Below, one piece after another: positions 1-64,000 of a stretch of DNA of 64,000 bases. The DNA lies in the NCBI GenBank assembly GCA_019055375.1, contig JAHQIW010000113.1, positions 62,001-126,000 of the forward strand, read 5' to 3'. This DNA is from Parelaphostrongylus tenuis (taxonomy: Eukaryota > Nematoda > Chromadorea > Rhabditida > Metastrongylidae). The stretch's first letter is position 1. Each line of letters opens with the position of its first letter. The position numbers and the translations under genes were made by a program. Below the pieces are notes generated by a model. It searched no databases and was not told where the DNA came from. It worked only from the letters and a program-made list of their open reading frames with translations.

Positions 1-800
1 CTTTATGGATGACAATCGCCTCGGTTCAAAACTATTATGAATGATGTGCAAGACCATGTAAGAGTCGAGAACGAGGACTACGAAAAAGAGGAATAGATAG
101 AATGAAAAACTGGACAAAAAGAAAAGGAAGACCACGAAAAAATGAGGAGGTGGATATCAAAAAATATTATTTATACTAAGTTGAACTCAAATTAGAAAAC
201 ACTATTGAGTCTATTATGGATTCTATCTCAAATTCAGATTATAGTGCCAAAAAACAATTCTGTTATTGTGGTTTGTATACGGTATTGCTAAATCCTACAA
301 AGCTTTACCGAAAATCTTCATACTCCTTTTTGCTATTGGTCCTTCGCAACATTAATATCGTTGTGGGCTTATCGTTTAATCCGCCTAATCCTTTCTTGCA
401 TAGCTTATACTCCACTTCAATAAGTTCCCAGATGTCAGAACGCAAACTCTCAAGATTTTGTTGGTTCGCATGATTAAGTTTAGGCCATTATAGCTAGTCG
501 AGTTCAACGGATTGAATAGTGAGTCTAGAAATATCACAAAAATCATACAACAAATAGCCGTCATAACATTCCAAATTTGGAGTCTTCTTTTTAACAAAAG
601 ACATTACTGTAACATTGGAAAGTACCATAGAATTTACTCTAGGCATATCAAATAGCGTTCCAACGAATAATTTCCAACGAGCGCGTGTAGCGCAGTTGTT
701 CCTTCCGATTCCTCGGTCGGCAAATTGCTACCAGATATCTGGGAGGATGGAACACTGATCTAACATTTCATTGAGCCACCGCTAGTCATTACATAAGCCA
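1..800. other. no recognisable feature
   Basis: I see no gene here. Open frames are under 90 codons on both strands and match no family I recognise. The start (about 60-180) is purine-rich. Confidence 0.5.
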
Positions 801-959
801 GATTTGCATTCAGCCACCTTCACGAGGCTACAGATTAAAAGGGTGCATTCCTGAGTTGATCAGTGGTTAGAGGATTTCACGATTTGCATTCAGCCACCTC
901 TACGAGGCTACAGATTAAAAGAGTGCATTCCTGAGTTGATCAGTGTTAGAGAATTCCGC
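801..959. repeat. 80-bp direct tandem duplication
   Basis: Two adjacent copies begin with GATTTGCATTCAGCCACCT at 801 and 881, so the period is 80 bp. They differ at only a few positions (for example TTCACGAGG against TCTACGAGG, and a small indel after GATCAGTG). The high identity implies a fairly recent local duplication. No open frame spans it. Confidence 0.9.
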
Positions 960-1768
960 ACTTTAAGGTGATAGGTTATTGTAAAGACATCCTTTTAGTG
1001 TTCAAAAAAACGGCTTCGAGGATAGTACACTGTATATTTGCGCCTTAGCATCGTCACCATGAAGAGAGAGCAATGCAGTCGCCTGACGGAACCAGCATCT
1101 GTAGTGTTCGCATTGTTCGTCTGCAGCTCTTTTGCTTGATCAAACTCATGGCCATAGCTCTATTCCATAAAGTTCGTGCCGCACGTAATATAATTTTCGT
1201 CATAAATCATCGCAGGAAGTTGCTGAGTTGTGGCTGCGTTGAATTCATTTACATTTGATATTTACTGATGATGATAGATGACTGCTGATAACAATATCAG
1301 GTCATTATCACCTCCCGTCTTGTATACGAACCCATAGCACTTCTAGCTGCATTGAACTCCGTTGCAAAATTCGTCATATGAAAAGGCAAAGTCGACCTTA
1401 CGCAAATGAATTGGGATACGGGAAAAAATCAAAATCAAACCGACTGCTAAAGAGTTTTGAGCAGTTTGTTTTGTCTGCCTTACGGCATCAGTCAACGACC
1501 AATCCAACGTGCTCAGCAAGAAAATATACTGCAGCTTGGGAAAACCCATAATCTCCGGCAGAAATTTTCAAGTCTTGTGTGGAAAGCATATCATATCATG
1601 AAATTCTACTGGAATTCTAATCAGTGAAGGTTACACGCCATCAAGATGCTCATCACTTGAGATTAGACGTGAGCTGATTTCCACTGACAAGGTGCGGCAA
1701 TATCGGCCATCTTCAACCTCAGGTAAACAGTTTGTCTCAAAGTGGATTTCATCAGTTTGAACAAGAGT
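960..1768. other. no recognisable feature
   Basis: There are only short open frames (up to 68 codons) with no recognised similarity, and no repeat shared with the rest of the window was seen. Confidence 0.45.
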
Positions 1769-1794
1769 TTTTCCAAGGTTTGGCATTTATGTTA

Positions 1795-1841
1795 GTGGTA
1801 TACGTTCGTTTCGACAGATTCCCTCGTTCCATCAGAATCAC
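1795..1841 (-). ncRNA. hammerhead ribozyme relic, left arm
   Basis: Read on the minus strand, a CTGATGG core (1835-1829; the last base should be A) is followed by a weak stem II and then GTCGAAAC. Next come a short near-palindromic stem III, a GUA cleavage triplet ending at 1801, and TACCAC (1800-1795) as the 3' strand of stem I. The A-to-G change at core position 9 and the mismatches in stems I and II suggest it is inactive. Confidence 0.5.
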
Positions 1842-1945
1842 ATCAATAGGGGAACATGCCACAACGCTTGCCAAACGAAATATCGCGTGTTGCACCGTCT
1901 TGTTTTCCTTTCATGTTCCCAATTGTTACTCTTAGTATGGGGAAT

Positions 1946-1991
1946 GTGCTACTGATGAGACGGACGAAATCGTCGAAACGTACCTACATAC
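1946..1991 (+). ncRNA. hammerhead ribozyme, right arm, core intact
   Basis: The CTGATGA core is at 1952-1958. Stem II is a perfect 4 bp, GACG (1959-1962) with CGTC (1971-1974), closing an 8-nt loop. GAAA follows at 1975-1978. The short stem III (1978-1985) has one mismatch. The conserved catalytic nucleotides are all present, but stem I pairs poorly, apparently because one base is missing after the predicted cleavage site. It was probably once active and is now weak or dead. Confidence 0.6.
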
Positions 1992-2022
1992 TAACATGCA
2001 ATGTCAAACCTAGAAAAAGGTT

Positions 2023-3165
2023 TAGTAAAAGGTCTGTGGAAATATATCGATTTACTTGACGAGAATGTTTGGAAAATCAGTAACGCGATGGCTAAATAGA
2101 AGTTATTATTAGGTATTCTCGTAAGTTTTGGATTAGAGCAATAAACAACAAATCTGTTAACCAGAAGTAAATCCATTTTACTGTTTGTAATCATTAGGAA
2201 GCTTAAATCATCATGAATCTGTCAATGTACTTATTTTTTGAAAGATCCTTTTTATGGCGCAGTGGCATCCAATAAAATTATGTTTTACCGCGCCGCGCGT
2301 TTTTATTGTTTTTATTATTAGTAACTTCCAATTCCGATTTTAATTTAGCTTTTTACTTCTTAATTTTGAGTTTTTGGCCACTTAATTTGGGGTTCAATGC
2401 TTTAGTGCCAAAACTTATGACGAAACCTAATAAAATGCTCCAATCTTCGTCTACAAAACCAACGCTCTTATTGTGAAATTTTGATTTTCTTCAAGTCCAA
2501 CGAACTAATTTTGCCCGTTTCCCTCGTCAAAGCTTGTATTTCGAAAGTGAAAACATTTGACAAACGACATTACTTACACTAGACTATGTCCGAAAATGAT
2601 GCCCCAAATTTTGACGTTTATTACAGCTTGGATTCCGTTTGGAGTTGTAGAAATTCAATTTTTTTTTGGAACTCTAACTGTAAACAACTACAGCAGTCAA
2701 ATCACAATTATATTCAAATTCACTTTTAAGTAACCCAATTCAAATCATTCCTTCTTCAAGTCCTCAACAATATAATATTGATACTACAAACAGTTTGCTA
2801 AAACAGCTTAGGACCCTGAGTGTTAAGGCCCCTGTATGGGATTGTGTTTAGAAGGCTCAAGTAATTGGTTTAGAGAAGTCTGACTGGCAATGAACAAGGT
2901 GTATAACCGACTGCAGTTAGTCCAGTTGACGAGTATAGGTAATATGAGAAATAACACTACTAAAGAGACGATGACAAGCATTCATCGAGTGATGTACTAT
3001 GATCATGTCGCACGTATTGCATTGTCCCATGATTTCTGCCGTACAATTGTTACTATTATTGTTTTATTCAGTGTTCTTCTAATTCAAGTCGCAATATTGC
3101 CAGATCGCTACGACACGTTGGAGAATGTTCTAGAAGCTTTAGCCATACGGTCGTAGCACCATCGC
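2023..3165. other. no recognisable gene
   Basis: This is AT-rich sequence with short frames only. The 88-codon frame at 2890-3156 lies just before the mariner remnant, but I could not match it to the mariner N-terminus. Confidence 0.4.
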
Positions 3166-4440
3166 TTGTTATCGAGGTGAAATGGGCTACGACAAAGTGT
3201 TGTCTCGATGAACACTTAAAAATCAGCCGACGACTTCCGCGCTGCACGCTCGATCATTTGCAATGGTCTTCTGCTGCGACCGCACAGGAAAAACTTTTTC
3301 AACCGATCATCACTGGAGATGGGTCCTGGGTTTACTACGAGAACATTACTCGACACGCGTGCTGGCTGCCTAGAGGCAAAGACCTGCCAACTCATCCAAA
3401 GCCCACATTCCATGCTCGGAAGATTATGCCTTCGGTTTCTAGGATTAGAAGGGCATGCTTCTTTGGAAACTGTTTGACAACAAGCAAACAATCAATGCCG
3501 ACGTCTGCGGGGTATTATGTTGGAAAGAAAGTTATGGGGTGCTGGTAAAAAATTGAAAATTTGTGCATGAATCCCAAGCAAAACAAATAATGACTATTTA
3601 TGAAAATAAAGGTCATCGTCTTCTACGACTTTTTGCCATCGGTCAGTCAAGTTTTGGATCTGTCGAATGCGGCCATTCCTTTAATTCCGAATCAAAGAAC
3701 TCTTGACATTCTTCTTCAATTTTATGAAACGATTCAAATCGGCGATAAAGTGTTGCACTGATTACCGGCATTGAAACGTCGAAATCAGCGTTCAGCAGCA
3801 GATATGCTCGTTGTGTCTTTCCGTTCAACTTCGTTGATTTCAATGATTGCAGCTTGCTTTGAAAGACTCTTTCTCCAATAATGACGCAATAAAACACGAA
3901 CTTCGATTGTATCGTTGGAGATGGCGGAAGCTTGTAACAAAGTGAAAATAAAGACGAATAATATCTTGGCCTTCAGGGGTGGGGGGAATCCCACATAATA
4001 ACCTGTAATATTCCCATGAGCATGAGAGTTATCTTATGCTTATCAAAGTGCTGGAAACCTTCCTCTTCAACCGAGTACAACTGCGGAAGTTGATCGTAGC
4101 AGTGCGAGAAAAGCGTCCGAAGTGGCTCAGTGTCGCCCTTTGCCAGGATAATACTCGACCTTACATTGCAAAGTCGACCGGCCACATTTTGGAGGAACTC
4201 GACTGACTACGGAACCACATTTACCGTATAGCTCTGATATTGCTCCATCGGTTTACCACCTCTTGCGCTTCCTGAGGCAGCATCTGCGGGAGGAAAAATT
4301 TAAATCTACAATGAGCTTAAAATTATCTTTATCGACTTCTCCGGTCTCTAGTCTCATTCTTTCTACAGGAAGCATCAAATCTTGGCCCAGTAAGTGGTTG
4401 CATATCATTGGTCATGATAGTGCTCAAATTGTTGATGGGT
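3166..4440 (+). mobile_element. mariner transposase relic, interrupted by a nested element
   Basis: Mariner transposases cut and paste DNA at TA sites with a DD34D catalytic domain. The 5' part (about 3177-3510) translates to a piece containing IITGDGSWVYYEN, matching the region of the first catalytic Asp (codon 3318-3320). It is followed by PKPTFHARKIMP and, in a shifted frame, INADVC. The 3' part (about 4050-4440) holds LCQDNTRPYIAKST with the second Asp (codon 4147-4149), then after a stop YSSDIAPSVYHLL. The third catalytic Asp (consensus APSD) is Val here (codon 4251-4253). C-terminal traces continue to about 4440 in shifted frames. The N-terminal DNA-binding domain is not visible. Stops, frameshifts, the lost Asp and the insertion at 3515-3998 make it a dead relic. 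Confidence 0.85.
3515..3998 (-). mobile_element. internally deleted mariner nested in the first
   Basis: On the minus strand, about 3940-3755 encodes a mariner-like N-terminal helix-turn-helix piece (EVRVLLRHYWRKSLSKQAA and FRRFNAG). This runs almost directly into a C-terminal piece at about 3760-3590 (RRFESFHK, EFFDS, then WQKVVEDDDLYF in another frame). The whole catalytic middle is missing. The ends form short inverted repeats, TTATGTTGG at 3515 and TTATGTGGG read inward from 3998. Each is flanked by TA (3513-3514 and 3999-4000), as expected for a mariner target duplication. Removing the insert rejoins the surrounding mariner near its INADVC segment. It is probably a MITE-like derivative moved by another copy's transposase. 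Confidence 0.75.
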
Positions 4441-6241
4441 TAATTCCTCCAATAGCCCTTGAATTATCAAATGTTTCGAAAGGCGGAAAAAAATTACGAG
4501 ACAACTTCTAATTTTGCTTTCAAATGGGTCTTCACACGTCAACAGCGTCGGTTACGGCATAGATGTTGTTGAAGGAAGTTTCATATGCGGAAATTGGAAC
4601 GGTGCGAATCAACGCCCAAAACTGTTTCCGAAGAAGAATATAAACACGGAGCGCAGGCTTGCTAGCCACTTAATCGTAAAGAAATCTAGCAAGACTTATA
4701 TATTCGGCGCAATCTTCCTGCTTCACTATATTGCAAAAACGTTGATAAATGCTATCAGGATCGCGTCTGGAGTCTCTCCTACAAATCAGCTGTTCTCTGT
4801 AAGTGACATAGTGAATGCTATTTGGCTATGATTCTCTCTAATATTTCAAGATAGAAAAGCTGTATTCCACATTCCCATCTGACGTTGTTGCCCATGTCTA
4901 TAGATTTCTGCCATACAACTTGGACGCTAAGAAAATATGAGCAGTTCCAGATGCTGCATGGCAAACGAGGATGATGTATGGGGCTGAGAGCTAACATGGT
5001 GCAACTATCGGAAAAAAAAACACTACGTAATTAAGTGGTCATGACTACATACGTTTATTTTCAGTTTTTTGGCTTTTGTACTGGAAATTGAAACTTATTC
5101 CAAAATTCAAGTACCTTTTCTGTGGTAAAGGCTCGGACTGTTAGAAATCCAGAGTATCATCAAGACTAAAGACTCAGCTGTTCCTTTACAATATCAAACA
5201 GCACTTCGCAGGAATCTCGCAGCAGTATGACTGAAGCTACTAAAGAATCTGCTTGCCTGAGTCGTACACTTAGATTCTGAGAAGTCTTCAAAATGCACTC
5301 GATAACTAAAAAAAACCGCCTTTTCGATGACACTCATCATGATATTTCACATCAAACACCAATATTAACATATAAGTGGATTGAATTCTGAAAATTCCCG
5401 TCTTTGAAGGAACATCATTGCACTCAGCGAAGTTGCGCTAAGGTTGTGCCTATTTTGTTAAAAGAAGTCATATTTAAGCTTTATGTTGACATTTTTTCTC
5501 CCCAATAGACTTATATCGGGTGCCATTTTCTAAATAACAGCCGACTATGGTTAATCACTAAACTGATTGCTCTTCCTACGAGATACGTCAACGGGATGGA
5601 TTAAATTGAAGGAGTTTGAGCTGATAATCTAAGCTACATTTAAATGTTAATACAATCTAAGCCGCTTTCGTGCTTAGGGTTATTGAAGTTGAAGCTTATC
5701 CTAGAAAGAAACGACGACAATCTCGGCTAGAAGCATCGGTATATCGGCGATATCTACCTATACTCTTTTCGGCTATCTTCATAGGAAACCTACTGCTATC
5801 ACTGCGTTATGGACGATTACAAGTCGAATGTTCTCTGTAGATTCCCTGTTTCCTCGAAATGGCAGCAAGAAATCGACACTTTCCAAGCAAGTTGCTAACG
5901 ACGAATGAATGACTAAGGAGTACAGATTGGTAAAATTCTATTGTGATTGAGACGATGAATGCGAAGTGATGAATAAGAGAAGTAGGGTGAACTGACCAAG
6001 GACGATAGCATTCCAAAAATAAAAGGAAAAGGATAAAAATGGACTGATCAAATAAAGACGCAACCTGAAAAGAATGTGATGTATATGGGAAGTTGAACTA
6101 ATCGACTAAGTATGTACCTCGCGGAAAGTGGAAGCGTGCTCCCGCACCATGGGCTCACCGAGCCTTTCATTTTTTGAAGTAAATTAGTGCACACTTGTCA
6201 GAGAGTTTAATCACACTGACTTGATGCATCCCCAGTTTATC
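4441..6241. other. no recognisable gene
   Basis: A 105-codon frame at 4514-4831 (+) matches nothing I know. No shared repeats were recognised in this stretch. Confidence 0.4.
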
Positions 6242-6360
6242 GCAAGTCACAGTATACCTTTCCTTCGAGTGCTTTATTAAGACCACGCTCAAATTTCAAT
6301 GGATCCCTTCATCATTATTTGAGCCAACATGTCATGTGGTCTGGTAAGGGCTCTTGTACA

Positions 6361-6403
6361 GCCCGAGATACGTGTTTCGACCTTACAGACTCATCAGCCG
6401 GGC
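6361..6403 (-). ncRNA. hammerhead ribozyme, inverted unit, mildly decayed
   Basis: On the minus strand the CTGATGA core (6397-6391) and GAAA are intact. Stem I is GCCCGG (6403-6398) with TCGGGC (6366-6361). Two changes relative to the plus-strand copies weaken it: a U-U mismatch inside stem II and a C-A mismatch in the 4-bp stem III (ACAC/GTAT). Predicted cleavage is after the base at 6367. Activity is doubtful. Confidence 0.75.
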
Positions 6404-6831
6404 AGAACCCGTCGTCTGTCGATCTTTTCATAGTCGGTTCTCTCGGGAGCGTCACACTCCTTATATATAGTTATCGACGACCTACGCTTTACACTTTATG
6501 TCAAGTGAAACATTCAGCTAACACAGAGTGTTTTCGCACTCGATTGCTAGCTGGCTGGTATTTTATCATATTATACCTTCTTGACATGTTGGCTCAAATA
6601 ACAGTGAAGGGATCTATTGAAATTTGAGCGTGGTCTAAATAAAGCACTCGAAGGAAAGGTATAATATAATAAAATACCAGCCAGCTAGCAATCGAGTGCG
6701 AAAACACTCTGTGTTAGGTGAATGTTTCACCTGACATAAAGTGTAAAGCGTAGGTCGTCGATAACTATATATAAGGAGTGTGACGCTCCCGAGAGAACTG
6801 ACTATGAAAAGATCGACAGACGACGGGTTCT

Positions 6832-6874
6832 GCCCGGCTGATGAGTCTGTAAGGACGAAACACGTGTCTCGGGC
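6832..6874 (+). ncRNA. type I hammerhead ribozyme, intact
   Basis: All conserved positions are present. Stem I is 6 bp, GCCCGG (6832-6837) with TCGGGC (6869-6874), including one G-U pair. The core is CTGATGA (6838-6844). Stem II is GTC (6845-6847) with GAC (6854-6856) around a TGTAAG loop. GAA (6857-6859) is followed by stem III ACAC/GTGT (6860-6867), a palindrome with no loop. The cleavage triplet is GTC, so self-cleavage is predicted after C6868. A loopless 4-bp stem III folds poorly in one molecule. Ribozymes of this form in Penelope-like elements and retrozymes are thought to work as dimers or in tandem transcripts, which this array could supply. Confidence 0.9.
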
Positions 6875-7187
6875 TGTACAAGAGCCTTTACCAGACCACA
6901 TGACATGTTGGCTCAAATAATAATGAAGGGATCTATTGAAATTTGAGCGTGGTCTTAATAAAGCACTCGAAGGAAAGGTATAATATGATAAAATACCAGC
7001 CAGCTAGCAATCGAGTGCGAAAACACTCTGTGTTAGGTGAATGTTTCACCTGACATAGAGTGTTAAGCGTAGGTCGTCGATAACTATATATAAGGAGTGT
7101 AACGCTCCCGAGAGAACTGACTATGAAAAGATCGACAGACGACGGGTTCTGCCCGGCTGATGAGTCTGTAAGGACGAAACACGTGTC
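6869..7187 (+). repeat. predicted 319-nt ribozyme-to-ribozyme monomer
   Basis: This is the interval between the two predicted cleavage sites (after 6868 and after 7187). If the plus strand is transcribed and both hammerheads cut, a 319-nt linear RNA with hammerhead ends is released and could be ligated into a circle. The length is in the range of retrozyme circular RNAs. The unit has a TATATATA stretch near 7085 and several self-complementary stretches. It has no plus-strand open frame of note. Confidence 0.7.
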
Positions 7188-7193
7188 TCGGGC
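7151..7193 (+). ncRNA. type I hammerhead ribozyme, intact, second copy
   Basis: It is identical in all paired and core positions to the copy at 6832-6874: stem I GCCCGG (7151-7156) with TCGGGC (7188-7193), core CTGATGA (7157-7163), the same stem II and loop, GAAA, palindromic stem III ACAC/GTGT, and predicted cleavage after C7187. The two copies are direct repeats 319 bp apart. Confidence 0.9.
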
Positions 7194-7258
7194 TGTACAA
7201 GAGCCTTTACCAGTCCACATGACATGTTGGCTCAAGTAATAATGCAAGTCACAATATA

Positions 7259-8149
7259 AACCAGATATGACTTGGCTGTCCTTACTGTGCTATGCATGGA
7301 GTCAAATGCATGACTTCTAAAAGATTGATCGACGCCCTATGTTCTTTGTTTCATTGAAGATGTGTAGATGTCAGTGATCTTCAATTTAACCAATATAGGC
7401 CATTGAGTTATTTCTTATGGGCTTACAAAAAGACGTGACTGTACACAATGCTTACTTACTTACTTAGATACATAGATGGTCCGTCTTCACTAATTGTGCT
7501 ATATGGTATTCCAAATGGTATATTGCTGGTTGTGCATATGATATTCTTTGGTTTTCTGATATAACCTTGTAAGGGCATCTTCAGGTTCTCATGATGTCGT
7601 TTTGGCCGGGCTTTCTACTTGTTGATTTGGAGATGATGTTGGGTCGAAATCAAAGGCGGAAGTAGGGAAGAAACCGACCGCCCAGGATGATGTAGAGGCC
7701 GACATTCGTATGCAGTGCCTGCAACGAAATCGATGATTACATTGTAAACGTTGGAATATATTTACGTACAAGCGCACATTTTCTTTCACATCCCGATAGA
7801 ATCTTATCAATACCATATTGTGCATAGAAGCGACTTTATCTAAGAAGAGTTAATCATGTTCTTCATCGGTTTTCGGTATCGTAAAATGTTAAAATTCAGC
7901 GAACGAGAAGAAAAAATTTTTTAAATATCGTGTGGTCATTTCATAACCTGCAGCACCGAGACTTTAGCGTAAATAAAATAAATAGCACAATCTTTTGGCC
8001 TATATGCAAATGCATGTATAGATTTCAATTCATATGATGAGAAGAGGTGTCCCAGCCGACATCTCCCCTCATATCAAACTTTATTGATTAAATTAAACTA
8101 AAATTTTGCAGTCTTTGGCAGTGGAATACTAGTTCTCATATTCTAGTGT
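7259..8149. other. no recognisable gene
   Basis: Only short frames are present, and nothing was recognised. Confidence 0.4.
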
Positions 8150-8312
8150 GTTGCTTCTGATTTTGAAGAACGTGAGATTTCAGAGATATATCTGACAATG
8201 TTGAGTGGCATGCAAAACTGTCCATCCGACGCCGGAGTTGAATCCTCGTTCCACTCATACCGCGGCGCATTTTGTCACTATACCATAGAGAGCACCGCTT
8301 TGACTTCACTCT
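8150..8312 (-). mobile_element. tRNA-derived SINE-like repeat (group B relative)
   Basis: On the minus strand a box A-like GGTATAGTGACAAAATG (near 8285-8267) and a box B-like GGATTCAACTCC (near 8243-8232) are spaced as in a tRNA. They are followed by a tail (TTTTGCATGCCACTCAACATT) like that of the plus-strand copy at 8480-8702. No intact tRNA cloverleaf is claimed. Confidence 0.55.
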
Positions 8313-8479
8313 CTCTTCGATGCTAACTTTCAAAGCTGTCAGTGACCATCCTTTAGCAGGTTTGATCTGACAAAGACACATCGGTATTAGAACCAGTTGA
8401 AGTGGTAGGTGTTAGATATGCATTCACACGAATTCTTTTACTTTACTGTTTCTTAGCAGTATTATGTTGCTGTAGATAT

Positions 8480-8702
8480 ACATCTAAGCATGTTGAGTGG
8501 TATGCATATGTTCTTACCAAACCAAACCTGTTGACGGTTAACTGCTAACGGTTTCGATAGCTCTCATGGATCAAGGAGTGGTATCAAAGCAGTGACTTCG
8601 GTGGTATAATGGTAGCACGGCCGACTGGTATCGGTGAAACGCCGGCTCAACTCTCGTCGGTGGTCGAAAGCGCTGCAAATCATTCAACATTCTTGAATAT
8701 AC
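8480..8702 (+). mobile_element. SINE-like repeat, group B, full copy
   Basis: It begins with the shared leader ACCAAACCTGTTGACGGTT and GCTAACGGTTTCGATA (about 8518-8560). A tRNA-like head follows (box A-like GGTATAATGGTAGCACGG near 8602, degenerate box B GGCTCAACTCTC near 8643), then a tail CAAATCATTCAACATTCTTGAATAT ending near 8702, broken here as CAAATCATTCAACATT plus CTTGAATAT. The same order recurs at 21428-21612 (inverted) and 21874-22060. Such elements are transcribed by RNA polymerase III and moved by a LINE; the partner here is unknown. Confidence 0.7.
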
Positions 8703-10215
8703 ACTTACAGCATCATATTTTGCTAGAAAGTGATAAAATAAAGAAATTCCCATGATTACGCATAATGTATTTTTATCTTTTCTTCGTCGAGGCCTGCATT
8801 GCAAATATCAAGACAACTTAGCCATTAAGAACTTGAACCCTAAACAAATTTGAATCTACAATGTATTATGTAAAACTCTTATACACTATTAAAGCAGTAG
8901 ACGATAGGCTGTCTTCTTCACTTCGAAGTTTCCAACTTCCGAACTACTTTGGTAATCGAGAAGTTCTTGTCAGTTCTTGTGAAATCAGCACCATAATTGA
9001 ACTAAAGAGTTCAAGATCGAGGAAACAAAAGCAAAACGACTGAGAAACAATCACTATGAGCGTTAAAATCAGATAAAATGGGATTGGGGGCAATGGAGGC
9101 GTTTGGCAGGTTGGATTGTGGACAACTTGATCTTCCAGGCTCTGAAGAAGATGGAACTACCAAACGCCAGTTGTTCGGATAATGTTATAGAACCTCTTGT
9201 TCGGTTTACAAGGAAATTAGGAAATTCTCACTGAAAACCTGACGATCTATTTGGCCGAAGTTTGTTAGCAATGGAAGAAGAAAGAATTCAATTCACGTGA
9301 GGTCTCCAGTGGTGCTGAATGGTCTTGGTGTACATCAAAAGCATTTGAAATGGAAACAATCGACAGCCTGTTAAGATAAGCGAATATGCTGAATCTGAAT
9401 AGAGAAGAATGTCATAAAATAATATTTTATGTTTTATTGATACGTCTACGACGTATGAAATCGGATCCGAATGCTTTATGGGAAAAACAAAACACAGTGG
9501 AGCATCTCTTCCAATAAAACTTGCACGCTAGACGACGTTTTAGTATTTAGTATTATATTATGATACCGCAAAAATATTGAGAGTGTGACGCAGCCGTGTT
9601 GATGCAGTCTTCTACGCACAACGGTTGATTGGATTTAGCACCAGACCACTGAAGTCTTTCACTCCTCTATGTTCGGAGAACTCCTACCAGACTCATTTGG
9701 AAAGTTCCATCTGATCCAGATTTCCTAAGAAGGCCTTGGGTACGACATTCCCGCGATTCTTTTCTAAGAATAGATTCGATTAGCATTTAACCACGTTGAC
9801 CAACAAGACCAAAAATCCTCAAGCAGAAGCCGAAGTCAAAAGGGAATCCAAAATTTTAGAGTACAATAACCGCGAAGTAGCAAAACGGGTAAATAAATTC
9901 TGTGATCGAACAATATTCAACCTAAGCGACAGCAAGTCAGCTGTAAGATGTTGAATAACACTAACGTCAACGACGACTAGTTGGCTCGTTGCTGTATTGA
10001 TGGAGGCAGATGATCGCTAATTCCTAACAGGCCTGTACTCCAAAAAATTTCCTGATATTGGCGCTTACCTCGTTTCTAGGTGCATATATTGTTAAATATT
10101 TCTGGGTGCTTTTGTTGAATATCCACCTTTGGAAATCTAAACTAGCGTCACATAAGATTCTGTCTTAGCGGTACTAACCTGATTTTTGAACTGTCAAAGC
10201 TGAAAAGCTTTCAGA
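8703..10215. other. mostly unassigned
   Basis: Apart from the short Penelope-type motif at 9090-9175 listed separately, I see only short frames. Confidence 0.4.
9090..9175 (+). repeat. Penelope-type hammerhead motif relic (family 4)
   Basis: This stretch shares GGATTGTGGAC, TTGATCTT and CCAGGCTCT-AAGAAG with 36150-36230. It keeps a CTGAAGA core (9142-9148), a permitted hammerhead core variant. The expected CGAAAC downstream reads CCAAAC (9160-9165), and stem II no longer pairs, so it is a dead relic. Assignment rests mainly on the better copy at 36.2 kb. Confidence 0.4.
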
Positions 10216-10492
10216 GTCGATCAATCTCTGAGAAATGCGCCATGCACTCGTCTTTAATTTTTGGATTCGTTTGCGATGATTGAATGCATATCTGCCTTTT
10301 GCATTGGCTCGCAGTGGCCTACCGCTCTATCGAATCAGTGCTGCTTATCCTCTTAGACAAGTGTGATACCAGTTTGCAGACCCCGGACGGATGGATGGCT
10401 TGGTGGGCCATCAGCCTGAGATCGATCCATCCACCTTGTGTGCAACGCAGAGCACCTCTAATCACTGCGCTACATGCGCTCTTTGAAGTGAA
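10216..10492 (-). mobile_element. tRNA-derived SINE, group A, copy 1
   Basis: It aligns over about 270 bp with 35515-35760. Shared blocks include TGATTGAATGCATATCTG, GGATGGATGGCTTGGTG and CGCAGAGCACCTCTA. On the minus strand the head reads GTAGCGCAGTGATTAGAGG (box A) with a degenerate GATCGATCTC (box B). The two copies are about 80% alike by eye. No coding capacity is evident; the frames on both strands are by-products. Confidence 0.75.
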
Positions 10493-13400
10493 ATTTTGAT
10501 ATATAGCTCCGAGAAATTGGTAGGTCCTCAATGACTTTTCATTCCTTCATAAGAACATTTGATCCTGGCTCATATAAATCTATATCAAACTGGATTAATT
10601 ATTGACTTTTGCACAGTTTTAAGCAGTTGTCATCCCTACGGTGACTGCCATTAGGGAACCAAAGTAAATGGGGTTTTCCAGCGTTGATGGGTACTTCATA
10701 GGATGATAGTGCAGTGATAGTGATACCGGCCATGGTTCTAGCTCAGAACAGGATTATCAAACCTATCATCATTGGTCCGGAGTCGAAATATAGAGCACGT
10801 TTCATCTGAGATAAGTTTACAATCTGCGATCCAAATAAGAACAACGCGCAAAAGTCGGTTGATAATCGTGAGCGGTTGAGAGAAAGCGAACTGAATTAGG
10901 AATTGCTGGTATCCTTATAGTAGATGTGAAAGAGGACTTCCAAATTAAAAAAAAATAATGTGTGAGCCTTTACGATTAGTTTTATTGCTTATAGACTCAA
11001 TATGAATTAATCGTGAGTGCTTAATTTAGCCGAATTTATTCACTGCGACATAATTCTCAGTTTTTGCGTATGGATCAAAAATAAAGAAAATGGAGAAGTT
11101 TGAAACGACTTGAGAAGACCAATGTTTCCGAGTACGAATTACACGGCGTTGTCAGAACTGCGCCGATCGGCTTTCCACGATAACATTTCTTCTCTTATTG
11201 AGTGACATGGTCATGAAAATTTAGCACAAATTCTCTGACTGCTGCCAGTGGACGTACAGTCGGTTGACAGCCCCCGAACACCTGTCGATATGTGCATTAT
11301 CTTATTTTTACGACAGAGTTTTCGTTTTCTGCCTCAGCCTGAGTCAATATTATTCCGCTGAACGCTGGCAGAACAGTACAAACAAACACACTCACACAAG
11401 CACATACTCGCACACCTCATAATGCAGCGAGATGAGATAATTTAAGAGACGAAACGAAGTCCTCTTCATCGATATTGAAGTTGGTGATCAATGACTACGT
11501 CAGCTTCTCAAACGCCCACAGATCATCGACGTGAACGATTGTGTTAAGATCGCAAGAACTGATCAACGCCAACATCGGAAGATCGTAACGAAGTCACTAT
11601 ACTATATTTTTACTGAAGTTCTGCTCAATGTTGGTTTGTGATATGAAAGTATGATATGTAAGCAATGTACTGAAACTGATGTACCACTACCGACAAATGG
11701 TTCTGAAGTATTGATGAAGGGAGCATAAAAGATGAGAATTGTGGCTAAATAAGCTGAGCTTGTCCCTGAAATCTTGATACTAAAGGAGTTTTACAGGGCA
11801 GCATTTGTCAAAGTATCATGGTCCAAAAAGAACAACGGTTCTGACGCTAAATTTGAAATGATCAGTGCTCTTCAAAATGTTAGGTACAAACGCGGAATCT
11901 TTCCATAAATATATTGTATCTATTTAAATTGACATAAACTACTAAATCATAAACGTGGCAATTTCACTACACTCGAATTAAAAAAGCTGAAACATTCCAA
12001 CTTTTTATTGAAAGTTGCCGTTAGTACACATAAATAAGATTCTGTTCAGAGCGCTCATACATCCAACAATTCAATGTAACATGCCTATCCTATCTCAATT
12101 CAAAAAGACAAGCACTGCGTCGTCCCAGTTAACTACTCCAGCAACGAGATAAACGTTTAGCTTCACATCCTCGTGCACTGGTTTAAACAATGTGTTGACT
12201 TGCAACTCAGTCAGATTTCGCTTTATCTACAGACCAGCGCGCTCTGTTTCGTCACGGGGATGGTTTCATTGCTCAATCAGCATGAATCTTTCTGTAGGAG
12301 TGTGCGCTGGTTGTGACAAGTTACGATTAATTATCAAGGGGTCTCGAGTTCTGGAAAGCGTTGGCTTCTTGATAATACCTCGGTCGAGAATTGTCTACTA
12401 CCTTGCATATCATCATAGTCTAAATGTATTATAAATGCCTCATAAAATGATTAGCCTAAAGCGATTGCGAACATTTTTATCAATTACGACAAGTTTCAGT
12501 TTTTGCTCATATCTCTTTTACCTAGCTGAATTAGTCGCAAACTGTAGTATCGATATGCCAGTCAATTGCCAGTTCAGTTAAATACTGGTTCCTGAATATC
12601 TTAATTTTCTGTTGAAAATAAGTGGAAAAAGATACTGCGACAATAAATGAATCGACTTGATAGCGAGGTCCTTTTGGTCCTTTTCTACTTTGATGGTCCT
12701 GCATGGAAAAATGCAGATGACACACAGATTAGCAAATGAAGGCGCTAATTATGGTAAACACCGCAAGAACGCACAGAATCGTTCATTAATATATGTAAAT
12801 ATGAAAACAGCGTGATTCAAAAAGCATTCTCCGCGCTGAATCACCTGTAAACCCAGTAGTCAACAAGGATTTCAAAGATGCGTCAGCAAGGTATCCTCTC
12901 ACTCCTATCGTACGCGGAAACTGTTAGGCTAATAGGTTCATTTAGAACGGGAAACACTAGTAGTAATATAATTTTCGCATGCGGACCAGTACTTTTGCTC
13001 TTTTTAGTCACTGCCTTCACATAGCTCACCTAGCTTTTTCATAAGAGATGCGTAGTGCTTATCATTCGAAATCGACACCTAACAAATCTACTGAATAGAA
13101 AAACGAGCTACGTAGCTTCATAACTATGAACTCTTCCAAAGTCCTTTCCAAGACTTGATATTGAATTCATGGTACTCAATGAAAATAAAGTTTACACTTG
13201 GTATTCATCCATCTAGATCGGCAATGAGACACGTTGTGGAACGATTAGCTCTCATCAGCACGCCGAACCCTAATGCGAGAACCAAGGTTGATAAACCGAC
13301 TGACACAGGCTGCAGACGTGCGTCTACAAGCAAAAATTTTCATCATAGTATGTCCGCTAAAGTTCTGCATATCTATTGAGAATTTTCCTGAACATCATGA

Positions 13401-14045
13401 GCGGAGCCATATATTCCTCGGTTACCTTTCTTTGGATTTGTCCAAATTAATTGGATGCTATAGCTCAAGGTTCCGACTGCACTACGGTGCCAAAAATGCG
13501 GTAAGATGGAGTGAAATCGAATGATGCTAGAAAATATATGAAAAAACTACATAGAAATTCTAGAGGAAAACTATGGATTTTTTCATAAACAGCGAGTAAC
13601 GGGAAATTTGAGAAGTAAATTCGTAAAGCTATGAAAACTAACAGAATGCTCCGCATTTAGTAGATAGACTAAGGAGCAACTCCAAATGAACTGAGAATAA
13701 TGACCAAACCTGATGAATCGTGACGGCAGACATGCTCAGGCACGCTACCGTATCTCAAAATGCTGCAGCGGCCAATAGGAGTGATCCTAGCTAGCTAGGT
13801 TTCGGGTGATGACATAGTGGATCAATAAGCTAGCGATTATTCAATTGCAAAAAAAGTAAATAAAAGTTAAACTAGCAAAAAAAGCTCTTGCACTGCTTGA
13901 ATGTGATGAAAAGTACGCGCAGAAATGTCATAGTGAGCGAACGCACAACTCATAATTCTGACCCGTGCAAGAATCTCCCCCTTTAATGAAAGAAGGCTCA
14001 CATTTGATATCAACTTTCAAGCTATTTCGTTCAAAAATTAATACT
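10493..14045. other. no recognisable gene
   Basis: Only short frames (up to 83 codons) are present. A weakly repetitive CACACTCACAC stretch lies near 11385-11415. Nothing else was recognised. Confidence 0.4.
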
Positions 14046-14093
14046 TATATATATATATATATATGTATATGTACGCGTATACATATATATAAG
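14046..14093. repeat. AT dinucleotide repeat
   Basis: A run of TA/AT repeats is broken in the middle by GTATATGTACGCGTATAC, which makes the block partly palindromic. Confidence 0.9.
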
Positions 14094-14320
14094 ATTATAA
14101 TCCGTTTTTTTAATAATAATGAAAATAATGATATACAAGTTCTTTTTCTTCAAAGTCCGTTAGAAACGCTATCTATTTATATCTATTTTATATACCAAAT
14201 ATTTCATATGATGGTTTTCATAGGACTTTGAGGATGACGACTTTTGTATCCAAAAACGCCATTTCTGATAATTTCACTTTGCAGATTTATAACCGAAAGT
14301 AATTGAAATTGCTTAATTGT

Positions 14321-14558
14321 GGTATCGTTCAATTGCGCATTTTCTTAAGAACAATTTAGAATACAACGTTAGTGTACTTGATTCAAAATGGAGCTGTCTT
14401 GAGAACAAATTCGCTTGGCATGAGTGTCGCGTAGGGGAAAATGCTAGTGAAGCGGCACACAAGAATAATGGCGCTTGGAGCGAACTCCATCATAGGGCAA
14501 GTATAGGAACATTGTATATTAGAATGTTCTCAAGAAATTGCTCAATTGAACGATACCA
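14321..14558. mobile_element. MITE-like element with 47-bp inverted ends
   Basis: The left end starts GGTATCGTTCAATTG (14321-14335). The reverse complement of the right end reads TTGGTATCGTTCAATTG (from 14560). The match extends inward about 47 bp on each side (to about 14367 and from about 14511) with roughly 75-80% identity. The inner 140 bp are unrelated and include a small GGAGCGAACTCC hairpin. The size (about 240 bp), long inverted ends and lack of coding suit a MITE or foldback element. The superfamily is not identifiable from the ends. Confidence 0.75.
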
Positions 14559-17500
14559 AAGTCATTGAATTTCACTGCAAAAATCATATTGCAAAACCAA
14601 AACGGTACAAATTGCAATTGTGCTGCATGAAAACACTCGATTTCATGTTGCATAACCGATAGAAAACGTTACGAAGAGCTGAAGTAGAAGGTTTTAAAAG
14701 GTTCTACCTTACCCGCTCTACTCGCTCGATGTTGGTCCATTGAATTACCACTTTAAATCATCAAAATTGAATTACAAATTAGTAAATTTGAAAAATGGCG
14801 TTTTCCGGTTACAAAATTCGTCATCTTCAAAGCCCTATGGAAACCACCATTCAAAATATTCTGTTTATATAAAACATATATATAAATGGCGCTTTCAGCA
14901 CCTTCAAACAAAGGAGAATTCACATATCTTTGATTTTTACTAATATTATAATAAAAAAAAAAACGGCCGAGTCATATTTGTGTACCTCGTAGCAATAAAT
15001 TTTACTACAACAACAACTTCTTGAGATAAACCAATTCTAGAAATAATAAAAGCTGCCTTCACTTCTTCAAGAAAGCTAATGCGCTACAAAAAGTAAGAGA
15101 AAAGGCAACAAAATGTTGTAAATTTTCCTCGAACGGTATTAACGTGACATACTGCGCAGTTCAACTATTGTTAGATTTCTTGAAGTTTTTCACTTTATGG
15201 CTGATCGTTTAAACTTAATATTATGTAATCCATGGTTGAAACAAAGTGCTGTTGATAAGGGTCTGAGGAAATTAGTGAGAACCTATGCCTCTCGAAAGAG
15301 ACGTATCAAACCAAAATTTGCGAAGAATGAGTTTGCGTCAAAACCACCGTAGAAATTATTGGCGCTAAGATTTATTGAGACATGACGTCGCAATCTTTTA
15401 AGAAATCTCTGGCAACAGAGCATGCGGCTGTGATCTTGATGGCGGAGCCTGTCGACAACTCAATGAGCAAGCCATTGCACATAAAATAAATGTTTAGAAC
15501 AACTGAGTTCAATCCCCATTAGGTAAGCATAAACAAGCTCACCATACAGATAAGGGAAGTTAAAACTAAGCTCGACATAGCTGTTACGAAAAAACCGGTT
15601 AATGCAAAGTAGAACAGGCGCCTGTCATAAATAAACGCTTAAACCCCCATGATCTGACTCTAAATACATCATAACATCAACATATAGACAGATTACTTCA
15701 GAAATTTCCTCATAGAATTTTCTGTTAAAGATTCTTTCTTTCAAAATAGATAAGAAGAGAAAAGATTGATATGGAAGTACAACACGTGGCGAAACTTCTT
15801 TCTAATGCATTAGGCTAGTATCTTTTCTTTGCAAACAAGTTCGGTGCTAAGTTATCGGCTTATAAAGGAAGGATGGACGCGGTTTTGTCATTTCAAAATT
15901 TAACTAATAGTCAAATGTTTATGGCAAGGCACTTCTCAGCAAAAATTCCATTTACAACGATGCGACTATGGACGGAGAGGCCAATCTTCAAGTGTGAGAG
16001 ATATTCGGAAATTGTTAGTTGAACCATTTTCACAGTTCTGTTTTGTCTGGCTTTGATTCAACAAAATCCAATGGAATCGTTTCCGTTCGGCCACCTTTCA
16101 ATATGTGATAATTCCATTTACGACCTTGAGTCAGTCACGAATTTGTCAAGAACACACAATCTATGCACAACGATCCCAATTTTTCCACAATACCTGAAAT
16201 ATACCTTCCACAATTTGTATCAATCCTTGTATTCTAAATTGTACGATGCATTCCAGTCCAAATCAGAAAGATAAGAAACGAATGACAGTATCAGAAAGCA
16301 AACACCCACACATTCTTTAGGAGGCATCTTCAGATAATTTCATAATTTTTCTCATGAATTTCCCAATGGTAAAAGGATGAATAGATCAGAAGTGATGATG
16401 GGCAAAACTGGAGAAGGATGAATAATGGATGTCGAAAAACAACAAAGAAGTTCAGCTTGATAAGTGTTATAAGAAAAGACTGAGCTCACATCTGAACATA
16501 ACACAAAGAAAAAACTAGCAGAAATTATCCGAATACTGTAAATATTAGGGAAAGCGCATCACATACCACCACCTCTCACTACTCGATAGTCACAAGAGAC
16601 GAAATCATAAACTCGCCATCGTAGTCAATCAATGCCGATGCGCAGCTGGGAATGCTGGAACCTAAGCCCAACCCCGATCGTCAGCTGAGCTTAGCCCTAA
16701 TACGAGACGGATGGACGGCATGATCAACTAAACCCTTTCACAAACTAAAACCTCGTCACTGTTCGCCCGTTCTTTTCGTTGGGTGATCAACTGACAATCA
16801 GAACAAGCTCCGATCGGATCCTGATAACATTATTAATAAATTATCAGTGCAATGCTAAAGATTAAGCGATTCGTTGTTCATTAGTAGTGACTGCTTTCTT
16901 TTTACATTTGTAATTGATGACATTGGCTATTCATTTCAGATATTTCGCCATTTACTGCTACTTTTTCAACTTTGCACCAAATCATACTGTACTTTCGTTG
17001 ACAGTTAGCTTCGATAAATATTGTTGAATTATTCTTCACATTAACAAAATCATACAGATAATAAAACGATGAGAATACGTTGATGACCGGAAAATTTGCC
17101 GTCGGCTGAGTCATCTTCAGAAATCGTCGTAACGCTGTGAGGAGTATAATTTTGCAAGCCCACGTGGTCACGTGGCATCTCAGGCTTCTACTATGGGGTA
17201 GCTACCTGTTGGCAGGAAATCACGAAATTGTATATGTAAGACTGTTCTTCTCGAAATGAGTACCTGAAGAAGATAGAATATGGAGTACTCGTGTTGGTTC
17301 AAAGAACGGAAGAAAAAGGAAACAGATGACGAGAGGAAAAAAGAACGCTAAAAAAAGCATCGTACTGGATAGTTAACATGCATACTATAGCTGTTTCTTA
17401 TATTTCTATATTTGAGAAGCTCAGAGGCCTGTATAATCAGTCGATTTTCTCTTCTGACGGCGTCAGTGGTGAAGGATATAAACCACAAATCGTTAAAAAT

Positions 17501-19017
17501 GATTAAGGTAGCAGATAGCTCCAATACTGAGATTCTTTCAGATGACCAAACATTAGCACTATCTTCAGTACAATCGATTACACAAGCTGATCCGTGGTTT
17601 GTAGAAAAATTGCCGCTGACACGAATGTCATGGGAATACTATGAGAAATCAAAACATTGCTATGAATCTATACATTATCAAAAAATACTTTCAGAGACAT
17701 TTCTTGCGTCTTTTCTCTTCTTCTATTTTGATGTAGATAAAGGCACACTGGTAGAGATGCTGTTTAATACAAATAAGGCCATGGTCGCATCACGCGCGAA
17801 GTCGCCTAAACATGCCACCTTTTCGAGACAGGAAAAGTTGTAACAGACATATTCGAAAAGCCTCCATCGAATCCGAAAGACCTATAGCGAAGTTCTGGCA
17901 GAAGGCTAATTGGTTCATCGTTTATGAGTCGATATAATAATACCAATGCCGTCTATGAAAACACACCAATCCACACATGCAGTAGTGATCCAGATTTGGG
18001 GGTGCTTTAGTAGAACTATACCACTTCATCAAAACCCAGTTCAGCGAACATTCATCGATATTCAAAAGGAGATCCTCAGGGAGATGACGAATTACTAAGA
18101 CTCTCAGCTAGAAGCCCTTTATGGATCATATCACGCGAAGAAACGAAGCATGCGATGTTCCATCCTAATAAGTCGTGATCTTGAATGATGCAGAAAATCC
18201 TTCTCACTACGTTCGCAATCTAACATTTTGACGAACATTTTGATGATCCATAAAGATTGACTTAAAACTTTACAATGCTCCTAAAAATGAAGTACGTGAC
18301 AGAAACAACAACTTAAATAGACACGTTCAAATGAGAAAGTAGATATAGATAATTCCATTCGCAATTCTTTTGTGTCTAATTCATTTTAATTAAAAATAAA
18401 GAGAACAAGAAAATAACGAATTAAAAAAGTTGGTGTCCTCTTATTGAAATTCATTTGCCATCGGAATGAGAAAAAACAATTTCTCAACGAAAAACAGATG
18501 TTAGCTTCAGCATTGCTATTATAGAACTAAAATCGTACTGGGTTCACTTTATTCATTAGAATTCTGCATGATTTCGTGAATTCAATCAATAAATAAATAA
18601 TAAAATAGAATCAATAGGAGAATTTTTGTTGGATAATTGTGTTGGTATCAAAACGATTGGACAATTCATACGAATAGGCGTTGTCCCGAAAGTTGCCCAT
18701 AAAATTTCTTGATAACTTAGTGATTGGAAAAAAAATAAGTACAAATAAAACAGACTTTGTTGTGTTCCTTTGATCTACGCTATACTGATTTTTATTTTTC
18801 AATATTGTCTTACAATCAGTCAAGTTCTTTGTCAAGCTGTAGTGCATATTTCCTCGTTGGTCAATTGGAGTTTCATCAGAAATGAGTAAATAATAATTCT
18901 ACTAGTCATCAATCAGTCATCGTTAGCCTATTGTAATCTGTCGGAAGCTGAATCTACATTGATATAGCCTAGCAACAAAACTGCTAGTGAATCACGATTA
19001 CAGAGCCGAAATTTAGC
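14559..19017. other. no recognisable gene; holds the longest open frame
   Basis: The longest open frame of the window lies at 17412-17843 (listed separately). The rest has short frames and AT-rich sequence with no repeat shared elsewhere that I noticed. Confidence 0.4.
17412..17843 (+). other. unrecognised 143-codon open frame
   Basis: This is the longest open frame in the window, from ATG at 17412 to TAA at 17843. The translated sequence is not low-complexity but matches no family I know. It has one hydrophobic, Phe-rich stretch (about residues 95-108, LASFLFFYFDV) and no signal peptide. In 64 kb of AT-rich DNA a frame of this length can arise by chance. I cannot say whether it is an exon. 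Confidence 0.15.
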
Positions 19018-19366
19018 GTTCTGTTTCGAGTGCTTTCTTAACATCACGCTCAAATTTCAATAACCTCATGAGTATTATTAGAGCAAACATATCATGTGGT
19101 CTGATTACAGGCTCTTGTAAAGTGCAATATAGTGTTTCGGCCTTGACAGCCTCGTCAGTCGGGCAGGCCCTTCCTCTTTAGCCAATCTTCTCGGGGTGCT
19201 CCAGTTCCCGCATTTAGAGTAAGCGACGACGAACGATTTACACGTGCCGTCAAGTGAAATAAATCACTAGATCGGCAGTGTTGCACACTCTATTGTTCTT
19301 GGTTAGTATTTTTGAAATATTATACCGCTCGTTTCGAGTGTTTCAATTTAGGTTTTATTACCCGCT
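19018..19366 (-). mobile_element. decayed family 1 retrozyme-like copy, partial dimer
   Basis: It aligns with the 6.2-7.2 kb unit along its length: TTCGAGTGCTTTCTTAA, CACGCTCAAATTTCAAT, CATGTGGTCTG, the inverted hammerhead, GTCAAGTGAAA and TATTATACC. After TATTATACC (19318-19326) the start motif TTCGAGTG recurs at 19333, about 308 bp after the first, and runs to about 19366. The locus therefore held a second unit in tandem. It is heavily mutated, so the insertion is older than the one at 6.2-7.2 kb. Confidence 0.75.
19122..19166 (-). ncRNA. hammerhead ribozyme relic
   Basis: On the minus strand the core is CTGACGA (19158-19152; position 7 is free to vary). Stem II is GGC/GCC and GAAAC is intact. 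Stem III and stem I no longer pair well (ACACTATAT; TTGCAC). It is inactive by inspection. Confidence 0.6.
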
Positions 19367-19384
19367 CTCAGATAGGATGAAACG

Positions 19385-19440
19385 AGGGTTGGATTTCCGC
19401 CTGAGGTCGTGTTTTTGTACATCACTCAGCTCTGTTAGGT
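19385..19440 (+). mobile_element. truncated SINE tail, group B
   Basis: CCGCCTGAGGTCGTGTTTTTG and TACATCACTCAG match the tail segments of the copies at 19905-20010 and 39505-39620. No head is present. Confidence 0.45.
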
Positions 19441-19904
19441 ATATATGAGATACAATAACACTTGCAAAAAATGCAGTAAATACTAGAAATTTTAAACAAT
19501 AAATATGGGACTCGATTTTTCTTGATCAGCCTCAATGATTGAAGGTTGTAAACCGCATCCACAACTTTATTCACCGCCTAATGTCATTTTAAAGATAAAA
19601 TATAACGTCAAGCATAACTACAAAAACGAGGATACGATTATAGCTTGAAAGGTGATAAATACACATGTGTGCGCCCAAAAAGGGTAATCATGATCCAGTC
19701 CACTTCACATATATAACGTTCCAAGTTTTACCTGCATTTAAACATTCCTGGGATTGTGGATCGTATCAAGATAGCAATCAGACTCAAACATGCCGATATT
19801 TAGTGTCAAAAACAATTAAAGTGCAAAAAATATACTTTAGAAGCTCAGAATTGAAATGAAATTGTTATGTGATGTTTCGTAACGAAGAAAGAGTGGTAGC
19901 CGAT

Positions 19905-20010
19905 CGGTGACTCCGGTGGCGTAGTGGTGGCATGCTGCTGCTATGGATGGAACACGTGTTCAACTCCTGCCTAAGATCGGGTGTTTTGCATACACTCAGT
20001 ATCCTAGAGC
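19905..20010 (+). mobile_element. tRNA-derived SINE-like copy, group B
   Basis: A box A-like GGTGGCGTAGTGGTGGCATG (19914 onward) and a box B-like GTGTTCAACTCC (near 19952) are followed by CCTAAGATCGGGTG and TTTTGCATACACTCAG. The layout is the same as at 8591-8702 and 39505-39620. Confidence 0.6.
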
Positions 20011-21427
20011 ATATTATAATAATGTCAAAACGCTGCTATAACAGGAGTAAAACAAGTGAAATTTAGTAGACTGTTGATTTGTTATCTAACGTTTGGAATG
20101 TTTAGGCGAACCGGACAGAGTGACAGGAGCGAAGTGCTGCGGTTTCTTAGCAAAAAATTTGAAACTGAAAAGGATGTGAACCAATGGGACGCTAATGTAA
20201 GGGAAAGAACTTACAACTTAGTACGTTGTCTTCAAGATAGTTCTGGGATTTGGAGCGATGAAAAATCTGTATAAAATCACCAATAGAGACTTAGTGGACA
20301 GCCCATAGTGTCAATGATGTATCGTTTGTCACAATATCCGATCACTTCACTCTAAAGTATTTAGGTTATTTATATTCATGTTCTATAGGAAAGCAAAACA
20401 AAAAGAAGTTTGTATCAAGAGAACCGGGCGGATTCTATTCGAAGACGATGGTTCAAGTATGATATTTCTGAATGTCAATCAAAACCTCTTGTAATATCAT
20501 GAAATAATCGATGGAATTAATGAGGATTTGGTCAGAAAACGCAAAACAACTTACATATTTACTGAAATGCGTATGGAAAGCTTAGCGGGGTAGTGAATTC
20601 GAAACCTTTACAATAATTAAAGCACGTAATGCAAAATTCATAGGATAATTGTGGTAACGTACATATCACTGAATGATGAGAATGGTCTCTAAGATTTAGA
20701 ACGATATGAGCACATGAGAGAAAGCTCACACAATATCATTCAGTGATAAGAAATTTATGAAAGATTTGAGCGCTCACAAGGGTGTGATTTCAATGCTGTA
20801 TCGTGCATATCTTTCAGTGATAAGGAACACCTAGCCCCTGTAATCATATACGCGCCCATGCACGCAGCTTCACAGTATGGAAGTGCCTCGATGGTGAGAC
20901 ATAATTTCAAGAAATGGACAAGGTATCCTCCAAATGAGTCCATCCAACAGACTTTGGTGGTGGGAAACGACTATAAACGCAAATGATATATGACCTCTAT
21001 GGGTATAATCTAATGGAAGTGTAGCTTTATGAGGATCCGCGCTAAAATAGCTTGATGCGACAACGTGACAACAACCACCTAGAAAGTTTTTTTCTATTTC
21101 CATGCTGTTGACTAATAGTCGTGTAATAAGATTTGCTAAAGTAGAATGTAACTGTGAAAATAATAGAGTAAGAAGGGACGTTTAATTGCAGTTATTTTAC
21201 TGTGATAATATTGCCATTCGTTGGATGGAGTTCCCTCCCAATATTTACGAACTCAAAGTTTCAACACACAGTCGTTTTCCTTATCACTTCTTGACGGGCT
21301 GCCGTCTGTACTTCAAATTATCGACATTGGAAACAGCAACAGAATCCTTCTTCATGTTCTACAAAATGTTTCTGTTGCTTGATGAGATAAAAAAAGGCCC
21401 CAGCAGTGCTACAATGTTGCAACTTTA
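20011..21427. other. unassigned apart from one inverted repeat
   Basis: A 72-codon frame at 20056-20274 begins with a hydrophobic stretch (MKFSRLLICYLTFGMF) that could resemble a signal peptide, but the rest is unrecognised. A hairpin at 20664-20748 is listed separately. Confidence 0.35.
20664..20748. repeat. perfect 14-bp inverted repeat
   Basis: TATCACTGAATGAT (20664-20677) is perfectly inverted as ATCATTCAGTGATA (20735-20748) around a 57-nt spacer. A third related word, TCTTTCAGTGATAAGGA, lies near 20811. No flanking duplication is evident. Confidence 0.7.
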
Positions 21428-21612
21428 CATTCAAGAATGTTGAATAATTTACATAATTCTGGACCTCGGGCGGAAGTTGAATCCACGTTCTACCTTTATC
21501 AAGTGTGCATACAACGACTACACTGAGGCCGTTGATCTGTTATCACTTCAGTGCGATGTAAGATATCGAAACCGTTCGCTACCAACCGTCAACGGATTTG
21601 GTTTGCTAAGCA
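21428..21612 (-). mobile_element. SINE-like repeat, group B, inverted copy
   Basis: Read on the minus strand it has the same order as 8480-8702: leader CAAATCCGTTGACGGTTGG with CGGTTTCGATATC, tRNA-like head (box B GATTCAACTTCC near 21483), then tail ATTATTCAACATTCTTGAAT. It lies 260 bp from a plus-strand copy (21874-22060), forming an inverted pair. Confidence 0.65.
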
Positions 21613-21873
21613 CGTATTGGCATTGATTATATTCAAAAGCTGACAGTTTTTGGATTTGCATTGAAATATGATATACATATGCATTTATGTGTATGTACAC
21701 TTATACATATCTATACTTAATCTTCAAGAGTTCTTTCCAACGCTTTTCAATCAGCATTATTTGACATATAATTAAAACATCATAATGTTCCTGAAAATAG
21801 AGTGAAATAATGAATACTCGTAAATTATACATTAAATAACCGTCATGTTAACTGAGTTTAATGAACATAAAAT

Positions 21874-22060
21874 GTTACCAGACCAAACCCGTTGACGGTT
21901 CGTTGCTGACAGTTCTATATCTTACCCCGTAAAAAGAATTAGTATAGAGCAACGCCTTTGACGGTGTAGCATTAGCATACACTTCCGGTAAAGGGTAACA
22001 CGGGTTCAATTCCCACGTGAACTTTACGTGAACGTGAACGTTTCGCATATCACACAACAT
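21874..22060 (+). mobile_element. SINE-like repeat, group B, third full copy
   Basis: The leader is ACCAAACCCGTTGACGGTT (21883 onward). The box A-like GGTGTAGCATTAGCATAC starts near 21963 and the box B GGGTTCAATTCCC starts near 22002, the best B box of the group. The tail is CGCATATCACACAACATTATT. An internal CGTGAACTTTACGTGAACGTGAACG repeat occurs at about 22015-22040 (given here as ACGTGAAC repeated three times). Confidence 0.65.
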
Positions 22061-22535
22061 TATTGTGCACTAGAAGAAGCTGTCTCTACAAAAGATGGAT
22101 TTTGGATGAAAGTTTTCATGACACTTTTGAAATTATAGTGATAAACGTGTCATTTGATATAGGAGACATTGTTGGTAAAAGTAAAAATACATTCGGGATA
22201 CTGTCGTAGAGATGACAGAAAATAATAAAATTAAGAGTAAATCATTATTCCGCATATTTCAGACATTGGATTTGTTATTCCATTACTATTCTGTTGATGC
22301 ACTGCCTAATGTAATGATAAAAAAGCGAACGCTGTAATTCCACACAGACCCAACAAGCCTCCATTCACCTGCAGTTAGAAATATTGCATCACAGTTGCCC
22401 GAAAACTCCTTCGAGGCTACAAAAGATGGCAAATGTTTCTTGAAAAGATCTAGAATTACTTTATTTCTGCTATTTCAGAAGTGTGTGGAAAATGACTCAA
22501 TCAATCTTTGATACCATTCATAACAAAGTCAAAAG

Positions 22536-22585
22536 TGATGTGAGTGATGAGTCCCAATAATACGAAACAGGTGCCTGTATACCAC
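22536..22585 (+). ncRNA. hammerhead ribozyme relic, family 2
   Basis: The core reads GTGATGA (22544-22550; the first base should be C). GTCCCAATA is followed by ATAC instead of GGAC, so stem II is broken. GAAAC is intact. Stem III ACAGGTGCCTGT (22567-22578) is near-palindromic, followed by the A of a GTA cleavage triplet and TACCAC. Probably inactive. Confidence 0.6.
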
Positions 22586-22800
22586 TAGACCTAACAGCTC
22601 AAAACATGTTAAATCATTATCAGATTATATCATTTTGAGCGGGTCTATAAAAAAGCGGTTGATAGAAGTGATATGATTCATTATAACAGCTACGCACTCC
22701 ATTGCCAGTCACCACAATGTCAGGTAACTACGTCCACCTGCCTTGAGGTGATTTATCACTAGGCGTCGATTTCTTTATAGAGGATTATTTAAAGATAAGA
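22536..22800 (+). mobile_element. decayed retrozyme-like copy, family 2
   Basis: It starts within a hammerhead relic and continues through CACTAGACCTAACAGCTCAAAAC, an AT-rich middle, and then GTCACCACAATGTCAGGTAA, AGGTGATTTATCACTA and TATAGAGGATTATTTA. The last three blocks precede the hammerhead in the 63.1 kb copy, so here they follow a ribozyme. This implies that the original array was head-to-tail, with ribozymes at unit ends. Confidence 0.6.
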
Positions 22801-24282
22801 ATCCTCTAATAGCGACCAAACTCACTTGCAGAATCACCCTGGTGAAGGAGGTGCGATATTTCTATTCTTAAGCCCAAAGATTGAATGAATACTAGTAGTG
22901 ATGATATGGTTAAATATAAATATGTGATGAAAAAATGCCGCCGACTCGCCGTAATATTGTCTAGGAATGTTTTGATGCAAAATTGTTCAAAATCCAGAGC
23001 AAAAAATCTAGAGAACAATAACATAGCACCTAATGTAACAAGATTTCTCTCGTGAAGACGAAGTGGTTGAAACTTATGATCCTTTATTTTTTCTTATACC
23101 ATTGAGTCCACGTTTGATGCGAACATAACAGTTAGCATGGGATAAATACTAGTTATTCAGTCTAGCCATAGGGGAATAAGGAAGATTGTGCTAGTTAGAA
23201 ACAGTGCACTTTATGTGACATTCCCTTAGGCTTTTTGAAATAGTCATGTTAAGTTGATTCCATAATCGACGACATTCTGCACTACAAACGTGATAATATG
23301 TGCCTCACAATATCATTAATTAATACTTAGGAAACCTCTCCGACTTTTTCCAATGAAGGAAGTTTGCATTGGTTCAATGATGGCGCTTACTATTCCTGAA
23401 AAATCAATACCCATTCATTAAAATGGTCTATGCTGTATGGGCGATTTGCCATTGTAGAGAATTTCTGGATATTGTGATAGTGGTGAAAATATTAAAGAAT
23501 TTCACTCCCATTGAGGAGTGTGAAGTGCATCAAGCGGCGATCGTTGTAATGGCAACAACAAGAACAACAATTTTCAGCTTTTTATGAGAATTTTCAGAGA
23601 ATTTTTACGATTAGTCATAGCGATTCGTAATCCAGGAATATCATCGTGATTTATCAATGGAACAATGAGAAACGACATCGTGAAATTTTCACAGGAAAGC
23701 CAGAAGAAATAAAAAAAAATCATTTAATGAGTTCTCGAATATAGAAAATCCTATATGAAAAACTACCATAATTTACAATAGGGCACTCTGAATTTTTAGA
23801 AAAACTGTGAGAAAACTGAATAGGAAATACTCAGTTTGAAACTGTCTGAAGCGGAAAAGTAGGAAAATCACAAAAGTATTTTTAGACATGAAATTAAAAT
23901 GTGATATATACTGATGTAGACGATGTCGACACTTTACAGTATGCATACGATTATTTACAAAGTGAAATAATCTTTATATATATTTATATTCATTTCTCAT
24001 TCAAGTAGTTCAAATGCAGCGTACTACCACAGAAATCTCAACCTAGCGCGAAATATAACATGATTAAATAAGTGTTTTGTTACAAGTTGTATAAGACTCA
24101 AGGTGATCATCAAAACCTTGGTCTCTCAGTTCAAAACGAAAACATCTCATCTCATCTTAAACACCACTAAACTGACCAAAATTTATCAGCATTCAGATAT
24201 GTTTGCCTGCTCAGACATACCATACGCTATCAAATGTATTTCGCTGAAACACTGATCTATTGACATTGCATTATTCGTCTTC
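22801..24282. other. no recognisable gene
   Basis: AT-rich sequence with short frames; nothing recognised. Confidence 0.4.
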
Positions 24283-24605
24283 ACAGCTGTTTTTTTTCCA
24301 ATGTATGGATTCCAGTATTTCTAGCATTTGAATCGTTTTTTCGTCTTCTTCTTGAACGTTGTAAAATACTAGCTGAGAGAGTCTGTTTGCAATCTCAAGG
24401 ACAGCCTGGCTGTGGTGTTCCCATATGGCGTTGTTGTTGACCGCCGGAGAGTGTTGGGGTAAGGATCGGCCTCACAACGCGCCGCGACGAATATCACAAT
24501 CACTCGGCTAAGGCGCCCTCCAACACTGAGCTTTGAAGCCATAAATCAATTTTTTTAAGTTTTTATTACGAATATTTAAACGGGTGAACAAGCAGGACGC
24601 AGTCC
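24283..24605 (-). mobile_element. SINE with Ser/Leu tRNA-like head, group C, copy 1
   Basis: On the minus strand the head reads GCGCCTTAGCCGAGTGATTGT (about 24513-24493, overlapping box A), typical of Ser or Leu tRNAs. A degraded box B follows, then CCGGCGGTC, TGGCTGTCCTTGAGATT and CGTTCAAGAAGAAGACGAA. The same blocks occur at 55685-56012. A T-rich stretch bounds the element near 24290. Confidence 0.7.
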
Positions 24606-25039
24606 ACCAATATAGATTAGAGTGCGACTTATTGCCATGCATAGCTCTAATTTAACGTAATTTCAAAGCTGATAAAAATATTTTTCGTCAAATTGTGTTA
24701 CACTCACGAATCAGAGGATAACAGTTCGCCTATGACGCTATCAACTTCTCAAAAAAGTTAACATCATCCACTATGTGCATGAAACCAGATCCATCTTAAG
24801 TGCTAAATACCGCTCTTCACACTGACGCAGAGATTCCATCAAAGTCTATCTTGAGGAGTGAAGTTCAGCATAGTACAGGATTATTTTTACAAGTGAACGA
24901 AGTTGAGACGGAAACTATGTCGGAGGTGATGCGGTTGATAGAACGGTGTAGGCGTTCTTTTGAGTTGAACAATCAAACAATTAAGATAAAAAGTGATGAG
25001 CGGTTGTTTGATGTTTTGTCCTATGAAAAACAGTGAGAG
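24606..25039. other. no recognisable feature
   Basis: A 78-codon frame (24800-25036) is unrecognised; no repeats were seen. Confidence 0.35.
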
Positions 25040-25112
25040 ATAAAGCGCTCGCGGCAGATGAATCCTTGAGGGATACCACGGGTTCGATTCCACTCGTAGC
25101 ACCGCAGAAGTA
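25040..25112 (+). mobile_element. tRNA-like head fragment
   Basis: A well-preserved box B, GGGTTCGATTCC (25080-25091), is preceded by a degenerate head (AAAGCGCTCGCGGCAGATGA). I could not fold a complete cloverleaf by eye, so I read it as a SINE head or tRNA pseudogene. Confidence 0.4.
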
Positions 25113-25857
25113 ATGGGGCGCGTATGTGGTAATAACTTGCGCTGGTCTATCGATGTATTTCGTCAGTGCTGATCTTTTCCTAGGTAAGTTTGGCACCAGT
25201 ATGCCGACCCTTGATAAATGCAAAACGTGATGGGGTGAAGATGTGGAATTGAACATCTGCAAGCACATATGTACCGTAGGTACCTCTCACCACAGCGCTA
25301 ATCGTATCCTTATTCGGTGATGTCTTAATAATCGTTTATGAATGAAATTTTACCTGTACGTTTCAGTCTCCATTATACCTGATCATTCTCAGTCTTTTAG
25401 AGAAGGCAGCTGATTAAAAACATTGTCCCCACAAAACGAACAACAACCTTTTCTCACGTAATAAAAAACCAAATGTAAATGTATCACCATTTTCAACCTT
25501 ACTTTTGTCTATTCGTGATGTATGGACAGATATTGCATGGGCGTCGACTGACGTGAAAAAGGATCCGACCATGGTCTTGTAAAGCACAAAGAGCTGCGAA
25601 ACTTCGCTCTAGAAGGCAATCATAGTTTTTGTGGTAGAATCTTCAACGTAGTGCTGTAAATGCTTCATAAATTTGATAAAATTCACAAAAATCAAATAGG
25701 TTGACAAGATGGAAACGATCTAATACGGCCACCACGGCAGTCCACGGAGAACTCGTAAACCCGTCCAGCTAGAATCGAAACCAAAAAGAGAAGAACTGTT
25801 AAAGACCAGGAGAAGATCGTCGCATCTATGAAAAGGTTGCTTAGTGGGTGACCCATC
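25113..25857. other. no recognisable gene
   Basis: Overlapping short minus-strand frames only. Confidence 0.35.
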
Positions 25858-25863
25858 AATATA

Positions 25864-25903
<40 letters not shown>

Positions 25904-26000
25904 TATATATACATATATATATGTGCATTTATATATTTGTATGTATATACATATATATTCATGTATATGTATATTTATGTGTTTTCACCAACAGTTATCA
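25858..26000. repeat. TA/TATG microsatellite
   Basis: A long TA run (about 25858-25925) grades into TATG/TATA variants to about 25980. The open frames on both strands here are products of the repeat. Confidence 0.95.
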
Positions 26001-27734
26001 AGGATGAACAAGAGAGTCTACAGATAAAGTAAACATGATGGGATAGGGCAGGCATAAAGGAACACTTGGAATAACATCGCAGCATTCTGTGAAGGATAAA
26101 CTGACTGATGTACTACTGGCGGCTGCTTGCCTGTTGCTGCCTGCTGTTTGCTGGTGAAATGATATTTTTCCACATTTTCGACCTAAATGTTTGCCCAGTA
26201 CTGTTTGGCCACCTACTCTGTGAGGTTACTAGAGAAAATGTTGAATAACATGACGATAACATGCTATCAAATGGTACCAATGCTTCAGTGACACAGAACT
26301 AAAGTTGCAATCACAGAAAAATGCGATCCAAATAAATCTGCGAAAGGAATTGATGAAACTGAAAAGCTCTGTAAATAAGAGCCTGAAAGGGTATAGGAGA
26401 TTCAAGAATAATGAAGTTCTATTCAATGTACATAATTTGCCCCACTGTCCCGTCTACCTATAACTATGAAAGAGCAGCAAACTGAAAAAGCTGGTAAGGA
26501 TATCATTTAACGATTGAATATTCACCGATTCGTTCGTTCAAGAATGGATTGACTCTGCCAGTGAATGACTGAACGGCTTCACCTGTTAGACCGTGAAGAT
26601 GAAATCAGAAGACGTGCAGGAAACTAGCATCTTACTGCACTGTTACCTACTTCATAATTTTCCATTGTGATTTTGGCAGCACGGAAATGATGTGTTTTTG
26701 AGAAAGAAAAAGTCTGACTGTAGCTGACAGCACCTTAAGTAGTCTTCAGAGTGCGAAGATCGGTAAAAGAGAAGCACAGAGATGGACTAGTGCATCAGGA
26801 AATGATTTTTCAAAAAAGCAGTTGAAACTCGACAGTGATTTATCTATATTTCTTCGCTTACAGATGCAGCCATGAATTGGTTGAAGTTTCATCATTGTGA
26901 TCAAATCGTGTTTGTAGGCTTCAGTTGTTTCTAACCAATGGTCTGCCATGATTGTCTGATAGTAGTCCTGTGCGTTCGACGTTCCATCCAGAGAGCAATC
27001 TGTTCGGGCAGCCAGAATTGAGTGTATCGCTTCTTGTTGACATTAGAAAAAGACGATAAAGCTGAAGATGATGAAGAAATGACTTTGTCTTGTGTAGAAT
27101 ATGTCGTAACAATGTCCAGCGTTGACTTTTCCATACCAGCAGATCTTCTTCGATAAACGTGTAGAAGGAAGTGGCTCCTTATGGAAATTCTTTCTAAACA
27201 CATCTGAGCTCTTCTCCTTTCAAAGATCTACATCCACATCGATCTGAGACCATAAATACTAACAAAATTCAACAGCAAATATATCAAGCCAGACGGTGTG
27301 TTTGAGAACAATTCATCGTATCCAACACATAGAAATACAATCTATGCACCTATGTGTCTATTGCGGAAAAGTACAGCCGAATTTCTATGAAATGTTGATA
27401 AAATGCTATAGATATAGGCGTTTAGCGCTCAAATATATGAGCGAATTCAGCAAAATAAACAGAATCTCCAATTTATATCGAGTACTTAGGTCGAGCAGAA
27501 GCGGGTGATATATTGACTAAGGTACAGGACTTAGGTGTGTCGCCGACATAGCCGCTACTGGTTCCGTAAATTCTAGGCGAAATATCACCATCAGTATTTC
27601 ATCAACTCAATAGCCTAGCTGTAAAAGATTAGGAAGAAGGAAGAGCGACGTCGTTACTTTTATTTACTTCATGTACGACTTTATTTTCCTCATCTACTCA
27701 CATTTTTTACATCACCTGTCACCGCATTTTCCTG
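26001..27734. other. unassigned; short CTGC-rich patch
   Basis: A GCTGCTTGCCTGTTGCTGCC-type patch lies at about 26117-26152. Otherwise only short frames are present (up to 90 codons at 26931-27203 on the minus strand). Confidence 0.35.
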
Positions 27735-28060
27735 TGCGGATTACAGAATTTTTAGCATTCGATTCGTTTCTTCGCATTCTTTGTCCCAAAGGTTTTCGAA
27801 AGTATCGCGTTCTTGCCTCGACTGCTGCTCAAGTTTGTCTTTTCTATGAATTTCGTATCGTTTCATATGTTTACCTTATTATTGTGGCTGGGATGTTTTC
27901 CTGGTGTTAGATTGTGACGTGAAGAGTCTCAAGGGTAACTCGTTTTGATCCACAAAGTCCGGCGAGTGCTCTGATGTGGTGACGACCTAAGGAATCCCCG
28001 GCTAGGCTTATTCTCAGACTCCAAGTAACTAAACAGCTAAACCGCCGCACAATTCGTGAA
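27735..28060 (-). mobile_element. group C SINE, diverged copy
   Basis: Plus-strand blocks TGCGGATTACAGAATTTTTA with AGCATTCGATTCGTTTCTTC correspond to GCGCTGATCCCAGTACTTCTA and AGCATTTAGTCCGTTTTCGTC at 55.7 kb. Further on, TCTCAAGG and CCGGCGAGTG correspond to TCTCAAGG and GCCGGAGAGTG. The tRNA-like head is hard to see. Confidence 0.45.
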
Positions 28061-31000
28061 GACGGATCGTCCATGTATCCACGTAAGAATGATTGTCGCA
28101 TAATGCTGCTCGAGACAATTCTGATTGCAGTATTGGGTTTATGCAGGCTGAGAGTTCCGAACTGAGTGGAGGAGAGTGAGAGAGTACTGGGGCAGGGAGT
28201 AGAACTACTTTATTGTTTCCCGATATGTCCAACATTGAGCACTTAGTCACCGCATTCTACGTCCCATCGTACCATAGTCATTGTGATTCCAAATAGTAAG
28301 ATTTCTTTGGAAAATTGACAGACTACATTTGTCGTTGATTTGCTTCCATATATTGACGGTTTTCCAGATTTCATGAGAAATTTCTAATTTCGGCTGTTTT
28401 GTAATGATTGTGACATAAGACGGTTTCAAATGATTACTTCAGAAGAGGCACTGTATAGAAAGGCTAAAAGCTCTTGTGGCTTTGAATCTTCCTGAAGTCG
28501 CTATCTTAATTACCGTCTCACGTTTGTTTATGGTCGTAAAGAAACAGGAAACGAGGGAGCTTCTGCGGGTCACTTGTATCTGGAAGAACACTGGTTTACA
28601 ATAACCGGCTTGAAATTAATGCAAAGCAAACTATATGTTGCTTCGGAGTACCGTATTGTCATAGGGGTCCTGTTTGCCGCTTAGCAGCGTGTATAGCCGC
28701 ATTTTCTGTCTGGCGTGTCATAAATATTTTTGTTTGAATAAACGCTCACAACACACACACACATTGTCAACGTTTGCTTTTCAGTGTTTGTGATTTAGTT
28801 GCGAACGCCTCGCTAAACAACAGCAGACAATACTACTCGTACAATATGAACGAGTTATTAGAATAATGCAAATGAATGCAAAGAATCATTAGTTACTAGA
28901 GATAGGATCAATTTTTCATTAAGCACAAAAAAAGGAGACGATCGGTGCTCAGGCAAAAGGCCAATATCAATTTCTGATTGATAATCTTTACGTCTATTTA
29001 AGCAAGCTACGTGAGCTAAGTATCTATAGCCGCGAAAGTTCAATTAAGATCGGATAGATGTTACTTTTAAATGGGTATTCTAGAAAATGAAATAGAAAGC
29101 GGACGATTTTTCAGTATCATGCAGATATATAGACAATAAGACTAGCATTTTCTATGGCGTAGTTTCGGATTATATTCAAAAGAAGGAATATATAGACGAT
29201 AAAATATTTAAATAGTTGTGCGATCGAAATGTAATGTAAACAAAAGAGTGAAGAAATCAAAATAGGGTTTTCTATCAGTTGGGAGCAGGCTAATCGAAGA
29301 AATCGCTAAACTCCTAGGATGCCTATTTGAAGGAGACAAAATTCTACCCGCAGAGCCTAACGACTGTCAGCGGTGAAGAACCAAGCACTTCTAGCCAAGC
29401 ATACCATGAATTTCACAGATTGCAAATTCTGTACTCGGTATCAAAAATGTAGCGGAGTAAAGAAACGAGCAGTTTTTAGCTTCAGCCGATTTAATGGATG
29501 AAATGGACCAACTCTAACCGCTGTGTGTGAAAATGGCCAAACTTGAATCAAATGAATAGAGTGCTGGGACCTTCACGAAATGCGAGAACTAGTCTTCAAA
29601 TGTATAAGAAACTAAGCAAATACGATTAGATATGTTTTTTTTTTCTTGAAAAAGTGAAAGTACTGGAAAGTTCAATGTTGTAAGGCAATGGATCTAGCCA
29701 TGAAACTGACCATAACGCTTAGGTACGTTCACACTTAGGTGAGATCCTGCCTGTGAAAAGCTTATTTCTAATTTGATGAGTCGACTTGTACAAATTGCCG
29801 ACATCGGACCAAAACATCATAAAGTGAATGCATTCTTCTTTAGTGAACCCCTCAGTAGATTATAATTACCTAGGTCAATGAAAAGTGGATTCCAATGAAT
29901 GTCATGATGAGATAAGGCAACAAAGACAATAAGCTCATAGGAATGAAAAATGGGTGAAGAAGTAAAAGATGGTAATGAATGACTGATAATTGGATAAAAG
30001 TCAGTGAAATGATGAATAAAAAGATTCAGAATGTTTGTTGCAGGAGCGGCAGCTCCAACTAGTGGTACACTGAGCTGATAGCGCTGCGCCCGGAAATACG
30101 AATAGGGAGCCCTTTTCTAGACAAACGACATGCCAATAATGGCCATGACGACATTTGAAATACAATTACAAAAAGGAAAAATATTGAAAAAGGATGGATC
30201 GAATGGTTCCCCGATCAATTGAAAAAAAAAACATTGGCTGAACCGTCTTTTAGGCCAGTATTGCCTCAAGAATCTGCTCGACCAGTGGACACTGACCTAG
30301 TGATTACGACCACGAATTTCTTCAATGGCGATTCAAATTTGAAAGTAAGAGAAAGCAAAATCACTCCAATCTAGATTTCGCCCAAAGAGCTGATATGGAA
30401 ATGGACTTAGAAATGAACAAATAAAATGAATACGAGGGTGTAATTATTGAACTTTGAAGCACTGTATAATGGATGGTGTCGGGTCACTTTATAAAAACAG
30501 AAAAAACATGAAAACATTTTTAATAACGATTCTATCCATCTAATTTAGCACTGAGCAGTGCCGATGCGCACTGGGTTATCATGTCGCGCATTTCTCTCAT
30601 AAACAACAGCTAATTTGTGACACACAAAATACAGTTGGAATGTTTCTATCTCAACGAAACACCATGATGCTTTTGGAACGAGTAAAAAGTTCCCAAAGAT
30701 TGTTATTACATTCCTCTTTATAATGACAGATAATGCTTTTTTGATATGTTGACATGAAAACCTGTCGACAGCTGATGTGTTAACACCAACGTTAAAAGTG
30801 TTGCTCGAAGATATTCGGTTCGTTTCTATTATGGTTCGCATCACATGCAGAATAATTGGGAAGTAACTTTTTGTCATGAAATAATCAACGTGTTATAATG
30901 TTTTCTTGACTTTTCCGTGGTTGGAAGTTGACCAGTATTACCACAGGAGTGCTGAGATACAAGTAAAATTTGAAGCTTGAAACAGCTCCAATAGTTGCAG

Positions 31001-31272
31001 AAAAGAGACCTCAAAAGTGCAGTGGGGAACTTAGCGAGTCCACGGTAAGGGTGATCGAGGGTTTGAAGCTGCTTCGGTATCCACGGTTTGTGCGTATCTC
31101 AGCACTCTTGCCGTTTCACTTCGCATCTTACCCTATCACTTAAAATTAGGCAAAAAATTAGAGTTGGAGTATGTAAATCTAAATTGTTGTCTTTTCAGAT
31201 AAGTCGTTTTGTATAAAACTTAAGAGTTCTACAAGCATGGCCGATTCGTCTTAACATGCTACCATGTGTCCA
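28061..31272. other. no recognisable gene; small CA repeat
   Basis: A short (AC)n run lies at 28750-28763. A 110-codon frame at 30545-30877 (minus) is unrecognised. No transposon protein was seen. Confidence 0.4.
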
Positions 31273-31422
31273 TCCGATGGGTTTGTTGTTATGTTGTAGA
31301 GTTTGAAATCTACTGTTCAACTGCAAAGATAGTGGACGTGCTTATCTGGTGGGGGTTTCTTGTTATGTTACAGAGCTTGGATATTCACTGTTCAAGTCCA
31401 AAGATAGTGGACCTGCCTTTAA
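31273..31422 (+). repeat. 75-bp tandem duplication
   Basis: Two adjacent copies share TTGTTATGTT, AGAG, TTCA and CAAAGATAGTGGAC with a period of about 75 bp. The period is a multiple of three, so one plus-strand frame (31266-31478) reads through both copies. The frame is unrecognised. The overlapping frame at 31349-31663 is Cys-rich in its middle but matches no domain I know. Confidence 0.7.
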
Positions 31423-33949
31423 CGAACGGTGCGCCCAAGTCAACCCGAAGACAATTGAGAAATGTCATAAGAAATTAATGGGTACACAATGTGTAACTAA
31501 TGATCGAAGACCATTCCAGTCTAATTGTGCTGGAAATAATGCTAGTTGTAACGTGATTGTCGAAAAGCACTTCACCACGATGAAATCTACTCAATTAAAA
31601 TTCTCCTTGTCAAAAGTATCTAGCTACATTAGCTGCGTTTTGTTCCAGAAGCCTCGAGGTTAGCCTAGCCAAGGCCCCCTTATGGTCGTCACCACATTAG
31701 GACAGTCGCCAGCGCTTATGGATCAGAGGGAATTGCCATCTTGCGAGTAGCTACAAAGACGGAGGTCATTATAACTGCCTCAGAAAACACTGAATGCTTA
31801 AATTTCAGCAAGATGAGACTCTTCTTCTCAAATTTTGACAATGGTGGCTCGTGAATTTTAGCATGCCCACTATGTTGAGATATAAGGAAAACGCGGCAAA
31901 ATCAAAGCAAACACCTGGTTTGGTCTAGTGGATAACACGTGAGGTTCTGCAAAGATATTCATGGGAAAAAAGCCAATACATAAAAGATGAAGGCGTTAAG
32001 AAGTTTCATCCAACCACTATTTATACACTGGGCGCGTTGCTGAAATATTCAATCTACTGACGCTTCATTTGACCACACACTTTTGAATCATAATATATTG
32101 AAGCTTCTTCTGAATTTTGCTTTTTTTCTAGGGAGAACTGTCACTTAAAAGAATCATTGCGGCATGACATTTCCAAAAACGACGAGGATCAACGTTTATA
32201 GAACTTTCAGTAGAATTTCTTCTAGTAAGAGAAGATTTACTATTACACTTTTATTCTGTTAAATGATCTTTCAACGGTAGCGATTACAAAAGACACATTT
32301 GATAAAAAATCACCAGAATTTCTTCCTCAGAAGTTAAATAAAATGCTCCAACAATATTTAGAAATGTCGCTTAGTTCGGAGAAACCGATGTATAGAACAC
32401 TGCGGTACGTGAGTCAAAGATAGGTTTACATAGCTGCTACTAGGTTCTTCCCAAATCGCCCACAAATCCTGAAGAAGTTGATCGTACACTATCTTACGAT
32501 TCCGAAATTCCTTTGTACGCGCTGTAATACAAGGTAAAGAGAACATCTTTCCTTCTCTAACTCACACGGTTATGTTTATACCACAGTTACCCGACTAATC
32601 GTTCAGTATCTGAGTAATCATCAGTGGACTTCATCTTTAAATAGCCAAAGACAATCACACGCCATACCCTGCTGTGAATACTTTTATCCAATTAGCTCAC
32701 GAGGATAGAGAAAATTACAAAATTCTAAAACTTCGAAATCTTTGGGAGAGACGAATTCTTGCCATGAGTCGCAATTCGACGGCCACGAGTTACGATACAG
32801 TGAACGATCAACATTCAACCAAATGCGACGATTTTGAGTATGAATCGAGACATATAATTCGTAAGTTGTCTCTGGATATATTCTTGGAAAGGACCGGAAA
32901 CTCATGCAAAAATCCGACCACCTAATTGCTTGGCCATTGTTGCTCTTTGTTCCTGTTCTTTTAAGCACAGTTTGCAAGAGATGTTTCTGCTCCTACTACT
33001 CTGTTCAAACTCGTCCCACTTAGGCGTCACAGCAAAACAGCGCATCTGTGAATGATTAGGCGTTTAGTACATGCGAACGGATGATGAAAACTTTTCATGG
33101 TTCCTCCCTAATACTCGCCATTGTAATGGTGAGCCACTTTGTCTTCTCATGCATAGCTCATTTAGCCGCGCAGATAAATTCTGGTGATACGCTGATGAGA
33201 TTCATACTCTAGAGAATGGTTGGCGAGGTGAATACCAGCCGACGTCAGCGATTTGTGTGCTGTTGTACATGGGCAAAACTATAATGATGTGACGACCAAG
33301 ATCACAATGATGAACTAATTCAAGGTGAAGTTGAAAATAAAGCTGAAGGAGGACAATAGAAAGCGATCACTCTTTTGTGAATGCATATCTGTACATTCTT
33401 GTAATAATCTAACTTCGATCCACTCACGCTCTTCTTTAGTTGGCATCAACGACATGCCACTGTTGCGTTGCCTTATTCGAAGGGCAATGGCGTGCCGTAG
33501 ACGGTCTGTGTATGACTCCAATTGTACAAGCAGCTACGGAATTCGGTAGTAATCAGCATAAAGTGTCCCATGAATAGCTCAGGAAAATTGTACATGGTTC
33601 ACAGGAATCGCATCAATTATTAGGCAATAAAACATTCGCCGACACAGGAAAAAACGCGGAGGACCAGCGGCCAAAATAACGACGACGATGGGAAGGCGTT
33701 ATGTTGACGAGGCTCGCGAAGACACCTACTCACATCTAAGCAGCTCTTAGATTATTCGAACAGCATAGAGCACCCACTCTCTCGTGGCTTTTTCTGCAAA
33801 ATTACTGCGATTAAATATCCGAAGCTTTCTGGAACTGGTGAGTGTAGTGATGAAAGAACTTTAAATTACACTAGCTGTCCAATTTGAAAATACTTAGAAG
33901 AAGAAAAGGTAAAATGAAATAAAAGGAACTCATCCAGGGAAATGTTGAA
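31423..33949. other. no recognisable gene
   Basis: Short frames only, including overlapping frames at 32674-32977 on both strands. Nothing was recognised. Confidence 0.4.
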
Positions 33950-34025
33950 AGCGGGAAGAAAGAGAAAAGAAAGGAAAAAAGCGGAAAAAGAAAGGAAAAA
34001 AGCGGAAAAAGAAAGAAGACAGAAT
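33950..34025. repeat. purine-rich 21-bp tandem repeat
   Basis: AAAGGAAAAAAGCGGAAAAA plus G occurs twice in succession (33970-33990 and 33991-34011), inside a longer GA-rich block. Confidence 0.85.
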
Positions 34026-35514
34026 AGTAAGGAAAGGGACTTATACAGCTTTTAAAGCGTAAACACATACCGAATGTTATTCACTGATGGTATGACTGAA
34101 CAAGATACAAGAGAAAAAGTTTGTTTCATAACGATGAGGAAAGCAGTAGAACAGTGCTTATCTAAAAGGAGTTTACGGCACAGATCCGTTTCGTAGTGAA
34201 AAGCACTTCGAAACTTTCCACTAACCTGAAATTCACTTATAAAGATGTATAGATAAGAAATAAGCTGTTCATGAAGATTCCCTACAGTATATATAACTTA
34301 CGACCTGAACTCAGAAGAGATGCTGAGCTGACATCGTGGGTAAGAAAGATGTAAAAATAGGTAGTTCAAGGAGATGTTTTAAAGACTGGAGTAGGTCGAT
34401 GATAAGGCTAACTAAAAATATGGAGCAGATTTTCTAAACCAATGTTCGAATACTTGTAATGATTAGAAGAAATGACAGCACCTTTTGTTTAGATGATTTC
34501 AGATGGCTTTAGAAAGACGTTAGAAGATTGTCCACACAAATTCTACCTGCTATGCTCTCTATTACGTGGAAAACTTGAGTGAGATTCATCGAACGAGTGC
34601 ACAACGAACAGATTATTGGTTGCGACAATAAAGCTTTTTGGGTGTCATCTCCCTTAGCCGGTGTCACTCATAAATCAAACGTCTGATAACAATCTCGTGT
34701 AAAAGTTTGATTAATTATAAATTGATTAGACATACAAAAGAACAAAAAATAGAATAGGACTAATATTCAAAATATACATGCAAATCATTTAGATTTTCCA
34801 TTATCAATTCACAAACGTCAAATTGAAACAATAAGACTTGGTTGTTAGGTGACCCCGTAGGTGATGATATCAGTGATAAGAATGATGATGATGACAGTGA
34901 TGACATGTTCGTTACACAAGCATCAGCATATGATATAATAAGCAGCAATTTTGATCACTTATTTGACAACAAGAAGGAAAATCTCGTATGAAGTCGGTGC
35001 ATTCCATGTTCCCAATAAAACGAAAACATAACAGTCCATAACACTGACGTACACCAGTCTGCAGGCCGTAAACAGTTGTCAGCTAAGGTGCATGGATAGA
35101 TGGACGAACGGTCAAAGTACGGAATAAGGATAGAGGGACGCATTGGAAGTGGAATCATGAAAATGCCGAATAACTTCCAGTACAGACCGTCTCGTCATCG
35201 AGAACTGGTAGAATGCGCTTTGTGCTTAGCCCGCTCGGGACGGCAATAGAAATCGTCGCACGCAGTGCGAATCTTAAAGCGGCGCGCGATCTTCATTATT
35301 CAATTGGGGATTTCCCCATCGTTTTAGAAAGAATTTCGGGCTTCTTGCTTTATTTTGATACGTCTCGCTTTATTTTGCACACTCATATGTTTTTGAAAAA
35401 TGTATAGCTCTTATATGTGAAGAAAAACGCTAATTGACTTTGCATCATACTGTCATTGGCGTTCAGTCAATGTAACAGCTTGTATCAAAGATAGAAAACG
35501 ATAAAGTTCTTGGC
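34026..35514. other. no recognisable gene
   Basis: AT-rich with short frames. A GATGATGATGACAGTGATGA patch lies near 34885. Confidence 0.4.
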
Positions 35515-35760
35515 GTTGATCAATTTCTGAGTGATACGCCCTGCATTCATCTTCAATTTTCAACTTCGTTTGAGGTGATTGAATGCATATCTGGACTTTG
35601 CAATGACTCGTAGTGGCCTCCAAGTGACAAGTCTGAGACCACTTTGGTACCAATTTACCGACCCCGGAGGGATGGATGGCTTGGTGAGCCATGAGCGCGA
35701 GATCGAACCATTTATTGAACGACGCAGAGCACCTCTAGCCACTGCGCCACATGAGCTCGT
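35515..35760 (-). mobile_element. tRNA-derived SINE, group A, copy 2
   Basis: The minus-strand head is ATGTGGCGCAGTGGCTAGAG (about 35752-35733, box A) with box B GGTTCGATCTC (35709-35699). The box spacing suits a tRNA gene. The body matches 10216-10492. The head is better preserved here than in copy 1. Confidence 0.8.
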
Positions 35761-38700
35761 ATCAAGGATATTGCAATATAAATTTTTGAATTTCTGTATT
35801 TTCCACTACATATAAAGTCCGGAAGTCATCATAGCGATTTAAAACTAGAAAAAAAGGAATAGTTGTCCAAAAGTGATGGTGCATACTGCATACGACACCA
35901 GTTCATCGATAACTGTCAGTAGTGAACCGAAAAGAGGAGTGCCTCGTAATTACGCGTGACCTCGAGCCATACCTCAGGCCGATCTTTCCGGCCTGAGTTA
36001 GACACGGCCCACTGATACACTGACCCTAAGCGGCTGGTCTTCAATGAATAACTGATAGACACAAAACATCAAAACGGTGAGTGTTTCAAAATGAAGCTTC
36101 TACTTTGCGATCCAAAAATTCGTTTTTACTGTTTTCTGTTACGGTTGTGCAGGTTTTGGCTCAGTGGATTGTGGACCAATATGATCTTTCCAGGCTCTTA
36201 AGAAGGCGACCCGCCGGAACGTTAGCCACCTCAAATATTGTATATTCATGCTGCATTACTAACTGTATTGTTGCATGCCTCGTTAATTTCAAATAAATAA
36301 TATCAATAACATCTCGGAACGACTAAACAGAAGAAAATACACATTTCTTCAAACTATGCCAAAGTTAATAGATAGTTGGTCTTGGGAGTGATTTTTTTAA
36401 TCTTCAATTCACTTCAGGAGTTGGGACTAAAGCAGAATTATAGAACAGAATTCCTTCTATAGTTTTGTATATATTCGTTTTTTGGATATCCACTTATACT
36501 TCACTATATAAATGCGTCCATTTATACTTACCAGGCGTCGCAGCGTTTGTCATTAGATATGTCCTTACGTATAGTTTTGATGGTCATCGAGACGCCTTCA
36601 TGCATCTCCTTCAAGTTCCAACCTCTAAAAACAACTTCAATGTGATCACGTACAGGTGTTTGTGGCCGTCCACCAATAAAGCACAGATCTGGTTTGCCCC
36701 ACTGCTCCCCATGGGTATCCTCCTCCACTTTCACCGCTTCAGTGCACACACTTTGTTCTAGCTACGAATTAGTTATAGTTCACATATACGAAGAGGAATC
36801 AAGAACTCTTGCGTAAGGAAGGACTCAAAAGTCACAGACGTTTTCAGGAAAACTAGGAAGTACTACATACTTCTTGCTCATCATCATTGTCACTTGGCAT
36901 TTATTGTCTCCAGAGGTGCACCTTCGTAAGTGGTCGACGAGAAAAATTTATGAGTAAATTCGACTTTCTGAAACTCCAGTGAAAGAGGAACCTTTGAAAC
37001 TCCGCCCAACATTGTACTGAATTGTGCGTAATCTCATTAGGAAAACTTTAAGTGGTCAAAGAAAATGTCGTCATTGAGACTTCTACTCTACTCTTGACAA
37101 CGTTGAGAGGTGTTCAAGGAAACGTAAGGCTTAGGTGCAAACGAGCGATCGGCTTCTACGAATTGTACACGCCCTATATTTAGAAGTTGATTGCAGAACA
37201 GACACATCTATGGTCATTGTATGATTGATGAGTGGAAAAAATTTCACTCTCACAAGATAGGGACAAGACTGCGCAGAAAAAGGTAAAAATATATTTATTT
37301 TCAGAAGATGTCGAATTCCTAGTGAAAAGATTGACGGATTGTTGATGGTCATTCTTCCTGCCTATAAAAATCTCCTTGGCATATGTTATTTTTGTGTCAA
37401 TGAAGTGTTCCAGTCATCTAAATTTTACTATTTAATTGTCAGCAATACCCAGTGTGAAGTTTGAACAACGGGTTATTTATTCCGAAAGCGAAGAGTATTT
37501 TTCTCCTTTGCTCGTATAGCGCACTATATTGGCTTTGAAAAAACGGGTCAAACGCTAAAATTTTCATTTTTAGGCTATCGAATTACTACTAGATAAATCG
37601 GCAGAACACCAGGAAGTATTGCTCGCTGATTGTGGGAAGATCATATCAAAGCAGCAGGGATATCGTGAGTGGTGCTATCGTACGACCAAATGTAATTTGT
37701 TGCTGACTGATTACCTGTTGAATATTTTGTAGGAAATCTGCAACATTAGTGAAAAGATTCAAAGAATTGGGTGAAGAAAATGCATTCTATTCGAAGAAGC
37801 ATTTCGCCAATTGAAGAATGCGGACTCTACCAAAGCTTACACCGACAGCATATCAAACGTCTCCTTCAGACAAGTCACTTTGAAGAATCATACAATGTAA
37901 AAAATGTTTTCTGCAATCAAACTCTCGAAATATAGTGGAACGAAATGTGGAAAATGAATCGCGATTGCGTTGTTATCTAAAAGACGCAGCGTTTGGATGA
38001 AAAGTAGAGAATTTTTGGGATAGATGGAAGTTGTTTCCACTACAAGTACTCTTGCAAAGCTTTCTTCAGTAACACTCTATCCTTCTGTAGCGATAAAATT
38101 ATCTTGGAATTCAACTTTTGTCGTATAATTGCTAAGAAAACCTGCTGTGATATTCGAACAACGGATTATTTACACTGAAAACAAAACGTTATCTTTTTTT
38201 TCGTTAGTAGAGCATGCTATTTAGGCTTTTCTCACAAAACAAAAATATCAAAGTCAGCATCTTCCAAGCAATCGAATCACTAACGGAACATCGATAAAAT
38301 AAGGAGAAGATACCAAATAAAAGTTGGAAATAACCTCTTCTGCAGACGTACCGCGTAACATAGAAAAAATCGTGGCACTTGGTATTTTTGTCTCCCGATT
38401 AATAGAAATTTTTGTGACATTTCATCTTTGTGTAACGATAAAATGCTTCTAACATAGAAACTTTGCCCATGAGTATCAATAAATCCGTCATGTAGTTCAA
38501 GCGACGGGCTGACCACTTCGGGCGCTAACGTAACACCAATTTTGACTCCAGAATATCCGAGATTTGCTGCCGAATGACTGCTAAAATGAGCAAAAGGCTA
38601 TCCTCAAACCCCACGCGAAGAAACGAAGCAAGCCGAGTGTGAAACAACGTGTCATTTTCGTTGCTACACAATAAGGAAGGCTTTTTTTTTAGAAAATCAA

Positions 38701-39504
38701 GCACATCAATGGAATCGCCGAGATTTGAACTTTTGAATGAGCACCAAAAGTCCATGGCTCGCAGTACTGTGGGGAATGAATGAGCATTTGACCGGAACAG
38801 TAGCTTAGGATGGCCTAGTGATGTATGGTCGCTACAATGGCAACACTGATTTGTCCTTCCACCGAGAAGTTCAGTGCCAACTTGAAGACTGTGAAGGAAT
38901 GAAGATCTTCTATGCCCGAAGTTTGGACTAGCAAAGTCATGGAGATTTTTATTTAAGAGGCAAACTCAAACAACTAATAACCAGGTAGATATTGTGCAGC
39001 ACCTATTAACGCTCCACTATATACGTTCCAATTTCACTATATGATAATATAATGCGTATCTGACTTTGGTTTCCAATTTTAGACATTTGCAACCATTCAT
39101 TATAAATCAAAACTTTGATTATGAGGTTCATAATAGTTTTGGAAGAGCACTAGTCGCATTATGAGGTATCTATCTTTGATCGTGAACAGTCAGCTGCAGT
39201 AGCGTTGACGACTTAGAGAAGTCCTAGCATGCTTACATGGACAAAAAAAAACAGCTAAGATACGTGCTGGATCACATACAATCCACGAAGTTGGGCCATG
39301 ATTGGTCGTTCTCAAGTTCGGGGGACCGTGTTAACGTCAAAAAACTCGGCTAATTTGAACAGAATATTCAAAGATGGCACCTTTAAATAGTAAATATTTG
39401 CCGATATTGCTTATGTACATTGATATAAGTGCTTGAAAAGTTTTCACGCTGAAAAAATCACAATAATTTCAAGATATAAGTAGAACAGAAACTAATAGAA
39501 GCTC
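35761..39504. other. unassigned; two diverged direct repeats
   Basis: A block around 37458-37600 (GTTTGAACAACGGGTTATTTA, then TAGCGCA, TTGGCTTT, CTATCGAATTACTA) recurs in diverged form at about 38150-38285 (ATTCGAACAACGGATTATTTA, TAGAGCA, TAGGCTTT, CAATCGAATCACTA). I do not know what the repeat is. The hammerhead-like relic at 36150-36230 is listed separately. Confidence 0.45.
36150..36230 (+). ncRNA. Penelope-type hammerhead relic (family 4)
   Basis: The order is stem I GGCT (36193-36196) with AGCC (36224-36227), core CTTAAGA (36197-36203; expected CTGAAGA), stem II GGCG/CGCC (36205-36208 and 36212-36215), then GGAACGTT (36216-36223; expected GAAACGTT). All three stems pair, but two conserved core bases are mutated (G5 to U, A13 to G). 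CTGAAGAAGG...CCGAAACGTT is, to my knowledge, a pattern typical of hammerheads in Penelope-like elements. No reverse transcriptase or GIY-YIG endonuclease was found nearby. Confidence 0.6.
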
Positions 39505-39620
39505 AGCGTGGCAGTGGCTTCGGTGGTGTAGCGGCAACACGCATCTCGGTATGTGTGAAACCCGCGGTCCAGCTCCCGCCTGAGGTTTCAAGTTCTGCAT
39601 TTCATTCAGCAGTCTTGGTT
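39505..39620 (+). mobile_element. tRNA-derived SINE-like copy, group B
   Basis: A box A-like GGTGGTGTAGCGGCAACACG starts at 39520 and a degenerate box B GCGGTCCAGCTCCC starts near 39574. CGCCTGAGG and TTCTGCATTTCATTCAG follow, as in the copies at 8.6 and 19.9 kb. Confidence 0.6.
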
Positions 39621-39909
39621 TTACGACTAGAAGCTTTATGAAGAACGAAACATCGAGCGTCCAATTGAACTGTTTACTATGCAAAAATATGAAGTTTCTT
39701 TTGCTGAGGTCATGAAAGTGATCGAACAAGAAGATTGAGCGTCAATTCAACCTCAGCGGGCCCTGAAGAAGTCGAAATCATCGACACTTCACTCAGTATT
39801 GAATTGGATAATTTTTGCTGCATGACATCGACTGTTTTTAGAACCTCGCAATAAACATTCAGTCTAACTTCTAAGAATGCTCAAAGCCTTACCCGAGGTT
39901 GGTACGCCA

Positions 39910-39958
39910 GGGTCATACATCGGTGTGTCGGAGGTCTCGCCTTCCTCGTCAGTGACCC
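39910..39958 (-). ncRNA. hammerhead ribozyme, left arm, decayed
   Basis: On the minus strand stem I GGGTCA (39958-39953) pairs perfectly with TGACCC (39915-39910). The core CTGACGA (39952-39946) is intact and stem II is GGAAGG-type. But GAAA reads GACA (A14 to C), and stem III has a mismatch. The predicted cleavage base is at 39916. The A14 change should kill it. Confidence 0.7.
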
Positions 39959-40071
39959 ACGTTTCACATTAAGCCCTGCATTGTAGCAAGGAGGGAGCTG
40001 TATGTGGCGACGGCACAGTGTACATTGGCACTGTGCCATCATCACTTCTCAGTCGATGGATCTCATTGACC

Positions 40072-40134
40072 TACGCCCCACTCACTGACGAGGAGGGCGA
40101 GACCTTCGAAACACCGGTGTATGACCCTGGCGTA
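40072..40134 (+). ncRNA. type I hammerhead ribozyme, intact, with stem I inner loop
   Basis: The outer stem I is TACGCC (40072-40077) with GGCGTA (40129-40134). An internal loop follows, then inner stem I TCA (40082-40084) with TGA (40122-40124). The core is CTGACGA (40085-40091). Stem II is GGAGG (40092-40096) with CCTTC (40103-40107) and loop GCGAGA. GAA is at 40108-40110. Stem III ACACC/GGTGT (40111-40120) is a perfect loopless palindrome, and the triplet is GTA with predicted cleavage after A40121. The stem I internal loop facing the stem II loop is the arrangement by which natural hammerheads form their activating tertiary contact. By inspection this copy should be active, probably as a dimer. 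Confidence 0.85.
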
Positions 40135-40164
40135 CCAATCTCGGGTAAGGCTTCAAACATTCCT

Positions 40165-43100
40165 AAAAATTTTAATTTTTCTTGCCTCGTATTTGCACAT
40201 TAAGGACATAGGTAACAGAAACGCTTCAGTTTGAGAATTGGTGATAAAACGTTTCCAAACACTACCGAACTTGAAGAACTAAGAATATTCTGCTATGAAA
40301 AGAAACAAGAAGGACTAACCTGAACACTACACTTCGAATGCGTACCAGAGTTTTAGAAATGATTCAAAAATCTGTCGTAATATTCTGTTTGTGGTACTTT
40401 TTGGATTTAATTCTTACCTTCTTACACTCATTGGCCGCCATGCAATCAACTTTATTGGTTCAACAAATTTCAATTGCAAATTCTTCAAACAAATTCTCTA
40501 GAAGAACAAATTCGCCTACTTGCTAGACGGAGAGATGTATGACTGTCGGCCAGAATTTCCTCGTACAGGCCGATCGCTGTGACGAGCGCTTGTTGATAGC
40601 AATCGTAGTAGCAAGCTTTCACTATTACTAGTCTCAGTTGGCAGAGTAGGGAGGGATGTAAAGGCTGGAAATCGTGCTGAGATCAGTCAGAAAAGAGTTG
40701 TCTATGCCCCAGATGGGGTAACGGTGGTGGCGCAAAGGAACTAGAATCGTGGAGAGCATTTGTCATCGAACACATAGCACCATAGCAAAACATGAAGCCA
40801 TTATCATCGTCTACGGAAAAGGATATGCGTGAACATGAATATGGTTAGGATCTAATTAAAATGATGGATTACAAAAGTCTAAAACAATCATCCACCATCG
40901 GATAACATGAAGTGTGACTTGTTTCAGATCTTCATGAGAACTTAGTGCAAACGATGACATTCGAGTGGAGGGAAAAAAAATTAGCGACAGACGAAACAAA
41001 GGAAAGGAGAATGAATTTCAATAAAAGCACAGAAAGGAACCATATTTGATAGAGGAGAGTTTTAGTTGGAGGGATACGATTCCCTGTTCCGTGCTCTTCA
41101 TTTCTTCATTTCTCATTGTATTGTAGTTGAATTGAGTTCTCTCAACTTGTCTTTAGTGCTCGTAGTTTTTCACGGTAAAATCAACAGACAACATCTGTTA
41201 AGGAAATAAAATTGAATATTCGAGTCAGACATCGATATAAAATCATTTTTCGTTATTTGGAAGGTAAAATGAGTTTTCCAAAATTTGTAACCCAATTTCT
41301 TCACTTTGTTTAGCGCTCCGTCATAGCTTTCATGAATAGTTAATATCAATTACAGAAAAGTCTCTATTTTAGTGATTTTGTCGGTTTTGTCGATGATTTT
41401 TGTCGTTACACCTAGTTTTTTCTATTACCTGCTAACGAATATTTACAATACATATAGTGAGATAGACAGCGTCAACTAATGGTGACGAGGCACACGTGCC
41501 TGTTATCGAGAAGCATTGGACGACGGACATGCAGAAGAGCTCACATTATTTGTGAGTTCAGGGACGAAGCTAGATGTATTCCTGAGCAAATAGTGACTGA
41601 CTATCTTAGCGTTTAATTCGAGAACACGGCCGCAAGAAACTTTGGCTCGTCTACTTCTTGTTATTTCGGATCTATAGCACATTCGGATTACGCTGTTACT
41701 GATTGTTGAACTCAGACAATGAAGCCGTCCGTCACCTTGAGAGTGGTTGCCCTTTTCAAATAAATAGAATCAAGGGGCACCAGTGATTACTCTGAATTGA
41801 TAGAGCATCTGCTAGCAGACATCGTGGACATATCAGTGACCTCAACGCACAAGAGACGGATCGACTAGTGTTGCGCATAATGTCACACTATCAAAAGCTC
41901 ATCTACAGTATGCTGATGGCGGCCGATCCGTACAAAAACTGCACTGATCACTCGATTATCGAGTCCCGTACGATGGGAGAAGCGGCTAGCTATGCGGCGA
42001 ATTAATTGACGGTTAGCGATGCGAGCAATTCACAATGGGAACAGAATGAATAAATGAATGCACCGGCATGAGAACTATTTTATCTACAGTGGTCTACCTC
42101 AGCGACAAGGCTGTATGAGTGAGCTCTGAAGAGGGAAGAAAGACGAATGAAAGGTGAATTTAGCAATTTTAAAAAGTATGATTCGAAAACTGAAAAAAAA
42201 ACAATTATGCCATTCCGTAAACAATGAACTAGAACTGCACATGTACTCTTTGCATAACATTTCACTTATTTTCAGAATCCCATCTATTCTTTCGCAAAAA
42301 GTTTCAAGCAATTTGTTTCGATATCTAGTATAGTATGCTTACATGACGTGCATATCAGAAAAAGTAAGACAGCAAACTTTGATCTCAATTTTCCTTCAAT
42401 TATATTACGAAACATTAAGAAAAGAAACTATGGTACGGATCAATTAACGTGATAAAGTTAGAAAGTAAATTCTGTAAAAGTTTCTTATTTAAGTTTGAGG
42501 TTACAGCAGAAATGTGAAATGTAAAAAGTTTGTAAAATGTAACAAGTTTTTTTTTACATAGTCCAACAGTCATGATATTTCACAAAAACCATGAGGGATC
42601 AAGTCTACTACTACCGTCTTCGTCTCATGAATGAAGTGCTGGTATTTGTTAGACTGTTCAAATATTGTAGAAAAAAAAAACAGTTGGTCTCTGTCATTTC
42701 TTACGACACTTATCTCCAGGAAATATGAATGAGTGTTTCTTTATCATAACCGGAAATCCTGGGAATTTTGAAATCGCCGCAGTGCATAGGTTCAGAATGA
42801 TGAAACCTTCACTAAATTTAATATAAAAAATCGCAAATTGGACTTTTCGTCAAAAGGCAGTACTCTTCTCAAAGGTCTCGTTGAAATTGAAGCTAATTTG
42901 TAGGAATATTGTAGTATGGAACAGCATTTATTATGGACATTGGGGCAATTTTTCAGCTACTCCGTAGTCTTCATTACTCACCAATAACTCGGCGGAGATT
43001 GTAAAGTGTTCCTAAAACTTTCTTATCTGTTAGGAACAATAATTATTAAGAAAAACACTTGTCTATACAAACAAGGCCCTGAGACATATGACATAGGCAT

Positions 43101-44732
43101 CATTTATTTTCAACAGACATGCTTTTGTGTTGTGTGGTGTTCTTGGAAAATACATGAGTAGCAGTGCTCAGAGGTGCTCTACAATACACACACAATCGTT
43201 GGTTCAACTGGGTACTCAGAGCTGCTAGGTGACCCTTTTCATTTCAGTATCGCAATTTGGTAATGGACTTGTCTGAGCGGAATAAAAACACTAATCAGAC
43301 GCATCAGTAGTCCATCGGTAGTCAGCGTAAATGCCAGATAAGCACTCGAACACTTATACTGTCATACGAATGGAATCGGAGACATTGTGTATACTTGAAG
43401 AAATAATCATCACCAAGGTCTAATCTTATTTCTATAGAAATTCTGAGACAACCTTGGATTAATGGGTCATCTTTTATGCCAAAGAAAGCTGATATCTTTG
43501 TAAATCATACCTAAAAAAAAGTTCTACTCGAACGAAAAGAAGACCAAGATTCACAGAGAGAACGAACGACTGCGTCGAATCTACTCAATCATTGGACGTG
43601 AAAAAGACTAATAGGTTGAAACGGTAGCTAAATATTTTATTTATGAATCTCACGGCATTTGTTCAGTCATGAAAGGAACTATGAGAGAATTTACTCACCA
43701 TTACATGCGGATATGTTGTGAAGATATTTGAAAGGATCATGGTCTGTCTAAAATTAGGAAACGATTTCACTATTGTACAAGGCTTTCTGTCTACTCTGCA
43801 TTCATGAGACTTTATTGCCTCAAGTTCTATCGAAAGCCCTAATATAAGGCCCTTTCTTTTTCCGAAGCAGAAGCTATATAGTACTATTCAAATATGACTC
43901 AAAGTTGTAATTAGGTGCAAATCGATGTTGATCTATACTACCAAGATACATCAGCCCAATATGGATCTTCATAGGTTTTTGTTTGACTTGTTGAACCAAT
44001 CAGCGACTAAGAAAAGAAGGGAGTACATTTAATAATAAATACACCAAAACTTAGAACGTATTAGACATTGTGAAAAGGAAAAGTTAGTTTAGAGTCTATT
44101 TATATTTCAGAAGACGCCTTGCTGTTCACTTAATCGATAAAAATATTGAAGAACGCGAAATCGTGATTATGATAAAGGATGAGACGACTGGAAATTTCTT
44201 TATTAATGTTTCATCAGATTGAAAGATAGCTTTGCAATTTTATACGCATTTTTCGGAAATTATGTCTGTATTTTTGCATTTCATTTCTCAAAAGGCCTCT
44301 TTAGTCTATTTTAGCACTAAAATCATGTATCACTTACTGCGCCTTATCGCGAGTAATTCTGTTGTGTAATGGAAAACTCTTCTCCCTTTTCAAAGGATTC
44401 TGGAATTTTTGGGTTGTCATTGTAGAAAAAATTCTATGCTATCGTTTTTTTTTGTAGGTTTGGACTTTCCTTTCCTTTTTATGATGCCAAATAAAATCAT
44501 CAATAAGCCTGAGTCTGTGCAAGAAAAGCATGATCGTGTAGAGAGAATCCTGGAGTATCAGAGTCATTTGTTCTATAAAGAATTTCATTTGAAGCAAATA
44601 AAAGCTTCAGATTTGATTAAAAACATCAGCGAACCATGCTGCGCGATCAATCAACCGCACCGATGGATACACAGCCGCTCGTACTCTAGCCGACACGAAA
44701 TGCGCGCCGAATACGATATCTAATACTCCTTT
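40165..44732. other. no recognisable gene
   Basis: More than 4 kb of AT-rich sequence with frames under 105 codons. The frame 44409-44723 (+) is unrecognised. No transposon remnants were seen. Confidence 0.4.
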
Positions 44733-44985
44733 GGCTGCTACAGTGCACTATAAAGTCGTTTTCAAGCAGTAAACATACCACTGAAATTGTCAAAAGTTGA
44801 TCTATTTGATGATTCCGAAAAATTTAAAGGAAAATTTCTGCGTAGCGAAAAATTCAGAGAAAAGGCGCCGAAGTGAAAATTATTTTATCTTTACCCGCTA
44901 CAGCGCACTGAAAACACCATTTCAAGAACAAAGCGCAGCATTTAAATTGCCAAGATTTGAGCTATCGACATTACTAAAACATTGA
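44733..44985. repeat. two diverged direct repeat units, about 165-bp period
   Basis: GCTACAGTGCACT, TTTCAAG, AAATTGTCAA and TTGATCTAT (44735-44810) recur as GCTACAGCGCACT, TTTCAAG, AAATTGCCAA and TTGAGCTAT (44899-44968). The origin is unknown. Confidence 0.6.
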
Positions 44986-47900
44986 GAAAACACAAAACGC
45001 GTTGTCTCAAAAGGTTGATTGGAAATGTGTGCTAATATGATGGGAAAACATCACGAAGAAGAGTCATCAATAACACTTATAGTATTAACTTATGTTGCAA
45101 AAGTTCCTTCTGTATCGTCTACCAACAATTTCGATAAAGAACGGATTTTGCTGAAAAAACACTTTGATCTAAATTATTTGGACTGCTGCTTTTAGTTAAT
45201 TGAACAGAATTTTCTAGAATATTCTCTGCAGCTAAAAGCTACATCCACTATTCTTTCGCAACTTCCATGAGAGAACGTTCAAGATGCAAGAAAGATTATT
45301 TCCAACATAATTAAAGATTCGCACTTGGCTTTTGAATGTAACTTTTTTATAGCTTCATGACAAGGTGAATGAGTGCGAGTCATTAGCGCTACCGTACACT
45401 TTCTATATTGAACAGAAACTTCGAGAGATACAGTGTGCTTTCTGCAAAAAAATATTACCTTGACGAGATTTTTCACCTCATTTTCTTTCCCTCTTCAGCC
45501 TTAATCTTTTCGAGTTTAAAACAATGATGTAGGCGCAAAGCAAAAATGTTTGATAACAGAGCAAGAATCTTTTGGAGAAAAAGTATTAGATAAGACACAT
45601 CTAAAAGTGCAATTCTCTGAGAATACAAGACAAATCAAACGGTTCCTTTACACTAGGCTTATTCTTTCATTAAGTTGAGATAAAAACCTTCAAAATAAAC
45701 GAAGTGAATAGTCAAATTAGCTCGCTAAAATGCCCTAAAGATTTCGAAATCATTAAGCTAAAAAATTATGATTGGACAGAAATGAACATTTCATCTCTTA
45801 TCTCAACATTTACGATCCGATGATTTCATGGAAAAAAAAACATTATCAGCCACGGAAAATTGTATAGCGGAGCGTCGTATGGGGATTTGTTAGCGCCTAG
45901 ATGAAGAACTTTCTCCTTCTCTAAACATTTGGAACTTTTTTGTTGCATGGCATTCGGAAAACAGAGAGGGGGAGAGAGATTTCTTGAAAAACACAGATGT
46001 GCTCAAATCACACGAGGCAGCGGCGACTGTGACGGTAATGTCCCGAATGACACATGGCATTGAAAACATGCTAAACGTGGTCTATGTCATCGTCGTAAGG
46101 ATATGTCGCCTTGTATCACTTATCACTTGAAGCATCAAAGTGGATGGAATGGAGACGATCTACAATGAATGAGGAATGAACCTAAGGCCAAATTGTTGTG
46201 TACTATATGCGGACACCAGAGAAAAAATTGGTAGAAATTTGGGTAAAAAGTGAGAAGTTATAGAAAGAGAAGACGAGAGGGAAAGAGAGAGAGGAGAGAG
46301 TGGTAGAGTGTAAGAGAAAAAGAGAGAGAAGGAAGAGCGAGAGACACGCACAGAGAGGTAGAGGCAAAGACAGAAAGGCATCTTTTCTTCCAAATAAAAA
46401 GTTTACGTCACTCATCTGGAATAAAACTGCTATATTTTTTATTCCGTTTTTGTACTTTTTGCTTCACTTCATTCTGATGTTATCATTACCTAATCAGGTA
46501 ACTCAAAATACTTATGGCAGGGAGCAGATTTTACATGAAAATGATGAGCCAACTAGGATAACCGAAGTTTTCAACTTTTCAAAAAAAATTTTTTCTATTC
46601 GCTATTATCTTGCTTGGTCCAGCACTGGATACGAAAATCTCAGTGATATCGATGAGGATTACGCAATCTTAACGTTAACCTTTCAATAAACACATGGGTC
46701 ACGACGTAAAAGAAAGATGAGGAAGATGATAATAAAAATAATTATCTTAGTAATAATTATGATGCAGAAGGATACGTTGGTAGGCGGGAACAAGAAGTTT
46801 TACCTTAATTTGACCATCAACGATTTTGATTCCTTCTGAACAATTTCTATTTCGATTTCTAAGAAATCAGAAACTGTAAAGACTTTGAGTGCACAGGAAG
46901 AATGAAACTTCACAGAAGATCAAAGCCGAAACTGTTTGGCGTTTATGAATAATTCAAAGATGTACCGTGCATTCGAATCATTCGTAGTATCACTAGGTGA
47001 TGGAGCGCATACTTGGCCTATACCATGGAAACTTACCTATGTATGAAGTCAGTGTTTCTGTTCTCCTTGGTAGGTGTGCTAGTACTTTGTCAGCTCTGAG
47101 AAACAGTCCCTGATTAACGCTTAGAGTATGATAGAACCAATGAGAAAGTGTGCATCCCAAGTAGCTATTATGTGATAACATTATGCTACAAAGTACCCTA
47201 CAGAAACTTGAACGCTCAAAAGCGCTCAAGGTTCCAAGTTTCAACGTTTGACCCAAAGCCCTTGTATCAAAATCGGAGTAATATTTTTTTATTCAGAATA
47301 AAAGTAAACGATTTTGATTCAGATCTTGGCAACACTCAAAATTTGCTGTTATCCAATCGATGTAAACATGATTTGTATTCTTCATCGCGATATCGAAACA
47401 TTCATTAGACGAATATGCAAACGAATAATCGAATTCACCGAAATCATTAAAATCACCTGGATCTCCAAAAAAAAGTCAGTGTTAGAACGATATAATGACA
47501 AATATCAGTTACTATATTACTGATAGGCCACCTTGCTGATGGCGATTTTAATAGAAATAAGAAATATCATTTCATTCCAGATAATATTTCTGAAAAACTG
47601 ATGCTGTGGCGTTTTTAGATGAGTCAATACCATTTTGTTGATCATGCGATGTTAAAGTTAAGCTGAAAAAAGCATCTAAATCACATAGTGTGTGTGAAGG
47701 TGTTGCACAAAGATACGGCGATACACGCCTTCCTAATTATAGAATAAGTGGAGAAAAGTACTTCAGCATTAAAATAATAAGATGAAATTGTTGATTACAC
47801 TAGAATGGAAGATCTACCGAAGAATTTTGCAAAGACATCTCAAATGGTCGCACCAGGATGTTCTTGGTCGTCACCACAAACATTCGTCCGCATTTGTGAG

Positions 47901-50900
47901 TTCTTTCAGCCTATTTCCAGAAAGAAAGCCAATTCTAGAATTAATTTATTCCCACCACTAACCGGAGGCCCTCCAGATGAAAGTTTCGTAATCTCTAGAG
48001 GTGAGAGACCATAAAGGACAGACGAGCTCGTCAATGTACGCAGCTGTTCGACATAGAAGAACACTAACTATGATCAGGTGGGCAAACTTTTACGGGAAAT
48101 TTTGAGTTCGTTCGCAGTTAAGCAGATCTGAGTTTTGTCGCTACGAGAGGAATTTTTGAATGAGAAAAAAACGGTCTTTTGATTATTCTAAAGGAAATGC
48201 ACTTGTACAGAATAACTGCTACTTTTAAATACATTAAAGCAACAGTCTTTTATAGAGATAGTCTGATACGGTCGAAATAAAAATGCATTTCCAAAAACCG
48301 GTTTTAACAAGTCGTAATTGAATAGGACCAACAGAAAACAAATGAAAAACGACAATTTCTTGATTTGACTTTCAAAAGCTCCGATAGACATAAATCACAA
48401 GAAATTGTAAATTGATACTTAGCATGGAGGTAGGCAACAATTCTTGACAATTTGGTGACGAAGCTGCTTTTTCGATAACAGATCGCTAAGACTGTAAGAT
48501 CACTTGAAAAGTTGAGGACATCACATTCTTACGGAAAAACTCTAGAATAAGCACAAACCTGAAGTTAATAAATTGTACTTTCCAAGTAAATTTTTTTTGA
48601 AATTGGTAATCTCAAATAACTTAAAAACAAAAACTTTTGGTTTCTACTGCAAGCGGAAAAAGTGTTAATGTTGACAATACCTTAGAACTTTGTTATATCC
48701 TGCTAGAAAAATCGTGACTGTTCAGCTAAATGCGTGTTCGAAAGACATTCTCCATTTAGGAAAAGCAGAAAAAAAGCTTCATGAACTTCAAAAAGCAAGA
48801 ATTCGTGCTCGGTCGAATTGAAGACTTGCCCCTGGTTGGCAAAGATTTCCAGACTATTATGGCATTTTATGCACTTGATTATGAGCGATATTAGCATAAT
48901 ATGTAGAATCAGAATTCAAAGTAGCTATCTAACGTACCGAAATTAATTCGCACTGTCACGTGTATTTAAGAAGTCAATCTTTGCGACATGTGATTAGCTT
49001 CAGAGAATCACCAACGGTTCAGTTCTCGATCAAACTGACGACTGTGGTGAAAACTCTTAGAATTTACGTCGGTGATATCACAAGCCATTCATCGTGGCAT
49101 GAGCTTGGAAGAAAGAAGAAGGAGAGGGAACAGCGGATAGGAAAGATTGTGTTGTTGGCGAGCGGTGGATTTCCTGTGTGCAGGTTTCGTTTCGGCTTTA
49201 GCTTGTTGCACGTTCAGCAGCAGTAGCAGCAGCTGGATTGGACTAGTTTTCGAATGCCGCCGATTGTTACCAGTAAACAAGCTGATGTGTTGCTTTGCGA
49301 CGATGCTGACGAATGGGATGCTGTGCAGGATGGCTTTCGCGTGAATTCAGCTTAAGAGAACTCTATAGGGATCTAATTAATCGCAACTAATAATAAGTAA
49401 TTCTACGACTTTGTGTTGAAAAAACATTTGCATAAAGAAGCTCTACACTGAGAAAATATTTTCTTAGTCTAGAAAAACCAGTTCTCACTAGCAAAAAACA
49501 GTCTAATACTTGTCGAGCGAGGGTTGAAGTAATGAAAATTACTACATTTCAAAGTTTCGAAACTTTTTCTCACAAACTGTAGTGTACTCTACTGGTAATT
49601 AGATAAAAGCGGCTACCGTATGCTGACATGCTTATCAATCCATCTATGTGGGAGATTATGACGTATACGTAATATTAATAATCGCAGAAGAAGAGGAACA
49701 CATCAGAAATCTGTGAGAGAGAACAGATATCTTATCAACTTACTGACAAAGAAGAATAGTGCAATAGTCAGAGATGTTCTGCGACATGCATGGCGCCTTT
49801 GGTTCGATCTCGCGCTCTGGACAGAGTAACCCATCTGTTCCATTTTCAAGGTCAACAATTGGGAAAAGATATGTTTGGCTGTGTTCTTCAATAGGCAAGT
49901 CGCTTCACAGGCCAAATAAGCATTCACTCGTCTCTTCATTTCTAGGAATAGAGTGGAATCCACAGTTATTCTCTAGGTGGTTGATCAACTTCAAACGCTT
50001 TAACTTCACCATCTGTGTGAAAATGTCTATTTCATAAATAAATCCTTATCGATTACAGTCAAGCCATAATATCGCAAGTAGTTAAGCCAAATAAAAAGGT
50101 TTAATTTGCAGTAGATGAAGATGGTGAACAACGACGATCATGTTGAGAGCTTGGCTAGCTTTGCCAATAATACGTTAGATCGCCCTTTACAAGGGACTGG
50201 CTCTGTAACTGGATATACGCAGAAAAGGACATGTCAACATTACATATAAGTTTCTTTATATAAATATTCATAGCCTTAAACGGTGATTGGTACAGTTAAG
50301 GAGGAGGACTTGAGAACACCACAGATTGCACGAGTTCCACGCGTTCGGAAACAAAACCGAATCGAGAGCCGCTGCGACGAACAGGCGTGGTCGAACAATT
50401 TCAGTGACGGGCGTAGTTGCTGATCAAACAACAAGCAACAATCGCGTGAACAACGGGACAGAAACGGACGTATTCGTTCTCAGTAACGAGAAAAAACACC
50501 TATAGTACGTAGCAATTCTCCCATGCACCTCCTATGGAAACATTTGTTCTTTCAATTCATTATTCTTCGATGGTGACATCATCGAGACAGAGAACTAAAC
50601 ATGGCGATATCGAAACATCGATTTTAGTTATTCTGGATGACGTACGATATTGTCATAGAGTGATGCGATGAGATGTGTCGGTATTGCGCAAGTGGTGATC
50701 GTCATCACCAAAGCAACACCATCTACTCTCCACACCTTACACTATTCCTCATTTTTCACTACATCTTGCCACATCCCAATTTTAACTTCGACTTGCTGCT
50801 TAACTCATTTGTAACGGCGGCGAGCATTGTGAAACATGATCACAACAATACTGAAATAGGCTAAAGTTTGAATCCGATGTATGTAGAGTGAACTCGAATG

Positions 50901-50989
50901 CCGATTTTTACTCCCTAGATCAATCTCATTGACAGGTGATTGTCAACAACCACCGATCACGCTTTAAAGCCGGTAAGGACAAGGAAGAG
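44986..50989. other. unassigned; GA-rich tract and CAG patch
   Basis: A polypurine GA-rich tract at about 46260-46380 generates the 129-codon plus-strand frame at 46300-46689, which is therefore suspect. A short CAGCAGCAGTAGCAGCAGC patch lies at about 49215-49233. Slightly GC-richer sequence at 50290-50470 shows no recognisable gene. Confidence 0.4.
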
Positions 50990-51075
50990 CGAGAACCTCG
51001 ATGGTGCAATGCAAATGCGCGCTTTCCCGGTAAGGATCTTCGTGGTTCGAGTCCAATGCATGTACATCAGAGTGC
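50990..51075 (+). mobile_element. tRNA-like head fragment
   Basis: A box A-like GATGGTGCAATGCAAATGCG (from 51000) and a well-preserved box B GTGGTTCGAGTCC (51041-51053) are spaced as in a tRNA or tRNA-derived SINE. Acceptor-stem pairing was not evident, so a functional tRNA is not claimed. Confidence 0.45.
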
Positions 51076-53956
51076 AAGTTCTGCTCGTACCTCAGCGTGC
51101 ATTTAATTATATTTCCATCAAATCATTTTCGTTATTTGATTTCGCATTTGTAATCTATGTGAAAAGTTTTCTCCTCTTGATAAGGCACCAATTCGTCAAT
51201 AATGTGGTAACTTTTAATCGTTCTGAGATTCCGATGTTTATTGTTACCACTCAGCTGATCAATGCTATTACCTTTATTGCCACTATGAACACCTAAATGC
51301 AGCCATCTTCAGACTTCCATGCTTTTTTTACTCTTCATACTCTTGATATTTTACTGTCAACACGTAGCTATAAGGTGTAAAATAATGTTGTGTTCATAAC
51401 AGACAAATTTGAAACTGATGAAGTGGAAAGACCATCGAATCGGTAGTGCTTGCCCGACTGGAACTCACTAGTGGAGGGACTATGAAGTATTCAGAGGTAA
51501 ATGTAGCTAAAAATATTCAAAACCCTGATAAAGTATGCTCAGTTTGACATATACAGCCTCTCCAGTGACTTCTTGGGGTCGGATGTATACTGTAGTATTG
51601 CAGAAATTTCTCGAAATACGAAAGATTTCGCCAATAATTTGGACTCTTATCTGCGTCTCACAAAACGGTTTATCATTAGCAAGTACTTCGAGATAAACTG
51701 AAAAATGATTTGCGACATGTTATCAAAAACGTGGATAGGCTTCGCACAAACCAGGGGTAGATTGAGGGAGGAGGACAAACTCGACCATGTACGAGAAGCT
51801 TAATGACTTGGAGGATGAATGAACATAAGTTATTCGTATTAGTTGCACCACTTTTTTTTTATCAAAAACGATAAGCGGAATTTTTTCTTAGGTATAATAG
51901 ATTTTGATATTGTACAAGAATATCGTTGCTTATTACGAAATTGTTCATTAATCCACAAGAGAATCTATTTATAACGAAGTTTAGCAACAACCGTTTTGTC
52001 GATTTGCCCTTTATCTTAAGCGTGTCGTTGAAAAGACTTGTGATGTTCAAAGGTTAAGAGAAAAAAAAACAAATACAGTGGAAACGGATGACAAGGGTTC
52101 GTAAGATATGCAAAATCGGGCAAACAAAATTTTTCTGAGGGTAAAATTTGCATGCATTTATGAGTTTTATAAGTTTCTGGAACTTTACAATAAAGATGAC
52201 GTTAGATCACTTTTTTCAATATTATAATCTCAAATACCTCAAAGTGTTTCCTTCATGTCTTCAATTTGCTATTATCCAATCTATGTTACTACGTATCATT
52301 TGAATGATTCTGCTGAGAAAAAGCTCCAACTACATCGAGAATTTCACGTCTTCCGGCACTACCGAAACTCAACTGTTTCCATTGTTGACAGCGAGAAACA
52401 CGCCGCATTATCAGAACGAGTCGTGAGTGCGAACCTAAGCTGTCTCGTGCTGTCTTAAAACTTGAGATGCAACCCCATCGTCAACAGAGACGAAGGCGAT
52501 GGTGATGGTAGGGGCAAAAAACGAAAAACAAACACAAGACGGTGGATGTACACGACAAATCGGGCAAAGAATGAAACATTTGATGACTACTGGCCTTTCA
52601 CATAACTATAGTCAGCTCGTAAAGCGCAGTGAGACAGTTCTGTCTCTTTAAGTTTTAATTACTGTCCTTACTGTTTAGAAAAGGCTTACAATGAATGAGA
52701 AGATAGCTGTAAAAGTCCGCAAAGAAATTCAGTAGGCAAAGGAAATCACTGGGAAGATTTGCTGCCAATGTATTCTTTGAGTGGAATCACATTATTTCAG
52801 TGAATTTTTACTACAGATTAACTTGCTGATCAGCTTTATCAATCACAAATAACAACGCCTAGGTTTGAGCTGTTTGAAATCCGATCGTCTGCAATCAACT
52901 AACCAATGTTGATGTGAAGTAGTACGCCAAGAATAACGACGATAATGGTGATTAGTTGGCGAGTCATTTTTCTCAGCAAAAACAACTAGTAATGATCTTT
53001 ATAGGAACGTTTCTCACTGAGTTCTCCACAATTCATGTGTTCCTCATGCACCTGCAATGCTGTGAGTAGTGAGAAGTGGAAAGAAAATAAAGGGAAAAAT
53101 GCAGAGTACGTGACATTCTTAAATGAAACTGAGGAAGAGACTTCTTCGAAATGTATAGATGAACAGTAATCGTGTTCTGATATTGGAATGATCGATAGAA
53201 AAAAAGAGACATGAACTTCGGTGACCGAAATATTTGTTGGTTTACAGCATATCTGAAAAAGCGTGGAACCAACTTTTCGCAAAAAACTTTCAACCTGTCT
53301 TGTTAATTTGTCAAGTACTGAAAGTCAGAAGAAAAAGAGCTGAGCCGTTCGAAATTGACATATAGGTGGGTTTTAGCCTTGAAATATCTTTCGTCTGATA
53401 CTTCTCTCACAGTCTCCTTCAAAGAGGTGCTCAATTCCGTAGTTGAGCATAGCAATGAGAGAGATCTAATATTGCATAAAAGATAACAACTTTCAAGCGA
53501 TTCGACGACCGCATGGTCGACAAAGATCCATCAACACCAACTTTGATAGTTGCCTTTGAAGTTGTTTTTGTCTTTAAATTTCTATGAAATTCAGATATCG
53601 ATCTTTATTTACAAGTGTTTTCTTCCAAATCTGCAATTCGCTCCGCCATAATCATGGGCTACTCGCTGATTGTCCTGCAGGTGATATTCGTTTGTTTAGA
53701 GTTCACCGCTAAACTTTCAGCGCACCTCTTATGAACAAGGAAGTGGATGAGACGCACAACTCCTGACATGACCAAAGAGTTTTGACAGGCTGATGTTATA
53801 TGCAGACGGAATAAGTCACTAAGAAAGAATAACGTCAGACCATGAAATCGCTTTTGAAGAAGAGTAATCTAAGTAGCTGCTTTGGTTCATGGATCCTTAT
53901 TTTCATCTAAAGTTCAATCACTTAGTGGCTTTTTAATCATTATTATCACTATCTAG
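51076..53956. other. no recognisable gene
   Basis: Short frames only; nothing recognised before the RTE relic. Confidence 0.4.
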
Positions 53957-54845
53957 GGGTAACAATCTCACCAAAATTATTTTGGGACGATATGGGAGTA
54001 AAAATTGACGCTCGACATTGAACCATCTTCGCTTTGCTGAAAATATCGCTCTTATGAGACAAAGCATCAGTCAGGCGGAACGGTTGTTAACCAATTTTTG
54101 AAAAAGGCCGTTGCAAAGATTGGTCCCCACTAAATCTAATGAGAACTATATTTACTGTGAGCAAATGGGTTTTGAGTGCCCCATTCACTCTCAACAAAAC
54201 GAACATCTCCGAATGCTCCAGTTGTGTCTATCTAGGTCGTGAAATCCAAAATGATGAACGATCTAGCTCCAGAGTTAACCAGGAGAGAAAAGAGCGGCTT
54301 GGGAGCGTTTTAGAGCATCAAGGACGTAGTGAAGGGGACGAAGAACATCCAACTCCGTTTCATCTTTTCGACTCGACGATTATCCCTGCCCTAACGTATG
54401 CGGCAGAAGCTAGTCGCTACGTAGGCAGGATTAAATATCATTTAGCGTTATTGAACGCGCAATCGAAAGGCCAATGTTAGGAGTACCTCCCTAACTCGCA
54501 AATGAGAGAAAGTATCCGAAATTACGACTCATGTTAACGATCGGAGAACAAACGCCGTTCTACACTACAGGCTATCGAAAATAAACTGGGCCGGACACGT
54601 AATACGCTCAAACGACAACCGATCAACGAGAGCCCTTTCCGACTGGATTCTTCGGGATGTCAAGCGCTCGACAGGAAGACCACCAACCCAGCGGAGCGAT
54701 TTCTTTACTAAAAGCCTAGAAGAGATATATGATGCTGACCGAATTCCTAGAGCTAGGAGAACCCACTAGGCTATAAGGCTAGAAGTGTTGCTGGTGCCCA
54801 CTCGAGTTGCTCGACGATCAACAGAACGACAAGTAATACAGGTAA
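53957..54845 (+). mobile_element. RTE-clade non-LTR retrotransposon, decayed 3' end
   Basis: RTE elements encode an endonuclease plus reverse transcriptase that copies RNA at nicked target DNA. Only the C-terminal part is here. It starts with GVTISPKLF joined directly to WDDMGVKIDA, with a few residues of the usual RT sequence missing between. Next comes HLRFAENIALM (54024 onward), where the catalytic FADD motif reads FAEN (54033-54044). The best frame, at 54139-54480, carries APFTLNKTNISECSS, VYLGREI and HLFDSTIIPALTYAAE. After a frameshift, WAGHVIRSNDNRSTRALSDW, TGRPPTQRSDFF and YDADRIPRARRTH follow to a stop near 54770. The endonuclease and RT fingers are absent (5' truncation is typical). 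Several frameshifts make it dead. Such an element could have moved the SINEs, but this copy cannot. Confidence 0.9.
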
Positions 54846-55141
54846 TCGAAATTATTTGCTCATAAAAGGAGGAGTCTGTAAAGGAGTGGTTCCTTTACGG
54901 CAATGTCAGGATATTTTGAAATAATTTTGTTACATTCCTGCTCTTAACAGTGAAATAAATATACAGCAGCGCAGTCCACAACAGCTCCAGTAGCTCCTAA
55001 TTAGAATTCTACGAATCCGTTCAGAAAAAAATGTCACGACTTGAGTGGCAGTTATACTGCAAACAGTTTTATATGAAGTCGTACGAATTTCGGTTAACCA
55101 CTAATGAGGTTATGAGGTTCATAGTGACGGTTCTTCCACTA

Positions 55142-55428
55142 GATCTCATCATTTTATCTGAGCATACATGTCATGTGGTCTGGTAAAGGGCTCTTGTACA
55201 CGCCGATATACGTGTTTCGACCATACAGTCTCGTCAGTCGGGCAGAACCCGTCGTCTTTCAATTTATTAGCCAATCCTGTGTGGGTGCTGCAGTCACGAC
55301 ACTAAGAGGTATCGAAGGTGAACGTTTTACACTGAGAGTCAAGTGAAAATATCGCCGAGCCTACAGTGTTTTACACTCGATTGCTCTTTGGCTGGTATTT
55401 TTATAATATTATACCTTTATTTCCTTCT
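55142..55428 (-). mobile_element. decayed family 1 retrozyme-like copy, single unit
   Basis: It matches the family 1 unit from CATTTTATCTGAGCATACATG through CATGTCATGTGGTCTGGTAA, the hammerhead, GGGCAGAACCCGTCGTCT, GTCAAGTGAAA and the end TATTATACCTTT. It is the best preserved of the copies outside the 6.2-7.2 kb composite. Confidence 0.8.
55203..55241 (-). ncRNA. hammerhead ribozyme, core intact
   Basis: On the minus strand stem I CCGA (55241-55238) pairs with TCGG (55206-55203). The core is CTGACGA (55237-55231), stem II is a perfect GAC/GTC around TGTATG, and GAAA is intact. Stem III ACAC/GTAT has one C-A mismatch, and the cleavage base is A. Possibly weakly active. Confidence 0.7.
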
Positions 55429-55684
55429 TTCACTGTCGGCTAGGCTGTAGACCGTGGGCTGAAATCGTCACACTTTAGACAGATGTGTGTCGAGCTGTTT
55501 GATGGCCTCGGTACTATCATCAATACACCTGAGCAGACTCCGCATTCATATGAATATGTCGTACTATGGGGTACAATCAAAGCGTTCACCAACTATCTGA
55601 TTTTTGACTATACTTCAGCACTGAATCTTTTCATAGAGTATATCTCCTTAAGTTGTTCTGTAAGCAGTCACTTTCTTCACTTGA

Positions 55685-56012
55685 TTCGTCTCGCAGTTCT
55701 TTTCTGCGCTGATCCCAGTACTTCTAGCATTTAGTCCGTTTTCGTCTTCTTCTTGAACGTCGCAGAACACTGGTTAAGCACGTCTCCTCGCGGTCTCAAG
55801 GATAGCCTGGCTGTAGCGTTCTATAAGGCATTCGTGGCTGAATGCTGGAGAGTGTTGAGCGATGGAGACCAGCCACGCGCAGCGAAGGCAACGAGCCTCA
55901 CAACCACTCGGCCACGGCCTCCTTCATAACAGTCATTCCTAATAATTTTTCTACGAGTAGTTATAACGAATTTGGTCACTTTCTCAAAGGGTGAACCGTC
56001 CATTTGATAAAA
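55685..56012 (-). mobile_element. SINE with Ser/Leu tRNA-like head, group C, copy 2
   Basis: The minus-strand head GGAGGCCGTGGCCGAGTGGTT (about 55923-55903, given as GGCCGTGGCCGAGTGGTT) is close to the 5' half of a Ser/Leu tRNA, with box A TGGCCGAGTGG. GGTCTCCATCGC stands where box B should be. The body shares CGTTCAAGAAGAAGACG, GGCTATCCTTGAGA and CAGGCTGT-type blocks with 24283-24605. It lies only 260 bp from the family 1 copy at 55142-55428. Confidence 0.75.
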
Positions 56013-56129
56013 GTCATTGAAATGTTCAGAACATCTGTTACTTTATACCGAGAGTTTTTTTTTCACATGACCCGACTTCTTGTCTAGTGCAGGGTTCTTG
56101 TGGTTTGAATTCAATTCTCTTGCTCGTGT

Positions 56130-56405
56130 TTGTCATCGACATCTTCAAATTTGTTATTAGTGGGTTCCACAGGTGATTAGAGTTTGTCGGCTTCTTCATG
56201 AATGTCGTTGGATGGTAGAGTCAATTTCTCTGAAGTTCTCTGAAGTTCTCAGATGGTCGGGTTGGAGTGTTTCCACATTAAGGAGATTATCGCAGAAAAG
56301 CCTGATGCGGATTTCTTGAATGACGGGCTTGGCGAGCTTGAGCAGGGTCAAGCAGCATTGTGTTCGTGATGATCACATCACTACCACTGCGCTACCACTC
56401 CCTTT
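56130..56405 (-). mobile_element. group C SINE relative, copy 4
   Basis: The minus-strand head GGTAGCGCAGTGGTAGTGAT (about 56395-56376) is a good box A. TTGACCCTGC near 56350 stands where box B should be. The body has TTAGAGTTTGTCGGCTTCTTC followed by ATGAATGTCG, parallel to 55730-55765. The head differs from copies 1 and 2, so it may be a chimera or sister family. A TTCTCTGAAG decamer is tandemly repeated near 56226-56250. Confidence 0.55.
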
Positions 56406-57242
56406 TTCAATAAGAAATGTCAGAAATAATAATTACTCTATAACACTTATTTAGCAGCAGTTAGTGATACGGTTGCGAGCTAGCCAAAAGCAAACAAATT
56501 TTTCTTGGTCTGTTAGTAATTATCAGTATACAAGCTTGCAAACTCTTAACAAAGACGCCAAAAGCTCATCAGGCCTTATCTAGTAGCACAACAGACTTAC
56601 GATTGAAGGCGTAATAATTAAATAATCTCTAATTAAAAGAACTTCAGGATGAAATTTCTTACGAAACTCATCAGTTATTGACAAAATGAGTTCTTAAAAC
56701 ATTCGCTGAGTTGGAGCAGATTCTGACAAGGCGCAAACGCCTGCAGTATTCGAGTGATTGACGGACTCCCTTAGTGAGACGTCTGATTGACATTGTTGTG
56801 GCCTTCGTCGCAGGCGTTGTATGGTCATCATCGATATGACAAAACATTATTTCTTTCTTTCTCTTTCTTTCTACTGAAACACGAAACGAGCACTCCCTTA
56901 TCAGTCCGCGCCATTTCGCCGGGGACTCTGCTGTTACCCTAGTCGAATCATTGAGAGTCCTGAAACTCTAAGTCATAAGAACACTCAGATCCATGCTTGA
57001 ATGGAGACACAAAAATCGATAGGAAGAAAAGTTCTAGATAGAAATATACTCGCAAAATTAGGATGGAGTTTGAACGGTGAAATACAATCGCATCATCGAA
57101 GTGAATAAACAAGGCGAGTGTCCATCATTTCCAGAAAGTTTTGTCTTGAAAATAATTACTCGATAATCAGCATTGAGTGAATGGTCTTGGCGAAAAATAA
57201 TACAACACTTCGCTGTTCTCTATTTTTCATATGCACTTCCAA
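56406..57242. other. unassigned; short TTTC repeat
   Basis: TTTCTTTCTTTCTCTTTCTT lies at about 56850-56870. Nothing else was recognised. Confidence 0.5.
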
Positions 57243-57345
57243 AAGAAAGTTTGCGTAGCGTAGTGGTTAGAGTTACCCTGCGATACACAAAAAATCTCTT
57301 CAATCTGCTCCACGGGCACACCGTGACCTTCAGTTGTCCGCTATC
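57243..57345 (+). mobile_element. tRNA-like SINE head
   Basis: GCGTAGCGTAGTGGTTAGAG (57253-57272) is a textbook box A. A weak box B-like GACCTTCAGTTGTCC starts at 57324. The longer than usual box spacing argues for a decayed SINE rather than a tRNA gene. Confidence 0.5.
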
Positions 57346-58014
57346 AGAAAAATGGTACAAAACTTGCTTGTGAGGAGAAGTAATGATCTGGTACGGTACG
57401 ACGGCAAACCTCCGCAAATCATTGTAAAATCCGGACACACATTCAATCACCTCTGCAATGCTACGAATTGGATCGAATGCATGGGCCATCGACTCCCAGT
57501 GATCAGTCATCTCGAGAAAACTCATGAACTATTTGTCGAATAGACTTGAATTTTAGTCTCCATTATGAACAATATGTTATAAAAACTCAAGACGCCTGTT
57601 TAGGGGAAGACAGACCTTATAATTTACTCCCGCAACTGTGATAACTGCACATCGATGAACTAGACCGCTACACGAGTCCGTCAAAGATGACGCAGTGTTT
57701 AAACTTCTTGCAGCACGTCAGAACTTAAATAAAGTAGTATACCAGTCTTGCAGAGTTCTGAGAGTTATTTGTAAAGGTAATGAACGATAAGTACATAACT
57801 TCGCCGCAGAGCGAATGGGGAAAAAGGAAATATGTATCTCTGTTCGTGTGTTCGTGTATAACGTACAGATTCATTCAAACCATTGCAAGAAAACACCATC
57901 TAATTATTAGTTGCAAATGAGGAACCATTTTTTGCAAATGTATAATTCAATATTAATTTAAATGAACTAATCTTGGTGCATAGAAGAATTTTATTTTATT
58001 AAATTGAAAATTTT
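57346..58014. other. no recognisable feature
   Basis: Overlapping short frames at 57220-57543 are unrecognised. Confidence 0.35.
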
Positions 58015-58165
58015 TATTCGCCGTCGATTCCTTTACAGAGGATTAATTAGCCTCAGGGAATCGGCTGGACCGAGGGAGGGTGTTACTGATGAGTCCCAAT
58101 AGGTCGAAACAAGAGCCTGTACGGCACTAAAAGTAACAGCTCAAAACGTGCCATATCCTTAGCAG
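58015..58165 (+). mobile_element. family 2 retrozyme-like fragment
   Basis: CGCCGTCGATTCCTTTACAG, AGGATTAATTAGCCTCAGGG, AATCGGCTGGACCGAGGGAG and GTAACAGCTCAAAAC align with 63190-63325. The fragment starts abruptly after an A/T-rich stretch, consistent with truncation at one end. Confidence 0.75.
58080..58127 (+). ncRNA. hammerhead ribozyme, family 2, near-intact core
   Basis: The core CTGATGA (58086-58092) and GAAA (58106-58109) are intact. Stem II GTCC/GGTC has one U-U mismatch around loop CAATA. Stem III (58109-58120) has one mismatch and a 2-nt loop. The triplet is GTA with cleavage predicted after A58121. Stem I GTGTTA/CGGCAC pairs at five of six positions, including two G-U. Activity is uncertain. 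Confidence 0.75.
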
Positions 58166-60594
58166 AGAAGAACGTATGAACAGAACTAGTCATAATTTTA
58201 AGATCAACATAGGGTATTCTGATTTATCTGTCCGCAAAAAACGCCTCAGTTAATCAAAGAAGACATTACGGTGGCCGCATTCATATTGAGAATTGATTCT
58301 CTTTAGTTGACAGCATAAGCAAAATTCTTCCTTGTAACTACCTCGTAAAATGAATTGCACACCGCCTTCGCGTAGTGAAAAGGAGCTTTAATTTAATCAG
58401 ACAATATAAGATAGCAGCAAACAAGAACCGTTCCATATTAAAGAGGCACTGCCACTTGACACTACCCTATTTACACGGTAATTCAAGTGTATTTCAATCC
58501 AGAAGGCTTCACTCAATGCAACTCTGAGATCCCTCACTGCTAGGACCAACGTCTGTCAATCGACGTGGATCACCTGACAAGGCGAAGGCGCCATAGTGTT
58601 AAAAGAATAAGAGCGCTCTGATAGCCTTATATGAGCTGAATAGTCCAGAAAGATGTAGACTATTTATGCTGAAGTTGGGCACAAATCGAGTTATCAAAGT
58701 ACATCCTGTGTAGGTTTGCCTAAAAAGTATTATGTTGTTGTCAGAGCTCGGACGTGTGGCTTGTCAGCGTTGATTTGAATTACAAGGTGAAGGAAAGCAT
58801 TACAGTTAAGACGTCTATTTTATCACAATTGTTCGATGGGCTCAGTTGTGGTGCAAATAGTTTCCTTTCCTTTCTGGTTCAGCATGGGCATCTGCAAATC
58901 CACCTCACTTAATAATAGTAAAAACACTTTTTTTACGATACAGCGGATATCAAATTTTGCTGTAGATCCCGCACCACCGAGAGTTTGAATAGAAACAAAA
59001 ACTGTTCAGTAATCGTAAGGCCGCGAAAGATCAAGTCCTCTTTTGAGACTGTCTCGAAAAGCGCAGAAAAGATTAGTGACTCAAACTCCATAAAATGAGA
59101 TAAAAGTTTTTAACTGTAATCAAAAATACTTGAGTAGAAGTAAAAGCAAGAAAAAAGGCTATTCAAGGATATCATGCAAGACTTCAAACTTCCCGAAATT
59201 TTCGCTGAATGAATGAGAATTTTGTATAAAGAAGTCAAACGCAATGCTACCAAAACACACTCTCAAGTGAACCGAGTATTCGAGTATTCAATGAAAAATT
59301 GTGGAAACAGGCACAATACTACAGTCTTTGAATAACCTCCAGAGGACGATAACGATGATTAGCATTGTATACAGTAATCTCGTAATCAACCAATCGAAAG
59401 ACAATCGTCGACCAACGGTTTTCTTCGCTTGCACGGCTACCGTAGACCGTCAACGACAGCGCGATCTAGTGAGACCACGACGTTGTCGAATGAATTGCGG
59501 GACGTGATCGAATCGTGCTCGTAACGCTGACAAAAGTTCACAAGAGGGTCATTTTATGAGTTTTACGCCCGATGAGAAAAAGCTATTGAATCACCGGTTA
59601 ATGGACTACGTAACACCACTTAGCCTAGTTGAGAGAACCCTGAACACGAGGCATCTAGGGCTACGGCTTATGATATTTTCTCATTAGAACATTTAAAGCT
59701 TCGATATAATAAGTCCTATATACAGATTCCAAATCTAGTCTTGTTGATCAAAATCAATTGTTGAGAATTGTGCTGCTTCCTTCAATTCCAAGCGCGCATG
59801 TTTGTATATCTGAACTAATACAAACATCCAGTACATCCATTATCCATCTAATCGTCTTGCTTCTAAACACACATCTGTTAGGAAGAACGGAATACAAGAA
59901 GTATAAAGGCCTCTCGTTTAACAGAAACGGTTGACACTATTAGAAATCAGAAGACTTGTATCTCGCATTGTACTCGCATTGTAGGAGCCATCCAAAATAA
60001 TCAAAGCGCTGCCGATGAAGTTTCCTAAGGTCATCGACCCGACCTTTCTCACAAAGTAACCAAATACCCAGTGATTTAAAAACTGGGTTCGGTCGGTTCG
60101 TTGGTGAAGGGTTACATGACAACTTTGTATATATCACCTGACAGCATGCTATGAACAGTCGCGTCTAAATCAAATCCCAAATATACCACTTCTGTGTGGC
60201 CGAAATTACTGTTAGAAAGGACGAGTTGTTTGCGGTGAGTGGACAATATAAACACATATAAGCGCAACAAATAGGAATCGTAAATATATCATTTCACACA
60301 AACGAATATAGTATGCAAACTGAAACAAGGTGAAAACTCACAGGGTGGATGTGTACACTGACTTTAACTTGTATTGATGTAGTTGGAGTAGAACGTTCTT
60401 CTGCTGATGGCCTAATACAAAATGATAACATAGGGCTGTTGTCGCCGATTTCGATGACGTTATTGACAGAAACGTGTATGACGTCATAATGAATAATTTT
60501 TCAGCACAAAGATTCTGCTAAATATTCTTGAAGACTTCAAAATTGAAGCGAAATTTAGTCTAGCTCAGCTCAAATTTTTGCTTACATACTTTTC
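58166..60594. other. no recognisable gene
   Basis: Short frames only; nothing recognised. Confidence 0.4.
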
Positions 60595-60720
60595 GTTCCG
60601 AGTGTTTTCTTAAGAGCACGCTCAACTCTCAATATGCTTGATTTTTTGAGCCACACATATAGCCTGTTATAGACCACATTTCGGCTTACATTTCCACACA
60701 TCTATGTCTCTCTCATTTAC
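60595..60720 (-). mobile_element. truncated family 1 retrozyme-like fragment
   Basis: TTCCGAGTGTTTTCTTAAG, GCACGCTCAA, CTCAATATGC and TTTTTTGAGCC match the end segment of the family 1 unit. Similarity fades around a TTTCGGC word at about 60690 before a complete ribozyme appears. Confidence 0.6.
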
Positions 60721-62209
60721 CTTCCCTACAAAGAAGAGGAAGGAGAGTCCTGTCGATCCATAACATCAACTCATTGTCCTTGTCGCAGCAAATAAATCCG
60801 GCAGATGGTCCCTGTGTGTTTGGGGCACAAAATAAAACCGGTAAGCGATCAAGTGTACATTTCAAGGTATCTCTAACAAATGTGCTATACGTGCGCTCAA
60901 ATATATGAGCTAGCTATACAGCAGATTATTAAGGCGTCCAATGATCTAATGAACGTCTAAAAAAAGAGCAGAAAAAATAACCTTTCACAGGCCGTTCTGT
61001 TAGATACTCAACGTCTCCTACAAAATAGTGGCACTGAAGATTTTTATGTGGATGTATGATAGTAGTAATCGGTGAAAAGAATAGGGCTATGAAGGAGAAA
61101 AACACTAAAAAAGGATGACTATGTTGACTTGGAACTAGTTTGAGTAGGCCATCATTGTAGCTATGTGCACCGCCTAATCATTTTACTACAATCCGAAGAT
61201 ATCATTGAATTGATGTAAAATTCAAAATAATTAGATCCGTTTGACCGACATTTTTTCTAAAGACATTTTCATCTACGTTTGTGAACTTTATCAAAGCAAT
61301 GACATGACTCTTTTGATCTTCCTTTTTGGATTTTTGACTACTCTTTGCTTTTTTGGTCACATTTAGTGCCATAGTTAGTAAACTAGATTGTACTATAAGC
61401 TTGTTGTTACCATTTCAAAGTTAAACAAACGTAATCGATGAGGACCATGTATTTTACTACGATCCACACTATTCAGAAAATACCATAGTCCTACTTTGAG
61501 AAGGAAACGACAAAAATTAGACCGATGAATATATTTTTTGCCTGTCTAGGTGCACTTCGTTAGCTGTACTAGGAGTCGCCAACGTTTGAAATGTTGCCTG
61601 AGAACGAGGACGTCAAAAAAAACCCCTCAATGCTCGTTTTCAGGAGAGTCTTTCAACAACGAAGAAGTTTGCGTAGCGTGTATAGCGAAACGTTGGAAAA
61701 ATCTGCAAGAAAATTCAATAAAGGGAGTTCGAGCAGCGATCTTATTGTTGAGGAAGACAGTTGAACTGAATGAAGCGAGTGAATTCAGTGAAGAAAAATG
61801 AGACCGACCGTCGCCGATTTCTAGAATGATGAAAGAAGAGACAAGAGCAGCTGTGCTATACGATGAGGCGAGTAAGCAATTGAACAACCAAAAACGGAGA
61901 AAAGCTAATGATTGAGAGGGAGTAGGAAAAAACGGTGAGAGACAAGCATTCTATCGTGCTTGCATTTTCCCCGACAGCCTCCAAGACGGAGAAGTGGGTA
62001 CTCGCACTCAAAATGTTGCTCTTTTACTCATCAATCTTTGCATAGAGTGTGCCGATCTTAACACTATTTGTGTTTGTTAAGTTTCCTCGTATATTAGACA
62101 CGAAGGTCATTGAACTTTTCGAGTGTGGGCTCTGCTGCTGTTTGAGAAATGTGATCATCCTAGATATGCTACTGAATGCTGGTCAACTCGATTCTACTTG
62201 GCATTCTGG
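60721..62209. other. unassigned; one candidate exon
   Basis: A TTTTCAG splice-acceptor-like sequence ending at 61643 is followed by an open stretch to TGA at 61799-61801. It encodes 52 residues including EEVCVACIAKRWKNLQEN and a charged C-terminus. The RWKNL word faintly recalls MADF/Myb-type DNA-binding domains, but that is too little to assign a family. No donor-acceptor partner could be confirmed. Confidence 0.2.
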
Positions 62210-62385
62210 GATTGCTAGGATAGAGAGGTTCACTTCAATTGTTAGAAGTGAACTAATTTCAGATAAGTCTGGCGCGCTCTGATCAAAGAAGAGTGGAAGG
62301 CTTGATGAGCCAGATGCGGGGTCGAACCATTATCGTGCGTGTGGTGAACAGAATAGCTACCACTACGTTATCACTTTCTTTGAAA
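62210..62385 (-). mobile_element. tRNA-derived SINE head, group C relative
   Basis: On the minus strand GTGATAACGTAGTGGTAGC (about 62374-62356, box A) and GGTTCGACCCC (about 62330-62320, box B) have normal tRNA spacing. Both boxes are well preserved. The following ATCTGGCTCATCAAGCC resembles the equivalent part at 56320-56350. Confidence 0.6.
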
Positions 62386-63136
62386 TCGACTGACTCAGTG
62401 CAAATTGCTCATAGCAAATGAAACTTTTATTTCTATGCGATATGCAAGCGCTATCTGCCTAGTGACTGCCGCTTAAGGAATGACTGCCCAAGATCGTTGT
62501 TTGTTTGAACTTCAGGCAAACATCTTGATCTTTTGGGAAGCGGAACCATGCGTTACGAAGATAACGATGTCGATTGATAGCATAAGGTAATGGCGACCTG
62601 AAGAATCCTGATATTCGCGTAACACTTGGTTTTCGTTTTTTTGACTTCCATATTGTGATTTAATCAACTTTACGTCATATTCTTACTATGATTACAGTTA
62701 ACGAACGTAATTCTCTTCTTAAATTCACTGTATATAGTTAATGCGCCCAGAAAGTACTCAACATTCGACCACAAGGACACAAAGACAATTAAGGGAAGTA
62801 AGAGAAAGACAGAAAAGGATTCTGAGCAATCAGAGGAGTGGTAGACAACAGTGTAGTCAAGTTTCCCAGGCGTTCAAGTTTTTCATAGTACTTCACAGAA
62901 ATCTACACTTTGTTTGTGCATCTCGTACAGTCTGGAGCTCATAGAACAAAGTTTCATTATCGAACGTCAAATATAACTGAAGGGGTTCCTGCCAAATTTG
63001 ATGACCGACATTGCCGTAACTCATGCACAATGACTCGACGTAGACATATTGTTAGCCAGCCATCTGTAGCATATGATAAAGAGACTATAATTTGACTATT
63101 GACTACAAAGACTATTTCATTGCAAACCCCACAAGC
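62386..63136. other. no recognisable feature
   Basis: Overlapping short frames at 62741-63154; nothing recognised. Confidence 0.35.
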
Positions 63137-63325
63137 TCGACTGCCCGTCACCAAATGTCAGGTAATTCCATCACCTGACTTAGGGTGATTCACTACTCGG
63201 CGTCAATTCCTTTATAGAGGATTATTTACCCTCAGGGAATCGACTGAACCGAGGGAGGGTGGTACTGATGTGTCCCAATAGGACGAAACAGGCGCCTATG
63301 TAGCACTAGACCTAAAGGCTCAAAA
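63137..63325 (+). mobile_element. family 2 retrozyme-like copy
   Basis: It contains CACCAAATGTCAGGTAA, CACCTGACTTAGGGTGATTC, CCTTTATAGAGGATTATTTA, CCTCAGGGAATCGACTG and ACCGAGGGAGGGTGGTA, running into the hammerhead, then CACTAGACC and GGCTCAAAAC. It is the most complete pre-ribozyme part of the family in the window and shows the order that the 22.5-22.8 kb copy has in permuted form. Confidence 0.75.
63259..63306 (+). ncRNA. hammerhead ribozyme, family 2, mutated
   Basis: Stem II GTCC/GGAC around CAATA is perfect and GAAA is intact. The core reads CTGATGT (63265-63271; A9 to U). Stem III has one C-A mismatch (ACAGGC/GCCTAT). The cleavage base is G (63300), which hammerheads do not accept. 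Stem I pairs at five of six positions. Inactive by inspection, but it shows the family's stem II and stem III well. Confidence 0.75.
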
Positions 63326-63962
63326 CATATTACTTCTTAACTATAAAATGAGAGTGCAAATAATAGAAAACAACGCGAAACAGCTAGTACATGAGCAACA
63401 GCAGGGCATCAGGCTATCGGTGGATAAAATAGAGCGATGAACATTCAGTAATAGTGATACGAGTCGCTGAACATACCAACTAAAAATTGGACGAGGAACT
63501 AAAGGGCATTTATTCAACAAGAGCTCAGAAGTAGTGTTTACTTCAAATTTACATTTCGCAGAGATTATTTATGGTAAAATTGTGAACACAAAAGTACACG
63601 ATTACTGAGAAGTCACGTAGAATCATCTGTTTTTTATACACGCACACATTAACAAGTACAGTATTTTTGCTAATGGAAGACTGAAACGATAGAAATGGGA
63701 AACACTAACGCCGTTGTGTGATGAAAAAATGAGTGATGAAATTGAGAACGGAAATGGGATAGGGAGAGAAGTTGCTAAACAACCACGGTCAAAGAGAAAA
63801 ATTGTAAAAACGGATTATAACGATGACAATTAGGCGTTCTGAATGGTGAGGACTCGATTCCCATAGAACGAGAACATTTGATGGCAATCGATTTTTTGAA
63901 CGCAGCAACGATCGCTGTTATTAAAGTACAAAATAATGATATGAGATAAATATACACGGAAA
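63326..63962. other. no recognisable feature
   Basis: Nothing recognised before the terminal CA repeat. Confidence 0.4.
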
Positions 63963-63990
63963 ACACACACACACACACACACACACACGC
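63963..63990. repeat. CA microsatellite
   Basis: About 13 consecutive AC units close to the window end. Confidence 0.95.
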
Positions 63991-64000
63991 ATACACATTT

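Follow-up and report, generated by a model that had tools for sequence, protein, structure and literature searches.

Positional evidence on how a head-to-head hammerhead retrozyme family may be inserted in a nematode genome

The closest described counterparts of the element reported here are the metazoan non-LTR retrozymes, which in the available text of Cervera and de la Pena 2020 (PMC7229834) carry type I hammerheads in tandem units of 170-400 nt, have a G+C content below 50%, need no ORF, are flanked by target site duplications (TSDs) of more than 4 bp and occur in many copies. The family that we describe from the nematode Parelaphostrongylus tenuis shares these features and departs from that account in arrangement and host: the same text reports retrozymes as tandem and never as 'inverted', whereas those found here are mostly head-to-head with two fixed ends, and it names no nematode. 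It considers Penelope-like elements (PLEs) a strong candidate for moving animal retrozymes, leaving open the enzyme and the use of a circle as template.

PLEs, in the available parts of PMC3846280 and PMC11167929, likewise have head-to-head arms, short TSDs, two end sites and a short tail on one arm, and their end sites lie at a similar distance past a hammerhead. In the available portions of PMC11167929, the PLE protein of a lizard cleaves each strand of the target and extends it, and has two neighboring internal start sites that bound the tail; in a rotifer Penelope, a tail is present on one inverted pLTR (PMC3846280, likewise in part). In contrast to the non-coding retrozyme, PLEs encode reverse transcriptase (RT) and GIY-YIG domains, and a blastn comparison of the retrozyme with six PLE loci detected no sequence in common. 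Plant LTR retrozymes (PMC4918200, as relayed in the accessible text of PMC7229834 and PMC7761336) are also non-autonomous, with hammerheads and a circular RNA of the kind predicted here; they differ in having type III hammerheads, LTRs, 4-bp TSDs and circles of 600-800 nt, as against type I hammerheads and 10-15-nt TSDs here. The hammerhead repeats or W-elements of Schistosoma (PMC8490949, in excerpt) are similar in placing hammerheads in short, presumed-mobile repeats of a parasitic worm, a likeness confined to the hammerhead repeats, and their host is a platyhelminth, unlike the nematode here. Among the literature matches listed, which cover few subscription papers and include PMC7761336, PMC8490949, PMC11722881 and PMC6155905 as related work available in part, nothing concerned this nematode retrozyme family or its footprint.

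Anatomy of the window element and its family

We analyzed a 64-kb stretch of DNA (the window) within an assembly of 481.5 Mb and 5,105 contigs. It contains an element of about 1 kb that an earlier sequence-only reading had described as a tandem repeat. The two direct units of that description stand (6582-6900 and 6901-7219, plus strand, 319 nt each), and the description was incomplete in that it missed a third, inverted unit at 6253-6579, which makes the insertion head-to-head: TSD, inverted arm, two direct units, TSD. The inverted arm (minus strand, 327 nt, slightly more than one unit) has site A at its outer end, and a 2-nt junction (6580-6581) sets unit position 75 opposite unit position 1. 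On the right, a partial third unit (7220-7244, plus strand) has the outer end B at unit 24-25, just short of the usual 28-35. Carrying positions over from related loci places site B (unit 28-35) at 6928-6935 and site A (unit 76-85) at 6976-6985 of direct unit 2, both on the plus strand. The near-perfect 15-bp direct repeat noted earlier on the flanks (6242-6256 and 7244-7258, 15 nt each) has one mismatch and acts as a TSD, the final four nucleotides of its left copy, TATA, being common to the element end. Its origin in a larger segmental duplication, which had been offered as grounds for refutation, is not supported, as 24 related loci in the curated set each carry a TSD of their own, different in sequence and 10-15 nt long.

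Both direct units contain a hammerhead that matches the Rfam type I model RF00163 (6832-6874 and 7151-7193, plus strand, 34.9 bits each against a gathering score of 34, E 5.5e-5), so that the covariance-model check suggested earlier bears out two intact type I hammerheads lying as direct repeats 319 nt apart. Cleavage past GUC is expected at 6868|6869 and 7187|7188, the two cuts would accordingly be 319 nt apart, and the monomer predicted from the sequence, a linear or circular RNA (6869-7187, plus strand), fits the back junction proposed for it. The 31-nt hammerhead core occurs in the window twice exactly and once with two mismatches (0 in 100 shuffles); the mismatched copy is that of the inverted arm (6367-6397, minus strand), where one mismatch disrupts a stem II pair. 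Stem III is, as had been read, a palindrome, ACACGUGU, and is loopless in one drawing, a stem of 2 bp capped by a palindromic tetraloop being the other; this second form has been described for invertebrate retrozymes (PMC7229834, in the text available). The Penelope likeness that was drawn from stem III holds, and reaches beyond it to the insertion anatomy.

Tandem-repeat analysis of the direct units gave a period of 319 with 2.1 copies and 97% matches. Between the two full units there are 8 differences in 319 positions, and 313 and 315 of their 319 positions agree with the consensus of the family, near enough for the insertion to be called young, as it had been, in a purely relative sense; the two arms (6247-6579 and 6656-6988) are 97% complementary. 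The G+C content of the unit is 0.44. No coding ORF was found in the element, the frames of at least 90 aa across it being pieces of the same non-coding repeat, and it lacks the RT and GIY-YIG ORF of an autonomous PLE; a Pfam search of seven window ORFs returned no match at E 0.001. There is good support for a mobile element of the retrozyme type whose predicted product is 319 nt long, and a circular RNA from it is a prediction.

Across the genome, the 31-nt core with at most two mismatches has 3,875 copies, compared to 0 for a reversed control, and a search for exact matches found none in viral contigs. A 319-nt consensus was built from 82 full units, including those of two loci omitted from the locus counts below (L044 and L047). 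Divergence from it is 1.2% in the hammerhead region versus 3.4% over the whole unit, with 14 of 276 stretches of hammerhead-region length showing lower divergence. This preservation argues, at the level of sequence, that cleavage matters to the element. Folded as a circle, the unit exceeds 100 shuffles in stability by about 5 s.d. On the features tested, its sequence places the element among non-autonomous, non-coding retrozymes of the metazoan (non-LTR) kind, in what we take to be a nematode genome of strongylid type. At least 31 other Rfam hammerhead matches were found, 20 of them above the cut-off, when 74 of 119,811 candidates were scored, and 12 loci retrieved from these mostly belong to a related family, family 2, in which the stem I sequence differs and its pairing is kept.

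Several other features were observed. The window holds older remnants resembling family 1 (55174-55418, 19025-19343 and 60586-60658; 67-82%) and family 2 (63115-63328, 58011-58166 and 22545-22793; 75-83%), and Rfam reported none of these six. An RT fragment at 54091-54480 is closest to RT proteins of Angiostrongylus and Necator, a unit of about 80 bp is repeated at 801-955 (1.9 copies, 93%), and a broken frame at 3033-3548, for which Pfam reports nothing, resembles a mariner transposase in its motif. Elsewhere, contig C3131 (loci L069 and L070) is a tandem array with a 568-bp period that matches the SL1 RNA model at 47 bits, below the gathering score of 75 (36 matches); these 2 of 70 loci contain what we take to be the exact nematode SL1 sequence.

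Head-to-head arms and two outer end sites

We decoded 48 loci and kept 46, omitting L047, which is the element of L020 found again on a different contig, and L044, which is truncated where its contig ends. Forty of the decoded loci (L009-L048), among them the window's own, were taken as those that best match the window dimer, and over-represent long arms; a further eight (L061-L068), drawn without similarity bias, correspond to the final 8 stretches, with 10 places, in the list of the first 100 cores. Inverted arms are present in 28 of the 46 loci, comprising 20 of the 38 ranked by similarity (window included) and all 8 chosen by a perfect core alone, and were not seen in the other 18. Among the first 100 listed cores, neighbors within 2 kb are oriented -/+ 19 times, +/- never, -/- 4 times and +/+ 3 times. 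The 3' sides of both arms point outward, and head-to-head is the usual form of family 1. Four non-inverted loci (L029, L033, L038 and L042) run from near unit 54-72 to A; they span about two whole laps plus a dozen nucleotides, as if copying had halted at its own start site.

The outer ends fall mostly at two places. Using automatic intervals, 37 of 74 arms end at A (unit 76-98) and 27 at B (unit 25-47), 64 together, and where ends could be aligned on the TSD, A lies at unit 76-85 in 19 of 21 and B at unit 28-35 in 17 of 19. These sites are 62 nt (B) and 110 nt (A) past the hammerhead cut, a spacing of 48 nt that recurs in family 2, where one element flanked by a 12-nt TSD has its ends 42 and 90 nt past the cut. 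The two ends of an inverted element are mostly of different kinds. Tallied by hand in the same intervals, 18 of 28 inverted elements are A/B, A/A and B/B do not occur, and the remaining 10 have an end beyond these intervals (L013, L018, L025, L037, L041, L046, L061, L065, L066 and L068); reading the junction letters moved L013 and L068 to A/B and L041 to B/B, giving 20 of 28 A/B, 1 B/B, 0 A/A and 7 other. Counted as A/B are L026, nested in an older copy, and L028, with its B end at unit 24; the window element is itself A on the left and B on the right. If the sites were used independently, about 49% would be A/B. A probability of 3e-6 was computed for 21 of 22 A/B elements with L065 taken as B; L065, which ends at about unit 10-18, was dropped from the final count, and for 20 of 21 a hand calculation arrives at a probability of the same order. 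The 7 of 28 inverted elements in which an end falls outside both sites count against mobilization by PLEs, as do the 18 of 46 loci in which no inverted arm is seen. Two inverted loci (L018 and L066) have a non-A end at unit 304-306, a possible third start site.

The TSDs of the 24 curated loci, a chosen set, are 10-15 nt long (median 12). An automatic TSD score of at least 9 was reached by 30 of 48 loci (L044 and L047 included), versus 2.75% of 400 mismatched pairs, and some of these 30 (for example L014, L029, L033, L038 and L042) reflect the repeat of the element itself or simple sequence. A+T content is 72% in TSDs and 69% in flanks. Microhomology between element end and target averages 1.77 nt, compared to 0.47 nt with shuffled TSDs (43 ends). 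The motif GAAAGG, considered as a general priming signal, was rejected: in family 1 it lies ahead of both sites, and in family 2 and the PLE it does not.

Arms cross the hammerhead cut in 69 of 74 cases, and 46 of 74 are longer than one unit. The highest counts of inner ends are at unit 305-320 (10 of 74), 1-16 (9), 65-80 (8) and 177-192 (8), with the inner ends of five loci (L016, L021, L024, L025 and L026) approximate owing to split alignments. Only 1 of 74 lies at unit 129-160, within the long hairpin of the circular fold, and we read the ends at unit 177-192 as probable stops ahead of this modeled hairpin. At the cut itself (unit 283-293) we found 2 of 74 inner ends. A cleaved linear monomer was rejected as template on these figures, and the crossing of the cut together with the scarcity of inner ends there indicates that the template was a circle or an uncut multimer. 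At 1 of 29 -/+ junctions the two arms meet at unit coordinates no more than 20 nt apart, versus 3.7 expected by chance. In family 2 copies (L050, L051/L052 and L055) the arms meet at the same coordinate.

Penelope-like elements of the same genome

GIY-YIG searches yielded 1,723 candidates, of which 150 matches were scored. One 420-aa frame holds both RVT_1 and GIY-YIG and is therefore Penelope-like; among its best 120 of 189 relatives, the named ones come from Ancylostoma, Haemonchus, Necator, Angiostrongylus and other strongylids. Neighbors within 6 kb among the 150 scored matches are -/+ in 20 cases, +/- in 0, -/- in 1 and +/+ in 1. One copy (L077) was read to both ends: its head-to-head arms are 99.8% alike, it has a 12-nt TSD, and a 44-nt tail is present at one end only. 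It thus has in common with the retrozyme its head-to-head arms, its one-arm tail and its short TSD. Its ends lie 60 and 104 nt past the cut of a motif picked by eye, which we take to be hammerhead-like from its likeness to published PLE ribozymes, and are spaced 44 nt apart. Rfam found no hammerhead in the PLE. A stem-loop at site B common to both retrozyme families and the PLE was also considered; it can be drawn in all three and was set aside for lack of support from shuffles, the end-site structure having z 0.65 in the PLE (not more stable) and -1.5 in each retrozyme family (weak). Anatomy, TSDs, two end sites, the head-to-head rule and PLEs of like anatomy are all observed in one genome.

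Two PLE copies (L075 and L077) have arms that share their starting coordinate; the arms of L077 are separated by about 100 nt of other sequence. These joins and those in family 2 suggest that a second joining route may exist beside the one proposed below. At one locus (L061:1491-1573) an inverted retrozyme arm ends at unit 259 and directly adjoins 75-82 nt of PLE coding sequence, 79-84% alike and in the same orientation; no TSD was found for this adjacency, and a template switch between retrozyme and PLE RNA, or a chance adjacency, is possible. Elsewhere (L023:850-1516), an old PLE fragment stops about 20 nt before a retrozyme copy. The sole match of PLE proteins to the window is weak (35919-35987; 23 aa, E 7e-4) and corresponds to the end of the PLE protein.

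A proposed route of insertion and its rivals

From this footprint, which joins observations made separately in the PLE and retrozyme literature, we infer an enzyme, a transcript, its cleavage and a circle. We consider it probable that the non-coding retrozyme is inserted by a Penelope-type RT that primes from both target strands, likely off one RNA circle. A multi-unit transcript would cleave itself at its hammerheads into 319-nt monomers, which would be ligated into circles. The RT/GIY-YIG endonuclease of a PLE of the same genome would then cut the two strands of an AT-rich target with a stagger of about 12 nt, and both target 3' ends would prime reverse transcription, aided by a few nucleotides of microhomology, one start falling at site A (about 110 nt past the cut) and the other at site B (about 62 nt past it). 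Each cDNA would run from a partial lap to several laps, and joining of the inner ends would produce the observed order of TSD, inverted arm, direct arm and TSD.

The A/B rule is most simply explained by copying from a monomeric circle, because such a circle carries one A and one B, and the two starts would be forced onto different sites. That the rule actually records copying from one circle is a reading we hold tentatively, at somewhat below an even chance. An uncut linear multimer might instead be the template, with an enzyme dimer holding A in one subunit and B in the other. Arms that cross the cut are allowed equally by multimer and circle, and the available text of PMC11167929 lends this alternative two further points, the PLE protein being modeled there as a dimer and hammerhead mutants still being inserted in vitro, which does not favor a need for cleavage. 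A multimer offers several A and B sites, however, so that A/A and B/B elements should be common unless an extra rule is added, and we observed 0 and 1; the preserved hammerhead likewise argues that cleavage matters. We regard a multimeric template as rather unlikely.

We think it improbable that a LINE-type enzyme (for example RTE) inserted these elements by ordinary target-primed reverse transcription, with the inverted arms arising as 5' inversions. Twin priming does yield head-to-head arms with TSDs, the RT fragment in the window is akin to strongylid RTs and indicates that such enzymes existed here, and the absence of an inverted arm from 18 of 46 loci would suit this origin. It would not lead us to expect fixed outer ends, one for each arm and separated by 48 nt, nor inversion in 8 of 8 loci picked by their core, and the PLEs of the genome have the same anatomy as the retrozyme, as judged from the retrozyme and PLE copies compared. 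Fold-back self-priming of the cDNA, of the antisense-template kind proposed for head-to-head PLEs (PMC3846280, in the text available) and in keeping with the same-coordinate joins of the two PLE copies and the family 2 copies, or an assembly or amplification artifact, is very improbable as the source of the inverted arms, given that same-coordinate junctions in family 1 are fewer than chance predicts, that the outer ends differ between arms and the window arms have diverged, and that each locus has its own TSD.

The family is a source of positional evidence both on the mobilizing enzyme and on the RNA circle as template. Both questions are now testable, because the predicted start sites are placed to within some 10 nt, the stagger is put at about 12 nt and the genome itself holds candidate enzymes. 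These results place an abundant hammerhead retrozyme family in a nematode. If the circle reading is true, its thousands of copies would be a fossil record of circular RNA serving as a real template for retrotransposition, and of Penelope-type enzymes inserting from both target ends.
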